Source: Alphaproteobacteria bacterium (GTDB lineage Bacteria > Pseudomonadota > Alphaproteobacteria > SHVR01). From it: a stretch of 64,000 bases of DNA. The stretch spans positions 1 to 64,000 of the forward strand of contig SHVR01000001.1 of the NCBI GenBank assembly GCA_009694185.1, in the 5' to 3' direction. Shown here in pieces: positions 1 through 64,000 of this stretch. The notes under the pieces are model-generated. The model had not been told where the DNA came from. It did not search any database and saw only the letters and a list, made by a program, of their open reading frames with translations. The translations under genes and the position numbers were made by a program. Numbering within the stretch: position 1 is the stretch's first letter; every line of letters starts with the position of its first letter.

Positions 1-139
1 GCCGCACCTGCTCCAAACCATCATCAACCCCAAGGCCCGATCCCCGTGAGCGATCACGCCGCCGCCGCTAACCCGACAAAACAAGACCAACCCAAACCCC
101 AGAACCGGTCCAAAAAATGTCGATTACACCAATTTAGAA

Positions 140-718
140 TTGCTGGTGAGGGGGTGCGGATTGGCGGCGGATGAAAGGCGGCCCCGGCGGCCCGAGACGA
201 CCGAGAGCCTGCATGCGGCGGCACTCGCCTATCTGGCCCGCTACGCCAGCTCGACGGCGCATCTGCGCCAGATCCTGTTGCGCCGGCTACGCCGCCGGGC
301 GGCGGACGATCACGCGACCATGGCCGCGGGCGAGCCCCTGATCCCGGGCGTGCTCGACCGCCTGACACAAGCCGGATTGCTCGACGACCGGGAGCACGCG
401 GCGATGCGGGTCGCCAGCCTTCGGCGGCGCGGTGCCTCGGCCCGCGCTATTATCAACGGCCTGGCGCGCGAGGGCATCCACCGCGGGGTGAGCGAGGCGG
501 CGATGGCCGGCAGTACCACCGCCGACGAGCTGGTGGCCGCCATCGCCTATGCCCGCCGCCGCCGGCTCGGGCCGTTCCGCCCGGTGGGTGCGAGGGCGGC
601 CAAGCGCCTGAGCGATCTCCGGGCGCTGGGTCGGGCGGGCTTCGACTATGACGTGGCTCGCGTCGTGGTCGACGCGGGCGATCCCGAGGCGCTCGCCACA
701 CTTGGGGCCGACGGCTGA
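140..718 (+). CDS. recX: RecX-family regulatory protein
   Basis: 192-aa ORF with RecX-like three-helix repeats (LRQILLRRLRRRA..., VLDRLTQAGLLDDREHAAMRVASLRRRGASARAIINGLAREGI). Start uncertain (TTG 140 or GTG 146). Confidence 0.75.
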   Translation: MLVRGCGLAADERRPRRPETTESLHAAALAYLARYASSTAHLRQILLRRLRRRAADDHATMAAGEPLIPGVLDRLTQAGLLDDREHAAMRVASLRRRGASARAIINGLAREGIHRGVSEAAMAGSTTADELVAAIAYARRRRLGPFRPVGARAAKRLSDLRALGRAGFDYDVARVVVDAGDPEALATLGADG

Positions 719-2878
719 GCGGGGCTGCCCACCGCTCGCTCGATGAAGATCGTGCGCGGCGGACCCGAGACCTGGATGCCGCGCGCCTCGAACATTTTCT
801 TCATCCGGCGATTGAATTCACGCCCGACCGCCCATTGCTTGAGCGGCCTGGTCTTGATCCGGGCGCGGATGACGACGCCCGTATCGGTGAACCGCTCGAC
901 ACCCATGATCTCCAAGGGCACCAATATGCTTGGCCCGAACGCGGCATCGGCGCGCAAGTCCTCCGCGACGTCCTCGAGTGCCACGGCGACCCTATCCGTG
1001 TCTTCCTGATAGGAGACACCCACGTCGAGCAGATAATAGGAAAAGTCCTTGCTCATGTTCTCGACGCTGCCGACCTCGCTGAAGGGGATCATGTGGACAC
1101 TGCCCGAGACATCGCGGAGACGAATGGTGCGGATCGAGATCGACTCGACGATGCCGGACCGGCCGCCTACTTTAACCACGTCACCGACGGCCATCTGGTC
1201 CTCGAGCAGGATGAAAACTCCCGTAATGACGTCTTTCACCAGCGTCTGGGCGCCAAAGCCGACCGCCAGGCCAATGATGCCGGCGCCCGCCAACAGTGGG
1301 CCGATGTCGATGCCGATCTCCGACAACATTACCAACACCACGACCGCCCAGAGTGCCACCAGCACGACCCGTCGCATCAGCGGCAGGAGCGTGCGCGCCC
1401 GCCCGCTAACGGCGACCGGGTTCCCGGTCGCCTCCCGCCGCGACATGTAGCGCTCGACGAAGGCACTCATGATCTCGACCAGCAGAAAGGCGATGGCGGC
1501 CAAGAGCGCCACTTTGGCGATGCCGGCGGCGAGCCGCTGGCCCAAGGGCGAGGTCAGCCAATTGAACGTGTCGATGCCCCAAGCCTGGAGGACGACAAGG
1601 ACGGCCAGAAAATTGATCGCATAGCGCAGCAGGGCTTGCAGGATCGGCACATAGCGATTGGCCTGGGCCTCGAGCGTCGGGAAGCGGAGCTTGACGTCAT
1701 CGCCGAGCGCGAAGCTACGCTCGATGACCCGGCGGATGGCCGTGGCAAGGAATTGTGCCGTCAGCATGGCGATGATGGTGACAAGGGTCGCGCGAGCCAC
1801 GAACTCGAAACCGCCGGGGATGTTGAAGGCCCACACCCCATAGACGCCGGTCACATAGATGATCGCCAGCGCATGCCAGACGAGCGCGAGCCGGGCGCGA
1901 ATTTGCTGCCAACCGCCGGCCGGCCCCCCCCTCTACCGGCGCGGGGTCGCCGCATAGCCAGCCAGCCACACGGCCACGGTTCTGGAGGACCACGATGACG
2001 ACGAGCGCCGCGACGATCAGGCCGAACAACCGGTTCAGCAGATCGAAAATCGTGACCGGAAGCCCGAGCAGCAGTAGCGCCTGGTTGAGGACATAGCCGT
2101 AGATCGAAATGCTGGTCAGGCGATGCGCCCAGAGGAACAGATAGTTGGCCGCCTCGTCGCCGATCGGCGTCAGGCGGGGCGCCGGCGCCTGGGGCGCCAA
2201 CAGCATCCGCAAGAGTGCCAGCACGCCCCGCACCAGGGCGTTGGCGTTGACGAGCGCCAGGGCGGCCAGGCGCGTCACATAGGGCGGGTCGGCGAATGAG
2301 AGGGCGATCTGGGCGGCGGCCAAGAAAACCCCGATCGGCACGAGATCGAGGAGAGTGCGCGCGACCAGAAACGTGACCAGAACCAGCAAGCCCTCCTCGG
2401 CCCGTTCCTCGACGAGCCGCCTGGGGTGGGCGAGCAGGCGGACCGCCAGCCGTTCCGCCACGAGGCCGATGCCGATCACGAAAGCAACCGTCAAGAGGGC
2501 GATCAGCCAGGCGCCGCGCCGTTCGGGATCGTGAACGAGCTCGCCGAGCCAATCCCGGAACCGCGACCAGTCGCGGCCGACCGCGGTTGCCGATGCAATC
2601 GCGGCACCCATCGCCTCGAGCCGGTCCGAGAGGGTGGTGAGCAGGCGGGCGCCGAAGGCATCGAGTTCGTTGGCGGGCGCCGGCTTGCTGCCGCGCTGCG
2701 CCGCGATCAGCGCCTTGAGCTGGGCCGTGAGCTTGGCCCGTTCGCCCGGGTCTTCAAGGGTCTGGACCAGGGTATCGAGCTCGCCTTGGCTGACGGGCGC
2801 TTGCGCCAGCGTCGCGGACGAGAGCGTCAACAGAGCGAGGATGGTCAGTGCCTTGCCGAGCACGGCGCCTCTCATCAT
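646..2878 (-). pseudogene. MscS-family mechanosensitive ion channel, split by a frameshift
   Basis: Upstream ORF (1715-2941, signal peptide from about 2878) and downstream ORF (646-1854, 'LLAGAGIIGLAVGFGAQTLVKDVITGVFILLEDQMAVGDVVKVGG') are one MscS protein. The frame is lost at a C8 run at 1924-1931; removing one base restores the frame (VEGGPAGGWQQIRARLALVWHALAIIYVTGVYGVW). Confidence 0.85.
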
Positions 2879-2939
2879 AGCGGGGCCGGCAGCATAGCCG
2901 TTATGCTCGGCCTCAGACCATAACCTCTGGGAGGCATCC

Positions 2940-3755
2940 ATGCCCGATCCCCTGGACGTGTTGCGGCCGGGCTTTGTCTACCCTGAGTGGGAGACGGTGG
3001 TGAGCCAAGCGCGCCAGGCGCGCAAACACCGATGTTGCGACATTGCGGCGGACCTCTATGGCGGACAGGCCGACATCGCCTTCTTCGGCATGGATTCGAT
3101 CCTCGCGACCCGCCATGCCGGCCTGCCGGTCAATGGCAGCGTGCATGTGCGCCAAGTGTTCCGGCTCAAGGACCCCATTCGCATCGATGAGCCGCTCACG
3201 GTCCGGGGCGAGGTCGCCAAAGTGGAGCCCGCCAAGCGCGGCCATGTGGTGTGGTCGAGCTTTCAGTTCGTGCGCCCCGACGGCAGCGCGCCGCTCATCT
3301 CGGACCGGGCCGGCCTCCGGGTCGATCCGGAGGCGGCGGCGCGCGCCAACCAGGTGGGCGACGGCCGCCAAGCAATCGAGCCCGATCCCCGCGCCGGGCT
3401 GCGGCTCTTGTTCGAGAAACAATTGAGTCCGGAAAAGGTCGCGTCCTTCAGCGACGAGGCCGGCAACCTCATTCATTCCGATCCGGCGGTTGCCCGCCAA
3501 TTCGGCTTCCGGGCGCCCATCGCCGCCGGTCTGATGGGCGTGCATTTCGTCCTTGAAGCCTTGGCGCGCCAAGGCGGCCCGCCGGCCGAGCTCGACATGG
3601 AGATGCGCTTCCTCCGGCCGATGTTCTGGGATGATTTGCTCGCCATCTATGGCCGCGACGGACCGGCCGGTACGCTCGAAGAGATCACGATCGTCAACGG
3701 CGCGGGCAAGGCCACCGGCCGCGCTACTGTGACCCATGTCCGTTTCGAGCCGTAA
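2940..3755 (+). CDS. MaoC-like hot-dog dehydratase family protein
   Basis: Double hot-dog type; 'HSDPAVARQFGFRAPIAAGLMGVHF' resembles the MaoC hydratase motif. Confidence 0.7.
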   Translation: MPDPLDVLRPGFVYPEWETVVSQARQARKHRCCDIAADLYGGQADIAFFGMDSILATRHAGLPVNGSVHVRQVFRLKDPIRIDEPLTVRGEVAKVEPAKRGHVVWSSFQFVRPDGSAPLISDRAGLRVDPEAAARANQVGDGRQAIEPDPRAGLRLLFEKQLSPEKVASFSDEAGNLIHSDPAVARQFGFRAPIAAGLMGVHFVLEALARQGGPPAELDMEMRFLRPMFWDDLLAIYGRDGPAGTLEEITIVNGAGKATGRATVTHVRFEP

Positions 3756-3760
3756 GCGGG

Positions 3761-4447
3761 CTATCCGCCAGCCTTGAACCGGGTTTCTTTCCACCCCCAG
3801 ACGCCCACGACCAAGCAGCCGGCGCCGAACCACCCGAAAATCAACACATATGTTATGGCCCAGTCGACCCAATGTTCGAATAACTCACTGCCCTTCCAGA
3901 CGACGCCAAAGACCGGTGGCTCGTTCGGTGCCGAGAGTCGTCGAAGTGTCGGTATCCGGCCGCCGAGATTCGCCGATAATTCCCTCTCGATGCGGTCGGG
4001 GATTGCAAGCGCCCGTTGCGCGGGGTCGGCGCGGGCGGCAATACGGCGGCTGAATTCGGCGTAAAGGCGGGCGTATTCGGCTGCGGCTTGCTCGCGGTTC
4101 ATGCCGCCATAGGGGTCGGCGGGTTGCGGCGACGGGGTGCTCACCAAGAAGAGCGTGCATTCCCAGAGCGTGAAACCTGTCCGACGGGTCCCGTACTGCC
4201 GCTCCGCGCAGTGCACTTGGGAAACGGTGGGTACACCTTCGCTCGTGCCGGCACCAAAGAAGGCGCGGGTGTCCGGCCACAGCATCGGCCCATCGGACAT
4301 GAAGAGCTGCGCCGGCATGAGGAGCAGGCAGAGCGCGCCGCCCGGGAAAAGGACGAAGCCCGCGATGGCACGGAACGCCCACCGCCGGGCCCGGTCGTCA
4401 ATTACCGGCGGGCGTTGGGTTGATTGATTGGGCTCGGAAATCGTCAA
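3761..4447 (-). CDS. Hypothetical membrane protein with two TM segments
   Basis: ORF 3761-4588 with hydrophobic segments near both ends. A TTG at 4447 is a possible start that avoids overlap with the divergent gene at 4551. Confidence 0.5.
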   Translation of the reverse strand: MTISEPNQSTQRPPVIDDRARRWAFRAIAGFVLFPGGALCLLLMPAQLFMSDGPMLWPDTRAFFGAGTSEGVPTVSQVHCAERQYGTRRTGFTLWECTLFLVSTPSPQPADPYGGMNREQAAAEYARLYAEFSRRIAARADPAQRALAIPDRIERELSANLGGRIPTLRRLSAPNEPPVFGVVWKGSELFEHWVDWAITYVLIFGWFGAGCLVVGVWGWKETRFKAGG

Positions 4448-4550
4448 ATGGTTCCCGGGCAGGCCCCGTTCAGGATCACAGCTTACCGCCGGAATATGGC
4501 AACCCGCATTTGTTTGACGCCAGGGCGCCGGAGCGGCACCATGGCGCGCC

Positions 4551-5621
4551 ATGATAGCCATCCCGCCCGGCGGCATCGACTGCGACATTCACCCGGCCGT
4601 GCCGGGGCTAGGGGCGTTGCTGCCTTACCTCGCCGACCATTGGCGCGAGAGCGTGGTGCAGCGGGGCATGCATGAACTCGAGTCGATCGCCTATCCGAAG
4701 AATGCGCCGCTCACTTCCAGGCCGGATTGGCGCGGGGCCGGGGGACTGCCCGGTGGCGATCTCGACCAGCTCCGCGCCCAGGCGCTCGGGCCCTTCGGCA
4801 CCAGCCTCGCGATCTGCAATTGCCTTTACGGCGTGCAGCTTCTCTTCAGCGAGGACCTGGCGGCGGGTTTTGCCAGCGCCATCAACGACTGGGTGCGCCG
4901 GGAATGGCTCGACCCGGAGCCCCGCCTCCGCGCCTCGATCGTGGTGCCGGTGCAGAACCCGGAGATGGCGGTCAACGAGATCGAGCGCCTGGCCGCCGAC
5001 AAGCGCTTCGTCCAAATACTGATGCTGGTGATGGGCGAAATGCCGCTCGGCCGGCGGCATTATTGGCCGATCTATGCGGCGGCCGAACGGCACGGCCTCC
5101 CCATCGGCATTCACGCCGGCAGCGGCTACCGTCATCCGGTCACGGGCGTCGGCTGGCCCTCCTATTACAGCGAGGACTATGCCAACCAGGCGGTCGCCTT
5201 CCAGTCGGCCTTGACCAGCCTGGTTTGCGAAGGCGTCTTCGCCAAGTTTCCCGGCCTCAAGGTGGTGTTAATCGAAAGCGGCTTTACTTGGCTGCCGGCC
5301 CATCTCTGGCGGCTGAACAAGTTCTGGCGGGGCTTGCGCATGGAAGTGCCCTGGGTCGATCGGCCGCCCGCCGAGATCGTGCGCGACCATGTGCGCCTGA
5401 CGCTCCAGCCGGTCGATAGCCCGCCCCAGCACGAACAGCTCGAGCGGCTCATGGAACATATGGGATCGGACGCGATGCTGCTATTCTCGACCGACTATCC
5501 GCACTGGCATTTCGAGGGGACGCAAGCGCTGCCCGAGGGCCTGCCGGGCGCGCTCATCCACAAGATCATGGTCGATAACCCGCGGGCGACGTATGCCCGC
5601 TTGACGGAGGCGCTGGCATGA
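4551..5621 (+). CDS. Amidohydrolase family (amidohydrolase-2 / ACMSD-like TIM barrel)
   Basis: 'DCDIHP' N-terminal metal motif, 'GIHAGSGYRHP', 'FSTDYPHWHFEG' near the C terminus. Confidence 0.85.
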   Translation: MIAIPPGGIDCDIHPAVPGLGALLPYLADHWRESVVQRGMHELESIAYPKNAPLTSRPDWRGAGGLPGGDLDQLRAQALGPFGTSLAICNCLYGVQLLFSEDLAAGFASAINDWVRREWLDPEPRLRASIVVPVQNPEMAVNEIERLAADKRFVQILMLVMGEMPLGRRHYWPIYAAAERHGLPIGIHAGSGYRHPVTGVGWPSYYSEDYANQAVAFQSALTSLVCEGVFAKFPGLKVVLIESGFTWLPAHLWRLNKFWRGLRMEVPWVDRPPAEIVRDHVRLTLQPVDSPPQHEQLERLMEHMGSDAMLLFSTDYPHWHFEGTQALPEGLPGALIHKIMVDNPRATYARLTEALA

Positions 5622-6733
5622 CGGTGCAGCTTTTGGAGCGTCGGGCGACCCAACCGGCGGCGGCGGTCAAGATGGCGATCGCCGACTGCGACATCCATCC
5701 GAGCCCGAAGTCGATGGAGAAGGAGGTCTATCCTTATCTGGAGAAGCGCTGGCAGCGTCATCTGGAGACCTATGGCGTACGGCCGCGCCAGGGCTTTGCC
5801 AATGGCCCCGCCTTTCCGAAGGGCCAGCCGGACGCATCCCGGCGCGACGCCTATCCGCCCAATGGCGGCCGGCCGGGCAGCGATCTCGACTTCATGCGCC
5901 AGCAGCATCTCGACCCCTACAATGTGCAGCTCGGCATCCTCAATCCCTTGCGCGGCGGCCAGGGCGTGCAGAATGGCGACTTCTCCGCCGCCTTGTGCCG
6001 GGCGATCAATGACTGGCAGATCGCCGAATGGACCAGCAAGGAGCCGCGCCTCAAAGGCTCGGTGGTGGTTCCCTACGAGGACGCGGCCGCGTCCGCCGCC
6101 GAGATCGACGCCCGCGCCGGCGATACCAACTTCGCCCAGGTGCTGGTGCTGAGCCGCACCGCCGAGCCCTTGGGCCAGCGGCGCTACTGGCCGATCTACG
6201 AGGCGGCGGCGCGCGCCAAACTTCCGGTCGCGGTGCATGCTTTTGGTTACGGTGGCTTTCCGGTCACCGGCGGCGGCTGGCCTTCCTACTATATCGAAGA
6301 GATGGTCGGCCACGCCCAGTGCAACCAGTCGGTGCTGACCAGCATGGTGATGGAGGGCATCTTCGAGCGCCTGCCCACCCTCAAGGTGATCCTGGTGGAG
6401 GGCGGCTTTGCCTGGCTGCCGGCGCTTGCCTGGCGCCTCGACAAGGTGTGGACGCGGCTTCGCGACGAGACGCCGCACGTCAAGCGCCCGCCATCGAGCT
6501 ATATCCGCCAGCAGGTCTGGGTCACGAGCCAGCCGACCGAGGAGCCGGAGCCGCGCCGCCACCTCTTGGATACGATCGAATGGATGGGCTGGGACCGCCT
6601 CTTGTTCGCGACCGACTATCCCCATTGGGACTTCGACGATCCGACCCAGGTGCTTCCCCCCCGCGTCGGCGAACAACAGCGCCGCCAGTTCTTCATGGAG
6701 AACGCGCGGGCGGTCTACGGGATTACTGGATGA
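5618..6733 (+). CDS. Amidohydrolase family, paralogue of the preceding gene
   Basis: 'ADCDIHPSP', 'AVHAFGYGG', 'LFATDYPHWDFDDP'; 4-nt ATGA overlap with the upstream gene. Confidence 0.85.
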   Translation: MTVQLLERRATQPAAAVKMAIADCDIHPSPKSMEKEVYPYLEKRWQRHLETYGVRPRQGFANGPAFPKGQPDASRRDAYPPNGGRPGSDLDFMRQQHLDPYNVQLGILNPLRGGQGVQNGDFSAALCRAINDWQIAEWTSKEPRLKGSVVVPYEDAAASAAEIDARAGDTNFAQVLVLSRTAEPLGQRRYWPIYEAAARAKLPVAVHAFGYGGFPVTGGGWPSYYIEEMVGHAQCNQSVLTSMVMEGIFERLPTLKVILVEGGFAWLPALAWRLDKVWTRLRDETPHVKRPPSSYIRQQVWVTSQPTEEPEPRRHLLDTIEWMGWDRLLFATDYPHWDFDDPTQVLPPRVGEQQRRQFFMENARAVYGITG

Positions 6734-7143
6734 GCCGGCATGTGATCGCCGCTACCCGCGATCTGCCGCCGGGTGGGCGGCGGGTTGTCACGATCAAGGG
6801 GCGGGCGATCGCCATTTTCAACATCGCGGGCGAATATTTCGGCCTCCTAAACCGCTGTCCGCACCAGGGCGGCAATCTCGGCGAGGGCCGGCTGATCGGC
6901 CTGGTGGAATCGGGCGAGCCGGGCGACTATCGCTATTCGCGCCCGGGCGAGATTCTGCGTTGCCCGTGGCATGGCTGGGAGTTCGACCTGCGCAGCGGGA
7001 GATCGCGCTGCGATCCGGCGCGCATCCAGGCGAAGTGCTTTGCCGTCCGCGTGGCACCTGGCGAGGCGCTCGGCGAGGGCGACTATGTCCTCGAGACCTT
7101 CCCGGTGACGGTCGAGGAAAATTATGTCGTCGTCGAGGTCTGA
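6730..7143 (+). CDS. Rieske [2Fe-2S] domain protein
   Basis: Rieske ligands 'CPHQGG' and 'CPWHGWEFDLRSG'; ATGA overlap with the upstream gene. Confidence 0.9.
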   Translation: MSRHVIAATRDLPPGGRRVVTIKGRAIAIFNIAGEYFGLLNRCPHQGGNLGEGRLIGLVESGEPGDYRYSRPGEILRCPWHGWEFDLRSGRSRCDPARIQAKCFAVRVAPGEALGEGDYVLETFPVTVEENYVVVEV

Positions 7144-7156
7144 GAGCCGTTTGTAA

Positions 7157-8116
7157 ATGTCAGGCGACCTGTTCCCGTTGCTCGAGGCGAACGCGATCGG
7201 CATGCTGCCGGTCGACGGATTGCACCAGCTCTATTGGGAAGAAAGCGGCAATCGCCGGGGCGTTCCCGTGGTCTTCCTGCATGGTGGGCCCGGCGCCGGC
7301 TGCACGCCCGCCTATCGGCGCTTCTTCGATCCGGCCGTGTATCGCATCGTCCTGTTCGATCAGCGCGGCGCCGGCCGCTCGCGGCCCGCCGCCGAGGTCC
7401 GCCACAATACGCTCCGCGACTTGATCGCCGATCTGGAGAGCCTCCGCCGGCATCTTGCCATCGAGCGCTGGCTGATCTTCGGCGGTTCCTGGGGCAGCAC
7501 GCTCGCACTGGCTTATGGCCAGGCTCATCCCGAGCGCTGCCTCGGCTTCGTGCTGCGCGGGATCTTCCTTGGCGCCCGGTCGGAGGTGGAGTGGTTTCTC
7601 TACCGCATGGGCGCCATCTATCCCGAGGCGGCCCGCGCCTTCCGGCAACCGATCCCCGAGGCCGAGCGTGGCGACCTGCTGGAGGCATATCATCGCCGGC
7701 TGGTCGATCCCGATCCGCTGGTGCATATGCCGGCGGCGCGCGCCTGGAGCCGCTATGAGGGCGCCTGCTCGACGCTGCGCCACAACCCGCGGACCGTGTC
7801 GGCGCTGACGGGCGACACGGCGGCGCTGGCGCTCGCCCGCATCGAGGCACATTATTTCGTCAACGACCTGTTCCTCGAACCCGACCAGCTCATCCGCGAC
7901 CTGCCGCGTATCCGCCATCTGCCCTGCACCATCGTCCAGGGCCGCTATGACATCGTCTGCCCGCCCGTGACCGCCGAACGGCTGGCCACGACCTGGCCCG
8001 AGGCGCAGTACACGCTGGTCGAAGACGCCGGCCACTCGGCCATGGAACCCGGCACCCGCTCGGCGCTCGTCGCCGCCACCGAGCGCTTGAAGGCGCGCCT
8101 GGCGGACGCGGCGTGA
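7157..8116 (+). CDS. pip: Prolyl aminopeptidase (proline iminopeptidase), alpha/beta hydrolase
   Basis: 'HGGPGAGCTPAYRRFFDPAVYRIVLFDQRGAGRS' and 'GGSWGSTLALAYGQAHPE' are diagnostic of the family. Confidence 0.92.
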   Translation: MSGDLFPLLEANAIGMLPVDGLHQLYWEESGNRRGVPVVFLHGGPGAGCTPAYRRFFDPAVYRIVLFDQRGAGRSRPAAEVRHNTLRDLIADLESLRRHLAIERWLIFGGSWGSTLALAYGQAHPERCLGFVLRGIFLGARSEVEWFLYRMGAIYPEAARAFRQPIPEAERGDLLEAYHRRLVDPDPLVHMPAARAWSRYEGACSTLRHNPRTVSALTGDTAALALARIEAHYFVNDLFLEPDQLIRDLPRIRHLPCTIVQGRYDIVCPPVTAERLATTWPEAQYTLVEDAGHSAMEPGTRSALVAATERLKARLADAA

Positions 8117-8143
8117 GGGCCGGTATCAGTCGGGGGGCTTGCC

Positions 8144-8728
8144 GTGGCCGGGGTTTGCCCGGATCATGCGCCGGCTCTAATGGCCTGTGAACGCGAGGGG
8201 GCGGGCGTGCGGCGATTTCGGTGGATCATGGGGGGGCTAGCCGGTGCGCTGTGCCTGGCGGGCGTGGCGCTGGCGGGTGCGGCGATGGCGGACGACGACC
8301 CGAGCTTCCTGGCCTTCAGTGCCGGCGCTTACGACGTCTCCAAGGATCGGACGGCGGGCGAATTCCGGGTCGAATATCGGGGCCGCAAGCTGTTCGGCCC
8401 GGTCAAGCCGCTCCTGGGTGTCATGACCACGAGCGACAGCGCGCTGTATGGCTATTTCGGGCTCGGCGTCGACATCTTCTTCGGCCCGCGCATCGTGCTC
8501 TTGCCGAGCGCCTCGGCCGGCCTCTATGACGATGGCCACGGCAAGCCGCTCGGCCATGTGGTGGAATTTCGCACCGGCGCCGAACTCGCCTACCGGTTCG
8601 ACGACCGCTCGCGCATCGGTATCGCCATCCATCACATCTCGAACGCCAGCCTCGGCAACAAGAATCCCGGCGAGGAGTCGGTGGTCATCACCTATGCGGT
8701 GCCGCTCGAGAAGATCATCGGCCGCTGA
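8144..8728 (+). CDS. Acyloxyacyl hydrolase (PagL-like lipid A 3-O-deacylase)
   Basis: Signal peptide, beta-barrel-like C-terminal half, 'AIHHISNASLGNKNPGEES' resembling the PagL His-Ser active-site strand. Confidence 0.75.
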   Translation: MAGVCPDHAPALMACEREGAGVRRFRWIMGGLAGALCLAGVALAGAAMADDDPSFLAFSAGAYDVSKDRTAGEFRVEYRGRKLFGPVKPLLGVMTTSDSALYGYFGLGVDIFFGPRIVLLPSASAGLYDDGHGKPLGHVVEFRTGAELAYRFDDRSRIGIAIHHISNASLGNKNPGEESVVITYAVPLEKIIGR

Positions 8729-8743
8729 GAATATGTTTGATAA

Positions 8744-8820
8744 GCGCCCGTAGCTCAGCAGGATAGAGCACAGGATTCCTAATCCTGGGGTCGTGGGTTC
8801 GAATCCCGCCGGGCGCGCCA
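8744..8820 (+). tRNA. tRNA-Arg(CCT)
   Basis: Complete cloverleaf with encoded CCA: acceptor GCGCCCG/CGGGCGC, anticodon stem CAGGA/TCCTG, loop TTCCTAA, T arm GTGGG-TTCGAAT-CCCGC. Confidence 0.95.
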
Positions 8821-8893
8821 AAGAGTTTCAGCAGAGAATCTCTGCCGCTCGCTGAAGAGTGCAAGCCGCGCTATATCGTTGTACGATTATTGT

Positions 8894-8920
8894 TTGACGA
8901 TAACTGTGTAACGGTATAAA
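8894..8920 (+). promoter_or_regulatory. Putative sigma70-like promoter of higBA
   Basis: TTGACG (8894-8899), 15-bp spacer, TATAAA (8915-8920), immediately before the higB ATG at 8928. Confidence 0.5.
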
Positions 8921-8927
8921 GGCTTGC

Positions 8928-9209
8928 ATGATCAAGACCTGGAAAAATACCGCCACCCGCCGTTTGCTCGATAGCGGCAAGAACAGGTTTTCCGGACTTG
9001 ATGTCGCGAAGGCTCAGACCCGCTTGGCCCAAATTCATGCCATGGACACCCTGGACGAACTCAGTCCCTTGAAAAGCGTTGGGCTGCACAAGTTGACCGG
9101 CAGCTATCGCGGCTTTTGGGCAATCACCGTGAATGGCCGTTACCGGGTTGTTTTCCGATTCAAGGACGGTGATGCATACGACGTCGAAGTTACCGATTAC
9201 CACAAGTGA
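8928..9209 (+). CDS. higB: HigB-type toxin (RelE/ParE superfamily)
   Basis: 93 aa: 'MIKTWKNTATRRLLDSG...LHKLTGSYRGFWAITVNGRYRVVFRFKDGDAYDVEVTDYHK', typical plasmid-maintenance killer protein. Confidence 0.92.
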   Translation: MIKTWKNTATRRLLDSGKNRFSGLDVAKAQTRLAQIHAMDTLDELSPLKSVGLHKLTGSYRGFWAITVNGRYRVVFRFKDGDAYDVEVTDYHK

Positions 9210-9246
9210 TCGGATCGCCCCGAGGGGTGTGCAAGAGGAAGGATTG

Positions 9247-9528
9247 ATGATGGTTCCTGTCCATCCCGGACGTGCTCTCGCGGACGAGCTTGAGGCGCGC
9301 AATATGACCGCTAACGCCCTTGCCCAGGCGCTCCGCGTCACCCCGAGCCGCATTGGCGAGATCATCGCCGGCAAGCGGGCCATCACGGCCGAGACAGCGG
9401 TTCGCCTCGGACGTTACCTCGGCACGGGCCCCGGACTATGGGTGCGTATGCAAGGCAACTATGACATCGCCAAGGTCGAGCAAGACCTGGGCGCGAGGAT
9501 TGCCAAGGAAGTCGAGCAAGCCGCTTGA
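9247..9528 (+). CDS. higA: HigA-family antitoxin (XRE HTH)
   Basis: 'MMVPVHPGRALADELEARNMTANALAQALRVTPSRIGEIIAGKRAITAETAVRLGRYLG'; directly downstream of higB. Confidence 0.92.
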   Translation: MMVPVHPGRALADELEARNMTANALAQALRVTPSRIGEIIAGKRAITAETAVRLGRYLGTGPGLWVRMQGNYDIAKVEQDLGARIAKEVEQAA

Positions 9529-9582
9529 AGCAGCGTCAATCGCCGGCCGATCACCCTATGTCTGGCGAATTTCCGCCCATGA

Positions 9583-9659
9583 GCGCCCGTAGCTCAGTCC
9601 GATAGAGCACAGGATTCTTAATTCGGGGGTCGTGGGTTCGAATCCCGCCGCGCGCGCCA
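9583..9659 (+). pseudogene. Decayed full-length copy of tRNA-Arg (anticodon position now CTT)
   Basis: Same length (77 nt) and 70/77 identical to 8744-8820; mismatches in the acceptor stem (C-C) and anticodon stem (A-G). Confidence 0.8.
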
Positions 9660-9696
9660 GTCCCCGCGCCGCGTTGACAAGGCGTGGCGCCACCTC

Positions 9697-11403
9697 ATGA
9701 TGGTTCGAGGAACGGTGCGCAACTCGGAACCGCCAAGACCATCGGGAGGAGACGGGCGAATGAATTGTCGACAAGGATTGGCGGGCTGGGCACTCACGCT
9801 GCTGCTCGCGGCCGGGTTGGCCGGTCCGCTCATGGCCCAGGACCAGAAAGGGACGCTGGTCTTTGCCGTGGAGTCCCTTGGCGCCCAGACGCTGGACCCC
9901 ATTCTGGAGGGCCGGCCGGGCAACGCGGTCTATCAGGCCGTGATGTACGACTCGCTCGTCGGCTACAACTTCGAGAAGGGTGGTGTGGGCCCCGGTGTCG
10001 CCGAGCGCTGGCTGCTTTCCGAGGACGGGCTCGCCTGGACCTTCCACATCCGCCCGGGACAGAAGTTCCATAATGGCGATCCGCTGACGGCCCATGACGT
10101 GAAGTTCAGCCTCGAACGCCAGATGGCGCCGAATTCCATCGCCGCCGCCGCGGCCACGATGCGCCGGACGATCAAGAGCATCGACATCGTCAACGACCTC
10201 ACCCTCGTCATCAACACACCGAGCCCGCAGATCGGCTTGCCGCCCGCCTTGAGTCGCGCTGTCGCCCCGGAAGGGGCGATCATGCCGAAGGCCTATATCG
10301 AGAAGGTGGGCGAGGAGGAATTCCGCCGCAAACCGATCGGCAGCGGTCCCTGGCGCTTCGTGCGCAACGTGCCGGGCGACCGGATCGAGTTCGAGGCGGC
10401 GGTCGGCACGCACTGGCGCGGCACGCCCAACTTCAAGAATTTGCACATCCTGCTGGTGCCGGAAGAGTCGACCCGCGTCGCCATGGTGCGCACCGGCGAG
10501 GCGGCGATCGCCTCGATCGGGCCGGAAACGATGTTGAGCGCCTCGCGCGGCGGCCTGGAGGTGCTGTCGGTTCCGGGCACCATGCAGGCGATCTTCCAAT
10601 TCTGGGGCACTTACCGGCCCGAGTTCAAGGGCAGCCCCGTCGCCAATCCGCGCGTGCGCCAGGCGCTCTCGCTCGCCATCGACCGGCAGCAGATCATCGA
10701 TCACGTCATGAACGGCAAGGCCTTGATGCCCTACCCGTTCGCCACTTTCGGCTACACCGAATATTTCAGCGCCGAGCGCTGGTGGCAATGGGCGAGCGGC
10801 GCCTATCGCTACGATCCGGCCATGGCGAAGAAAATCCTGGCCGAGGAAGGCTATCCCAACGGCTTCGAGTTGAAATTCGCCAACACCGCGCTTCCCGGCA
10901 CCCAATTCATGGTGGATATCGGCACCGCCATCGCCGACATGTGGACCAAGGTGGGCGTGAAAGTGACCCTCAAGCATTACGAATGGGGCACCTTCGCGCC
11001 GCTCGCCAGGGGCGACCAGGTGGGGCTCGCCGGCTGGGCCTCCATGTTCCGCACCGCCGGCCGGCCCGACGTGCCCTGGCGCTACAACGGCGCCTTCGAC
11101 CCCCAGGCCGACGCGCACCTGCTCGGCGAAAAGGACAATTGCGATGCCACCTGCCAGGCGTTCGTGACGATCTACAAGGACCTGGGGGCCGAGCGCGATC
11201 CGGTAAAGCGCACCCACCTTACCGACCGCATGGTGGAACTGGTGGCCGATACCTGGATGGTCGTGCCGATCATCGAGGGCATGGGCTACTACGCCATCAA
11301 CACCCGCAAGGTCGGCCGGTTCGCGGCCATTCCCGGGCGGCACGAGCTGGGCGATGTGTTCGAACGCATGCCGCGACCGGAACAGAGCCCTTGGAAGAAG
11401 TGA
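9697..11403 (+). CDS. ABC transporter substrate-binding protein, family 5 (peptide/opine type)
   Basis: Signal peptide; 'AERWLLSEDGLAWTFHIRPGQKFHNGDPLTAHDVKFSLER' SBP_bac_5 signature. True start may be ATG 9760. Confidence 0.93.
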   Translation: MMVRGTVRNSEPPRPSGGDGRMNCRQGLAGWALTLLLAAGLAGPLMAQDQKGTLVFAVESLGAQTLDPILEGRPGNAVYQAVMYDSLVGYNFEKGGVGPGVAERWLLSEDGLAWTFHIRPGQKFHNGDPLTAHDVKFSLERQMAPNSIAAAAATMRRTIKSIDIVNDLTLVINTPSPQIGLPPALSRAVAPEGAIMPKAYIEKVGEEEFRRKPIGSGPWRFVRNVPGDRIEFEAAVGTHWRGTPNFKNLHILLVPEESTRVAMVRTGEAAIASIGPETMLSASRGGLEVLSVPGTMQAIFQFWGTYRPEFKGSPVANPRVRQALSLAIDRQQIIDHVMNGKALMPYPFATFGYTEYFSAERWWQWASGAYRYDPAMAKKILAEEGYPNGFELKFANTALPGTQFMVDIGTAIADMWTKVGVKVTLKHYEWGTFAPLARGDQVGLAGWASMFRTAGRPDVPWRYNGAFDPQADAHLLGEKDNCDATCQAFVTIYKDLGAERDPVKRTHLTDRMVELVADTWMVVPIIEGMGYYAINTRKVGRFAAIPGRHELGDVFERMPRPEQSPWKK

Positions 11404-11452
11404 ACGCGCCACGCCAGGCCGATCGGCGTTCCGGCGACGGGTCCGGCCGCGC

Positions 11453-12370
11453 ATGAAGCGTTACATCCTGCGCCGGCTGTTGCACGGGATCGTGCTGCTC
11501 TCAATGGTGGCGACGATCGTCTTTTTCCTCGGCCGCCTCACCGGCAACCCGGTCGATCTCATGCTGCCCGAGGACGCGGCGCCCGAGGACCGGGTGGCAC
11601 TGATCAAGGCGCTCGGCCTCGATGGGCCCTTGCACGAGCAGTTCTTCATCTTCGCCACCAACGCCTTCAAGGGCGATCTCGGCATGTCCATCCGCATGCG
11701 CCAGCCGGCGGTGGAAGCGTTCTTCTCGCGCCTGCCGAACACGCTGGCGATCATCCCCTGGGCGATCCTCTTGGGCACCTGCATCGGCATCCCGCTCGGC
11801 GTGGTCTCGGCACTCAACCGCGGCAATATACTGGATCGCGCCGCCGGCACCGTCGGCGTACTCGGTATCGCGACGCCGAGCTTCTGGCTCGGCATCCTGC
11901 TGATCTTCGTCTTCAGCGTCGAACTCGGCTGGCTGCCCTCGGGGCGGATGGGCGGGCCGGAGCATTATGTGCTGCCGGTCATCACGCTGGGCACGTTTCT
12001 CGTCGCCGGCTTCATGCGCCTCACGCGCTCCAGCATGCTGGAGGTGATGGACAGCGAGTTCGTCAAGCTCGCCCGCATCAAGGGGCTCCACGAAGGGGTC
12101 GTGATCTGGAAGCATTGCTTGCGCAACGCCTTGATCCCGGTGCTGACCTTGTGGGGTGTGTTCGTCGGCAATTTGATCACCGGCGCGATCGTCGTCGAAA
12201 CCGTCTTCGCCTGGCCCGGCGTCGGACGGCTGACCTACGAGGCGGTGATCTACCGGGATTTCCCCTTGCTGCAGGCGGTCATCATCCTCAAGGCGATCTT
12301 GATCCTCACCATCAACCTGATGGTCGACATCCTGTACGCCTATGTCGACCCGCGCATCCGGCTGACATAG
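11453..12370 (+). CDS. ABC transporter permease (DppB-like)
   Basis: 'MKRYILRRLLHGIVLLSMVATIVFFLGRLTGNPVDLMLP' and EAA-loop region. Confidence 0.93.
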   Translation: MKRYILRRLLHGIVLLSMVATIVFFLGRLTGNPVDLMLPEDAAPEDRVALIKALGLDGPLHEQFFIFATNAFKGDLGMSIRMRQPAVEAFFSRLPNTLAIIPWAILLGTCIGIPLGVVSALNRGNILDRAAGTVGVLGIATPSFWLGILLIFVFSVELGWLPSGRMGGPEHYVLPVITLGTFLVAGFMRLTRSSMLEVMDSEFVKLARIKGLHEGVVIWKHCLRNALIPVLTLWGVFVGNLITGAIVVETVFAWPGVGRLTYEAVIYRDFPLLQAVIILKAILILTINLMVDILYAYVDPRIRLT

Positions 12371-12380
12371 GAGATCGAGG

Positions 12381-13271
12381 ATGCACCGGTCGACATCCGC
12401 GACACCTATTTCGACCCTGGCGCCCGGCTTGCCGAGGAGTTCGGGGATGCGGCGGATTCCCTGGATTCCCATCACCATCATCTCGGTCATCGTGATCATG
12501 GCGGCCTTCGCGCCGCTCATCGCCCCCTATTCGCCGATCGACCAGACGCTCCCGGACAAGCTCCTGCCACCGTTTTGGCTCGAGGGGGGCCGCGGGAAAT
12601 ACATTCTCGGCACCGATCCGTTCGGGCGCGACATATTGAGCCGGCTCATTCATGGTGCCCGCGTCAGCCTGATCGTCGCATTGCTGGCACTTACCGCCGG
12701 CGGCGGCGTCGGCCTCGCCATCGGCATCCTTGCCGGCTATCTGGGTGGCCCGGTGGACTCTGTGCTGATGCGGCTGGTGGACGCCGCGTTCACCTTTCCC
12801 GCCATCCTCTTTGCCTTGCTGCTCGCGGTGACCATGGGCCAGGGCATGGCCACGCTCGTCATCGCCATCAGCCTGCTGCTCTGGGCGAGCTTCGCGCGCA
12901 TCATCCGCGGCGAGGTGCTGGCCTTGAAGCAGCGCGATTTCGTGGCGCTGGCCAAGGTGCGCGGTTGCTCGGCCTTGCGCATCATGCTGACCCATATCCT
13001 GCCCAACGTGCTGAACACCTTCATGGTGCTGGTCACGCTGAACATCGGCGTCGTGATCATCGCCGAGGCGGCGCTGAGCTTCCTCGGCGCCGGCATCCCG
13101 CCGCCGACCCCGACCTGGGGGCTCATGATCTCCGAGGGCCGCGGGCGCATCGCCGACGCCTGGTGGGTGTCGCTGATCCCGGGCATCGCGATCACGCTCT
13201 TGGTGCTCTCGGTCAACCTCTTTGGCGACTGGCTGCGCGACCGGCTCGACCCAAGGCTGCGCCAGCTATGA
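12381..13271 (+). CDS. ABC transporter permease (DppC-like)
   Basis: 'LGTDPFGRDILSRLIHGARVSLIVALLA', 'FLGAGIPPPTPTWGLMISEGR'. Internal ATG start near 12447 possible. Confidence 0.93.
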   Translation: MHRSTSATPISTLAPGLPRSSGMRRIPWIPITIISVIVIMAAFAPLIAPYSPIDQTLPDKLLPPFWLEGGRGKYILGTDPFGRDILSRLIHGARVSLIVALLALTAGGGVGLAIGILAGYLGGPVDSVLMRLVDAAFTFPAILFALLLAVTMGQGMATLVIAISLLLWASFARIIRGEVLALKQRDFVALAKVRGCSALRIMLTHILPNVLNTFMVLVTLNIGVVIIAEAALSFLGAGIPPPTPTWGLMISEGRGRIADAWWVSLIPGIAITLLVLSVNLFGDWLRDRLDPRLRQL

Positions 13272-14263
13272 GTGCCGCGGGTGGCGTGAAGGACGAGACC
13301 ATCCTCGAGGTCCGCGACTTGCGCACCCATTTCTTCCTCCGCCGCGGCGTGGTGAAGGCGGTGGATGGCGTGAGCTTCACCTTGCGGCGCGGGGAAGTGT
13401 TGGGCCTGGTGGGCGAGTCCGGATGCGGCAAGAGTGTGACCGCCCTCTCCCTCATGCGCCTCTTGCCCAAGGGCGGTGCCCGCGCCATCGGCGGCGAGGT
13501 GCTGCTCGATGGTACCGACATCCTGACCCTTGGCGATAGCCAGATGCGCGAGATCCGAGGGCGGAAAATCTCGATGATCCTCCAGGACCCCCAGACCTCG
13601 CTCAATCCGGTGTTCACGGTGGGCGACCAGCTACGCGAGTCGATCTTTCGCCGCGCCGGCGGGCGCACGGCCCAAATCATGCGCGAGGCGGTGGCGGCAC
13701 TCCGCCGCGTCGATATCGCGGCCCCCGAACAGCGCATCGGCCAATATCCGCACCAGATGAGCGGCGGCATGAAGCAGCGCGTCGTTGGCGCCATCGTGAT
13801 GAGCGGCGAGCCCGAGGTGCTGATCGCCGACGAGCCGACCACGGCACTCGATGTCACCATCCAGCTACAATATCTCAAGCTCTTGCAGCGATTGCAGCGG
13901 GAGACCGGCATGGCGATCCTGTTTATCACCCATGATTTCGGCGTCGTCGCCAGGCTCTGCGATCGCGTCGCGGTGATGTATGCGGGGCGCATCGTCGAAT
14001 GTGGGCCGGTCCAAGAGGTGTTCGAGCACCCGTCCCATCCCTACACCCAGGCCCTGATCGCTTCGGTGCCTGCGATGACCGGCCCCATCGGGCGGCTCAC
14101 CACCATCGAGGGCCAGCCGCCGTCGCTGATGGACCTCTCCGCCGGCTGCCGCTTCGAGCCGCGCTGCCGCCACGCCGAAGCACGCTGCCGGGAAGCCTAT
14201 CCCCCCCCCGTCGGGGTGGGCCCGGACCACACCGCCGATTGCTGGCGGCTCCAGCCCGCATGA
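13268..14263 (+). CDS. Oligopeptide ABC transporter ATP-binding protein (DppD-like)
   Basis: Walker A GESGCGKS, signature MSGGMKQR, Walker B VLIADEPTTALD, C-terminal oligo_HPY cysteines. Confidence 0.95.
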   Translation: MSAAGGVKDETILEVRDLRTHFFLRRGVVKAVDGVSFTLRRGEVLGLVGESGCGKSVTALSLMRLLPKGGARAIGGEVLLDGTDILTLGDSQMREIRGRKISMILQDPQTSLNPVFTVGDQLRESIFRRAGGRTAQIMREAVAALRRVDIAAPEQRIGQYPHQMSGGMKQRVVGAIVMSGEPEVLIADEPTTALDVTIQLQYLKLLQRLQRETGMAILFITHDFGVVARLCDRVAVMYAGRIVECGPVQEVFEHPSHPYTQALIASVPAMTGPIGRLTTIEGQPPSLMDLSAGCRFEPRCRHAEARCREAYPPPVGVGPDHTADCWRLQPA

Positions 14264-15240
14264 GTGCCGAGCCCCTGCTCACGGTCGAACGGCTGCGCAA
14301 GCATTACGCCGTCACCAAGGGCATCCTCTTCGCCCGCACCCTCGGCCATGTGAAGGCGGTCGATGACATCTCCTTCACCATCGCCGCCGGGGAAACGCTG
14401 GGGCTGGTCGGCGAATCCGGTTGCGGCAAGACCACCACCTCGAAGCTGATCCTGAACCTCGAGGAGCCGACCGACGGCCGGATCTTGTTGGAGGGCAAGC
14501 CCATTCACGGGCTCAAGGGCGAGGCCCTCAGGGAATTCCGCAGCCAGGTGCAGGCGGTCTTTCAGGACCCGTGGTCGTCGCTCAACCCGCGCATGACCAT
14601 CGGCCGTATCATCGCCGAATCATTGATCGTCATCGGCTGGGGCACGCCCGGGAAGATCGAGGAGCGGGTGCGGGAATTGCTGCGACAGGTCGGCCTCCGC
14701 CCGGAGCAGGCAACGCAATATCCGCACGAATTCAGCGGCGGCCAGCGCCAGCGCATCGCGCTCGCGAGTGCCTTGGCCTCGCGCCCGAAACTGATCGTGC
14801 TCGACGAGCCGGTCTCGGCGCTCGACGTGTCGATCCGCGCCCAGATGATGAACCTCCTGAAGGACATCCAGGCGCGGGACAAGCTCGCCTATTTGCTGGT
14901 GGCCCATGATCTCGCCACCGTGCGCCACATGGCCGACCGCACCGCCGTCATGTATCTCGGCCGGATCGTCGAATATGCGCCGACCAAGACCTTGTTCGAG
15001 GATGTGCGCCATCCCTACACCAAGGCGCTCTTTTCCGCCGTCCTCCAGGCGCGGCCGAACCAGCCCGAGGATGAGATCGTGCTGCCGGGGGAGGTGCCCT
15101 CGCCGCTCAACCCGCCGAGCGGCTGCCGGTTCCACACCCGCTGCCCTTTCGTCATGGCGCGCTGCGCGGTGGAGGAGCCCCGGCTCCGCGAGGTCTCGCC
15201 GGGCCACCAGGTGGCGTGCCATCTTTACCAGGCGGCGTAA
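14260..15240 (+). CDS. Oligopeptide ABC transporter ATP-binding protein (DppF-like)
   Basis: Walker A GESGCGKT, signature FSGGQRQR, Walker [13 protein letters not shown]. Confidence 0.95.
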
Positions 15241-15275
15241 CCAAAGCCGTTCGCCAATACAGGAGATCGTTCGCG

Positions 15276-16493
15276 ATGAAAGAGCCCCATGGCCCCTTGC
15301 AGGGCGTGAAGGTGGTTGCCTGCTCCACAGCGCAAGCGGGAACCGTGCCCTACATGCTGATGGCCGATCTCGGCGCCGAGGTCATTAAGATCGAAGTGCC
15401 GGAAGGCGGCGACAATTCGCGCGGCTCCACCGTGCTGCCGGGCTTTCCCAGCACCTATTTCGAGACCAACAATCGTGGCGTCAAGAGTGTGACCCTCAAC
15501 CTCAAGGCGCCGGAAGGGCGGGACATCCTCCGGCAGCTCGTGCGGGAGGCCGACATCTTCGGCCAGAACTTCCGCCCGGGCGCGGCCGAGAAGAACGGCT
15601 TCGGCTATGAGGACCTCCGCAAGGTCAATCCGAAGCTGGTCTATGTGTCGATCTCGGGTTACGGCCCCAAGGGACCGCACGCCGATCTGCCGGGCACGGA
15701 TTCCATGGCCCAGGCGCTGGGTGGCATCGCCGAGGCGTTTTCCAGCCCGGGCCAGCCGATGCGCACCGGCATCGTCTCGGTCGCCGACGAAACCTGCGCC
15801 ATCCTGGCGTTTGGCGGGGCACTCGCGGCACTCACCCACGCGCGCGCCACGGGCGTCGGCCAGAAGGTCGATTGCTCGCTGCTCGGCGGGCAGCTCCGGC
15901 TGATGGGTTGGACGCTCACCACCGCCATGTGGCGAGACCGCAACCCGGTCACCGGCCAGGCGCGGGTCACCGGCACGGCCGAGCGGCCCGGATTGAGTGC
16001 GAGCTTCAACGACCGCGACGGCAAGCCGCTCGTCTTCCAGCTCGATGGCGTCAGGAAGTGGCAGACCGCCATGACCGCGCTTGGTTTCTACGAGACCCTG
16101 GAGACGGCCGGCTTCGGCAGTCTCGGGGTCATGCACGAGAGCGAGGAAAAGCGCGCGGGCTTGCTCGGCTTGCTCGACAAATTGTTCGCCACCGGTCCGC
16201 GCGAAGTCTGGGTCGAGAAGCTCCGTGCCGCCGACGTGGTCGCGGCGCCGATCAACACGCTCCTTGAGGCCGCCAACGATCCCGACGTGCTGGCCAACGG
16301 CTATGTGACCGAGATGGAGTATCCCAAGCACTCCAAGCGCCTCAAAGTGCACGGCACGCCTTGGCACTTCTCCGAGACGCCGGCCCAGATCGGCATCGCT
16401 CCCGAACTCGGCGCCGACAATGATTCCGTGCTTGCCAGGCTGGGTTACGGCGCCGATCGGATCCGCGACTTGAAAGCGCGCAAGATCATTTGA
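15276..16493 (+). CDS. CaiB/BaiF family CoA-transferase
   Basis: 'MLMADLGAEVIKIEVPEGGDNSRG', 'NNRGVKSVTLNLKAPEGRDILRQLV', 'GYGPKGPHADLPGTDSMAQALGG'. Confidence 0.92.
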   Translation: MKEPHGPLQGVKVVACSTAQAGTVPYMLMADLGAEVIKIEVPEGGDNSRGSTVLPGFPSTYFETNNRGVKSVTLNLKAPEGRDILRQLVREADIFGQNFRPGAAEKNGFGYEDLRKVNPKLVYVSISGYGPKGPHADLPGTDSMAQALGGIAEAFSSPGQPMRTGIVSVADETCAILAFGGALAALTHARATGVGQKVDCSLLGGQLRLMGWTLTTAMWRDRNPVTGQARVTGTAERPGLSASFNDRDGKPLVFQLDGVRKWQTAMTALGFYETLETAGFGSLGVMHESEEKRAGLLGLLDKLFATGPREVWVEKLRAADVVAAPINTLLEAANDPDVLANGYVTEMEYPKHSKRLKVHGTPWHFSETPAQIGIAPELGADNDSVLARLGYGADRIRDLKARKII

Positions 16494-17286
16494 CGCTATC
16501 GAGTGTCGGCAGACGATAGCGGTCTTGTGGGTCGAGCCAGCCCTTGAAATTTGGTTTGCGCTTGTCGGCAAAGGCGGCGCGGCTTTCCATCAGGTCACTC
16601 TTATCGCCATGCTCGTGCAGGGCGGTCGCCAGCCGCTTCTGGGCGGGCGAGGGCTCGGGGCGCATCTGGCGCATCATATGCACCGTGTTGACCCGGGAGG
16701 CCGGCGGCAGCGAGAGCAGGTGCTCAGCCATTTGAATGGCGGTGGGCAGCAGCTCGGCCGCCGGAACCAGGCGATTCACGAAGCCCAATTGATGGAAGCG
16801 CTCGGCGGTAAAGCGAAAGCCGAGCGCCATTTCCATGGCGATGGGGTAGGCGAGGTTGGCAAGATGGCCGTGATTGTAGCCGCCGAGCAGCCAGCGCTTG
16901 GCTTCCGAGACCTCGAACACCGCTTCGGGCACGGCGACGCGCAGATCGGTCCGCTCCACCAGCATGAAGCCACCACCCATGGCGAAGCCGTTGACCGCGG
17001 CGATCACCGGCTTTTCCAGGGTGCCGGCCATGAACGGGTCCTCGATCGCCGGCCGGGTGCCGCCGGGTGCACCCTTCGCTAGCGACTCCTTCATATCTTC
17101 GCCGGCGCAGAAGCCCCGGCCCGTGCCGGTGAAGATCGCGACTTCGAGATCCTTGCTCTGGCGAAACGCGGTCCAGGTTTCGGCGAGCAGTGCCCGCATC
17201 TCGCCATTGAGTGCGTTGAGCCGGTCCGGCCGGTTCATGCGCACGACCAGGATTTGTCCATGCCGTTCAGTCTCGACGATTGCCAT
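16486..17286 (-). CDS. Enoyl-CoA hydratase/isomerase family
   Basis: 'FTGTGRGFCAGEDMKE', 'KPVIAAVNGFAMGGGF'. Confidence 0.9.
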   Translation of the reverse strand: MAIVETERHGQILVVRMNRPDRLNALNGEMRALLAETWTAFRQSKDLEVAIFTGTGRGFCAGEDMKESLAKGAPGGTRPAIEDPFMAGTLEKPVIAAVNGFAMGGGFMLVERTDLRVAVPEAVFEVSEAKRWLLGGYNHGHLANLAYPIAMEMALGFRFTAERFHQLGFVNRLVPAAELLPTAIQMAEHLLSLPPASRVNTVHMMRQMRPEPSPAQKRLATALHEHGDKSDLMESRAAFADKRKPNFKGWLDPQDRYRLPTLDSVK

Positions 17287-17412
17287 GGGTCTGCTCCCTC
17301 ATGTCCGACCTGGCGGGTCGGTGCGCGGGGTCAAGGTTAGAGTGGCTTGCGGCTAAGGGGAACCGTTAGGGTAGGCGACGGCGGATGGCGAGGGGCCACC
17401 CAGCCGGGCACG

Positions 17413-18105
17413 GTGCATCGTTGGACCAAGAAGATTCTCCTATTCAATCCCAACACCACCCGGGCGATGACCGATCGCATGGTTGCCGTGGCGGCGAAAG
17501 TGGCGGATCAAGCGACCGAGTTGATCCCGCTAACGGCATCCCATGGGGTCACCTACATCGCGAATCATGCCGATCTTGCGCGCGCGAGCGAGGTTGTCCT
17601 CGAAACTCTCCCCCTGCACCAAGCGGGCATCGACGCCACGGTGATCGCCGCCTTTGGCGACCCGGGCCTGATTGCCGCGCGCGGACGGTTCAAGCGGCCG
17701 GTCGTGGGCATGGCGGAGGCGGCGATGCTGACCGCCTGCATGCTGGGCAAACGGTTTTCGATCATCAGCTTCACGCCGGCATATGTTGCCATGTTCGGCG
17801 ATCTGGTGGCGCTCTATCGCCTTGACGGCCGGTTTGCGGGGGTGCGGGTTCCGGACGTGGGCTTCTCGTCGGTCGTCAACGTCCAGGACGAGCTGGAGGA
17901 TGTCCTCGTCGCCTTGGCGCTCAAAGCCGTGCAAGACGATGGCGCCGATGTGATCATTCCGGGCGGGGCACCCCTGGCGGGATTGTCAACGCGCATCGCC
18001 GGCCGGGTGCCGGTGCCGATCGTCGACCCGATCTCGGCGGCGGTGTGCCAGGCGGAGACGCTGGTTCGCCTGCGCGGAAGCGATCGTCGCGGCGAGGTCG
18101 CTTGA
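17413..18105 (+). CDS. Asp/Glu/hydantoin racemase family
   Basis: 'KKILLFNPNTTRAMTDRMV', 'AAFGDPGLIAARGRFKRPVVGMAEAAML', 'DVIIPGGAPLAG'. GTG start at 17413 inferred. Confidence 0.88.
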   Translation: MHRWTKKILLFNPNTTRAMTDRMVAVAAKVADQATELIPLTASHGVTYIANHADLARASEVVLETLPLHQAGIDATVIAAFGDPGLIAARGRFKRPVVGMAEAAMLTACMLGKRFSIISFTPAYVAMFGDLVALYRLDGRFAGVRVPDVGFSSVVNVQDELEDVLVALALKAVQDDGADVIIPGGAPLAGLSTRIAGRVPVPIVDPISAAVCQAETLVRLRGSDRRGEVA

Positions 18106-18151
18106 CCTTGTCCCGCGAGCCAGTGGACGATACCGCCCGGTAGGAGGGTAC

Positions 18152-20241
18152 ATGCGCCTGCGAATCTCCGTCGATACCGGTGGAACCTTCACCGATGTCG
18201 TCCTGCTGGACGAACAGGGACGCATGACCATCGGCAAGGCGCTGACCACGCCGAACCGCATCTTCGACGGCATGGCCGGCGCGCTCGCCGTGGTGGCGGA
18301 AGAGCGCGGCCAGTCGGTTCGCGACCTCTTGGCCGGCACCGATATTCTGATCTACGGCACCACCCGCGCCATGAACGCCGTGGTGACCAAGCAGACGGCC
18401 AAGACCGCCTTTGTGACCACCCGTGGCTTCCGCGACACGCTGACGCTCAAGGAAGGCGGCAAGCACGGCCCGAATGATTATTCCTACGACTATCCCGACC
18501 CCTATATCCCCGCCGCTACAGCTTCGAGATCGACGAGCGCATCGGCGCCGAGGGTGAAATTGTCGAACCGCTCAATCTAGCCACGGCACGCGCGGTGATG
18601 ACCCCGCTCAAGGCCCGAGGCTTCCAGGCGGTAGCGGTGAGCCTGTTATGGTCGATCGCCAATCCGGTGCATGAGCTCGCCATCGGCGCCATGCTGGAGG
18701 AGACGTTGCCTGGCGTCCCCTTCACGCTTTCGCATCAGCTTGTGCCGATCCTGCGCGAATACCGCCGCGCCTCGGCGACGGCCATCGACGCGTCGCTGAA
18801 GCCCCTGATGCAGCGGCACTTGCAGGAGATGTCGGCGGATCTGCGCGCCGCCGGCTTCGCTGGCGATCTCTTGATCAGCACCTCGATCGGCGGTTGCCAG
18901 GCGGTGGAAGAGCTGATCCAGCGGCCGATCCATTCCCTCAAGTCCGGTCCCGTGATGGCGCCGGTGGCGGGGCGCGCCTACGCGGCGATCGAGGGCCTGG
19001 GCGGTAATGCCATCGTCTGCGATACCGGCGGCACCACGTTCGATGTCGGCCTCGTCCGCGATGGCAGCCTGGTCTATACCCGCGACTCCTGGCTCGGGGC
19101 TCGGTGGCTCGGCGACATTATCGGCACCTCGACCGTCGACGTCCGCTCGATCGGTGCCGGCGGCGGCTCGATCGCGCGGATCGACGCGGGCGGCTTGCTC
19201 AGGGTCGGCCCGCAATCCGCGGCATCGGTCCCCGGACCCGCCTGCTACGGACTGGGCGGCGACGAGCCGACCGTGAGCGACGCCGCCCTCTATCTCGGAT
19301 ATCTCGATCCCGCCTATTTCAACGGTGGCCGCCTCACGCTCGACCCCGCGCGGGCGGCACGGGTCATCACCCGCCTCGCCGCCCACCTCGGCCTTCCGCC
19401 GGACGAGACCGCCGCCGCCGTCATGACCATCGCCAATGAATTAATGATCAAGGCGATCGGCGAGATCACGGTCAATGAGGGCCTGAACCCGCGCGAGAGC
19501 GTTATCGTCGCGGGCGGTGGTGCCGCCGGCTTGAACATCATGCCCATCGCGCGCGAGCTCGGCTGCGATACGGTCGTGCTACCGCGGCACGCGGCGGCGC
19601 TCTCCGCCTGCGGCATGCAATATAGCGACATCATCTTCGAGGCGACGCGCTGCCGCTTCACCGACAGCGTCAATTTCGACGTGGAGGGCGTCAACCGCGC
19701 GCTCAACGAGATCACGGCGGAACTCGCCGCCTTCCGGGCTGGCTTGCGGGGCGTGGAGGGCGTCGAAGCCCGTATCGAGCTGCTGGTCGAGGCCCGTTAC
19801 CGCGCCCAGGTCTGGGAGCTCGACACACCGCTTCCCAAGCGGCGTATCGAGGACGCCGGCGACGTTCGGGCTTTGGCCGAAGCCTTCCATCGGGCGCATG
19901 AGCGGGTCTATGCCGCGCGCGACGAGGGGAGCCCCGTCGAGTTCGTCAACTGGCATGGCCGCATTGCGATCCGCGCCTTCCAGCCGCCGCCAGTGTCCGA
20001 TCGGGGTGTCGAGTGGTACCGGCCGGAGCCCGACCAAAGCCGCATTTGCTTCTTCAACGAGACCGGCCGCTGGGCGACGCCAATCTATCGCGGCGCGGCG
20101 CTCATGCCGGGAGCCAGGATCGCCGGGCCCGCCATCGTCGAGGAGCCGACGACCACGATCGTCGTCTATCCGGGCCTGTGGTCGGAGCTGTCGGCCGCCG
20201 GCAACTACGTCCTGCATTGTGCCGGAGAGATGACCCCATGA
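18152..20241 (+). pseudogene. Hydantoinase/oxoprolinase subunit A (HyuA-like), split by a single-base frameshift
   Basis: ORF 18152-18580 (MRLRISVDTGGTFTDVVLLD) and ORF 18595-20241 are one HyuA; inserting one C at about 18506-18510 restores DPYIPRRYSFEIDERIGAEGEIVEPLN. Confidence 0.88.
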
Positions 20242-22028
20242 GCGACGCACTCGATCCCATCCAGGTCTCCGTCATGGCGAATCGCCTCGATGGCATCGTG
20301 CGAGAGATGACCAACACGCTGCTGCGCGCCGCCCGCTCGGCCGTCATCTCGTCGGCGCGCGACTTCTCCTGCTGCCTGGTCACCGGCGACGACCAGCTCC
20401 TGGCGTCGGCGGAAGGCCTGCCGGTTCACATTTTCGGCTGCCACATCCAGACCGCCAACATGCGGCGCTATCACGGCCAAGACATCCACCGGGGCGATGC
20501 CTATCTCGACAATGACCCCTATGGCGGCAATACCCATCCGGCCGACCATACCTTCATGGTGCCGGTCTTCTTCGAGGGTGAGCATCTGTTCACCAGCGTC
20601 GCCAAGTGCCACATGGCCGACATCGGCAATTCCATCCCGTCGAGCTACTTCGTGCTAGCGCGCGACGTGTATCATGAGGGCGCCCTGATATTCCCAGGCG
20701 TGCGCATCCAGCGCGACTTCCGCAACATCAACGACATCGTGCGCATGTGTCGGGCGCGCATTCGCGTACCCGATCAATGGTACGGCGACTATCTGGCGGG
20801 TCTCGGCAGTGCCAGGGTGGCGGAACGGCGGCTGGAAGAGTTTTGCGCTAAATATGGCGCCCGGGCGGTGCAGCGCTTCATGGCCGATTGGTTCGACTAT
20901 TCCGAGCGCCGGATGATCGACAATATTCGCCGGCTGCCGAAAGCCAGGTTGGTGAACAAGGGCCGGTCCGATCCGCTGGAGGGCATCCTGCCGGCCGGCC
21001 TCGAGCTCACGGTGAAGATCGAGATCGACCCCGGCGAGGCCATGATCCACATCGATCTCTCGGACAATCCGCCCTGCGTCGATGTCGGGCTGAACACCTC
21101 GCTTGGGGCCGCCACCTCCGCCGTCGTCGGCGCCGTGTTCAATGCCCTGGAGAAGGACGTTCCGCGTAACGCCGGGAGCTTCAGGCGCCTCCGGTTCACT
21201 TACGCCGAAGAGAGCGTGGTGGCGGCGCCCAAATTTCCCCATTCCTGTTCAATGGGCACCACCAATGTCGCCGAGCGGCTGGTGAACATCACCCAATCGG
21301 CATTTGCCCAGTTGGGCGATGGCCATGGCCTCAGCGAAGGCGGTACCGGCCTCGGCGTCGGCATGGCGGTGATCTCGGGCAAGGACCATCGGCGCGCCGA
21401 CGCGCCCTTCGTCAACCGCATGATGCTGTCGACCAATGGTGGCCCGTCCTCGCCCGTGGCCGATGGCTGGGTGAACTACGCCATCCCGGTGATCGCCGGG
21501 TTGATGTATCGCGACAGCGTCGAGGTCGACGAGCTGAAGCATCCGATCCGCGTGCGGTCGCTGGCGCTGGTGGCCGACAGCGCCGGCGCCGGACGCCACC
21601 GGGGGGCGCCCGCGCAGCAGATCGAGCTGACGCCGACCGGCAATGACGTGACCGTCGTCATCTCCTGCGACGGCCAGCACGCCCCGCCCCGGGGCGTGGT
21701 TGGCGGTCTTGCCGGCACACCCGGCGCCACCTGGCTGGTCGGCGAGAATGGCGATACCTCACGCCTGCCCAATGTCGTGCAAGTGGTGCTCGGGAAAACT
21801 CAGAGTCTGCGCGGCCGCGACAGCTCCGGCGGCGGCTATGGCGATCCGCTGGAGCGCGACCCCCAGCGCGTCTGGCACGACGTGCTGGAGGGCTGGGAAA
21901 GCCGCGACAAGGCGAGCGACACCTATGGCGTCATTTTCACCGGCGAGATCGATGACGACAGTCTTGCCGTCAATACGGCCGCCACGGCGCTGCGCCGGGC
22001 GACACTGCGCAAAGGGAGGCCCGCATGA
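20238..22028 (+). CDS. Hydantoinase/oxoprolinase subunit B (HyuB-like)
   Basis: 'MSDALDPIQVSVMANRLDGIVREMTNTLLRAARSAVISSARDFSC', 'DPYGGNTHPADHTFMVPVF'; ATGA overlap with hyuA. Confidence 0.93.
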   Translation: MSDALDPIQVSVMANRLDGIVREMTNTLLRAARSAVISSARDFSCCLVTGDDQLLASAEGLPVHIFGCHIQTANMRRYHGQDIHRGDAYLDNDPYGGNTHPADHTFMVPVFFEGEHLFTSVAKCHMADIGNSIPSSYFVLARDVYHEGALIFPGVRIQRDFRNINDIVRMCRARIRVPDQWYGDYLAGLGSARVAERRLEEFCAKYGARAVQRFMADWFDYSERRMIDNIRRLPKARLVNKGRSDPLEGILPAGLELTVKIEIDPGEAMIHIDLSDNPPCVDVGLNTSLGAATSAVVGAVFNALEKDVPRNAGSFRRLRFTYAEESVVAAPKFPHSCSMGTTNVAERLVNITQSAFAQLGDGHGLSEGGTGLGVGMAVISGKDHRRADAPFVNRMMLSTNGGPSSPVADGWVNYAIPVIAGLMYRDSVEVDELKHPIRVRSLALVADSAGAGRHRGAPAQQIELTPTGNDVTVVISCDGQHAPPRGVVGGLAGTPGATWLVGENGDTSRLPNVVQVVLGKTQSLRGRDSSGGGYGDPLERDPQRVWHDVLEGWESRDKASDTYGVIFTGEIDDDSLAVNTAATALRRATLRKGRPA

Positions 22029-23326
22029 CGAACCTCATTCAACATCCGGGCTCGGTCCGGGCGCTTGGCGCCGAGATGGCCGAGGGTCGCCTCAGCGCCG
22101 TGGCACTGGTGGAACGCTGCCTCGATCGCATCGCCCTGGTGGATGGCCAGGTTCAGGCCTGGATCCATGTGCAAGCGGAAGCGGCGCTGGCCGCCGCCAG
22201 GGTGCTGGATGGCGAACGCCAGGCCGGCCTGACCCGGAGCCCGTTGCATGGCATTCCCGTCGCGGTGAAGGACGTGATCGATGTTGCCGGCCTGCCGACC
22301 CGGGCCAACAGCCCGTCGCGCGCCGACATCCCGCCGGCCACGGCGGATGCGACGGTGGTGGCACATCTGCGCGCGGCCGGGGCCATCATCCTGGGCAAGG
22401 TGCATACCACCGAGTTCGCCTATTTCCAGTCCCTGCCGCCGACCCGCAATCCCCACAAACTGACACGGACACCGGGCGGCTCGTCCGCCGGCTCCGGTGC
22501 CGCCATCGCGTCGGGGACCGTTCCGCTGGCGTTGGGGACCCAGACCGCCGGCAGCGTGAACCGGCCGGCGGCCTACACCGGCGTCGGCGCCTTCAAGCCC
22601 TCGGCGCTCGCCGTCGGCGGCGCGGGCGTCGTGCCGTTGGCGCCAAGCTTCGACACGGTGGGCGCCTTCGGCGCCAGTGCCGGCGATGCGGCGCTGCTGG
22701 CGGCGGGATATGTGGCGGACCATCTCGCCATGGCGCGGCTCAAGCCATGGACGCCGCGCATATTGGTGCTCGATGACCCGATGCTGTCGGCGAACGGCAA
22801 GCCCGCCATGGCCGCCTGCATCGCCGGCTTGGTGGACCGACTGGGCCGCTCCGGGCTTGCCGTGGAACGCTGGGCGTCACCGGTCCCCTGGGCCGACCTG
22901 TTGGCGACGCAACGCGTGGTGCTGATGGCCGAACTCGGCCGGACCCATGCGCGCGCACCCCGAGATCGCATCGCACCCAGGCTCGCCGCCGATATCGACA
23001 CCGGCCTCGCGATCGCCCAGGCGGACTATGCGGCGGCGCTCTACCGGCTCTTGGGCTTCCGCCGTCAATTCTGGCGGAACGTCGCCGACGATGTCCTGCT
23101 TCTCCTGCCGGCGGCCCCGGATGTCGCGCCCGACGACGGCACCACGGGCGATCCCTCCTTCATCATCCCCCTAAACACGCTGGGCGGCCCCATTGCGACA
23201 CTCCGGGCGGGTTTCGCTGCGGATAGCGCGATGCCGGTCGGCGCGCTGCTCGGCGCCGCTCCGGGCGCCGATGCCAGGCTCGCCGGCTTCCTCTTGTCCG
23301 ATACCGGTATCGCCCTCGACCTCTAG
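22025..23326 (+). CDS. Amidase (amidase-signature family)
   Basis: 'GIPVAVKDVIDVAGLPT', 'TPGGSSAGSGAAIASGTVPLALGTQTAGSVNRPAAY' with the Ser-cisSer-Lys triad region. Confidence 0.92.
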   Translation: MTNLIQHPGSVRALGAEMAEGRLSAVALVERCLDRIALVDGQVQAWIHVQAEAALAAARVLDGERQAGLTRSPLHGIPVAVKDVIDVAGLPTRANSPSRADIPPATADATVVAHLRAAGAIILGKVHTTEFAYFQSLPPTRNPHKLTRTPGGSSAGSGAAIASGTVPLALGTQTAGSVNRPAAYTGVGAFKPSALAVGGAGVVPLAPSFDTVGAFGASAGDAALLAAGYVADHLAMARLKPWTPRILVLDDPMLSANGKPAMAACIAGLVDRLGRSGLAVERWASPVPWADLLATQRVVLMAELGRTHARAPRDRIAPRLAADIDTGLAIAQADYAAALYRLLGFRRQFWRNVADDVLLLLPAAPDVAPDDGTTGDPSFIIPLNTLGGPIATLRAGFAADSAMPVGALLGAAPGADARLAGFLLSDTGIALDL

Positions 23327-23376
23327 CCATGGCGGCGCGGATCGTCTTTGCTCACCACCATCCAGGGCACGATCTC

Positions 23377-23524
23377 ATACCAGGTCTCGATGATCGAAAC
23401 CGATCATCGAGACGCCCTCAAACGCCGGGCGCGCGCTCCGCGCGCTTGGCTTTCGCCGCATCCGCGGCGCGGCGCGGTCGCGCCGGCCAAGCCTCGATGA
23501 GTCAAGCTCATCGAGGCTTGGTAT
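23377..23524. repeat. BIME/REP-like mosaic of five consecutive palindromes bounded by inverted repeats
   Basis: Termini ATACCAGGTCTCGATGA (23377-23393) and TCATCGAGGCTTGGTAT (23508-23524) match 15/17 as inverted repeats. Perfect stem-loops at 23384-23413, 23429-23445, 23454-23469, 23471-23484 and 23487-23521. Confidence 0.8.
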
Positions 23525-24384
23525 CAGTAGCTTGGCTTGGTCGGAAAAGGCGTGAGCTGCAGCTCGTGTGTCCAGCACGACCGGTCCTGGGTGTGCAGGT
23601 AGTAGAACGCCTCGGCGATCTTGACCGGATTCATCACGATATCCGGTCGATTCTGGGCCCTTGGCAGCGCCCTGGTTCCGGGTGAGTCGATCAGACCGTC
23701 GATCACCACGTTGGCGACATGCACGCCATGCTCGGAATATTCCTCGCTGAGCACCTGCGCCAGCGTACGCATCATGACCCGGGGATAGTAAAGCGACTCT
23801 CCGGTCATTCGCTTCGTCCCCCGGAGCGACTTGGCGTTGTTGGAAAAGAAGAACGACCCTTGGCCCTTCTTCCGCATGGCCGGCAACACTTCCTTGGCCA
23901 CGAGAAAGGGTCCGCGGCTGGCAATGTGCTGGGCCGTGTCGAACATCTCTACCGGGATATGTTCGAGCAGTTCTTTCTCGGGCGGCAGATCACGGCCTTC
24001 CAGGTAACCGGCGTTGTAGACCAGAACCTCCGGATCGCCGGCCTCGCGCCGGATGGCGGCGAACGCCGCCCCGACAGAGTCTTGCGAGGTGAGATCCAGC
24101 TCGACGATCATGCAATCGCCGCCCTGCTCCCGGATGGCCTTCGCCAGTGCCGCGGCATTGGCCTCGGCGCGGGTCGTCAGCGCGACAAAAAAACCCTCCC
24201 GCGCGAACTTCTGGGAAATGGCGCCCCCGACGCCCCAGCGCACGCCGATCGGCAGGTTGCCATCGTCCAGGGCTTTGCCGTGCGCCAGCTTGGTATTGCG
24301 GCCATCCGCCTGCCACTTCGAGGTGGCACCGACCACCACCGCCACTGGCTTGCCCTTGGCGTTCGCTTTGGGATTTTCGCTCAT
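23524..24384 (-). CDS. SDR family NAD(P)-dependent oxidoreductase
   Basis: 'VALTTRAEANAAALAKAIREQGGDCMIVELDLTSQDSV', 'EVLVYNAGYLEGRD'; Rossmann-like SDR fold, atypical catalytic YxxxK region. Confidence 0.75.
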   Translation of the reverse strand: MSENPKANAKGKPVAVVVGATSKWQADGRNTKLAHGKALDDGNLPIGVRWGVGGAISQKFAREGFFVALTTRAEANAAALAKAIREQGGDCMIVELDLTSQDSVGAAFAAIRREAGDPEVLVYNAGYLEGRDLPPEKELLEHIPVEMFDTAQHIASRGPFLVAKEVLPAMRKKGQGSFFFSNNAKSLRGTKRMTGESLYYPRVMMRTLAQVLSEEYSEHGVHVANVVIDGLIDSPGTRALPRAQNRPDIVMNPVKIAEAFYYLHTQDRSCWTHELQLTPFPTKPSY

Positions 24385-24477
24385 TCGGAGACTTTCCCTT
24401 GGTTGTTTGTCGCGTTCGGGCGTCTAGAAAACACGTTCCGCCACATGGCTTGGAAGCCGTTGGGACCATGACGCATG

Positions 24478-25305
24478 TCAGGCCGCTCGGTCCCAGCCCC
24501 ACCAAGCGCACAGCGCTTCTCCCATGATGAGGCGCTTGTCCCGATCGCCGAGCCACGGCAACTCCTCGGTGAACATTGCCACGCATTGGCCCCAGGAACA
24601 GGGCATCTTCGTGATGTCCGTGCCCCAGAACATTCGGCTGGCACCAAATGCGTCGTAGATCTGTCGCAGGTAAGTGTGCATCGCCGGAAATGGATAGGCC
24701 TCGCTGGAATAGCCCGGCGCGCCGGTCGCCTTGACCGCCACATTGGGGAACTTCGCCAACGCCAAAAGGTCCGGGATGTGGGTCATGGCGGCGGCATCTT
24801 TCAGCGTGGTCATGCCGCCCCGGCCGCCCAGGTGATCGATCGTTAATCGAAGTCCGGGGTGGCGCTCGGCGATCCGGCCAAGCTCGGTCAGCGAATCCGT
24901 CGCCAGCGCGGCGATGGGAACACCGGCATTTTCGGCTTCCGCCCAAAGCCAGTCGATGGTGCCATCGGCCAGCCAGCGCCGCGCGGGATCGTGCAGGAAC
25001 GTGTACCGCAGACCGAGCATGCCGGGTTGTTCTCTCCAACTTCTGATCGCCGCGCTGGATTCCGGCCGATCGAGCGGCACCGAACCCATGATCGCGAACC
25101 GGCCGGGATAGTCCCGGACCGCTTTCAATGCCATGTCGGTCGAACCCGGGTCCCAACCCGGCGGATGAATGACGGCCGCATCGACACCGCCTTGGTCCAT
25201 CAAGGCGACGGCCTCCGCGGGGGTAAAGGCCGTCACTTGGCGATGCGAAAGGTTGCTTGGCAAGCCCGTTCCCCAGAGGTGAATTTGGGCGTCGACTATC
25301 CGCAT
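24478..25305 (-). CDS. Amidohydrolase family (amidohydrolase-2)
   Basis: 'MRIVDAQIHLWG', 'LRLTIDHLGGRGG', 'MFWGTDITKMP'. Confidence 0.88.
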   Translation of the reverse strand: MRIVDAQIHLWGTGLPSNLSHRQVTAFTPAEAVALMDQGGVDAAVIHPPGWDPGSTDMALKAVRDYPGRFAIMGSVPLDRPESSAAIRSWREQPGMLGLRYTFLHDPARRWLADGTIDWLWAEAENAGVPIAALATDSLTELGRIAERHPGLRLTIDHLGGRGGMTTLKDAAAMTHIPDLLALAKFPNVAVKATGAPGYSSEAYPFPAMHTYLRQIYDAFGASRMFWGTDITKMPCSWGQCVAMFTEELPWLGDRDKRLIMGEALCAWWGWDRAA

Positions 25306-25548
25306 CGCACGCTCTCCCTGCATTTTTACGGGCCGTGTAACCAGACTTGGTGTACCTACGACCATGCGGACCATCATATGGCCGACTTGAACGATACGAT
25401 GATCGGGTTTCTCGCGAAAGCTCACATTTAGCGACCGCATTTTAGCGACCTCGTTGCCGCCCGACAAAATCGTGGCTACCCTTCGTCACGGTCGATAGAT
25501 CCGGTCGGCTGGCTGGCGATTTCCCGTTCATAGTCAGGGTGAAAAATC

Positions 25549-26352
25549 GTGGAAACCAAGGACCTGTTGGTACGGCGCGACGAGGGCGTCCTCGTGCTGA
25601 CGTTTAATCGTCCCGAGCACCGGAATGCACTGACCATGGCGATGCAGGAGCGTCTTGGGGATGAACTTGCCGCCGCCGAACTCGATAACGAGATCGGCTG
25701 CGTCGTGCTCACCGGCGCCGCCGGCGCCTTCTGCGCCGGCGGCGACGTGAAAAACATGGCGCGTGGTCACGCCTCGGGCCAGCCCATCGACCAGGTCAAG
25801 CGCATGGAGACGCAGCGCCAGTCGCACCGGCGTTCGTCACTCCGGCTGTTTGAGATGGCAAAGCCAACGCTCGCGGCGCTTCCGGGTCCGGCGGCCGGCG
25901 CCGGTTTTTCGATGGCGCTCGCCTGCGACATGCGCATTGCCGCCGATACGGCCATCATGACCACGGCCTTCGTGAAGGTCGGCCTGTCCGGAGACTATGG
26001 CGGCACCTATCTTCTGACGCAATTGGTCGGTCCGGCGAAGGCGCGCGAGCTCTATCTCCTGGGCGAGCGGATCGACATGGTCGAGGCGTTTAGGCTCGGG
26101 CTCGTCAACTGGGTGGTGCCGGCGGCTCAACTCGAGACGAAGACAATGGAGATTGCAAAGCGCCTCGCTTCGGGTCCCCGGGTTGCCCACCGTTTCATCA
26201 AGGACAATCTCAACCGTGCCTTGAAGGCGAGCTTCGCCGACTGCCTCGACATGGAAAGCGCCAACCTGATGCAGCTGCGCGACACCGAGGACCACAAGGA
26301 AGCAGCCCTGGCTTTTGCCGAGAAGCGCCCACCGAAGTTCAAGGGACGGTGA
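25549..26352 (+). CDS. Enoyl-CoA hydratase/isomerase family
   Basis: 'LTGAAGAFCAGGDVKNM', 'KPTLAALPGPAAGAGFSMALACDMRIA'. Confidence 0.92.
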   Translation: METKDLLVRRDEGVLVLTFNRPEHRNALTMAMQERLGDELAAAELDNEIGCVVLTGAAGAFCAGGDVKNMARGHASGQPIDQVKRMETQRQSHRRSSLRLFEMAKPTLAALPGPAAGAGFSMALACDMRIAADTAIMTTAFVKVGLSGDYGGTYLLTQLVGPAKARELYLLGERIDMVEAFRLGLVNWVVPAAQLETKTMEIAKRLASGPRVAHRFIKDNLNRALKASFADCLDMESANLMQLRDTEDHKEAALAFAEKRPPKFKGR

Positions 26353-26369
26353 CGGGAACGGGCACCCAC

Positions 26370-27446
26370 TCAGGAAGCGATCCCGAGCAGCCGCGCCGCG
26401 GTTCCGCCGAGGATCGCGATCCGCTCGTCGTCATTCAATCCGGGCGTGCCGAGCACCAGGTCGACCTCGGTGCTGGTCCACGGGAACGGGTAGTCGGTTC
26501 CCATCATGACCAGGCCGGGACCGGTTTCCGCGATCAGGTGGCGCAACGCCTCGGGCGTGAACACGATCGTGTCGAAATAGAGCTGACCATCCTTGAGATA
26601 CGCGGTCGGATTTTTCTTGGGCAACGGGCCGACCCGGTTGGGGAAGGTCCGGCACACGGCGTCCGAACGGTTGGCGTAGGACGGCAAGAAGCCGCCGCCA
26701 TGGGCGGCACAGATCTTGAGTCCGGGAAAGCGATCGAGCGTGCCTTCGAAGATCAGGTGCGACAACGCGATCGTGGTTTCGAGGGGGTTGCCGATCGTGT
26801 TCGTCAGCAGGCCGCCGCCGGCGAGCCGCCCGCTCGGCTCCAGTTCGCGCGTACCCAGCGGGTGCATGAAGACGAGCACGCCGAGTTCCTCGCATTTGGC
26901 CCAGAAGGGATGGAATTTGGGATTGGCCAATTCCTCGCCGGCGACGCTGCCGCCAACTCCGACGCCGCGAAAGCCGAGCTTTTTGACCGCGTATTCGACC
27001 TGTTCGGCGGCGATATCGGGATATTGCAATGACGCCGTTGCAAAGGCGACGAAGCGCTCGGGGTTGGCCCCGCAGAATTCGACCAAGGTCTCGTTCTGGA
27101 CCTTGATCAGTTGGGCGGCGACATCGCGCTCGGCGCGGTACCAATAGGGGTTGATGCTCAGCGCCTCGACGTCGATGCCTTGGGCGTCCATTGCCTGGAT
27201 GCGGGTGCCGGTGTCGGTCATCAGCAAGCCGGGTGCTTCGAGCGGCAGGTCGACCAGCGCCATCGCCGCCGGCACCGCGCAATGGGCGTGCACGTCGACG
27301 GTTTTGACCCGTTTGCCGTTGACCACGACCTCCCGTCGCCGCCCATGGGCGTGCGGGCCCGGCGCCGAGGCCGCGCCGGTCATGGCGCAGCCGATGAATG
27401 CGATGCCGGCCATGGTGGTCGCGAGCAGATCCCCGGTTATTGGCAT
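26370..27446 (-). CDS. Amidohydrolase family, ACMSD-like
   Basis: 'VKTVDVHAHCAVP', 'PGLKICAAHGGGFLPSYANRSDA', 'VMMGTDYPFPW'. Confidence 0.9.
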   Translation of the reverse strand: MPITGDLLATTMAGIAFIGCAMTGAASAPGPHAHGRRREVVVNGKRVKTVDVHAHCAVPAAMALVDLPLEAPGLLMTDTGTRIQAMDAQGIDVEALSINPYWYRAERDVAAQLIKVQNETLVEFCGANPERFVAFATASLQYPDIAAEQVEYAVKKLGFRGVGVGGSVAGEELANPKFHPFWAKCEELGVLVFMHPLGTRELEPSGRLAGGGLLTNTIGNPLETTIALSHLIFEGTLDRFPGLKICAAHGGGFLPSYANRSDAVCRTFPNRVGPLPKKNPTAYLKDGQLYFDTIVFTPEALRHLIAETGPGLVMMGTDYPFPWTSTEVDLVLGTPGLNDDERIAILGGTAARLLGIAS

Positions 27447-27583
27447 TGCCGTCCCTCCTCCAAGGGTATTCGGTCGGTTCGCCAGCCTACTACGCCTCGA
27501 TCCCGGCCGGCATCGGGACATTTCCTTGCCACCCGCACACCTCCGGGACTAGCGTTTCCCCGACATCCAGGGGAGGAAATCAA

Positions 27584-28519
27584 ATGTCCGTCTTCGTCAT
27601 CGGTGGCACCGGTTTCATTGGTCATCGCGTTGTCCGCCTGCTCGCCCAGCGCGGCGAGATGGTCACCTGCATGGATATCAATCCGGGTGCCCATTCATTC
27701 GCCGATCTCGGCGCCCAAGTCAGTTCGGTGCGGGGCGACGTCACCCAGTTCGACGATGTCATGGCCCAGATGACCAAGGCGCGGCCGGAGCGGGTGATCA
27801 ATCTCTCCTACTTTATCGGCTCCGACCATGCGCCGCATGTGGCGATGAAACTCAATATCCTCGGCATGGACAACTGCTTCGAGGCGGCGCGTTTGCTGAA
27901 CGTGAAGCACACCATGTATGCCAGCTCGCTGGCCGTGAACGGCAAGCAGACTCATTACGGTAACCGCCCGGTGACCGAGACGGACGAGGTGCATGGCGAA
28001 TACCAATATGCCAAGCACAAGATCGTCAATGAATGGCAGGCGCAGGACTACACGGAAAAATTCGGCATGCTGATCACCGGCATCCGCCCCGCCAACGTTA
28101 CCGGCCCGGACAAGGTGCGCGGATCGGTCGATCACGTGAATATCATCACCGAGCCAGCGCGCGGCAACCCGATCAGTTTCCCGTTCAAGGATGCCATGCG
28201 CAGCCCGATCCATGTCGACGACATCGCGGAGGTGTTCGCCCGCGTGCTGATGAGCGAGAAACCGCAATACCGGATCTACAATTCCGGCGGTACCGGCATC
28301 AGCCTGGGCGAAATCGCCGACATCGTCGGCGGCTATCTGCCTGGGGCCGGGATCAGCTTCGACAAGGACACCGGCGGCAAGGAGGCCTCCGGCAACTATT
28401 TGATCGACAATGCCCGGCTGGTGCGGGAGTTCGGCGTGCAGTACCGCCCCTACCATGAGCGCGTTCTCCAGATCATCAACGACGTGCGCCGCGACAAGGG
28501 CCTGCCGCCACTCAGGTAA
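27584..28519 (+). CDS. NAD-dependent epimerase/dehydratase (extended SDR)
   Basis: 'MSVFVIGGTGFIGHRVVRLLAQRGEMVTCMDINPG'; ATG 27584 preceded by GGGAGG. Confidence 0.9.
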   Translation: MSVFVIGGTGFIGHRVVRLLAQRGEMVTCMDINPGAHSFADLGAQVSSVRGDVTQFDDVMAQMTKARPERVINLSYFIGSDHAPHVAMKLNILGMDNCFEAARLLNVKHTMYASSLAVNGKQTHYGNRPVTETDEVHGEYQYAKHKIVNEWQAQDYTEKFGMLITGIRPANVTGPDKVRGSVDHVNIITEPARGNPISFPFKDAMRSPIHVDDIAEVFARVLMSEKPQYRIYNSGGTGISLGEIADIVGGYLPGAGISFDKDTGGKEASGNYLIDNARLVREFGVQYRPYHERVLQIINDVRRDKGLPPLR

Positions 28520-28603
28520 TGTCGGCGGCGAGTGAGGGCGGTGGGGCTTGAGGCGAGCCCGAATGCTGTAGAGTGGGGCCGGTCGACATCGGAGAAGCGT
28601 GCC

Positions 28604-29758
28604 ATGAATCTCAGTCTTGACGGCGTTCGTGTGTTGGAGCTGGCGCGCTACCAGGCGGGTCCGCGCGGTGGCATGATCATGTCCGACCTGGGCGCCGAGG
28701 TAATCAAGATCGAGCGGCTGGGCGGCGAGGAGACCCGCAAGAATCCCCCCATCGTGCGCGGTCAGAGCGTCTACTTCTCGGTGTACAACCGCGGCAAGAA
28801 GAGCCTATGCCTGGATATGCGCCAGGAGCGCGGCAAGGCGATCTTCGCCGATCTGGTGTCGCGGTCGGACATGGTCCTGGAGAACTTTCGGCCGGGCGTG
28901 ATGCAAGCCATGGGCTTCGCCTACGAGCAGCTTCGCGCTCTCAAGCAGGACATCATCCTGGTGTCGGTGTCGGGCTTCGGCCAATACGGACCCTATATCG
29001 ATCGTCCGGCCTTCGACCCGCTCGGCCAGGCGATGAGCGGCCTGATGGCGTTGACCGGACAACCGGTGGGTCGGCCGGTCGGCACCGCCTCATCGGTGGT
29101 CGACCGCTATACCGCGTTACACGCGACCATCGGCGCGTTGGCGGCACTCAGGCACCGCGACCGCACGGGCGAGGGGCAGCTGGTCGATGTCTGCTTGTTG
29201 GATTCCGCGCTGACCATGGTCGAGATCCCCATGTCCTACTATCTCGCCACCGGCGAGGAAGGCGGCGAAGGTGGCCGGCCGCCCTACCGGGCCAAGGATG
29301 GCTGGGTGGTGATCGCGGCCACTGGTCGCGACATGGTAGGGCGGCTGATGGCGCTCGTCTCGGGCGACGCCGCCCCGGCGGATGCCGGACCGATCAATAG
29401 CGCGGCCGGCGCCGGCGATGAGCGCCGCAAGCGCCTCGATGCCTGGTGCGCCGATCGCACCGTCGACCAAATTGTCGCCCTGTTACTCGACGCGGGTGTG
29501 CCGGTGGCGCCTGTCCGCACCATTCCGGAAGCGACAAGGGATCCGCATCTCTGGGCGCGCGAGATGCTGGTGAAGATGCCCGACCCGGTCGCCGGCGAGA
29601 TGTACCTGCCGGGTGCCACGGTGAAGATGTCGCGGACGCCGGGCAAGCCGGGCCCGGTGCCGACGCCGGGCCAGCACACCGACGAGCTGCTCACACAACT
29701 GCTGGGCTATGACGGGGCAATGCTGGCCGAGCTGCGCGCGGCCAAGGTGATCGGATAA
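28604..29758 (+). CDS. CaiB/BaiF family CoA-transferase
   Basis: 'LDGVRVLELARYQAGPRGGMIMSDLGAEVIKIERLGGEETR', 'NRGKKSLCLDMRQERGKAIFADLV'. Confidence 0.92.
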   Translation: MNLSLDGVRVLELARYQAGPRGGMIMSDLGAEVIKIERLGGEETRKNPPIVRGQSVYFSVYNRGKKSLCLDMRQERGKAIFADLVSRSDMVLENFRPGVMQAMGFAYEQLRALKQDIILVSVSGFGQYGPYIDRPAFDPLGQAMSGLMALTGQPVGRPVGTASSVVDRYTALHATIGALAALRHRDRTGEGQLVDVCLLDSALTMVEIPMSYYLATGEEGGEGGRPPYRAKDGWVVIAATGRDMVGRLMALVSGDAAPADAGPINSAAGAGDERRKRLDAWCADRTVDQIVALLLDAGVPVAPVRTIPEATRDPHLWAREMLVKMPDPVAGEMYLPGATVKMSRTPGKPGPVPTPGQHTDELLTQLLGYDGAMLAELRAAKVIG

Positions 29759-29762
29759 CCGT

Positions 29763-30605
29763 TCAAGCCTTCGACGGCGACCAGTCATAGACCCGCTGTA
29801 GGGTCGCACCCATCAGGGCGGTCCGGTCGCTGTCGGACAGGCGGTCGGTGACGCGAAACGACTCGACCCCCTGCTGGTATGTCAGCAACTCGACCGCTCG
29901 GGTCCAGTCGGTCCCCCACATACAGCGATCGAAGCCAAAGGCGTCGAAGATGCGCCCGAGCGGATCCCACAAGTCCATGTAGGGGAAAGGCTCGTGCGAC
30001 AGCGTGCAGGCGCCGGTGATTTTCACCACGATGTTGGCGTGGGCCGCCAAGCCCAGCAGCTTCGGGAGATCGGCGAACGGCGCCGTTGGGGCTGGCCGCT
30101 CGAACGGTTGTTGCAGCCCGAGATGGTCGATCACCAGCATCGTGCCGGGGTTTCGGGCCGCGAGCTGCCCGGCCTGCTCCAGGCGCCCCCAACACAAGAG
30201 GTTGACCGGGAGGGAGTGTCTGGCGGCGGCGGCCAGCACACGGCTGATGCCGGGGTCGGCGGCGTCGGTCGAAACACCTCTTGTCATCATGATCCGGATA
30301 GCGACCGCGCCCTTGGTCGCCGCCCAATCGGCGATCGTATCGACCACCCCGGGATCGCTCGGATCGACCGGTTTGATCAACGCGAACCGGCCGGGATGAG
30401 CCCCGTGAACCTCGATGGCGTAGCTGGCGTCGTAGCGGTACATGGTAAACGGCGAGACCAGCAGCGCGCCGTCGACACCGGCGGCGTCCATGGCCGCCAC
30501 CATGTCGTTGCCCGTGACCTCGGGCGGGCCATGCAGGACGGCGGCCCAGGGGCGGCCTGGGCGGTCGCGTTCGTAGGCGTGAACCTGGGCATCGATCGTC
30601 AGCAT
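29763..30605 (-). CDS. Amidohydrolase family (amidohydrolase-2)
   Basis: 'MLTIDAQVHAYERDRPGRPW', 'MLVIDHLGL', 'CMWGTDWTRA'. Confidence 0.88.
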   Translation of the reverse strand: MLTIDAQVHAYERDRPGRPWAAVLHGPPEVTGNDMVAAMDAAGVDGALLVSPFTMYRYDASYAIEVHGAHPGRFALIKPVDPSDPGVVDTIADWAATKGAVAIRIMMTRGVSTDAADPGISRVLAAAARHSLPVNLLCWGRLEQAGQLAARNPGTMLVIDHLGLQQPFERPAPTAPFADLPKLLGLAAHANIVVKITGACTLSHEPFPYMDLWDPLGRIFDAFGFDRCMWGTDWTRAVELLTYQQGVESFRVTDRLSDSDRTALMGATLQRVYDWSPSKA

Positions 30606-30639
30606 GACTGCCAGCCTCCCCCCCTAACCGATGGCATTA

Positions 30640-31512
30640 TTACCGCTTGAACCGGTAATGGAATCGATCGCCATCCGCCGTCACCAACCCCATCGTCGGC
30701 GCCGGGAAGTGGATCGGCAGGAGCAGAGTATCGCTATCCGCGACCGAGGACAAAAACCTCCGGCGCGATACCGCCGCCTCCTTCGGATCCCAGTCAACCC
30801 CAGGCGACCAATCGAGCTCCCGGCACTGGATCGCGTGGTGCATCATGTCCCCGGTCACCACCGCGCGCTGGCCGCGCGAGGAAATATTGACGCAGCAATG
30901 GCAGGGCGAGTGACCCGGCGTCGGCGTCAAGGTGATGGTGTCATCGAGCGCGTAATCGTCATCCACCAGCAGCGCCTGCTTGGCTTCCACGATCGGCAAG
31001 CAGTTGTCCCGGAATACGGTGCCAGGCGGATTGGCGCCCCGCGCGTGCTCCGCCTCCCAGGCCGCGTATTCCTTCTTGTGGAACACGTATTTGGCATTCG
31101 GGAATGTCGGCACCCACCGCCCGTCGCGCAAGGTCGTGTTCCAGCCCGTGTGGTCGATATGGAGATGCGTGCAAAACACGTAATCCACTTGCTCGAAGCC
31201 GACGCCCAGGGCGAACAGCTCTTTGCGCCAGCGCTCCTTGCCGGGGAAATCGAACGGTGGCGGATGGCCTTTGTCCTCGCCGGTGCAGGTGTCCACCAGG
31301 ATGGTGTGGCGCGGCGTGCGGACCACGAAGGTCTGGTAGGTGATGAACATCATGCCCAACACCGGGTCGAACACCTCCGGCTCCATCACCGGCAGATGCC
31401 GGTTGAAGGTGGCCTCATCGTAGGCCGGAAAGAAATCCTGCGGCCGCCGCCACGGCCCTTCGCGTTCGATCACCGCGTCGATGGTGATGTCGCCGATCCT
31501 GATCTGTCGCAT
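30640..31512 (-). CDS. MBL-fold metallo-hydrolase
   Basis: 'FCTHLHIDHTGWNT' (HxHxDH), 'TPGHSPCHCCVNI', 'VTGDMMHH'. Confidence 0.92.
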   Translation of the reverse strand: MRQIRIGDITIDAVIEREGPWRRPQDFFPAYDEATFNRHLPVMEPEVFDPVLGMMFITYQTFVVRTPRHTILVDTCTGEDKGHPPPFDFPGKERWRKELFALGVGFEQVDYVFCTHLHIDHTGWNTTLRDGRWVPTFPNAKYVFHKKEYAAWEAEHARGANPPGTVFRDNCLPIVEAKQALLVDDDYALDDTITLTPTPGHSPCHCCVNISSRGQRAVVTGDMMHHAIQCRELDWSPGVDWDPKEAAVSRRRFLSSVADSDTLLLPIHFPAPTMGLVTADGDRFHYRFKR

Positions 31513-31618
31513 GGCTGCTTCCCCCGGGTGACCCGCCCAGCGTATCAAACGCCAGCCGGCGCGAACAGGCCCCGAGGCTGCCAGCGGGGGATGGTATTAT
31601 TTCACGCGCGTGACGGAT

Positions 31619-33304
31619 TTATCGGCGCCAGACCCGGGCGAACGCGCGCAGCTTGGCTCTCAGGTCGAGCCACTCGTCCGACAAGGCGTCGAGAAATTGC
31701 GACAGCCGAGCGGATTTCTTGACCGTGTAGAGCGTCAGAATCGTCACCGGCGCGAGTACCACCGCGAACAGCAGCAATTTCACGCCCGGTGGCTCGCCCG
31801 CCCAGTCGAATAGGTTCATGCCGAGAAGCCCCGTGGTCACGGTGCCGATCAGGCCGAAGGTGGTGACGACGGTCAAGCGGACCATGCTGCCGTTCTGCCG
31901 CCGCAACGTCTCGTTTTCCAGGTAGACGCTCATGTCCTCCAGCTCCTGGCGCACGTCGGCGTACAGGCGGTCGAGGCCGAGATGGCTCCGGCATAACTCG
32001 AACAAGGTGCGATTCTGGGCCTGCTCGCTCACCTCGTGGAACCAGTAGCGGTGGGTGAAGCGGAGGAAGGTCTCGAGGGCAGCCCGGGTTTGGCGGTGGA
32101 AGGCGCGCACGCTCGATGCATTGGCGACATCGAGTTGGCTCACCGTGAGCGCCAGTCTGTTGGTGAACATCAGCAGGGCGGCACGGTGAAAATGGGCGAT
32201 CAGAAACAGCAGGAAATGCTGGTGCCGGAAACGGCCGAGATAGCCCCGCCCGGTGTCCATATGCACCCGATTACCGGCATCCCCGGTCACCACGAAGGTA
32301 TAGCCCGAGACGGAATAGCGGGTGGCGGTCCAGTCGACCCCCGCCCCGGCCGCCTCGTACACGTCGAAGGGGTGCTTGGCCTCTAGGGCGGCCAGGTCAC
32401 GATCGGCCTCCGGCGAAGGTTGGCCTTTGTCGGCGCCTTTCGCCATCGCCAGCCGGACATGATCGGCGCCGGTGAGCTGTCGCGGGTCGGTCATGGCGAG
32501 ATAGGCCATCAACGGCATGCGGTAATATTCGAGCAGGCGGTAGCGAAGAGCGCCCGCGCGGTCGGACTGGTGCAGCACCAAGGGGCGCATGAGATAATCC
32601 CAATGGGCGGCGATGGCGGGCGCGCGGTGCGTGCCGACGAACGCCAGGAACTTGGCGCGGCTGTCATAGTCCGAGGCGGCCAGCACCTCACCCGTGGGCG
32701 ATAGCCATTCGGCCCGCACCGGGCAGTGGCCGCCGCGACCGTCGCCTTCCCAGTAGGCGGGATAGGCACGGCCGATCCGGAACATCGCCTCCTCGGCCAC
32801 GCTGAGCGGCAAGTCTTCGGCAAAAATCTCGATCGCCAGCATGGCAATGTCGATGTCGAAAAAGAAGTAGAGATCGACATGCGCGACCTCGAATCGCACC
32901 GGCGCCGTGTCGGGCGCGAGCGTCACGCTGAGCGCCGCGACGTCGGATCGGCGCATGACGCGGATCGGGCTTTCGCCATAGCCGCGCCGGACCGACTTGC
33001 CGATCCCCTGCCCATAGAGGAAGCGCTGCACCGGCGGCAGGAAGGTCACGAACTCGTTGTAGTGCCGCTCCTCGAAGGTGCCCGGGTCGCTGGCGAACTC
33101 GTCCTCCACCGCGCGCCACGGATTGCCTGTCTCGCCCACCGCGAGCAAAGCGCCGTGATCCGTCGCGCCGGCGCCTTCGGCCAGGGGAAGAAGATGCACG
33201 GGCCACAGCAGGATCTGACGGAAATGCTTGACGCGCTTTTCCGGCGCGTGCCCGGGAACGGACTCGCCACCCGCGTCGGCAGTCGTTCGAACCGTATCGT
33301 TCAT
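31619..33304 (-). CDS. Large uncharacterised protein with a CorA-like C-terminal membrane module
   Basis: C terminus 'TVVTTFGLIGTVTTGLLGMNLFDWAGEPPGVKLLLFAVVLAPVTILTLYTVKK': two TM helices with a GMN motif, preceded by a long helical region. Confidence 0.65.
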   Translation of the reverse strand: MNDTVRTTADAGGESVPGHAPEKRVKHFRQILLWPVHLLPLAEGAGATDHGALLAVGETGNPWRAVEDEFASDPGTFEERHYNEFVTFLPPVQRFLYGQGIGKSVRRGYGESPIRVMRRSDVAALSVTLAPDTAPVRFEVAHVDLYFFFDIDIAMLAIEIFAEDLPLSVAEEAMFRIGRAYPAYWEGDGRGGHCPVRAEWLSPTGEVLAASDYDSRAKFLAFVGTHRAPAIAAHWDYLMRPLVLHQSDRAGALRYRLLEYYRMPLMAYLAMTDPRQLTGADHVRLAMAKGADKGQPSPEADRDLAALEAKHPFDVYEAAGAGVDWTATRYSVSGYTFVVTGDAGNRVHMDTGRGYLGRFRHQHFLLFLIAHFHRAALLMFTNRLALTVSQLDVANASSVRAFHRQTRAALETFLRFTHRYWFHEVSEQAQNRTLFELCRSHLGLDRLYADVRQELEDMSVYLENETLRRQNGSMVRLTVVTTFGLIGTVTTGLLGMNLFDWAGEPPGVKLLLFAVVLAPVTILTLYTVKKSARLSQFLDALSDEWLDLRAKLRAFARVWRR

Positions 33305-33442
33305 GAGCCACCGGGGGCTGAAGTGACACCGGGCACGCCGGCAATTTCCACCGCGGAGCAGTCGATGCAAATCTAGCACGTTTCATGGGGCGGGATGCGA
33401 CCATAGGCGGGTTGGCGACCGCGTGGCCGCCACGGCGTGTCG

Positions 33443-34114
33443 TTATGCGGGGCTTCGGCGCCATAGCCATCCCGCGACCGCGAGCGCCGCGGCCGCGCCA
33501 AACATTTGGGCGACAATGAAGAGGGGCACGCCGGCCCAGGCGATGCCTGCGAATGTGTCGGAGAGCGCGCGGGCGATCGTCACGGCGGGATTTGCGAACG
33601 ATGTCGATGCGGTGAACCAATAGGCGGCGGTTATGTAGAGCCCGACGGCATGGGGCAAGGCGGACGGTGCGCGCGCTACGCAACCAAAAATGGTCAGCAG
33701 AAGGCCGAAACTGGCTATGAATTCCGCAAACCACTGTGCCGGGCCCGCGCGGACGGTCGTGGAAAGCTGGAGGATCGGCAGGTCGAACATCAAATGCGCC
33801 GACCAGACGCCGAGAACTGCGCCGGCCAATTGCGCCCCGACATAGAGCCCCAGCGCTCGGGCCGCCAATTCGCCCCGCAGCGCAAACGCCAAACTGACGG
33901 CCGGGTTGAAATGCGCGCCCGAGATTGGGCCGAAGATCACGATCAGGACGACCAGGATCGCCCCGGTCGGAAAGGTATTACCGAGCAGGGCGAGCGCCGC
34001 GTTTCCGCCCGCGAGCTTGGCACCCATGATGCCGGAGCCGACGACTGTCGCGAGCAGAAAGGCCGACCCAAGAAACTCGGCCGCGAGACGATGGGACAGC
34101 GGTGCGGCAATCAT
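33443..34114 (-). CDS. MIP/aquaporin family channel
   Basis: Two NPA motifs ('GAHFNPAVSLAFAL', 'TSFANPAVTIARAL') and six hydrophobic segments. Confidence 0.9.
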   Translation of the reverse strand: MIAAPLSHRLAAEFLGSAFLLATVVGSGIMGAKLAGGNAALALLGNTFPTGAILVVLIVIFGPISGAHFNPAVSLAFALRGELAARALGLYVGAQLAGAVLGVWSAHLMFDLPILQLSTTVRAGPAQWFAEFIASFGLLLTIFGCVARAPSALPHAVGLYITAAYWFTASTSFANPAVTIARALSDTFAGIAWAGVPLFIVAQMFGAAAALAVAGWLWRRSPA

Positions 34115-34585
34115 GCGGCTCCCTTGTCGCCGGGGCTCGCCTTGTGCCGTCGCGATGCACCCGACATATGGCCGATGTTCCGAAGATTGTTGCCCGGCGC
34201 CATGGCGTCGATCGACGCCAAGGGCAGGTTCCGCCGGCCGCGTTATGGCAGACGGTAAAAATAAAATCCACCGCCAGCGCGCCGGGTACCGCGAACATGT
34301 CCCAGCGCTTCGGTGTTGTACTTTTCCCGGGTCATGGCGACAGTGTTCGCCTTGGCCCTGCCGGCGCGTGACAAACCGGCATCGAGCGAGTATAGTGATT
34401 ATAGAAAGTGATTGCGCCACGCGGTGTCAGTCGACTGTAGTTTATTTTTTGTGTTTCTCATGTTTTCAAAGCCTTATTGGGTTTGCTTTGCCTTTGATTG
34501 GGATCGGTCATTGCGATAACTGGAAATTCGAGGGTCATGGCGGTCGCCCTTTAAGGCCCTCGGCCAGGTGGGAAGGAGACAGACA

Positions 34586-35593
34586 GTGAGCCAAGGAATA
34601 ACCGGATCGATGCCTCGGGCCGCCACCCTGGCGCCGGAGTCGGGCCACGGCCCGTCACGCTGGCAATCGCCGGCACCGATCCGCTATCCGGATCCCGACA
34701 TCGTCGTGCTCGATGCCCGTTTCCAGCCCATGGTGCTCGGCCATGCCGCGATCGAGCGCATCGCGACCGGCTTTCGCTTCACCGAAGGTCCGGCCTATTA
34801 CGGCGATGGCCGATATTTGCTGTTCTCCGACATTCCCAACGACGCGCTGCTCCGGTGGGATGAGATCACCGGCGCCGTCGCCACGCTCCGCCACCCCGCC
34901 GGATACCCCGACGGCAACACGCGCGACCGAGAGGGCCGGCTGATCTCCTGCGAACTCGGGAGCCGTACGCTCACGCGCACCGAGCATGACGGCAGGGTCA
35001 CGGTTCTGGCGGCGGCGTTTCAGGGCACGCGTCTGACCGGGCCGAACGATGTGGTGGTGAAGTCCGACGGCTCGATCTGGTTCAGCGACAACGGCGCCGG
35101 CATCCGCGGCAACTATCTCGGCCATAAGGCGCCGCAGGAAATGCCGTTCCGCGTCTATCGTCTGGACCCCGCGAGCGGCGAAATCGGCATCGCGGTCGGC
35201 GACATGGATCGTCCGAACGGGCTTTGCTTCTCGCCCGACGAATCCTGCCTTTATGTCGTCGATACGCCCAGCGGAACCAAGACCACCCATGTCTACGACA
35301 TTGAGGGCGGCAAGGCGGTCAACGGGCGGCTGTTCTTCGACGGCACTCCCGGCTACGCGGACGGCATCCGCTCGGATAGCGAGGGCAATGTCTGGTGCGC
35401 CTTCTCCGGCGGCCCTGGACAGGACGGGGTCGCCGTGTTCGCCCCCGACGGCACGCTGATCGGACGCATCCTGCTGCCGGAGCGGTGCGCCAATCTTTGC
35501 TTCGGCGGCGTCAAGCGCAATCGGCTGTTCATGACCGCCAGCCAGTCGGTCTACGCGCTCTACGTCGAAGCCGAGGGCAATCCCGGTGGCTAG
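34586..35593 (+). CDS. SMP-30/gluconolactonase/LRE family protein
   Basis: 'RFTEGPAYYGDGRYLLFSDIPNDALLRWDE', 'LTGPNDVVVKSDGSIWFSDN', 'RPNGLCFSPDESCLYVVDT'; GTG 34586 preceded by AAGGAG. Confidence 0.9.
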   Translation: MSQGITGSMPRAATLAPESGHGPSRWQSPAPIRYPDPDIVVLDARFQPMVLGHAAIERIATGFRFTEGPAYYGDGRYLLFSDIPNDALLRWDEITGAVATLRHPAGYPDGNTRDREGRLISCELGSRTLTRTEHDGRVTVLAAAFQGTRLTGPNDVVVKSDGSIWFSDNGAGIRGNYLGHKAPQEMPFRVYRLDPASGEIGIAVGDMDRPNGLCFSPDESCLYVVDTPSGTKTTHVYDIEGGKAVNGRLFFDGTPGYADGIRSDSEGNVWCAFSGGPGQDGVAVFAPDGTLIGRILLPERCANLCFGGVKRNRLFMTASQSVYALYVEAEGNPGG

Positions 35594-35633
35594 CCGGTTA
35601 CGCCCGGGGCTTCGGTTAGCGCGGCCACGCGGC

Positions 35634-38600
35634 CTAAACGTCCAGCGCGCAGTTCGATCGCGGCATCGCCACACAGGCCAGGATGTAGCCGGCCGCCTTG
35701 TCTTCCGGCGTCAGCCCGTGTTCGGTCCGCATGCCGACATTGCCGGAGACGAGCTTCACCTTGCAGTCGCCACAGTGGCCCACCCGACAGCCATAGCCGA
35801 TATCGACATCGTTATCCTCGGCGACTTCGAGTAGCGTCGTCTTGCCGTCGGTTGTTGCCGTCTTGCCGGCGCCCACGAATTCGATGGCGAGCGTACCGGT
35901 TGCCGCGTGTACGTCCTCACCGACCGGCGCGCCGCCGCTGGCGATGGGCGCCGCCTTCTCGTCCACCGAGGTGCGCAGGCCGCCGAAGCTCTCGGTGTGA
36001 AAATTGGCGAGGTCGAAATCCAGTTCCGCCAGGATCCCTCGCACCGCATTCATGAAGCCCTCGGGGCCGCACATGTAGATATGTCTGTCGTGCAGGTCGG
36101 ACGAGATCATTTCCAGCATGGGCCGGTTGATGCGGCCCGTCAGGCCGCTCCAGTCACCGGTACGGCCGCGGGTTTCGGCGAGCAGCACCGTGGAAAACAT
36201 CTTGTAGCGCGCCGTCATGTACTCGAGTTCCTTGCGGAAGATGATGTCGTCGGGCGAACGCACCGAATTGAACAACTGGACATCGACGTCGGCGGCCACG
36301 TCGCAGAGCCACCGCGCCATCGACATCACCGGCGTGACGCCGCTGCCGGCGCCGAGGAACAGAAGCTTCTGCGGGATTTTGCCGGGGATCAGCGAGAACT
36401 TGCCCTTGGGGCCGGCCGCCTCAATGCGATCGCCGATGTGCAAATTGTCGGCGAGCCAGTTGGAGACGAGCCCGCCCGGCACCCGCTTGACCGTAATCTC
36501 GAGGACATAGGGCCGCGTTGGCGTCGAGGAGATGGTGTAAGAGCGGACCACCTTCTTGCCGTCGATGTTGAGCACGAGGCTGCAATATTGTCCCGGCCAA
36601 TAGACGAACCGGCAGAGCGGATCGCCTTGGAAGCGGAACGTATAGACGTCGTGGGTCTCGGCGATGATCTCGTTGACGTAAAGGGGCGTGTCCTGGCCGT
36701 TCCAGATCGGCAGGTCCATTTTGGGATCGATGATCGTGGTGTCCAGCCGGATTCCGGCCCCCCGGCGTCCCGGCGCCACCGCGGGCGCCGTGACATGGAG
36801 CGGAACCCGCTCGAGCACGACCAGGTTCGCCTTGACCGCGGTCTGCGAGCAGTAGGCGCAGCGCTCCTCGCTCGAGGTCACGTCGTTGATGTAGCGGCCT
36901 TCCTCCATCTGGCCGCGCGACTTGTGAAAGCTCACATAGATGCTTTCGCCCTTGACGCGGTCCGTGACGATCACGGGCAGCTCGATGGCGGCACCCGTCT
37001 TGCGACCGGTCACGCGGACCTTATCGCCTTGCTTGAGCCCAAGCTTGTGGGCGAGCGCCGACGAGATATGGCAGGGGTTCTCGTCCGGCATGCCGATGAT
37101 CGGCGTTGCCTTGCCGGAATTGAACGTGCTCATCGCGAACTGAATGCGCTTGCGATCCGAGGTCAGCGACGATCGTCCCGAGTTCATGATGATGCCATGC
37201 GGGATGTGCATGTCGGCTTCGGTCGGCCGGAAGAATTTGAACGGGCGCGGTTGGCGATAGATGTCGGCAAACGGCTGGTGGTCGGGTGTCGCGTAGTCGA
37301 GCATGTAGCGGTTCCGGCCGACGCCGCCATAGACGATGGAGCCCTGCTCCACGAGCTCCCGCCAGGCGATCGGCCGGCCATCGGCATGTTCGGGGCGACA
37401 ATAGAGCGGGCCCGAGCCACCCGCCATATACGCCTGGATCCGCCGCCAAAGCTCGACCCGGTCGACCTCGCCGCCGATCCGGCCGAGGCCGCCACCCTCA
37501 TTGCGATCCTGGAAGCGTGCTTGCAGATAGCCGGACTCGATGTGGCGAGCGAGATCGGGGTGGGCCAGGCGCAGGTCGGCACTAAGACCCAGCTTCCGGG
37601 CAATCTCGGCCATGACGTCGTAGAGAATCGTCGCGTCGCTGCGCGTTTCCTCGGGCGCCTTCTTGGCCGGAACCGAGAGGGACAGCTTCCATTCGCCATT
37701 CTGGTAGAGCTTGGTGGTGGCGGGATGGGGCGGCGAGGGGATGATGAGATCGGCATGCGCCAGCGTGTAGGGGTCAGGGATTGGATCGACCACCACCATC
37801 CGCGACCCGGACTCTTCGAGCTTTGCGATCCAGCGCCGCCGATCCATCATGTTGGCTTCGAATTGGGTTCCGAAGAACACGAACAATTCCGGCTTGTCGT
37901 CGGTGGATTCCGCGTAGTCGAGCGCCGCCCTGGGTGGGTCGGCGGCAACCGCCTGATAGGCGTCGTCGGGCAGGCCCATGCGCCGGGCGGCTTCGCCCGC
38001 CTCGTCGATCGGGATACGGCCCATGAAGTATTTGCGCGAGAGGCCTTGCACCTCGGTTTGGGCGTTGATCTGGCCGGGCACGCGCAGGGTGCCGCCGGCG
38101 GGCGTGCCATCGGCCTTCAGCCCGTACTTGCCAAGGAGCGCCAGCACCGATCCCCACAGGCAATGGGCGACAACGCCGCTCGTCTGCGACAGGCCGACCG
38201 AGGGGATGTTGATCGGCACGTTGCCGCGCTGGGCGAACTTATGGGCGATCAGGCGGATACCGCGCTCGATGCGGACCGCATAGTCGGGTTCGGGTGCGAT
38301 GCGCTCGGCCACATGGCGTGCTTCGAAACGCGGGGCCAGAGCCAGGTCGTAGAAGCGTTCGTAGGAATCCGGGTCGGCGAAGCGCTCGATAAAACGGTCC
38401 TCGACGGCGCGGCGGTGCGCGATCAGGAGTTCGTGCGCGATGGCCAGTGCCAGATGCGGGTCGGCGCGTGGCCGGATCAGCAATACCCGCTCCGGCCCCA
38501 GCCGCTTGGCGAGCTCGACCGCGGTCTCCGTCACGGCCACCTCGACCAGGAACGCATCGAAGTCCTCGCGCTTGGCAATCGCGCGATACACCGGCGGGTG

Positions 38601-39494
38601 GGTCACGAAACCATTCCAGCCGTTGAACAGGAAGACTCTGTTCGGGCCGTTCACGCTGTCGTCGATGGTGAGAAACGGTCCTTCCTGGCCGGTCAGGATC
38701 TCGTTATGGACGGCACCGGCATTGAGGCAGTGCTCGGCATTGCCGGTGAGATTGCGCACACCGAGCAGCCGGAACACCTCCTGGATCGCGAATATCGCGA
38801 AATAGTCGATTTGCCCGCAGGCATAGAGCAGCGCGCGGCCCACGTCGCCGCGGTGGGCCAGCAGGAGGTCGGCGAAGCGCGTGATCGCCGCCTCGTAGGT
38901 GATCGTCCGGCGCGTCCCGGTGCCGCGGTCGAGCACGCTCGGTGCCACATGGATCGGGTAAGCCGGGCGCTGCGCCATCTGGGAAAGTTTCAACTTGACG
39001 CAGCCCAGGGTCGGCACCGTCGCATTGAGCGCGCGCTCGTTAAGAGTGACCACGCCGGCATAAGGCATGAAAAATTGGCTCCGAAGCGCCCCCTCGGCCG
39101 TGTTCCGGCCAATTTCGCGGGCGGTGACGGTCAAGCGCCGCCCGTCGACCTCGATCTCGCCATTCAGGATAGCCGCGTGAGGTGCCAACTCGGTGGCGGT
39201 GAAGACTTCGATCCGGCCATCGGCGTGTACGAGGGCCTTCAATTCTTGCTGGCTTCCACCGGTCGTGACGTGGAGCACGCCGCTCCCGGCATTGGGTGCC
39301 GCTTGCTCCGACTGTATCGTCGCCTGGGGCGCCGCAAGGAAGCCGCTGTCGCCGACGCCGCAGAAGCTGCAGGAATAGGGTGTGCCCTGGTCCGGCGACG
39401 TGTCGGCCGCCGGCAACACATAGCCGGGTATGCCGCTCGCATCCGCAAGCTCTCCGGCATGGTCGATGGTGGGAAGCGCATCGTCGCTACTCAT
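35634..39494 (-). CDS. Tripartite fusion: molybdopterin oxidoreductase (assimilatory nitrate reductase-like) + FAD/NAD(P) ferredoxin-reductase module + plant-type [2Fe-2S] ferredoxin
   Basis: 1286 aa. MopB body with 'GNAEHCLNAGAV' (candidate Mo-Cys) and 'INDVTSSEERCAYCSQTAVKANLV'; FNR-like 'RSYTISSTPTRPYVLEITVKRVPGGLVSNWL' and 'LGAGSGVTPVMSMARWL'; C-terminal 'CRVGHCGDCKVKL...CVAMP' Fe-S motif. Confidence 0.88.
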   Translation of the reverse strand: MSSDDALPTIDHAGELADASGIPGYVLPAADTSPDQGTPYSCSFCGVGDSGFLAAPQATIQSEQAAPNAGSGVLHVTTGGSQQELKALVHADGRIEVFTATELAPHAAILNGEIEVDGRRLTVTAREIGRNTAEGALRSQFFMPYAGVVTLNERALNATVPTLGCVKLKLSQMAQRPAYPIHVAPSVLDRGTGTRRTITYEAAITRFADLLLAHRGDVGRALLYACGQIDYFAIFAIQEVFRLLGVRNLTGNAEHCLNAGAVHNEILTGQEGPFLTIDDSVNGPNRVFLFNGWNGFVTHPPVYRAIAKREDFDAFLVEVAVTETAVELAKRLGPERVLLIRPRADPHLALAIAHELLIAHRRAVEDRFIERFADPDSYERFYDLALAPRFEARHVAERIAPEPDYAVRIERGIRLIAHKFAQRGNVPINIPSVGLSQTSGVVAHCLWGSVLALLGKYGLKADGTPAGGTLRVPGQINAQTEVQGLSRKYFMGRIPIDEAGEAARRMGLPDDAYQAVAADPPRAALDYAESTDDKPELFVFFGTQFEANMMDRRRWIAKLEESGSRMVVVDPIPDPYTLAHADLIIPSPPHPATTKLYQNGEWKLSLSVPAKKAPEETRSDATILYDVMAEIARKLGLSADLRLAHPDLARHIESGYLQARFQDRNEGGGLGRIGGEVDRVELWRRIQAYMAGGSGPLYCRPEHADGRPIAWRELVEQGSIVYGGVGRNRYMLDYATPDHQPFADIYRQPRPFKFFRPTEADMHIPHGIIMNSGRSSLTSDRKRIQFAMSTFNSGKATPIIGMPDENPCHISSALAHKLGLKQGDKVRVTGRKTGAAIELPVIVTDRVKGESIYVSFHKSRGQMEEGRYINDVTSSEERCAYCSQTAVKANLVVLERVPLHVTAPAVAPGRRGAGIRLDTTIIDPKMDLPIWNGQDTPLYVNEIIAETHDVYTFRFQGDPLCRFVYWPGQYCSLVLNIDGKKVVRSYTISSTPTRPYVLEITVKRVPGGLVSNWLADNLHIGDRIEAAGPKGKFSLIPGKIPQKLLFLGAGSGVTPVMSMARWLCDVAADVDVQLFNSVRSPDDIIFRKELEYMTARYKMFSTVLLAETRGRTGDWSGLTGRINRPMLEMISSDLHDRHIYMCGPEGFMNAVRGILAELDFDLANFHTESFGGLRTSVDEKAAPIASGGAPVGEDVHAATGTLAIEFVGAGKTATTDGKTTLLEVAEDNDVDIGYGCRVGHCGDCKVKLVSGNVGMRTEHGLTPEDKAAGYILACVAMPRSNCALDV

Positions 39495-39497
39495 GGC

Positions 39498-42314
39498 TTA
39501 CCCTTTTGGCCCGTGCTCCGGATGACCGGTTTGCCGTTCGTTGCCGGCATCTTCGGCCGCCGGATCGGGAACGATTCGCGGAATTTCGAGGCTGACTGCC
39601 GTGCCTATGCCGACTTTCGATTCGATGGCGACCTTACCATGCAGCAAACCGGTCACGATGTTGCGAACGATCGCGAGACCAAGCCCCGTGCCGCCCTTGG
39701 CACGGCCGGTGGTGAAGAACGGTTCCCACACCCGGGCGAGGTCCGCCGCGGGAATGCCCCGCCCATGGTCGCGCACACGGATACGGAAAGCCGTGCTGCC
39801 CAAATTCTCCAGCTCGATCTCGATCTTGCCCCCGCCCTCCGGGTAGGCGTAGCGCTCGGCATTGCCGATGAGGTTCAAGAGGATTTGGGAATAGGGTCCC
39901 GGATAACCCCGCCAGTCCGTGTCGCCGTCGATGCGGTTGATCACCGACAGTTCGAGCTTGGCGGCGCGCGCCTTGACCGCGTAGAGGCCGATCACTTCTT
40001 CCGTCAGCATCACCAGATCGACCGTCTCCTTGGCCTCGTTTGCCTGGTGCGCCGCCAGGTTCTTGAATGACTTAATCAGGCGGTCGGCGCGCTCGATGTT
40101 GCTCTGAACGAGCTGGGCCGCCTCCGCGACATCGCCGAGATCGCGCGCGGCGTTGTCATCCTTGGCAAGGGCGATGATGCCGGCGGGCGTTAGCTGCTCG
40201 GTGATGATGCTGGCGGCGTGGTTCGCAACCCCTATCGGCGTGTTGATCTCATGCGCCACGCCAGCCACCATCTGCGTCACCATGCGGTGGCGTTCGATTT
40301 CGCCTTCCGTCCGCATGCGTTCCTGCTCGGCGTGCAACCGTTCCTGCTTGAGCATGCTTTCGAAATACTCGCTATTGGTCTGGCGGATCTTGCCGCTCAT
40401 TCCGACCATGATGTCGCCGAGGATGCGCGGCGAGGTCGACAGCAAGCGCATGAAGTCGTCACGGCCAATGACGAAAAGACTGCCGCCATCGACGGCGGTC
40501 GCGGTGGCCGAGCGGGGTTCGCCGTCGATCAGCGCCAGCTCGCCGAACACCGAGCCTGCCGGCATGACGGCCAATTCGATATCGCGGTTCTCCGCATCGA
40601 TGAGCCCAAGGCGAATCCGTCCCTTCAAGACGACATAGAGCGCATCGCCCGGATCGCCCGCGTGGAACAGGATCTGGCCTGGTATGGCGGCCTCGACGTG
40701 GCCGCTGGATGCCAGCGTCGTCAGCGCGCCCAGCGAGAGGTCGCCAAAGAGGGGCACATGCCTTAGAATGCCCTCGATCGTGCTTTCATCGGGGACTTCG
40801 GCGGTAGCCGGTAGCTGGGTGCGTGGCCGGAATTCGACCAGCCGGGAGAGCTCCGGCGCTTCGCTCGCGAGGATGCGGGCGACCACGCGCTGCATCCAGA
40901 TAAGGCAGCCGATCGAGAGCAAGGCGAGCAGCAGCCAGCAGGTTGCCCAGATGCCCGTCAACACCAGCAAGAAACCAAACAGCGGCGGCAGCACGAACCC
41001 GCCGAGCGCGCCCAGGAGGCCGATCATGCCGCCGACGGTTCCCACATTGCCGGGGAAATAGTCGGGGATGAACTTGTACACGGCGGCCTTGCCGATGCCG
41101 GTTGCAACACCGAACACCAGCACGAAGAAGGCGAACACCCATAGATTGGCGGGATAGTAGATATTGGTGACGCCCTTGGCGAGAAGCTGTCCCTTGGCAA
41201 CGGTATCGGCCGGCTTGACGACGGGCTCGTGCCACTGGTTAACCCTCGGCAGCAACATCGAGCCGGTGTCCATCGACCCCGGCGTCCGGTCGATCGGCGG
41301 CGTCAAGGCAAAACTTCGGTCGCCGACCGCGATCCGCTCCGGGCCGACGACGGTGACGGTGCCCGGACCCGCCGCCATGATGCCGGCGCCGGGCGAGGTC
41401 AGCTCCATCCGCGGCACGGCAAGGAAGGCGCAACTGATCGCGCAGCTCATGAATACCCAGTACATCACCTGGCGCGCGCCATAGCGATCGGAGAGCCAAC
41501 CGCCAGCGGCACGGATGACGCCCGAGGGCAGGCTGAAGAGGGAGGCGAGCAGGCCTGCCTGCACGATCGACGTCTGGTAGACGTTGACGCTATAGGGGAT
41601 CAGCCATTGGGCGATCGCCACGAACGCGCCGAACACCAGGAAGTAATAGAGACCGAACCGCCACACCCGAAGGTGATAGAGGGGTGCCAGACGGTCCTTG
41701 AGGGTTTGGGTTCGCGCCTCGGCCGCCCTGCGCTCGCGGGTCGAGAGATAGAAGGCAAACGCGGTAACCACCAGGAGGGAAGCGTAGATCTTCGGTAGCT
41801 GGCGCCACGCGTCGGGGTCGTCGCCCGAACCCGTGAGCGCGATCAGGAGGGTCGGCGCAATCATTGTGGTCAAGCCGGCGCCGGCATTGCCCATGCCGAA
41901 GATGCCGAGCGCCGTTCCTTGGTTCTCCTTGGCGAACCATGCCGAGACATAGCCGACACCGCAGGCAAACCCGCCACCGGCCAGGCCGAAGCCAAGACTC
42001 GCCAACATAAAGCCGCCGAAATCATCGGCCTCGGACAAAAGGTAGAGGGGCAATGCCGCGGCCAGCATGACGAGAAAGAAGACCAAGCGGCCACCGTAAC
42101 GGTCGGCGAGGAGACCGAACGGTACGCGGCTCAACGATCCGGTCAGGATCGGTGCCGCCAGCAGCCATCCGACCTCGGCGGCGGAAAAGGGGATGGTGCG
42201 CGTACCGACCAGATAGGTAACCAGAACCCCGTTGATCACCCAGCACGCAAAGCAGACCGTGAAAGCCAGCGTGCTGGCGACGAGGGCCGTGAATGCTTGG
42301 CCGCGCTCGTTCAT
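39498..42314 (-). CDS. Fusion: NNP-family nitrate/nitrite porter (NarK-like MFS) + cyclic-nucleotide-binding domain + histidine kinase
   Basis: MFS part with 'GKAAVYKFIPDYFPGNVGTVGG' typical of NarK; cNMP domain 'GQILFHAGDPGDALYVVLKGRIRLGL...GSVFGELALIDGEPRSATATA'; kinase H-box 'MVAGVAHEINTPIG', N-box 'LLNLIGNAERYA', G-boxes 'DHGRGIPAADLARVWEPFFTTGRAKGGTGLGLAIVRNIV'. ORF extends to 42365. Confidence 0.92.
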   Translation of the reverse strand: MNERGQAFTALVASTLAFTVCFACWVINGVLVTYLVGTRTIPFSAAEVGWLLAAPILTGSLSRVPFGLLADRYGGRLVFFLVMLAAALPLYLLSEADDFGGFMLASLGFGLAGGGFACGVGYVSAWFAKENQGTALGIFGMGNAGAGLTTMIAPTLLIALTGSGDDPDAWRQLPKIYASLLVVTAFAFYLSTRERRAAEARTQTLKDRLAPLYHLRVWRFGLYYFLVFGAFVAIAQWLIPYSVNVYQTSIVQAGLLASLFSLPSGVIRAAGGWLSDRYGARQVMYWVFMSCAISCAFLAVPRMELTSPGAGIMAAGPGTVTVVGPERIAVGDRSFALTPPIDRTPGSMDTGSMLLPRVNQWHEPVVKPADTVAKGQLLAKGVTNIYYPANLWVFAFFVLVFGVATGIGKAAVYKFIPDYFPGNVGTVGGMIGLLGALGGFVLPPLFGFLLVLTGIWATCWLLLALLSIGCLIWMQRVVARILASEAPELSRLVEFRPRTQLPATAEVPDESTIEGILRHVPLFGDLSLGALTTLASSGHVEAAIPGQILFHAGDPGDALYVVLKGRIRLGLIDAENRDIELAVMPAGSVFGELALIDGEPRSATATAVDGGSLFVIGRDDFMRLLSTSPRILGDIMVGMSGKIRQTNSEYFESMLKQERLHAEQERMRTEGEIERHRMVTQMVAGVAHEINTPIGVANHAASIITEQLTPAGIIALAKDDNAARDLGDVAEAAQLVQSNIERADRLIKSFKNLAAHQANEAKETVDLVMLTEEVIGLYAVKARAAKLELSVINRIDGDTDWRGYPGPYSQILLNLIGNAERYAYPEGGGKIEIELENLGSTAFRIRVRDHGRGIPAADLARVWEPFFTTGRAKGGTGLGLAIVRNIVTGLLHGKVAIESKVGIGTAVSLEIPRIVPDPAAEDAGNERQTGHPEHGPKG

Positions 42315-42380
42315 GCGGGCCAACCCGTCATCGGTGATCGCTGTTGCCGCATTCCTCGCCCCCACCCCACCGTGCGAAGC

Positions 42381-43316
42381 TCAAATCGCGATCGAGTCGA
42401 CCATTTCTCCGGCGCCGGCCAGCACTTTCTCGGCCACCGCCGAGTAGAGCGCGTTGCCGGCATGGCCGGCGAGCAGCGTGAGGGCCGTTCGGGCGAGATC
42501 GTCGGCTTCGGCGTCCGCGAGAAACAGCCAGCCCGAACCGAGCTCCCGGTGCACTTTCAGCGGAATAAGGACGCCGCCGGAATGGGCTTGTGGCCGGCTC
42601 GCCGAGCGCGCCCTCGGATCGCGGTCGATCCGCGCGCGGATCTCTTCCGCCAAGGCAGATGCCCCGGCGCCCGTCGCGCCGCTTGCCAGATGCGAGAAAT
42701 AGCGCCGCGGCCCGCCGTCATGCTCCACCGTGTCGAGCGCTAGGACCCCCAGCGATGTCGGGCAAATCTCGATCGCGGCCTCGAGGATCCGTGCCAAGGT
42801 CGAGGCCAGCGGATCGTAGGAATGCAGCGCCAAGGCGCGTTCGTGGATGATTCCCAAATACCGGCGATAACGTTCGAGCTCGACCAGTTCCATCCATGAC
42901 TTCAGCGCGGCGCGGACCGCGGAATATAACCGGTTCGAGGTGAGTTCGGCCTTCGGCAGGTAACCATCGATGTCATAATTGTCGATGGTTTGCCTTTCCG
43001 GGGCTTGGCCCGGCTGGCCGGTGCGCAGCATGATCCGCGCCGTCGGGTTGGCGAGCTCCGTGCGGATGGCGCGGCAGGCATCGAGCCCGGCGGAGTCCGT
43101 CTCCATCACGACGTCGAGCAGGATCACCGCGATCCCCGGATCGCCGCGCATGATGTCCACCGCTTCCTTGCCCGAATGTGCCGACAGCAGCTCCACCTCG
43201 CGTTCCCGGAATTTGAGGCCGCGCAAGCTCAGGCGTGTGACGCTATGGACATCCGGCTCATCGTCGACAATGAGAATCCGAAGCTTTTTCGGCTGCTCGC
43301 CGACCGCCAATGCCAT
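42381..43316 (-). CDS. Response regulator: receiver + DUF3369-like domain
   Basis: 'LRILIVDDEPDVHSVTRLSLRGLKFREREVELLSAHSGKEAVDIM...VILLDVVMETDSAGLDACRAIR'; C-terminal region 'YRRYLGIIHERALALHSYDPLASTLARILEAAIEICPTSLG' DUF3369/GAF-like; no HTH seen. Confidence 0.85.
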   Translation of the reverse strand: MALAVGEQPKKLRILIVDDEPDVHSVTRLSLRGLKFREREVELLSAHSGKEAVDIMRGDPGIAVILLDVVMETDSAGLDACRAIRTELANPTARIMLRTGQPGQAPERQTIDNYDIDGYLPKAELTSNRLYSAVRAALKSWMELVELERYRRYLGIIHERALALHSYDPLASTLARILEAAIEICPTSLGVLALDTVEHDGGPRRYFSHLASGATGAGASALAEEIRARIDRDPRARSASRPQAHSGGVLIPLKVHRELGSGWLFLADAEADDLARTALTLLAGHAGNALYSAVAEKVLAGAGEMVDSIAI

Positions 43317-43503
43317 GGCCCCCCCCGAAACGCCCTCGTAGGACGACCAATCTTGTGGGCGCATGATAGTCGTGTCAAATAGCGGCCGATCGCATGTTGG
43401 GAGCGAGTGATATGTCCGCCTTTTGTAGCGGGCGATATGTGGTAATTTGGGCTTACCGGCAGCACCTAACCTCGTTCTAGAAACGCGGTTCAAGGAGAGA
43501 GAC

Positions 43504-44349
43504 ATGGGCATTCGTTGGCTTCGCGCCGCCTTGGCAATGATAGTCGTATCCGTCGCGGTCATCGCGATCGTGGACTCGGCCGTGGCGCAGCAAAAATCCG
43601 AATCCACCTGGGACTTGATCAAGCGTACCGGCAAGGTCCGCATGGGCGTGTTCGACTTTCCACCCTATTTCCTTCGGGACAAGGCGACCGGCGAGTGGGT
43701 TGGCGCCATGATCGAGATGGGCAAGGACATCGCCAAGGAACTCGACGTCAAGTACGAACCGGTCGAGGTCGGCGGCTTCGGCGAGGCGGTGCTGACGCTC
43801 CAGTCGGGCAAGGTCGATTTCAATTTCGCCCTCCAGGCAACACCCAAGCGCTCGACCGCCATCGATTTCGCCGGCCCGATCTACTGGATCGAGTGGGTGA
43901 CGGTGAACAACCCGAAATTCCACGGCAAGGTCTGGGCCGACTATAACAAGCCGGAGGTCAAGGTCGCGGTCATGCAGGGTTCGTCGGACGAATTGCTGCT
44001 GCGCAAGATAGCGCCGCTGGCGACCCGCATCGAGCTGAAGGATATCTCGCAGGTCGTTCTCGCCGTGTCGTCCGGCCGCGCCGATGCCTTCACCACCACC
44101 GTGCTCGCGAGCATGGTCGCCAAGTCGAAGAACCCCGGCCTCGGCGATTTCGTCAATCCGACGCCGCGCGTGGCGTTGCCCGGCTATATCGGCCTGCGCA
44201 TGGAAGAGGACCAGCGTTGGCAGAAGTTCCTCAACCGCTGGGCAGAATGGAACATCCTGCTCGGCTACAACGAACAACGCATGAAAGCCTCGCTCAAGAC
44301 CATGGGCATCGACGAGGTCCCGTCGACCATCTCGTTCTCGCCGAACTGA
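43504..44349 (+). CDS. Polar amino-acid ABC transporter substrate-binding protein
   Basis: Signal peptide then 'GKVRMGVFDFPPYFLRDKATGEWVGAMIEMGKDIAKEL' SBP_bac_3. Confidence 0.92.
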   Translation: MGIRWLRAALAMIVVSVAVIAIVDSAVAQQKSESTWDLIKRTGKVRMGVFDFPPYFLRDKATGEWVGAMIEMGKDIAKELDVKYEPVEVGGFGEAVLTLQSGKVDFNFALQATPKRSTAIDFAGPIYWIEWVTVNNPKFHGKVWADYNKPEVKVAVMQGSSDELLLRKIAPLATRIELKDISQVVLAVSSGRADAFTTTVLASMVAKSKNPGLGDFVNPTPRVALPGYIGLRMEEDQRWQKFLNRWAEWNILLGYNEQRMKASLKTMGIDEVPSTISFSPN

Positions 44350-44364
44350 ACGCCGGAACCTGGA

Positions 44365-44406
44365 CTCGACTCGATCGAGGGGCCACGGGTCCCCGATCGA
44401 GTCGAG
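44365..44406 (+). terminator. Stem-loop between substrate-binding protein and downstream gene (possible attenuator/stabiliser)
   Basis: CTCGACTCGATCG (44365-44377) pairs perfectly with CGATCGAGTCGAG (44394-44406), plus inner GGG/CCC; no following T-run. Confidence 0.55.
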
Positions 44407-44419
44407 AGAGTGGTCTTGT

Positions 44420-45664
44420 ATGAAGAGTGAACGCGACGCGACCGTGATCGGCGCCGGCATTGTCGGTGTCTGCTCGGCGCTGCATCTCCAGCGCGAGGGC
44501 TTCCGGGTCCGGCTGATCGAGCGCGGCGAGCCCGGCAAGGCGGCGTCTTTCGGCAATTCCGGTAATTTCGGCGTCGCTTCCTGCGTTCCCTTCGCCGTGC
44601 CGGGCGTCCTGAAAAAAGTGCCGCGCATGCTGTTCGACCCCAACTCGCCCCTGAAATTGCGCTGGAGCCATGTACCGCGGGCGCTGCCATGGTTCTTGCG
44701 CTTCATCGCCTCGGCCCGGCCGTCGCGGGTCGAGAGCATCGCCGCCGCCCGTAGCAGCCTGCTACAGCATACCCGCGCCGGCTACGCGCCGCTGATCGAG
44801 AGCGCGGGTGCCGAGAAGTGGATCGACGATAGCGGCCTCCTGACGACCTTCGAGAGCGAGGCCGCCTTCCGGGACGCCGCCTATGCCATGGCGCTCCGCC
44901 GCCGCCATGGCATCCACATGGACGTGCTCGACGGCAACGAGGCGCGACAGATGGAACCGGCGCTTTCCGACAAAGTGGTGCGCGCCGTTTCCATCCCAGC
45001 CGTTGCACACACGATCGACCCCTTGCGCTTCACCGAGGCGCTGGCGGCGGATTTCGTGCGCCGTGGCGGTGAAATCGTAAATGCCGAGGTGCGCGGGTTC
45101 GAGTTCGGCGACGCGGGGCCGAGCAAGCTTCTGACCGATCGCGGGCCGATGGCTGTGGACCGAATTGTGATCGCGGCCGGCGTGTGGTCGCGGACACTCG
45201 CGGCCCAACTCGGAACGGCCGTGCCGCTCGAGGCCGAACGCGGCTATCATGTGATGTTCGCCAATCCCCCGACCCGGCTCCGGCGCGCCATCATGTCGGC
45301 TGATCGTAACATTGCGGTCACCCACATGGCGGAGGGCATCCGGGCCACCGGTATCGCCGAATTTGCGGCCCCCGACGCGCCTGCCAATATGGCGAATGCC
45401 CGCATGATCGCGCGCCATGCCCGGGCGCTGGTGCCCGGCCTCATGGGCGAGCCCACCAGCCAATGGATGGGGCCGCGCCCCTCGCACCCCGACTCCAAGC
45501 CGGTGATCGCCCGCTCGCCCCGCCATGCCAACGTCTTCTTCGCCTTCGGCCACGATCACATCGGGCTGGCGCTCGCTGGCATCACCGGTAAGCTTGTCGC
45601 CGAGCTGGTGGCGGAGAAGCCCCCCAGCATCGATCTGGAACCCTTTCGCGCGGACCGGTTCTGA
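44420..45664 (+). CDS. FAD-dependent oxidoreductase (D-amino-acid dehydrogenase/DAO type)
   Basis: 'ATVIGAGIVGVCSALHLQREGFRVRLIERGEPGKAASFGNSG', 'DRIVIAAGVWSRTLAAQLGTAVPLEAERGYHVMF'. Confidence 0.92.
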   Translation: MKSERDATVIGAGIVGVCSALHLQREGFRVRLIERGEPGKAASFGNSGNFGVASCVPFAVPGVLKKVPRMLFDPNSPLKLRWSHVPRALPWFLRFIASARPSRVESIAAARSSLLQHTRAGYAPLIESAGAEKWIDDSGLLTTFESEAAFRDAAYAMALRRRHGIHMDVLDGNEARQMEPALSDKVVRAVSIPAVAHTIDPLRFTEALAADFVRRGGEIVNAEVRGFEFGDAGPSKLLTDRGPMAVDRIVIAAGVWSRTLAAQLGTAVPLEAERGYHVMFANPPTRLRRAIMSADRNIAVTHMAEGIRATGIAEFAAPDAPANMANARMIARHARALVPGLMGEPTSQWMGPRPSHPDSKPVIARSPRHANVFFAFGHDHIGLALAGITGKLVAELVAEKPPSIDLEPFRADRF

Positions 45665-45691
45665 TCGGCGCGAGGGCGAGGAGCGGCGCCA

Positions 45692-46351
45692 ATGGCATAC
45701 AAGTGGGACTTTGGCGTCGTCACCTCCTATCTGCATTTCTGGTACAAGGGGTTCGGCGTCACACTCGCCTATTCGGCGGGCACGGTGCTGGGCGGGCTGA
45801 TCATCGGCGTGATCTTCGGCATGCTGCTGCTCTCGCGGCGCAAATGGGTCACGCTCCCCATCCACCTTTATGTCGAGCTGTTCCGCTGCACGCCGCTCCT
45901 GGTGCAGATCGTGTGGTTCTACTACGCGCTCCCCATCGTGCTCGATATCGAGCTGCCGGCGTGGCTCGCGGCCGGGCTCGGCCTCACGCTCTACATGGGC
46001 TCGTTCTCCACGGAAATCTTCCGTGGCGGCATCATCTCCATCGACAAGGGCCAGTGGCAAGCGGCGCGGGCACTCGGCATGACCAACGGCGAATTGATGC
46101 GCCACGTCATCCTGCCCCAGGCGGTCAAGCGCATGGTGCCGCCGTTTGTGAATCAGTCGATCATCCAGCTCAAGAATACCTCGCTCCTCTATGTTGTGGC
46201 GGTGCCCGACCTGATGTACACGGGCTCGATCGTGGTCTCCGACACCTTCCGCCCGCTCGAGGTCTATACCAGCGTGGCGGCGATGTACTTCGCCATCCTC
46301 TACCCGCTGACGCTTTGGGCGACGCGCATGGAGGCTCGCGTTGACCAGTGA
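45692..46351 (+). CDS. Polar amino-acid ABC transporter permease
   Basis: '[24 protein letters not shown]', '[31 protein letters not shown]'. Confidence 0.93.
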
Positions 46352-47138
46352 CGCCTCCCAGGGCGACGTGATGGTGCGCGCCGATGGCCTGCACAAGAGC
46401 TACGGGACGGTCGAAGCCTTGCGCGGCGTCTCGATCGAGGTTCACCGTGGCCAAGTGGTGGTCATCATCGGCCCTTCGGGCTGCGGCAAGTCGACCCTGC
46501 TCCGCTGTATCAACCTCTTGGAGGAACCTTCGGCCGGTAGCTTGCGGGTGGGCGACCGTACAATTCAATTCGGCGCCAGCCACACCATGCCGCGCGGTCG
46601 CGGCCTGGCGCGCTTCCGCGCCCGCATCGGCATGGTGTTCCAGCAATTCGACCTGTTCCCGCATATGACGGCATTGGGTAACGTCATGGCTGGGCCGGTG
46701 ATCGTGAAGAAGATAGCCGAGCGCGAGGCCGAGGCGATCGCGCGAAATTTGCTCGCCAAGGTCGGACTCGACTCCTTCACCCAGCGTTTGCCGCGCGAGT
46801 TGTCGGGTGGCCAACAGCAGCGCGTGGCCATTGCCAGGGCACTCGCCATGGCGCCGGAAGTGATGCTGTTCGACGAGGTGACTTCGGCGCTCGATCCCGA
46901 GCTGGTGGGCGAGGTGCTGGACGTCATGCAGCGCCTGGCCGTCGACGGCACCACCATGATCGTGGTCACCCATGAGATGAATTTCGCCCGCGAGGTCGCC
47001 GACCGGGTCGTGGTCATGGACGTGGGCCATGTGGTCGAAGAGGGCGTCGCCGAGGATGTGCTGCTCAGGCCGAAAGGCCCGCGCACGGCGGCTTTCCTCG
47101 CGCGTTTTCACAGCACCATCGCCTGCCGGCCAGGCTAA
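46341..47138 (+). CDS. Polar amino-acid ABC transporter ATP-binding protein
   Basis: Walker [18 protein letters not shown], '[20 protein letters not shown]'. Confidence 0.95.
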
Positions 47139-47168
47139 AGGCGTCACAGCGAAACGGGAGGAGCGCCA

Positions 47169-48137
47169 ATGTTTCCGTCGAAGGACAAGCTGACGATCTG
47201 CTTCGCGCATGTGGCCTACCGCATGCGGGAGCGCTTCGAGCTTCGCCAGAGCGGCATCAAAAGCTTCGAGGTTCGCGCGTTCGAGGACCTCCAGAAGCGC
47301 ATCGGCGAGGCCGACGTGGTGCTCGCCTCCGGGATGTGGAAGAACGAGCTGATCCCGCTCGCGACCAACCTCAAATTTATCCAGTCCATCAGTTCGGGCA
47401 TGGACCAGTATTCCAAGGATGAGCTTGCCGCCAAGGGTGTGCGCCTGGCGAGTGCCGCCGGCGTCAATGCCCGCGCCGTGGCCGAGCATGCTCTTGCACT
47501 CATCCTGGCCCTTGCCCGCCGCCTGCCGGAGGCGCGCGACAATCAGCGGCGGCACCACTGGCGCGGCATGATCGGCGATCTCGCGGCGCGCGAGGACGAA
47601 CTCGGCGGCAAGACGCTGTTGGTGGTCGGCACGGGCCGGATCGGCGGCCATCTCGCCAAGCTCGCCAAGGCCTTCGACATGACGGTGATCGGTATCCGCC
47701 GCGATCCCAAATTGGGTGCCAATGGCGCCGATTCGATCCACGGCATGGCCGACCTGGTGAAGCTGGTTCCGGCGGCCGATTTCGTGGCACTGGCCTCGGC
47801 GCTCACGCCCGAGACCGAGGGCCTGATGAGCCGGGCGGCGCTAGCGGCCATGAAGCCTTCGGCCTATTTCGTCAATGTCGCGCGCGGGCGCGTGGCCGAC
47901 GAGGAGGCGCTGATCGAAACCCTGCGGGCCGGGAAAATCGCGGGGGCCGCGATCGACGTCACCCGCGAGGAGCCGCTGGGCGACGACTCGCCGCTCTGGG
48001 ACCTGCCCAACGTCTTCATCACCCCGCATACCGCGGGCGAGACCCGGCGCTACGAGGACAATGTGATCGACATCCTGATGGAAAACCTCGATCGCCTGTG
48101 GCGGGGCGAGAAGACGCTGCGCAACCAAGTCTTGTAG
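47169..48137 (+). CDS. D-2-hydroxyacid dehydrogenase family (NAD-binding)
   Basis: 'GKTLLVVGTGRIGGHLAKLAKAFDMTVIGIRR', 'YFVNVARGRVADEEALIETLRAGKIAGAAIDVTREEPL'. Confidence 0.92.
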   Translation: MFPSKDKLTICFAHVAYRMRERFELRQSGIKSFEVRAFEDLQKRIGEADVVLASGMWKNELIPLATNLKFIQSISSGMDQYSKDELAAKGVRLASAAGVNARAVAEHALALILALARRLPEARDNQRRHHWRGMIGDLAAREDELGGKTLLVVGTGRIGGHLAKLAKAFDMTVIGIRRDPKLGANGADSIHGMADLVKLVPAADFVALASALTPETEGLMSRAALAAMKPSAYFVNVARGRVADEEALIETLRAGKIAGAAIDVTREEPLGDDSPLWDLPNVFITPHTAGETRRYEDNVIDILMENLDRLWRGEKTLRNQVL

Positions 48138-48149
48138 GCGCGCCCGCCA

Positions 48150-49295
48150 TTAGGTCAAGGTCTCGACGGCGTAGTGGCGCACACGGTCCTCGTCGACGCT
48201 GACACCGAGACCCGGTGTTTTCGGCACGATGACGCGGCCGTTCTCGATCGGAAACGGCGCCGCCAACAGGTCGCGTTCGAGGAAATAGGTGGCCTGATAA
48301 AACTCGCAGCCGAGCGAGATGTTGGGCGTGGCGGCGATCATGTGCGTGCCCGCCAGATGGGCGATGCCGGTCTCGAACATGTCGCCGCCACAGCACGCGA
48401 TGCCCGCCGCCTCGCAGATCGCGGACACTTTGCGGCCGGCCAGCATGCCGCCATGCTTCATGATCTTGATGCTAACCAGATCGGCCATGCGCCCGGCCGC
48501 GACCTGGAGCGCGTCGGTCGGCGTGAACACGCTTTCGTCGGCCAGCACCGGCGTGTCCAGCGCGCGGGTGATCTCGGCGAGGGCGGCCCGATGATGGCCC
48601 GGCACCGGCTGCTCGATGAAGGTCGGCTTGAAGGCTTCGACATCGCGGAGCTGGCGGATCGCCCCATAGGTTGCCATGCCCTGATTATAGTCGATGCGCA
48701 GCTCGGCATCGCCGGGCACCTCCTTGCGGAAGCGCTCCATGCGCTTGAGATCGGCGGCGTGGCCGGCGAAGCCGGTCTTCATCTTGAAGCGCCGCAAGCC
48801 TTCGCCATAGACGCGCCGCACCATCTCCATGTCGCGATCGACATCTGGATCGGCGACCGAGAATGACACCGGTATATCGTCGCGGCAGCGGCCACCCAAC
48901 AGCTCGGCGACGGGCAGGCCGGAGGCTTGGCCCATGATGTCGAAGAGCGCCATCTCCATGGCGGCCTTGGCTTCGGGATGGCCGACAACGGCGTGATCGG
49001 CTTGGTCCATCAGCGCCTCGATGCGGAACGGATCGGCCCCGATCAGCAAGGGGCGGAGATAGACATGCAGCGCCGCCGCCGTTGCCTCGATCGTTCCCGT
49101 GAACACCGCCCAGGGTGCCGCATCTCCCCAGCCGGTGATGCCGGCATTGGTCTCGATCTTCACGATCGCGTTCTTGACCGAGCCCCCGACGTCGCCCGAG
49201 CCGTGCCGGCGCATCAGGCGAACGGGAATCTCGGTGATGATGACGGTGAGCGCAGTGATGGCGAGCGTCGACGGTCCGGTGCCGGTGCTGCGCAA
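48150..49295 (-). CDS. Mandelate racemase/muconate lactonizing enzyme family (enolase superfamily)
   Basis: 'AAMEMALFDIMGQASGLPVAELLGG', 'RRFKMKTGFAGH', 'DAELRIDYNQGM', 'VLADESVFTPTDALQV'. Confidence 0.92.
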   Translation of the reverse strand: MRSTGTGPSTLAITALTVIITEIPVRLMRRHGSGDVGGSVKNAIVKIETNAGITGWGDAAPWAVFTGTIEATAAALHVYLRPLLIGADPFRIEALMDQADHAVVGHPEAKAAMEMALFDIMGQASGLPVAELLGGRCRDDIPVSFSVADPDVDRDMEMVRRVYGEGLRRFKMKTGFAGHAADLKRMERFRKEVPGDAELRIDYNQGMATYGAIRQLRDVEAFKPTFIEQPVPGHHRAALAEITRALDTPVLADESVFTPTDALQVAAGRMADLVSIKIMKHGGMLAGRKVSAICEAAGIACCGGDMFETGIAHLAGTHMIAATPNISLGCEFYQATYFLERDLLAAPFPIENGRVIVPKTPGLGVSVDEDRVRHYAVETLT

Positions 49296-49348
49296 GACAG
49301 CCCTCCCATTGATGGTTAATCACAGAGACCATAGAACGGTTGGCGCTC

Positions 49349-49927
49349 TCAGGCGAGAGTGCGCAGCCACGCCTCGCCGCCATGGGCGACGTAGAGCGAT
49401 GCCGCCAGCGGCGCGAAGGCAGCCAGGATATCGAGGTCCCCCTCGGCAAAGGTGTCGCGGGCTTGCGCCGCGCAAATGAGCTGGCCGATCAGGCGCTCGC
49501 CCCGGAACATGGGGGCGAACATCGCCGAGCCCATGCGCGCTGTCTTCAATATCTGCTTGAACTCGGTATTGGTGTCGGTGTTGGCGATGATCAGCCGGCG
49601 CCGGTTTGCCACCACCCAGCCGGGATGGGCAAGGTCGATGGCAATCCGAAGGCGATGCTGTTCCGGCGGAAAGCCGGTCTCGGCGATCAGCCAATTCTCC
49701 CGCCCGTCGGGCGAGACCATGAAATTGCCGCTCACGAAGAACTGCCGCTCGCCGGGTTTGAGGGCGCCCGGCTTGCTCGTGGCGTCGCGGTCGCCAAGCA
49801 ATGTCGGCAGGAAAGACGTGATGACTCTAAGCGCCGCCTCGGGGCCGCTGGCCTTGCAGGCGGCTTCGCCGAGCGAGCCCATAAGCCGCAGGGCCTCGGC
49901 CTGGAGTCGCTCGAAATCGCGGGTCAT
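49349..49927 (-). CDS. GAF domain-containing protein
   Basis: 'HPGWVVANRRRLIIANTDTNTEFKQILKTARMGSAMFAPMFRGERLIGQLICAAQARDTFAEGDLDILAAFA'. Confidence 0.85.
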   Translation of the reverse strand: MTRDFERLQAEALRLMGSLGEAACKASGPEAALRVITSFLPTLLGDRDATSKPGALKPGERQFFVSGNFMVSPDGRENWLIAETGFPPEQHRLRIAIDLAHPGWVVANRRRLIIANTDTNTEFKQILKTARMGSAMFAPMFRGERLIGQLICAAQARDTFAEGDLDILAAFAPLAASLYVAHGGEAWLRTLA

Positions 49928-50796
49928 CGCTTGCTCCCTGGTGGCTCGATGCGCGTCCAATGTTCGGCGATGGCGCGCCGGGTGGCAATCCAGACATGGG
50001 GATGGCGCCGCGCATGCTGGAGGAAGCGCTCGAAGGCGCCGATGCGTCCCGGCCGGCCGATGATGCGCAGATGCACGCCGAGCGACATCATCTTGGGCGC
50101 TTCGGCGCCCTCTCGATAGAGCCAGTCGAAGCTGTCGATGGCATATTGCAGCCATTGCGCTGGGGTGAGCGAAGGTGCCGTCCACATCTTCATGTCGTTG
50201 CTGTCGAGGGCATAGGGCATGACCAGGATCGGCGTGCCACCGGCCTCGTCCCAGAACGGCAGATCGTCGCTGTAATCGTCCATGTGATAGGTGAAGCCCG
50301 CCTCGCGGAGCAGGCGGCGGGTGTTGGCCGTCGAAAGATAGCGTGACAACCAGCCGACGGGCCGCGCCCCCGTCACGCGCCCGATCGACTCGACGGCCTT
50401 GGCGATGAAGGCGCGCTCGGTGGTTTCGTCCATGTTGAACTGATGCACCCAGCGCCAGCCATGGGCGCACACTTCATGGCCGCCCGCGACGATCTGGCGG
50501 GCGAGTTCGGGCGCCCGCTCGAGGCTGAGCGCCGCCGCCGTGAAGGTCGCCTCGATGCCATGCTCGGCCAAGAGGCGCATAACGCGTGGTCCCCCGGCCT
50601 TGATGCCGTAAAGGTAATTGCTCTCATTGCCGTAATTGCGCACCGGCCGTTTGAGCACGACGCCGAGTTCGTCCACCGGCTCCGGCCCCCGGTCGCCCTC
50701 GGCAATCGATTGCTCCGAGCCTTCCTCGACATTGACGACGACGGAGAGCGCGAGCCGGGCATTGTTTGGCCAGCGCTCTCGGGCAAGCCCGGTCAT
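49924..50796 (-). CDS. Polysaccharide deacetylase family (PuuE allantoinase-like)
   Basis: 'ARLALSVVVNVEEGSEQ', 'NYGNESNYLYGIKAGGPRVMRLLAEHGIEATFTAAALSLERAPELARQIVAGGHEVCAHGWRW'. Confidence 0.88.
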   Translation of the reverse strand: MTGLARERWPNNARLALSVVVNVEEGSEQSIAEGDRGPEPVDELGVVLKRPVRNYGNESNYLYGIKAGGPRVMRLLAEHGIEATFTAAALSLERAPELARQIVAGGHEVCAHGWRWVHQFNMDETTERAFIAKAVESIGRVTGARPVGWLSRYLSTANTRRLLREAGFTYHMDDYSDDLPFWDEAGGTPILVMPYALDSNDMKMWTAPSLTPAQWLQYAIDSFDWLYREGAEAPKMMSLGVHLRIIGRPGRIGAFERFLQHARRHPHVWIATRRAIAEHWTRIEPPGSKR

Positions 50797-50904
50797 GATC
50801 CCTCCCTGATAGTCGGCACGAGGTTAGCACGTCAGGGCGGTTGACCGAGGGCCTGCCGGGGCCCGTTAATCAGTCATCCGACCCCAAACTGACCCCGAGG
50901 TCCC

Positions 50905-52305
50905 ATGGCAACGCCCGACTATATCCACGAAGCGGGCTTCGATCGCATGCTCGAGGAATATCCGATCGGCGAGGCCTTCCTTGCCGGCCCGGCCCAGCTC
51001 TCGGGCGAGGCACTGCGCCACTTGCAGGAGCGCCGCTTCCGGGTGGTGTTGGCGCGCGCCTGGCAGGTGCCGTTCTACAATCGCCGCTGGCGGGCCGCCG
51101 GGCTGGAGCCGGGCGATGTCCGGGGCCTCGACGACATCGCGAAGCTGCCGCCCTTCTCCAAGTCGGACCTCATGGCGAGCGTCGAGGCCTATCCGCCTTG
51201 GGGCGACTTTCATGGCGTCGATCTGGCGGCCGGCCAGGCCAAGCCCAATATCGTCTTTCACACGACAAGCGGCACCACCGGCACGCCGCAGCCGATCTTC
51301 TATGGCGCCCATGACCGGGAAGTGCAGAACCTGATGCTGGCCCGCGCCTACCGCCTGCATGGGCTTCAGGACGACGACGTGGTGCAGTCGGTCTATGGCT
51401 TCGGCATGGTGAATGGCGGCCATTATATTCGCGAGACCATCCTGCATTTTACCAAAGCGATGCTGCTGACCACCGGCACCGGCCTCGAGACTCGCTCGGA
51501 GCAGCAGATCGATATGATGCGCCGCTTTGGCGTGACGGTGCTGGTGGGCTTTGCCGATTACATCAAGCGGCTTGCCGAGGTCGCGATCGAGCGCGGCATC
51601 GAGCCTGGCCGCGACATTCGCCTCCGCCTGATCTCAGGCCATCTGGGCCGCGAGAACCGGGCAGCGATCGAGGCGATGTGGGGCGGGGCCAAGGCCTTCG
51701 ACTGGTATGGCGTCGGCGACACCGGCACCATCTGCGCCGAAGGTCCGGATCGGGACGGGCTCTATGTCTTCGAGGACGCCCATCACCTGGAAATCCTCGA
51801 CCCCGAGACCGGCCGTCCCGCGGCCCCCGGCATGGCCGGCAATATCTGCGATACGGTGCTCTTCAAGACCGGCGTCTATCCGATCGTCCGCTTCGACACC
51901 AATGACGTTTCGGCCTTCCTGCCGGCCCGCGCCAACGACCCGATCCAGTTCCGCCGTGTCGCGGGCTTCCAGGGGCGGAGCGACAATATGGTAAAGCTGC
52001 GCGGCATCAACGTCTATCCGACGGCGATCGGCGTTATCCTGGCCGAGCACAAGGCCGTTGCCGGCGAGTATGTCTGCCGCGTGACGCGCCAGGGAACCCG
52101 CGAGGAGATGACCGTGCTGGTCGAGATCAAGCCAGGGATCCCGCGGGACGCGGCGCTTGCCCGGGAGCTCGGCGAGCTCTTGCGCCGGAAGCTTGGCGTC
52201 GAATTGGGCATCGAACTGGTCGGCCTCGGCGCGACGGCGCCCTTGACCGAGATCGAGCGCCGCCAGAAGCCGGTCCGTTTGATCGACGCGGAGAAGCGCC
52301 CATGA
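50905..52305 (+). CDS. Phenylacetate-CoA ligase-like AMP-binding enzyme (PaaK family)
   Basis: 'FHTTSGTTGTPQPIFYGAHDRE', 'FDWYGVGDTGTICAEGPDRDGLYVFEDAHHLEILDPETG', 'VAGFQGRSDNMVKLRGINVYPTAI'. Confidence 0.92.
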   Translation: MATPDYIHEAGFDRMLEEYPIGEAFLAGPAQLSGEALRHLQERRFRVVLARAWQVPFYNRRWRAAGLEPGDVRGLDDIAKLPPFSKSDLMASVEAYPPWGDFHGVDLAAGQAKPNIVFHTTSGTTGTPQPIFYGAHDREVQNLMLARAYRLHGLQDDDVVQSVYGFGMVNGGHYIRETILHFTKAMLLTTGTGLETRSEQQIDMMRRFGVTVLVGFADYIKRLAEVAIERGIEPGRDIRLRLISGHLGRENRAAIEAMWGGAKAFDWYGVGDTGTICAEGPDRDGLYVFEDAHHLEILDPETGRPAAPGMAGNICDTVLFKTGVYPIVRFDTNDVSAFLPARANDPIQFRRVAGFQGRSDNMVKLRGINVYPTAIGVILAEHKAVAGEYVCRVTRQGTREEMTVLVEIKPGIPRDAALARELGELLRRKLGVELGIELVGLGATAPLTEIERRQKPVRLIDAEKRP

Positions 52306-53684
52306 GCGATCCAACCGACCTCACCGTCGCCCAAGCCACCGCCGCGCTCACCTTCGGCCAAGTGACGGCAACCGATCTCACCCGCGCCTATCTCGCCCGG
52401 ATCGAGCGCCTCGACAAGGCGATCAACAGCTATGTCCGGGTGCTGGCCGAGCGCGCGCTCGCCGAGGCCGGTGCGGCCGATGCCCGCATCGCCAAGGGAC
52501 AGCGTCGCGGCGTCCTCGACGGTATCCCCTACGCGGTCAAGGACAATATGGACACGCAAGGCGACGTGACGAGCGACGGCCTGGCGCCGCGCGGTAAGCC
52601 GGCCGCCACCGCCGATGCCGAAGCGGTTCGCCGGCTCGCCGAAGCGGGCGCCGTGCTGCTCGGCAAGCTCAATCTGCATGAAGGGGCGCTGGGGGCGACG
52701 ACCGACAACGCGCATTTCGGCCGCTGCCACAATCCCTGGCGGGCGGGGTTCACGCCTGGCGGCTCGTCGGGTGGCAGTGGGGCGGCCGTGGCGGCCGGGC
52801 TCGCCCCCTTCGCGCTCGGCACCGACACCATGGGCTCGATCCGTATCCCGGCCGCCTATTGCGGTTGCGTCGGCTTGAAGGCGAGCTATGGCCTGGTCAG
52901 CAATCTGGGTGTGACGCCGGCTTGCGATGCGCTCGACCATGTCGGGCCGCTCGCCCGCACCGTCAACGATGCGGCCCTGGTGTTGCGCGTGCTCCAGGCT
53001 CCCGATCCCGAATGGCCGGGCTCGGCCGAGCCGCCCGCCAATTGGTCGCCGTTGCCGGCCGATCTGCCCGACCTTTCGGGCATCCGACTCGGTGTGGCGG
53101 GTGTCGTCGAGCGCTTCCAGATGGAATCGTCGGTGCGGCTCGGTTTCAGCGCGGCAGTCGGGATGTTGCGCCGTCTGGGCGCGTCCGTGGCGACCATCGA
53201 GATCCCCGGCTACGAGCCAACTTCCGCCCGCCGGGCCGGCCTCCTCTGGGTCGAGGCCGCCGCCGCCCATGCCCACGAACCGTTCCTCGATCGATACCCG
53301 GACGCTTATCCCGCCCACATCCGGGCGATGCTGGATTATGGCCGAACCGCGTCGGCGGCGCGTCTTGCCCGGGCGCAAGACATGGTGCAACGAACTGGCG
53401 CTGGCTATGTTCGGGCGCTTGAAGCCGTTGACGCCCTCGTCATGCCGGTGGCGCCCCAACCGGCCTTCAGCTTCGACGAGCCCGTGCCGGCGACCCAGGC
53501 GGAGTTTGCGGCGCCCGCAAATTTCGCCGGCCTGCCGGCGGTGGCCCTGCCATCGGGCGTCTTGGCCGATGGCCTGCCCCTCAGCCTGCAATTCGTTGGC
53601 CGAAAATTTGCCGAGGCGCGGCTGCTGGCTATCGCGCGGGTCTTCGAGCGGGTGGTGGCGTTCGATCGGCGGCCGCCTTTGTAA
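52302..53684 (+). CDS. Amidase (amidase-signature family)
   Basis: 'GIPYAVKDNMDTQGDVTSDG', 'TPGGSSGGSGAAVAAGLAPFALGTDTMGSIRIPAAYCG'. Confidence 0.93.
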   Translation: MSDPTDLTVAQATAALTFGQVTATDLTRAYLARIERLDKAINSYVRVLAERALAEAGAADARIAKGQRRGVLDGIPYAVKDNMDTQGDVTSDGLAPRGKPAATADAEAVRRLAEAGAVLLGKLNLHEGALGATTDNAHFGRCHNPWRAGFTPGGSSGGSGAAVAAGLAPFALGTDTMGSIRIPAAYCGCVGLKASYGLVSNLGVTPACDALDHVGPLARTVNDAALVLRVLQAPDPEWPGSAEPPANWSPLPADLPDLSGIRLGVAGVVERFQMESSVRLGFSAAVGMLRRLGASVATIEIPGYEPTSARRAGLLWVEAAAAHAHEPFLDRYPDAYPAHIRAMLDYGRTASAARLARAQDMVQRTGAGYVRALEAVDALVMPVAPQPAFSFDEPVPATQAEFAAPANFAGLPAVALPSGVLADGLPLSLQFVGRKFAEARLLAIARVFERVVAFDRRPPL

Positions 53685-53696
53685 CCGGTCGATCCA

Positions 53697-54368
<672 letters not shown>

Positions 54369-54377
54369 GGCGCCCGC

Positions 54378-55049
54378 TCACCGTTTCCAGGCGTAGCGCG
54401 CTTCGACCCAGCGGCTCGCCGTCACCAGCGGCGCGAACAGGATGAGATAGGCGATGGCGCCCATGGTAAGCGGCGAGGTATTAGCCGAGAAGGCCTGGGC
54501 CGTCGCGGCGTGGGCCAGGATTTCCTGCACCGCCACGACCGAGGCGAGCGCCGTTCCCTTGCTGATGGCGATCGCCCGGTTGGTGAGTGGTGCGATGGCC
54601 AGGCGCAAGGCCTGGGGGAGGACCACATGGATCAGTGTTTCGAGATGAGTGAGGCCGGTCGAGCGGGCCGCCTCCCATTGGCCCTTGTGCACCGAGAGAA
54701 TGCCGGCCCAGTAGATCTCTTCGGCGAAGGCGGCCAGCACCAGGGCGAGGCAGGACCAGGCCGCGACAAAGCCGCTCATGGTCAGGCCCACATAGGGGAA
54801 GGCGAAGTAGAAGATCATCATGATGACGAGCGGCGGCAGCGCCCGGAACAAGTCGACGAAAATGACGATCAAGAAGTTGACGGGCTTGATCTGGAAGGCG
54901 CGTAGGATGGCCAGCGCCAGGCCCAAGACAATGCCCGTCGCAACCACCGAAACGGCCAGATAAACGGTTAGCACGAAGCCGTCCAGAATGTTCGGCAGGT
55001 ATTTCGCCATCACCTCGATGTTGAAGAAATTGTCGAGCACCTTTTGCAT
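54378..55049 (-). CDS. Polar amino-acid ABC transporter permease
   Basis: 'VDLFRALPPLVIMMIFYFAFP', 'QWEAARSTGLTHLETLIHVVLPQALRLAIAP'. Confidence 0.93.
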   Translation of the reverse strand: MQKVLDNFFNIEVMAKYLPNILDGFVLTVYLAVSVVATGIVLGLALAILRAFQIKPVNFLIVIFVDLFRALPPLVIMMIFYFAFPYVGLTMSGFVAAWSCLALVLAAFAEEIYWAGILSVHKGQWEAARSTGLTHLETLIHVVLPQALRLAIAPLTNRAIAISKGTALASVVAVQEILAHAATAQAFSANTSPLTMGAIAYLILFAPLVTASRWVEARYAWKR

Positions 55050-55061
55050 GGGCTGAGGCCG

Positions 55062-55829
55062 CTAACGGTCGAAGACGCTCGCCAGGAAGGCGCGGGTGCG
55101 GCCTTCCTCGGGCGCGCCGAAAATGCGCTCGGGCGGGCCCTCCTCGACGATCTCGCCATGGTCCATGAAGATGACCCGGTCGGCCGCCTCGCGGGCGAAG
55201 CGCATCTCGTGACTGACCACCACCATGGTCATGCCGGAAGCGCGCATGTTGCGCATCACGGCGAGCACGCTGCCCACCAGTTCGGGATCGAGGGCGCTGG
55301 TCGGCTCGTCGAACAGCATGATCTTGGGCTCAAGGGCGAGCGCCCGGGCGATTGCCACGCGCTGCTGCTGGCCGCCGGATAGCTCGTTTGGATAGGCGGC
55401 GGCCTTTTCGGCAAGGTCGACCCGCTCGAGCGCCACATGGCCGCGCGTTTCCGCCTCCGGCCGGGCGAATCCAGCCACCTTGCGGAGCGCCAGCGTGACA
55501 TTGCCGAGCGCCGTCATGTGCGGATAGAGATTGAACGACTGGAACACCATGCCGATGGTCCGCCTGACCGCGTTGATGTCGGTCGCCCGCGCCAGGATGT
55601 CGACGCCATCCACCCACACATGGCCGGACGAGGGCTCCTCCAGCCGGTTGCAGCAGCGCAACAGCGTGCTCTTGCCGGAGCCCGATGGGCCGATGACAAA
55701 AACCAGCTCCTGGGGGTCCACAAGAAGGTCGATGCCTTTCAGCACTTCGAGCGGCCCGAACGACTTCCGGAGCCCCCGCACGTCGAGGATCGGCGGCCCC
55801 GGGGTCACGGCACCCCGGGTGCCCGGCAC
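55062..55829 (-). CDS. Polar amino-acid ABC transporter ATP-binding protein
   Basis: [34 protein letters not shown]. Confidence 0.95.
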
Positions 55830-55836
55830 GCCACCC

Positions 55837-56679
55837 TCAAGAGCATTTCGGCGTGTGCGGCGTGGGATCGTGGCCCTCGAAACCGGGTTGTCCGAAGCCC
55901 GGCAGAACGGTGCGCGAGACCGAATCCTTGTCGCTCGCGAGGTCGAACCATTTCTGGTTGAGCTTGGCCACCGTGCCGTCGAGCTTCATGCATTCGAGAA
56001 TGGCTTCGACCTGGTTGCGCGTCTCCACATCGTCCTTGCGGAAGGGGATCGAGAACACCTGGCCGGTCTTGACGGTAAACGACGTCTTCAAGAGCGGGTT
56101 CGACTTGGCGATATGCAGCGCCGCCGTGTTGCCCACCAGATTGGCATGGGCGCGACCGGCGAGAACCGCCTGCACCGCGTCGGCGTTCTTGCCATAGCGC
56201 TGGATGGTCCAGCCATATTGGCCTTCGCGCTCGCTCGCCCATTTGTCGTAGAGATTGCCGTTGTTGACTGAGAGGACCTTGCCCTTCAGATCCTCGAGCT
56301 GGGCGATGTCGGGGGTGGTCTTCTTCAGCACAAAGAGATAGTCGGTCTCGATATAGCCCTCGACGAACAGCAGGCTCTTGGCGCGCTCTTCGGTGATGGT
56401 CGTGGGCGAAATGATAAAGTCGTACTTCTTGGCGTTGAGGCCGGCGAAGATACCCGACCATTGCTGGTCGACGATCTTGTAGGGCCGGCCCATGCGCCGG
56501 GCGATCTCGTCGATGAGGTCGACATTGTAGCCCTCGAAGCTGCCATCGGGTTTGACCATGATATGCGGGACGAAGCCCACATCGGCGGCGACGGTGATGG
56601 GCTCGGCCGCCCGGCCCGGCGTGCTGGCGAGGCCCAGGATAAGCGCGGCCCCGAAGAGGAACGAGATACGCCCAATCAT
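55837..56679 (-). CDS. Polar amino-acid ABC transporter substrate-binding protein
   Basis: Signal peptide; '[56 protein letters not shown]'. Confidence 0.93.
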
Positions 56680-56824
56680 CGTAGAGGCTCCTTGCTGTCG
56701 GATGCGCCTGGTGGCGGCGCAACGGCCGATCCTAGCTTGTAGTCGACGTTCCAGCAGCAGGATTTGTCGCCGTTCTGTAGACTATGACTGGCTGGCTGGC
56801 GGGTGGCCCACGCGGGAGGGAGCG

Positions 56825-57493
56825 ATGCTGTCACATATACCGGGCGTGCTCGACCGGGAGACGGTCGCCACGATCCGCGCCCTGCTCAAGGGGGCGGGCT
56901 TCGAGGACGGCCGGGCGACGGCTTCCGGTCAGGCGGCCAACGTCAAACGCAATCTCCAGGTCGAGCAGGATTCGCCCTTGCGCAAACAGCTCGACAGCCA
57001 TGTCATGCGGGCGCTCACGCGCAACGCGCCGTTCATGGAATTGGCATTCCCCAAGGCGATCGCGCCCATGACCTATAATCGCTATGACGTCGGCATGTAC
57101 TATGGCGAGCATGTCGATGCGCCGTTCCTCAATGCTGGCCGCATCCGCGCCGATCTCTCATTCACGCTGTTTCTCACCGACCCCGCCGATTATGACGGCG
57201 GCGATCTGGTGGCGAGCTACGGCGCCGGCACCATCCAGGCAAAATATCCAGCCGGAGATCTGGTACTCTATCCATCGACCAGCGTGCATCATGTTGCGCC
57301 GGTCACCCGCGGCTCGCGCATCGCCGCCGTGTCCTGGGTGCACAGCTATATCCCAGACGAACGCCAGCGCCATGTGCTGGCCGATATGACCGCCGCCAAG
57401 GTCATGCTGGAAAAGCTGGCGCCCGATGCGCCGGAGACGAACCAATTGCGCAACTCACTGTTCAACCTGCTGCGCCTATGGTGGCAGCCCTGA
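56825..57493 (+). CDS. Fe(II)/2-oxoglutarate-dependent PKHD-type hydroxylase (PiuC/YbiX family)
   Basis: 'YNRYDVGMYYGEHVDAPFLNAGRIRADLSFTLFLTDPADYDGGDLV', 'STSVHHVAPVTRGSRIAAVSWVHSYI' (HxD...H). Confidence 0.93.
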   Translation: MLSHIPGVLDRETVATIRALLKGAGFEDGRATASGQAANVKRNLQVEQDSPLRKQLDSHVMRALTRNAPFMELAFPKAIAPMTYNRYDVGMYYGEHVDAPFLNAGRIRADLSFTLFLTDPADYDGGDLVASYGAGTIQAKYPAGDLVLYPSTSVHHVAPVTRGSRIAAVSWVHSYIPDERQRHVLADMTAAKVMLEKLAPDAPETNQLRNSLFNLLRLWWQP

Positions 57494-57557
57494 GCGGGCG
57501 CGTGCGATAGTGTCCCATGGTCGGCCGCGCGCCGAACGGCGCACCGAGGAGATCAGC

Positions 57558-57851
57558 ATGGCAAAGGGCTATTGGGTGGTGGGTGTGACGGTACGCGAGG
57601 CGGCACGCTATCCCGAGTATGTGGCGGCGGTCGGCCCCGTGATGGCGAAATTCGGCGGCAAGTACCTGGTGCGTGGCGGCCAATTCGAGGCCGTCGAGGG
57701 CAAGGCCCACGCGCGCAACGTCGTCATCGAATTCAAGGATTATGCGACCGCGCTCGCCTGTTACCGGAGCCCGGAATACGCCAAGGCCCAGGCGATCCGC
57801 GCGGCGATCGCCGATTCCGATCTCATCATCATCGAAGGATTTGACGGCTGA
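57558..57851 (+). CDS. DUF1330-type small protein
   Basis: 'KGYWVVGVTVREAARYPEYVAAVGPVMAKFGGKYLVRGGQFEAVEG', typical DUF1330. Confidence 0.88.
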   Translation: MAKGYWVVGVTVREAARYPEYVAAVGPVMAKFGGKYLVRGGQFEAVEGKAHARNVVIEFKDYATALACYRSPEYAKAQAIRAAIADSDLIIIEGFDG

Positions 57852-57858
57852 GAGGGCG

Positions 57859-58386
57859 ATGCCCGTGATCGGCCATCGCCGGCTGGCGCTGGCGGCTCTG
57901 TTCGTCCTGGCGACCTGGCCGGCCGCGGCCTATGAGTTTCGCCATGGCGAGGCCAAGCTGGTCTTTCGGGTGCCCGACCAATGGTCGATCCAGCGCAGCC
58001 AGGACGGGCTGGTCGCCCAGGACGAGCTCGGCCGCCTACAGTTCCAGTTCCAGCTTCTGCCCCATATCGATGCCAATCTGGCCTTGGCCGACGTGCGTCA
58101 TGCGATTGGGCAAGAGTTCGGGCCGTTGGCGGCGGTGCAAGAGGAGCGGGTCAAGCGCAATGGCCTCTCGGTCTTCGCCATGGAAGCGAACGGGCGCTAT
58201 GGCGACCAGCCGGTTCGCCTTTGGCTTGCGATTGTCGAGAGCCCGTCGAAGCGCCAGGGCCTGTTCGTCGCGTTCGTCGATGCCGAGGCGGCCCGACGCT
58301 ATGGCGATCAGGTGCGGCGCATCCTGGCCGGGGTGGGGCCGGCCAAGGACCCACCGGCGGAGAAGCCGCGACAGCGTCGCAACTGA
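57859..58386 (+). CDS. Hypothetical secreted protein
   Basis: 175-aa ORF with N-terminal signal peptide (RRLALAALFVLATWPAAAYE). Confidence 0.6.
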   Translation: MPVIGHRRLALAALFVLATWPAAAYEFRHGEAKLVFRVPDQWSIQRSQDGLVAQDELGRLQFQFQLLPHIDANLALADVRHAIGQEFGPLAAVQEERVKRNGLSVFAMEANGRYGDQPVRLWLAIVESPSKRQGLFVAFVDAEAARRYGDQVRRILAGVGPAKDPPAEKPRQRRN

Positions 58387-58390
58387 ACTG

Positions 58391-58400
58391 GAATCGAGTC
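58391..58400 (+). promoter_or_regulatory. Two abutting GANTC (CcrM-type) sites upstream of gcrA
   Basis: GAATCGAGTC = GAATC + GAGTC, 134 bp upstream of the gcrA ATG. Confidence 0.5.
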
Positions 58401-58533
58401 TCTATTTTGTGGGTAAGTGCTCACACATGGTCTTGTGTGGAGCAAAGACCCACCTACCAGTATTGCTCTTACCCTCCTTATCTAGTAGGCTGGGCTTTAG
58501 TCCATACAAAGAATTGGATTGTGGGAGCTGCGG

Positions 58534-58884
58534 ATGTCCTGGACAGAGGAACTGGTTTCCGAGTTGGGCGTTCTGTGGTCGAAGGGGCTGAGCACCGCCG
58601 AAATCGGCCGCAAGCTCGGCGTGACCAAGAACGCGGTGGTCGGCAAGGCCCATCGCTTGGCGCTCGATCCGCGCCCCTCGCCGATCATTCATCGCGCCAA
58701 GCCCGTGGACAGCTATAACGGGCCGCGCTGCCAGTGGCCGGAGGGCCATCCGGGCGCGGCCGACTTTCATTTCTGTAGCGCGCCCGTGGTCGAAGGACGG
58801 CCTTATTGCCCCGACCATTGCACGCGCGCCTATATGCCGCCGAAGCCCGCGTCGGAGAAGGCCGCGTCGCGCCGCGCCGCTTAA
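58534..58884 (+). CDS. gcrA: GcrA-family cell-cycle regulator
   Basis: 'MSWTEELVSELGVLWSKGLSTAEIGRKLGVTKNAVVGKAHRLAL...RCQWPEGHP...YCPDHCTRAYMP', diagnostic of GcrA. Confidence 0.92.
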   Translation: MSWTEELVSELGVLWSKGLSTAEIGRKLGVTKNAVVGKAHRLALDPRPSPIIHRAKPVDSYNGPRCQWPEGHPGAADFHFCSAPVVEGRPYCPDHCTRAYMPPKPASEKAASRRAA

Positions 58885-58910
58885 TCCGATCTGGCCTCGC
58901 CCGGGGTCGA

Positions 58911-59651
58911 CTATTTCCGCCGCAACGAGGCCTGACTCCGGGGCGGGCGGCGGACCAGACCCTGGCGCGCCGCCCAATCGTCGAAGCGGCCAACCGAGGG
59001 ATCGTTGGCGCGTGCCCGGTAATAGGGGATACGCGGCGCGTAAAGGTCCATGAGCCGGCGCAGCTCGCCGACAGGCTCGGCGTGCTCGTCGACGCGGAGG
59101 TCGACCACCGGGAAGACTTCGTCGCCGGCGACCCGAATGGCGGCCGAGAGCTGGCCATCCGGCTGGCCGCCGGCATCGCGCCCGGCTTCGAGCGCCCGGG
59201 TAAGCCGCTCCCACAGGTCTTTCGCCTGGCTCGTCTCGAAGGCCTTGGCCATCGCCGTCACGACGCGTTTGCCGGCCAGAAGATTACCCATGGCGACATA
59301 GCCGGCGCCGATATGGTGGCCCTTCCAGTCGCGGTTCTGCGCGCCGGTGCGCGCCGCCGCCCGGCCCTGGGCGTCGATCACGGCCAGTTGGCGGCTTTCC
59401 ACATGGGGGTCGCTCGCCGCGAGTTCGCCTAATACCTTCGCCGCCGGATAGCCGAATTCGAGCAGCCGGAGCCCGAAGCTCCCGAGGCCGGGATTGGTCA
59501 GGGCTTGCGTCGCCACCGCGCCAATGCGGGATCTGACGAACGGCACCCGTGAGCCGACCGCCATCTCGCCCGTTGCCGTCGCGACGCCGAGGGCGCCGGT
59601 CAGCGGACAGCGCGCCAGGATGGTGAAGGTGTTGAACTCGATTTCCCACAT
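58911..59651 (-). CDS. DUF1028 domain-containing protein (Ntn-hydrolase-like)
   Basis: 'FNTFTILARCPLTGALGVATATGEMAVGSRVPFVRSRIGAVATQALTNPGLG'. Confidence 0.88.
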   Translation of the reverse strand: MWEIEFNTFTILARCPLTGALGVATATGEMAVGSRVPFVRSRIGAVATQALTNPGLGSFGLRLLEFGYPAAKVLGELAASDPHVESRQLAVIDAQGRAAARTGAQNRDWKGHHIGAGYVAMGNLLAGKRVVTAMAKAFETSQAKDLWERLTRALEAGRDAGGQPDGQLSAAIRVAGDEVFPVVDLRVDEHAEPVGELRRLMDLYAPRIPYYRARANDPSVGRFDDWAARQGLVRRPPRSQASLRRK

Positions 59652-59731
59652 CGCTTCGCTCCCTTGGTGCCTTGTCGGACGGTCCACGCTAATCTCTCGA
59701 CGACCAACCCCAAAGATAGGAGGAGACCATC

Positions 59732-60112
59732 ATGGCGGATCTGAGGGAAGCCGGCCGGGCGCTCATGGTCCGGGTCTTCGGCCAAGACTATATGGATCGG
59801 CGCGACGCCTCGACCAACGACTTCAACGCGCCGCTTCGCCGCCTCTCGGAAGAGGTGTCCTTCGGCAATGTCTGGCAGCGGCCGCCGCTCACGCCGAAGC
59901 TGCGCAGCATGCTCTGCCTGGCCTTGCTGACCGCGCTCAACCGCCCGCACGAGATCCGCGTGCATGTGAATTCCTCGATCAACAATGGCTGCACGCTGGA
60001 GGAAATCCGCGAGGTGCTCCTCCACACGGTGCTCTATTGCGGCCTGCCGGCGACCATCGACGCCATGCGCATCGCGGAGGAAGTGCTGAAGGAGCGGGGG
60101 CTGCTGACATAG
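59732..60112 (+). CDS. Carboxymuconolactone decarboxylase family protein
   Basis: 'LTPKLRSMLCLALLTALNRPHEIRVHVNSSINNGCTLEEIREVLLHTVLYCGLPATIDAMRI'. Confidence 0.92.
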   Translation: MADLREAGRALMVRVFGQDYMDRRDASTNDFNAPLRRLSEEVSFGNVWQRPPLTPKLRSMLCLALLTALNRPHEIRVHVNSSINNGCTLEEIREVLLHTVLYCGLPATIDAMRIAEEVLKERGLLT

Positions 60113-60118
60113 GGGGTA

Positions 60119-61207
60119 CTAGACATAGGGCACGATTTCTTCCCAGGCGAGGCGGATCGACTGCTCGGCCCTGACCGGCGGCATGCCGCCCAAATTCGAC
60201 CAGAGCACGAATTCGGTAACACCCAGCATCTCCTTCATTTGCTTGAGCTTCTTGATGCAGGCCGCCGGGTCGCCCACCACGCAAGCACCGAATTCCGCCA
60301 GGCGCTCGAAGGCGAGATAGCCCAACTCGCGCGACTTGCGCCCCTCCGCCATGGTGAGCTCATAGCCCGGCACCAGGCTGTTGCCGGTCGGCTGCTGATG
60401 GGTGGCGACCTTGTTATAGAACCACTCCACATGCGGCTGCATGGTGCGGCGCGCCCTGGCGTCGTCGGTGTCGGTGAAGAAGGGCACCAGCATCATGCGC
60501 TCCAGGCGCTTCGGGTCGTGGCCATGCTGGGCGAGGGTCTTCTCGTAACGTTTGACCTCGAGGGATAGGCGCGCAATCCATTCCTCGCGATAGGTCCGGT
60601 AGCTGAAGGGGGCGGCGAGCTGTATTGACCAGCCGTGTTTGCCGGCCTGGTCGAAGCTCTCGGGCGAGATGGTCGCCTGATAGACCGGCGGGTGCGGAAT
60701 CTGCACGGGCTTCGGCAGCACCTCGATCGGCTCCGCCACGTTCCAGTATTTGCCCTTGTGGGTGATCTTTTCCTGGGTCCACGCCTTGAGGATCAGCTCG
60801 ATGCCCTCGTTGAACATCTCCCGGCTTTCGCTCATGGGTACGCCCAAGCCCGCGAACTCATGCGGCTGGTAGGCGCGGCCGATGCCGAAATTGAGCCGCC
60901 CGCGCGACAGGCAGTCGATGAGCGCGAAGTCGGCGGCGGTCCGGAGCGGATGACTGAAGGGCACGACGACCACGGCCGTGCCGATGCGCATGCGTTTCAC
61001 GCGCTCGACGACAGTGGCGGCCAGCACCTGGGTCGAGGTCACGATCCCGTAGGTGGAAAAGAGATGCTCGGCGAGCCAGACCGTGTCGTAGCCGAGGGCT
61101 TCGGCCAGCTCGAAGAGGCGCATGTCGGCCTCGAGGCCTTCGACGCGCATGGACTGGTCGGGATATTGGCTGAGACTGAAGACGCCCCATTTCATTTTCC
61201 GCTGCAT
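60119..61207 (-). CDS. LLM-class flavin-dependent oxidoreductase (luciferase-like)
   Basis: 'FELAEALGYDTVWLAEHLFSTYGI', 'LIDCLSRGRLNFGIGRAYQPHEFAGLGVP'. Confidence 0.93.
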   Translation of the reverse strand: MQRKMKWGVFSLSQYPDQSMRVEGLEADMRLFELAEALGYDTVWLAEHLFSTYGIVTSTQVLAATVVERVKRMRIGTAVVVVPFSHPLRTAADFALIDCLSRGRLNFGIGRAYQPHEFAGLGVPMSESREMFNEGIELILKAWTQEKITHKGKYWNVAEPIEVLPKPVQIPHPPVYQATISPESFDQAGKHGWSIQLAAPFSYRTYREEWIARLSLEVKRYEKTLAQHGHDPKRLERMMLVPFFTDTDDARARRTMQPHVEWFYNKVATHQQPTGNSLVPGYELTMAEGRKSRELGYLAFERLAEFGACVVGDPAACIKKLKQMKEMLGVTEFVLWSNLGGMPPVRAEQSIRLAWEEIVPYV

Positions 61208-61259
61208 CTTGGCCTTCCCGATCTTTTTTCCCGGCTGACTGTCCCAACACTAGACCCGC

Positions 61260-62537
61260 TCAGCACAGCCGGTCCACTGCCTTGGCAAGTGCGGCCCGAT
61301 GGTCGGGATGGGCGATGGCGATCATGGCCGCCGCGCGCTCCTCGAGCGTGCGGCCCCTGAGTTCGGCCACGCCATATTCGGTCACCACGGCATCGGCGTC
61401 GCTCCGGGGCGTCGTCACCGGCCCGTCGAGGCGCGCCACGATATTGGATCGCCCGCGCGTTGAAGATGCGAGCGTGATGATGCCGCGCCCGCGTTTGGTC
61501 CGGACGGCGGCGCGTTGATATTCCGCCTGGCCGCCGACGGCGCCGATGCTGCGCCCGGCGACAGCCTCGGCGCCCACCTGGCCGGTCAGGTCCGCCTGGA
61601 TGGCGGAGTTGATCGCGACCAGGCTGCCGAATTGGCCCAGTACGCCCATGCCATGGGTATAGTCCGTGCCCATGAGCTTGAGCGCAGGGTTGCGGTGGGC
61701 GAAATCGTAGAGCCGTTTGGTGCCATAGAGCGCGGTTGCGACACTCACCCCGGGGTCGATCTCCTTATAGCGGTTGGTGACGGCACCCGCTTCCACCAGG
61801 TCGACGAAGCTATCGGCGAGCGAGCCCGAATGGACGCCGAGATCGCGCCGCCCCCCAAGGCGCCGGGCGATGGCGTCCGGGATGGCGCCCACACCATATT
61901 GCAGCGTCGCCCGATCGGGCACGAGCCGGGCCACATGCCCGGCAATGGCGTCTTCGAGAGGCCCCGCCGGGGGTGCCCGCCACTCCAGGAGTGGCCGCGA
62001 GACCGGCACCACATAGTCGAAGCGCCGGCCATCGACGACGCCATCGCCGAAGGTCCAGGGCGCCCGGTCGTTGATCTCGGCCACCACGATGCGCGCATGC
62101 GCCATGGCGGCGGGGAGATGGTGGACCGTCACACCAAGGCTGTGCCGGCCCTCGCCGTCGGCCGGCGTGGCTTGCAGGAAAACCACATCCGGGCGCAACA
62201 GGCCGCGTTCGATGAGCTGGATGGGTTCGGAGAAATGCGCGGGGATGATCCGGAGCCGGCCCTTGTCCGCCAAATGGCGGTTGTTGCCATAGGCGCCGAG
62301 CGAGACGAAACCAAGCGGCGTCGCGGCCGCCCGCTCGGGTGTCTCGGAAATCGTGTAGTCGAGGAACACCCGCACATTCGGGAGCGTCGCGGCCTGGTCA
62401 ACGAGGGCCTGGGCGAGGCTGGTCGGCTCGGCTCCCACCTGGTCCAACAGCACCAGGTCGCCGGGCCTGAGGATGGTGGCGAGGTCGAGGCGGTCGGCAT
62501 CGAGGGTGATCGCCATGGGGCTTGGTCCTACCCCCAA
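61260..62537 (-). CDS. Acetyl-CoA hydrolase / CoA-transferase family protein
   Basis: 'LQYGVGAIPDAIARRLGGRRDLGVHSGSLADSFVDLVEAGAVTN', 'GGQAEYQRAAVRTKRGRGIITLAST', 'VVTEYGVAELRGRTLEERAAAMIAIAHPDHR'. Confidence 0.9.
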   Translation of the reverse strand: MGVGPSPMAITLDADRLDLATILRPGDLVLLDQVGAEPTSLAQALVDQAATLPNVRVFLDYTISETPERAAATPLGFVSLGAYGNNRHLADKGRLRIIPAHFSEPIQLIERGLLRPDVVFLQATPADGEGRHSLGVTVHHLPAAMAHARIVVAEINDRAPWTFGDGVVDGRRFDYVVPVSRPLLEWRAPPAGPLEDAIAGHVARLVPDRATLQYGVGAIPDAIARRLGGRRDLGVHSGSLADSFVDLVEAGAVTNRYKEIDPGVSVATALYGTKRLYDFAHRNPALKLMGTDYTHGMGVLGQFGSLVAINSAIQADLTGQVGAEAVAGRSIGAVGGQAEYQRAAVRTKRGRGIITLASSTRGRSNIVARLDGPVTTPRSDADAVVTEYGVAELRGRTLEERAAAMIAIAHPDHRAALAKAVDRLC

Positions 62538-62542
62538 TGTCC

Positions 62543-63307
62543 TCAGATCAGCCGGAAGCGCATGCCGGCGACCGTCACCACGTCGCCCGCGACGGCCGAG
62601 CCCCGCGCCCGGGCCTGGTCGAGCACCCGCGCCCGGTCGGCCACGACAAGATCGAGGGCGCCGAGGCCCTCGCCCCGGCCATCGGTCATGGGCACGAAGC
62701 GGAGCGTGGCGTCGTCGAGCCGGATTTCGGGCTGGCCCTGGGCGTTGGTCGCGACCGGCCGGTCGAGCACCCTTGCATAGCCCGCCGCGAGCTTGGCCGG
62801 ATCGTCGCCCTGCAATTCGGCGGCGCGCATCTTGGTGGCGAGCTTGCTGGCCGGCGTCAGCCGCCAGTCGGGGCCGGCCGGATGCCAGGGACCGTCCGGC
62901 GCGTCGCCGCCACCATCCCAGTCGACCGAGAGAATGGCGGGCGGCACGTCGCGGGGATGCAGTTGCAGGCCCTTATAGTCGCCGTGATCGGACTCATGCA
63001 CGATGCGGATGGCGAGCTCGCCGACCCGCCGCTTCAAGGGGGCCAGATCGTCGGTCTGGAGGATCACCATATAGCCGCCGTCACCCTGCCTTCGGTCGAG
63101 ATAGCGGCCCGCCGCCGTGCCGTCCTTGACCGGCGCCACCACTTCGAGAAAGTCGTTGCCGATGGGCATGAGGGCATTGTCGAGACCCCATTTGGCGACG
63201 CTCGGGTCCTTGTAGCAAACGCCGAGGCCGAACACCGCCGTGAGGTCGCCTACTGCCTGGTCGAGGTCGCGCGCGACGAGGCAGATCTGGCGCATCCGAA
63301 GCCGCAT
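62543..63307 (-). CDS. VOC-family (glyoxalase-like) protein
   Basis: 'RMRQICLVARDLDQAVGDLTAVFGLGVCYKDPSVAKWGLDNALMPIGNDFLEVVAPV'. Confidence 0.85.
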   Translation of the reverse strand: MRLRMRQICLVARDLDQAVGDLTAVFGLGVCYKDPSVAKWGLDNALMPIGNDFLEVVAPVKDGTAAGRYLDRRQGDGGYMVILQTDDLAPLKRRVGELAIRIVHESDHGDYKGLQLHPRDVPPAILSVDWDGGGDAPDGPWHPAGPDWRLTPASKLATKMRAAELQGDDPAKLAAGYARVLDRPVATNAQGQPEIRLDDATLRFVPMTDGRGEGLGALDLVVADRARVLDQARARGSAVAGDVVTVAGMRFRLI

Positions 63308-63406
63308 GGCTTGCTCCTACTTTCCCGGAATTGAGCAGGGTCAAGGCTAGGCGGCCCAGGGGATGCGATCAAGGTTGGCCACGAGGCGCAGTCAAAGGTG
63401 GATGCT

Positions 63407-63886
63407 ATGCCGTGGGTAGGCGCATTGCTGATCTTGGCCATGGCGGGAGCCACGGCCTGCACCGGTCCGGAGGTCGAGGTTCGCGTGCGCCATCCCGCGG
63501 ACGGGTCAATCCGCGCCGAGGCGGCCGATCGCGAAGAACTGCCACCGTGTGTAGAGCGGTCCCCACTCCCCAGCGTCTCCCGCGGCCGCGAGCTGGCCGA
63601 GAGCCATTGTGCCTTCGGCCACCAGATCGCGCCCGACCGGCCGAGCGACATCGAAGCCGCCACCTTCAGCTTCATGGAGATCGCCAATCAGCGGGGCCGC
63701 GAACGCAACTATTTCCGCCGTTTCTTGGCGACACCCCATTGGATCGACACGGCGACCCCGCAGCCGATTATCATGCCGGCGTTCTATCTGAATGAGGCCG
63801 AGCGCGAAGACGTCATTGCCCTCATCCTCTCCTATCAGGCGCGCTTTCAACCGGGCAGGCCACAGCGCCTCACGCCCTTCGAGTAA
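63407..63886 (+). CDS. Cytochrome-c-like exported protein with a degenerate haem motif
   Basis: 'SRGRELAESHCAFGHQIAPD' at the usual CXXCH position and a C-terminal 'IIMPAFYLNEAEREDVIALILSYQ' Met-ligand region. Confidence 0.65.
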   Translation: MPWVGALLILAMAGATACTGPEVEVRVRHPADGSIRAEAADREELPPCVERSPLPSVSRGRELAESHCAFGHQIAPDRPSDIEAATFSFMEIANQRGRERNYFRRFLATPHWIDTATPQPIIMPAFYLNEAEREDVIALILSYQARFQPGRPQRLTPFE

Positions 63887-64000
63887 GCGTGGCCGGTTGC
63901 GTGCCAGTCGTCGGGCGGGCTACAAGCGCCCAGTCGGATGTCGGTATTAGGTGGGGAACGGTGCATGGCTTTCGTGGCGGCGGCGGCCGAGGGCCTCAAG

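Follow-up and report, generated by a model that had tools for sequence, protein, structure and literature searches.

Genes at the locus

A minus-strand gene at positions 35634-39494 of the window, the 64,000-nucleotide stretch analysed here from a 77%-complete metagenome-assembled genome (MAG), starts with ATG and remains open for 1286 codons. The single polypeptide consists of a molybdopterin oxidoreductase (MopB) part at residues 1-896 (36807-39494), followed by a GbcB/Hcr-like FNR-type FAD/NAD module at residues 938-1175 (35970-36683) and a plant-type [2Fe-2S] ferredoxin at residues 1204-1286 (35637-35885), which also matched ferredoxins in the PDB. Pfam located Molydop_binding at residues 800-888 (38.8 bits, above the cutoff), FAD_binding_6 at 940-1033, NAD_binding_1 at 1046-1152 and Fer2 at 1212-1278, confirming the MopB body, FNR-type module and C-terminal ferredoxin that an earlier note had read from the sequence. 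The catalytic-domain model PF00384 stayed below its cutoff (11 bits against 24), and a genome-wide search with it listed two other proteins and missed the enzyme gene. The reductase motifs RSYTISS, GAGSGVTP, CGPEGFM and CX4CX2C...C follow the FAD-NAD-[2Fe-2S] order of the GbcB/Hcr type, and the module scored 332 bits against the NCBIfam GbcB model, under the cutoff of 500. No Tat-like signal is visible in the sequence of the N-terminus.

The MopB identity of the N-terminal part rests on a profile match to Desulfovibrio desulfuricans NapA (E = 1.1e-10), on the motif alignment and on an AlphaFold model, moderately confident (pLDDT 70.8) and low near the cofactor pockets, for which 2nap was the best of many MopB matches (E = 1.5e-24, TM 0.73 by target length). 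By its fold and its Molydop_binding domain, the enzyme is confirmed as a member of the MopB/DMSO reductase superfamily. The reading frame is likewise confirmed as genuine coding sequence under purifying selection, the dN/dS against the related locus L005 being about 0.18 (MopB part), 0.14 (FNR part) and 0.26 (ferredoxin). Its recurrence in nine other loci, at 58-75% identity to the window protein, together with this purifying selection shows that the fusion did not arise in assembly; the reductase module lies within the same ORF in ten loci and not in a separate gene, the outcome that the earlier note had named as refuting. A 1387-aa ORF on the plus strand (35907-40070) runs antisense to the enzyme gene. 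It was rejected as a real gene, for the same frame is broken in the relatives by 2-33 stops, so that it is probably a high-GC artefact.

The enzyme gene ends a tight operon of three minus-strand genes separated by gaps of 15 and 3 bp. The first gene (42381-43316, start set by homology) encodes a response regulator with a receiver domain and a C-terminal GAF-like domain, recognised by Pfam and by a fold search with its model. Its best fold matches are to a dual-sensor kinase that likewise carries receiver and GAF domains; an NreA-like nitrate-binding GAF domain was considered and rejected, as NreA was not among the 50 fold matches listed. The second gene (39498-42365) combines a NarK-type MFS transporter, a cNMP-binding domain and a histidine kinase, as found by Pfam. 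Its MFS part aligns with the NarU/NarK structures with both substrate arginines matched, and it scored 181 bits against TIGR00886, below the cutoff of 311.7; its product is possibly a nitrate transceptor. Like Ks-Amt5, in which an ammonium transporter and a histidine kinase form one protein, it joins a nutrient transporter to a kinase; unlike it, Ks-Amt5 carries an ammonium transporter, and no cNMP domain is reported in the available part of that source (PMC7438415). The accessible portion of a review of nitrate-sensing kinases (PMC8199190) makes no mention of NarK-fused kinases. A promoter and terminator scan at the operon gave counts near chance.

In the rest of the MAG no second strong NarK-type match is present (173 bits for the window copy, 32.5 for the next). 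Two other MopB proteins were found, which appear to be an FdsA-type formate dehydrogenase (FDH) and a different, sulfur-enzyme-like type, names that rest on sequence features and tree position and not on a family scan. At 77% completeness the MAG yielded no other nitrate reductase, no NIR_SIR protein and no NirK above cutoff, which extends to the available genome the earlier observation that nirBD-like genes are missing from the window. Of the 11 genomes with the enzyme gene, 7 encode NIR_SIR proteins, which could be sulfite or nitrite reductases.

Recurrence and gene neighbourhoods

Recurrence was scanned with short exact peptides in one genome per species across 85,462 species, a design that finds near relatives only. 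Among the 42 loci returned, most have only the reductase part in common, while the same MopB-FNR-ferredoxin fusion occurs in nine further loci (L005-L013, L012 being cut at its start) labelled with five phyla, and the MopB part alone in two (L014 and L015). The labels of the relatives are Alphaproteobacteria, Rhodospirillales, Thiomargarita and Parabeggiatoa (Pseudomonadota), Gemmatimonadota, Rhodothermota, Acidobacteriota and Myxococcota. The enzyme gene is rare in its class, where a profile search found it in 2 of 290 genomes, the second of which (G157) is apparently the L005 MAG; in a sample of the phylum, it was found in 1 of 399 genomes, the window's own. A tblastn search of plasmids with the MopB part gave no convincing relative. 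Neither the fusion, its FNR-ferredoxin version nor the MopB branch was found described in the open-licence literature searched, and the available part of the Thiomargarita genome paper does not mention the fusion.

Gene order is conserved around the fusion. A NarK-type gene, fused or separate, lies beside it in six of the seven loci with usable flanks (the window, L007, L008, L009, L010 and L011, not L013), the flanks of L005, L006 and L012 being too short for this count, and all of these neighbours score below the curated TIGR00886 cutoff. The receiver-GAF regulator is present in 6 of 6 loci where its position is readable. The NarK-cNMP-histidine-kinase fusion was also seen in L007 and L008, and in split form in L009. 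At L010, two kinase genes enclose a bacterial-like globin gene (15887-16312) on the downstream side of the MopB fusion, and the NarK-type gene is at 17861-19462. Around the MopB-only genes of L014 and L015 the surroundings are unrelated, with neither NarK-type nor regulator neighbours; a related aspartyl-protease-like gene directly follows the MopB-only gene in both (12420-15092 in L014, 12493-13719 in L015).

Cluster motifs and molybdenum site

Alignment of the enzyme family with NasA, NapA, FDH and other enzymes located the first iron-sulfur motif at C42-x2-C45-x3-D49 (39348-39371, minus strand), in which Asp49 takes the place of the usual third cysteine of the [4Fe-4S] cluster in each of the 11 members where this part of the sequence is present. 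The family thus departs from the four-cysteine motif C-x2-C-x3-C-xn-C of NasA, NapA and NarB, and the cluster would be either Cys3-Asp ligated or a 3Fe cluster, the latter being equally possible. Four YdeP-family proteins (L057, L076, L077 and L078) have Asp (three) or Lys (one) at the same position; since three of the four carry C-x2-C-x3-D, the substitution is not unique to the enzyme family. YdeP was considered as a parent family on account of this shared motif and rejected, with an hhalign score of 33 and a probability of 5%. Between the cluster motifs lies a beta-rich insertion of about 95 residues (about 55-150; 39045-39332), delimited by the alignment and the strands of the model, that is found in eight members and is absent from L008, L014 and L015; across the family the aligned residues between the motifs number 22-44 versus 111-123.

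The last cluster cysteine and the electron-relay lysine are kept in C165-x-K167 (38994-39002), as is the molybdenum-ligand cysteine, C256, within NAEHCL (38724-38741). C256 is followed by Leu257, where Nas and Nap have Met and FDH has His. Nas and Nap share GQPNAxGGREVG, in contrast to GQINAxxEVQ in the enzyme; the arginine of the motif does not occupy the same position. The marks of FDH, the His after the molybdenum-ligand Cys/Sec and the Arg of RGQNN, are absent as well, and Pro precedes GQ.

Placement of the MopB part

In a maximum-likelihood tree, built from small alignments in which long-branch effects are likely, the family forms a clade with 100/100 support, its stem measuring 3.91 substitutions per site, and sits on the Nas/Nap/FDH/Aio side (98/99) with no sister group resolved. 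Placement by this tree was given up, the clade being firm, its sister group not fixed and the long branch a risk. By hhalign the family scored 207 against Nas/Nap, 152 against FDH and 33 against YdeP, whereas Nas/Nap and FDH scored 945 against each other, far above either against the family. These scores put the family closer to Nas/Nap than to FDH and well away from either, and by profile, tree and motifs alike its MopB part is not an ordinary Nas, Nap or FDH. Phylogeny had been proposed earlier as a check on a nitrate-type assignment; it produced no firm placement in a non-nitrate clade, the MopB part being so divergent that in this tree it joined none of the NasA, NapA or FDH clades tested.

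Comparison with known systems

The nearest solved structure, D. desulfuricans NapA (2nap), shares the position of the Cys-ligated molybdenum and the C-x-K lysine. It differs in being periplasmic, in having no fused reductase, in its Cys4 cluster motif and in the Met after the molybdenum-ligand cysteine. One-piece electron transfer is known from eukaryotic nitrate reductase, in which a single polypeptide carries electrons from NAD(P)H to molybdenum. There, the molybdenum domain is of the sulfite oxidase family and cytochrome b5 serves as the relay, so that the molybdenum part is convergent and the likeness functional only, much as the earlier note had put it in speaking of analogy in logic and not homology. 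Among bacteria, too, one-piece nitrate reductases have a precedent: an annotated Acetobacter fusion of nitrate reductase and sulfite reductase flavoprotein (L064), encoded beside nirB, also joins MopB to a flavoprotein reductase. The Acetobacter flavoprotein is of the sulfite-reductase type and not FNR plus ferredoxin, and in the tree the MopB part of this fusion falls among canonical NarB-like enzymes.

The closest working precedent is the narK-bjgb-flp-nasC operon of Bradyrhizobium, in which Flp was proposed as the NAD(P)H electron donor to NasC and NarK exports nitrite (PMC4724949). It resembles the present system in a cytoplasmic MopB protein, in NAD(P)H electrons passing through a flavoprotein and in a NarK gene in the operon. 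L010, with its globin gene, NarK-type gene and fusion, adds a further likeness to this operon for nitrate assimilation and NO detoxification. Unlike the enzyme, however, the Bradyrhizobium donor is a separate protein and the Nas cluster motif is canonical Cys4, whereas the window MopB is far diverged from Nas and bears the ferredoxin at its own C-terminus.

Proposed mechanism and alternatives

Based on domains, motifs and recurrence, which support the architecture, a model is proposed in which NAD(P)H would reduce the FAD, the C-terminal [2Fe-2S] ferredoxin would relay the electrons to the N-terminal iron-sulfur cluster (Cys3-Asp ligated, or 3Fe), and from there they would move past the C-x-K lysine to the site of nitrate reduction, a Mo-bisMGD with a cysteine ligand. 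The first of these steps rest on conserved domains and the later ones on homology. The fusion in one polypeptide, its domains with their motifs, the placing of the molybdenum-ligand cysteine, the replacement of Cys by Asp and the conserved order of the genes can be read from the sequences, whereas we infer which cofactors are bound, the path and direction of the electrons, and the substrate. The passage of electrons from NAD(P)H to molybdenum within one polypeptide, as suggested earlier, is supported by the domain content, the kept motifs and the repeated occurrence of the fusion. In the upstream protein, the NarK part may admit or sense nitrate and may export nitrite, and its kinase together with the receiver-GAF protein may set expression or activity.

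The earlier note left the substrate open; what it overlooked were the strong divergence of the MopB domain and the upstream NarK-type transporter fused to a histidine kinase, through which the local context bears on the question. That neighbour and the affinity to Nas/Nap favour nitrate. The best reading, with an even chance of being right, is a molybdenum reductase that works in the cytoplasm with electrons from NAD(P)H and whose substrate, judged from context, is most likely nitrate (reduced to nitrite); it would then be a nitrate reductase of a new MopB subfamily. Nas/Nap as the nearest profile, NapA as the best structure match, the kept molybdenum-ligand cysteine and C-x-K lysine, the repeated NarK-type neighbours, the only strong NarK-type match of the MAG adjoining the gene, the apparently different types of the other two MopB proteins found there and the Bradyrhizobium precedent all speak for this reading. 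Against it stand Leu for Met after the molybdenum-ligand cysteine, the Arg of GQPNAxGGREVG that is not matched at the same position, a tree that does not group the family alongside nitrate reductases, L013 with no nearby NarK, the unrelated surroundings of L014 and L015, and a nitrite reductase that was not found in the 77%-complete MAG.

The same electron path could instead serve a different acceptor, be it an oxyanion other than nitrate (e.g. chlorate, selenate or iodate), an N-oxide or an organic compound, in which case NarK would transport some other anion or act only as a sensor; the Leu and the GQINAE motif, which fit neither Nas/Nap nor FDH, the long stem of 3.9 substitutions per site and the MopB-only relatives with no NarK link are consistent with this, but NarK-type neighbours in six of seven usable loci and the closeness to the Nas/Nap profile make it rather unlikely. 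Doubtful, though with a realistic chance, is a wider formulation in which the enzyme would be no variant of nitrate reductase but a distinct Mo-bisMGD class, with Cys3-Asp ligation at the proximal cluster, a beta domain inserted and an active site of a new kind, NAD(P)H-driven, linked to a transporter-kinase sensor and acting on another substrate.

A role chiefly as a redox or nitrate sensor reporting through the attached two-component system, and not as a bulk metabolic enzyme, would accord with the receiver-GAF protein and histidine kinase adjoining the fusion wherever flanks are readable, with the rare and patchy distribution and with the altered cluster motif. It is improbable, however, as the NAD(P)H supply, the molybdenum-ligand cysteine and the C-x-K lysine, needless in a pure sensor, are all kept, and two-component control of nitrate reductases is common. 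Least probable, and by a wide measure unlikely, is the reverse direction, that of a one-piece dehydrogenase of formate or another small molecule whose FNR module would reduce NAD+. NAD+-linked FDHs do pair MopB with a diaphorase, and FDH is the second-nearest profile; yet it scores below Nas/Nap, the His after the molybdenum ligand and the Arg before GQ, conserved among the FDHs aligned, are both missing, an apparent FdsA-type FDH is already in the genome, and the adjoining gene is of the NarK type and does not encode a formate channel.

The enzyme has a realistic chance of representing a distinct MopB class, with context leaning to nitrate as substrate. If nitrate is indeed reduced, a single gene would here encode an NAD(P)H nitrate reductase different from the known Nas, Nap and Nar. 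Surveys that rely on PF00384 would overlook the enzyme. It occurs in lake and seawater MAGs and in giant sulfur bacteria, settings where nitrate use matters. Being a single NAD(P)H-fed protein, it is directly assayable, and it provides a naturally occurring case for testing whether Asp can ligate the proximal cluster in a molybdoenzyme.

Related reductases

The reductase part shares its FAD-NAD-ferredoxin order with GbcB (glycine betaine monooxygenase reductase) and Hcr-type reductases, with about 40% identity in the best plasmid matches. Unlike the enzyme, which falls below the GbcB cutoff, these reductases are stand-alone and serve other partners. Two Methylococcales/Crenothrix reductases of 553-562 aa (L016 7103-8764 and L017 7410-9098) have an N-terminal extension of about 200 aa ahead of a GbcB-like module, and their genes are clustered with other FNR-type and globin-related genes.
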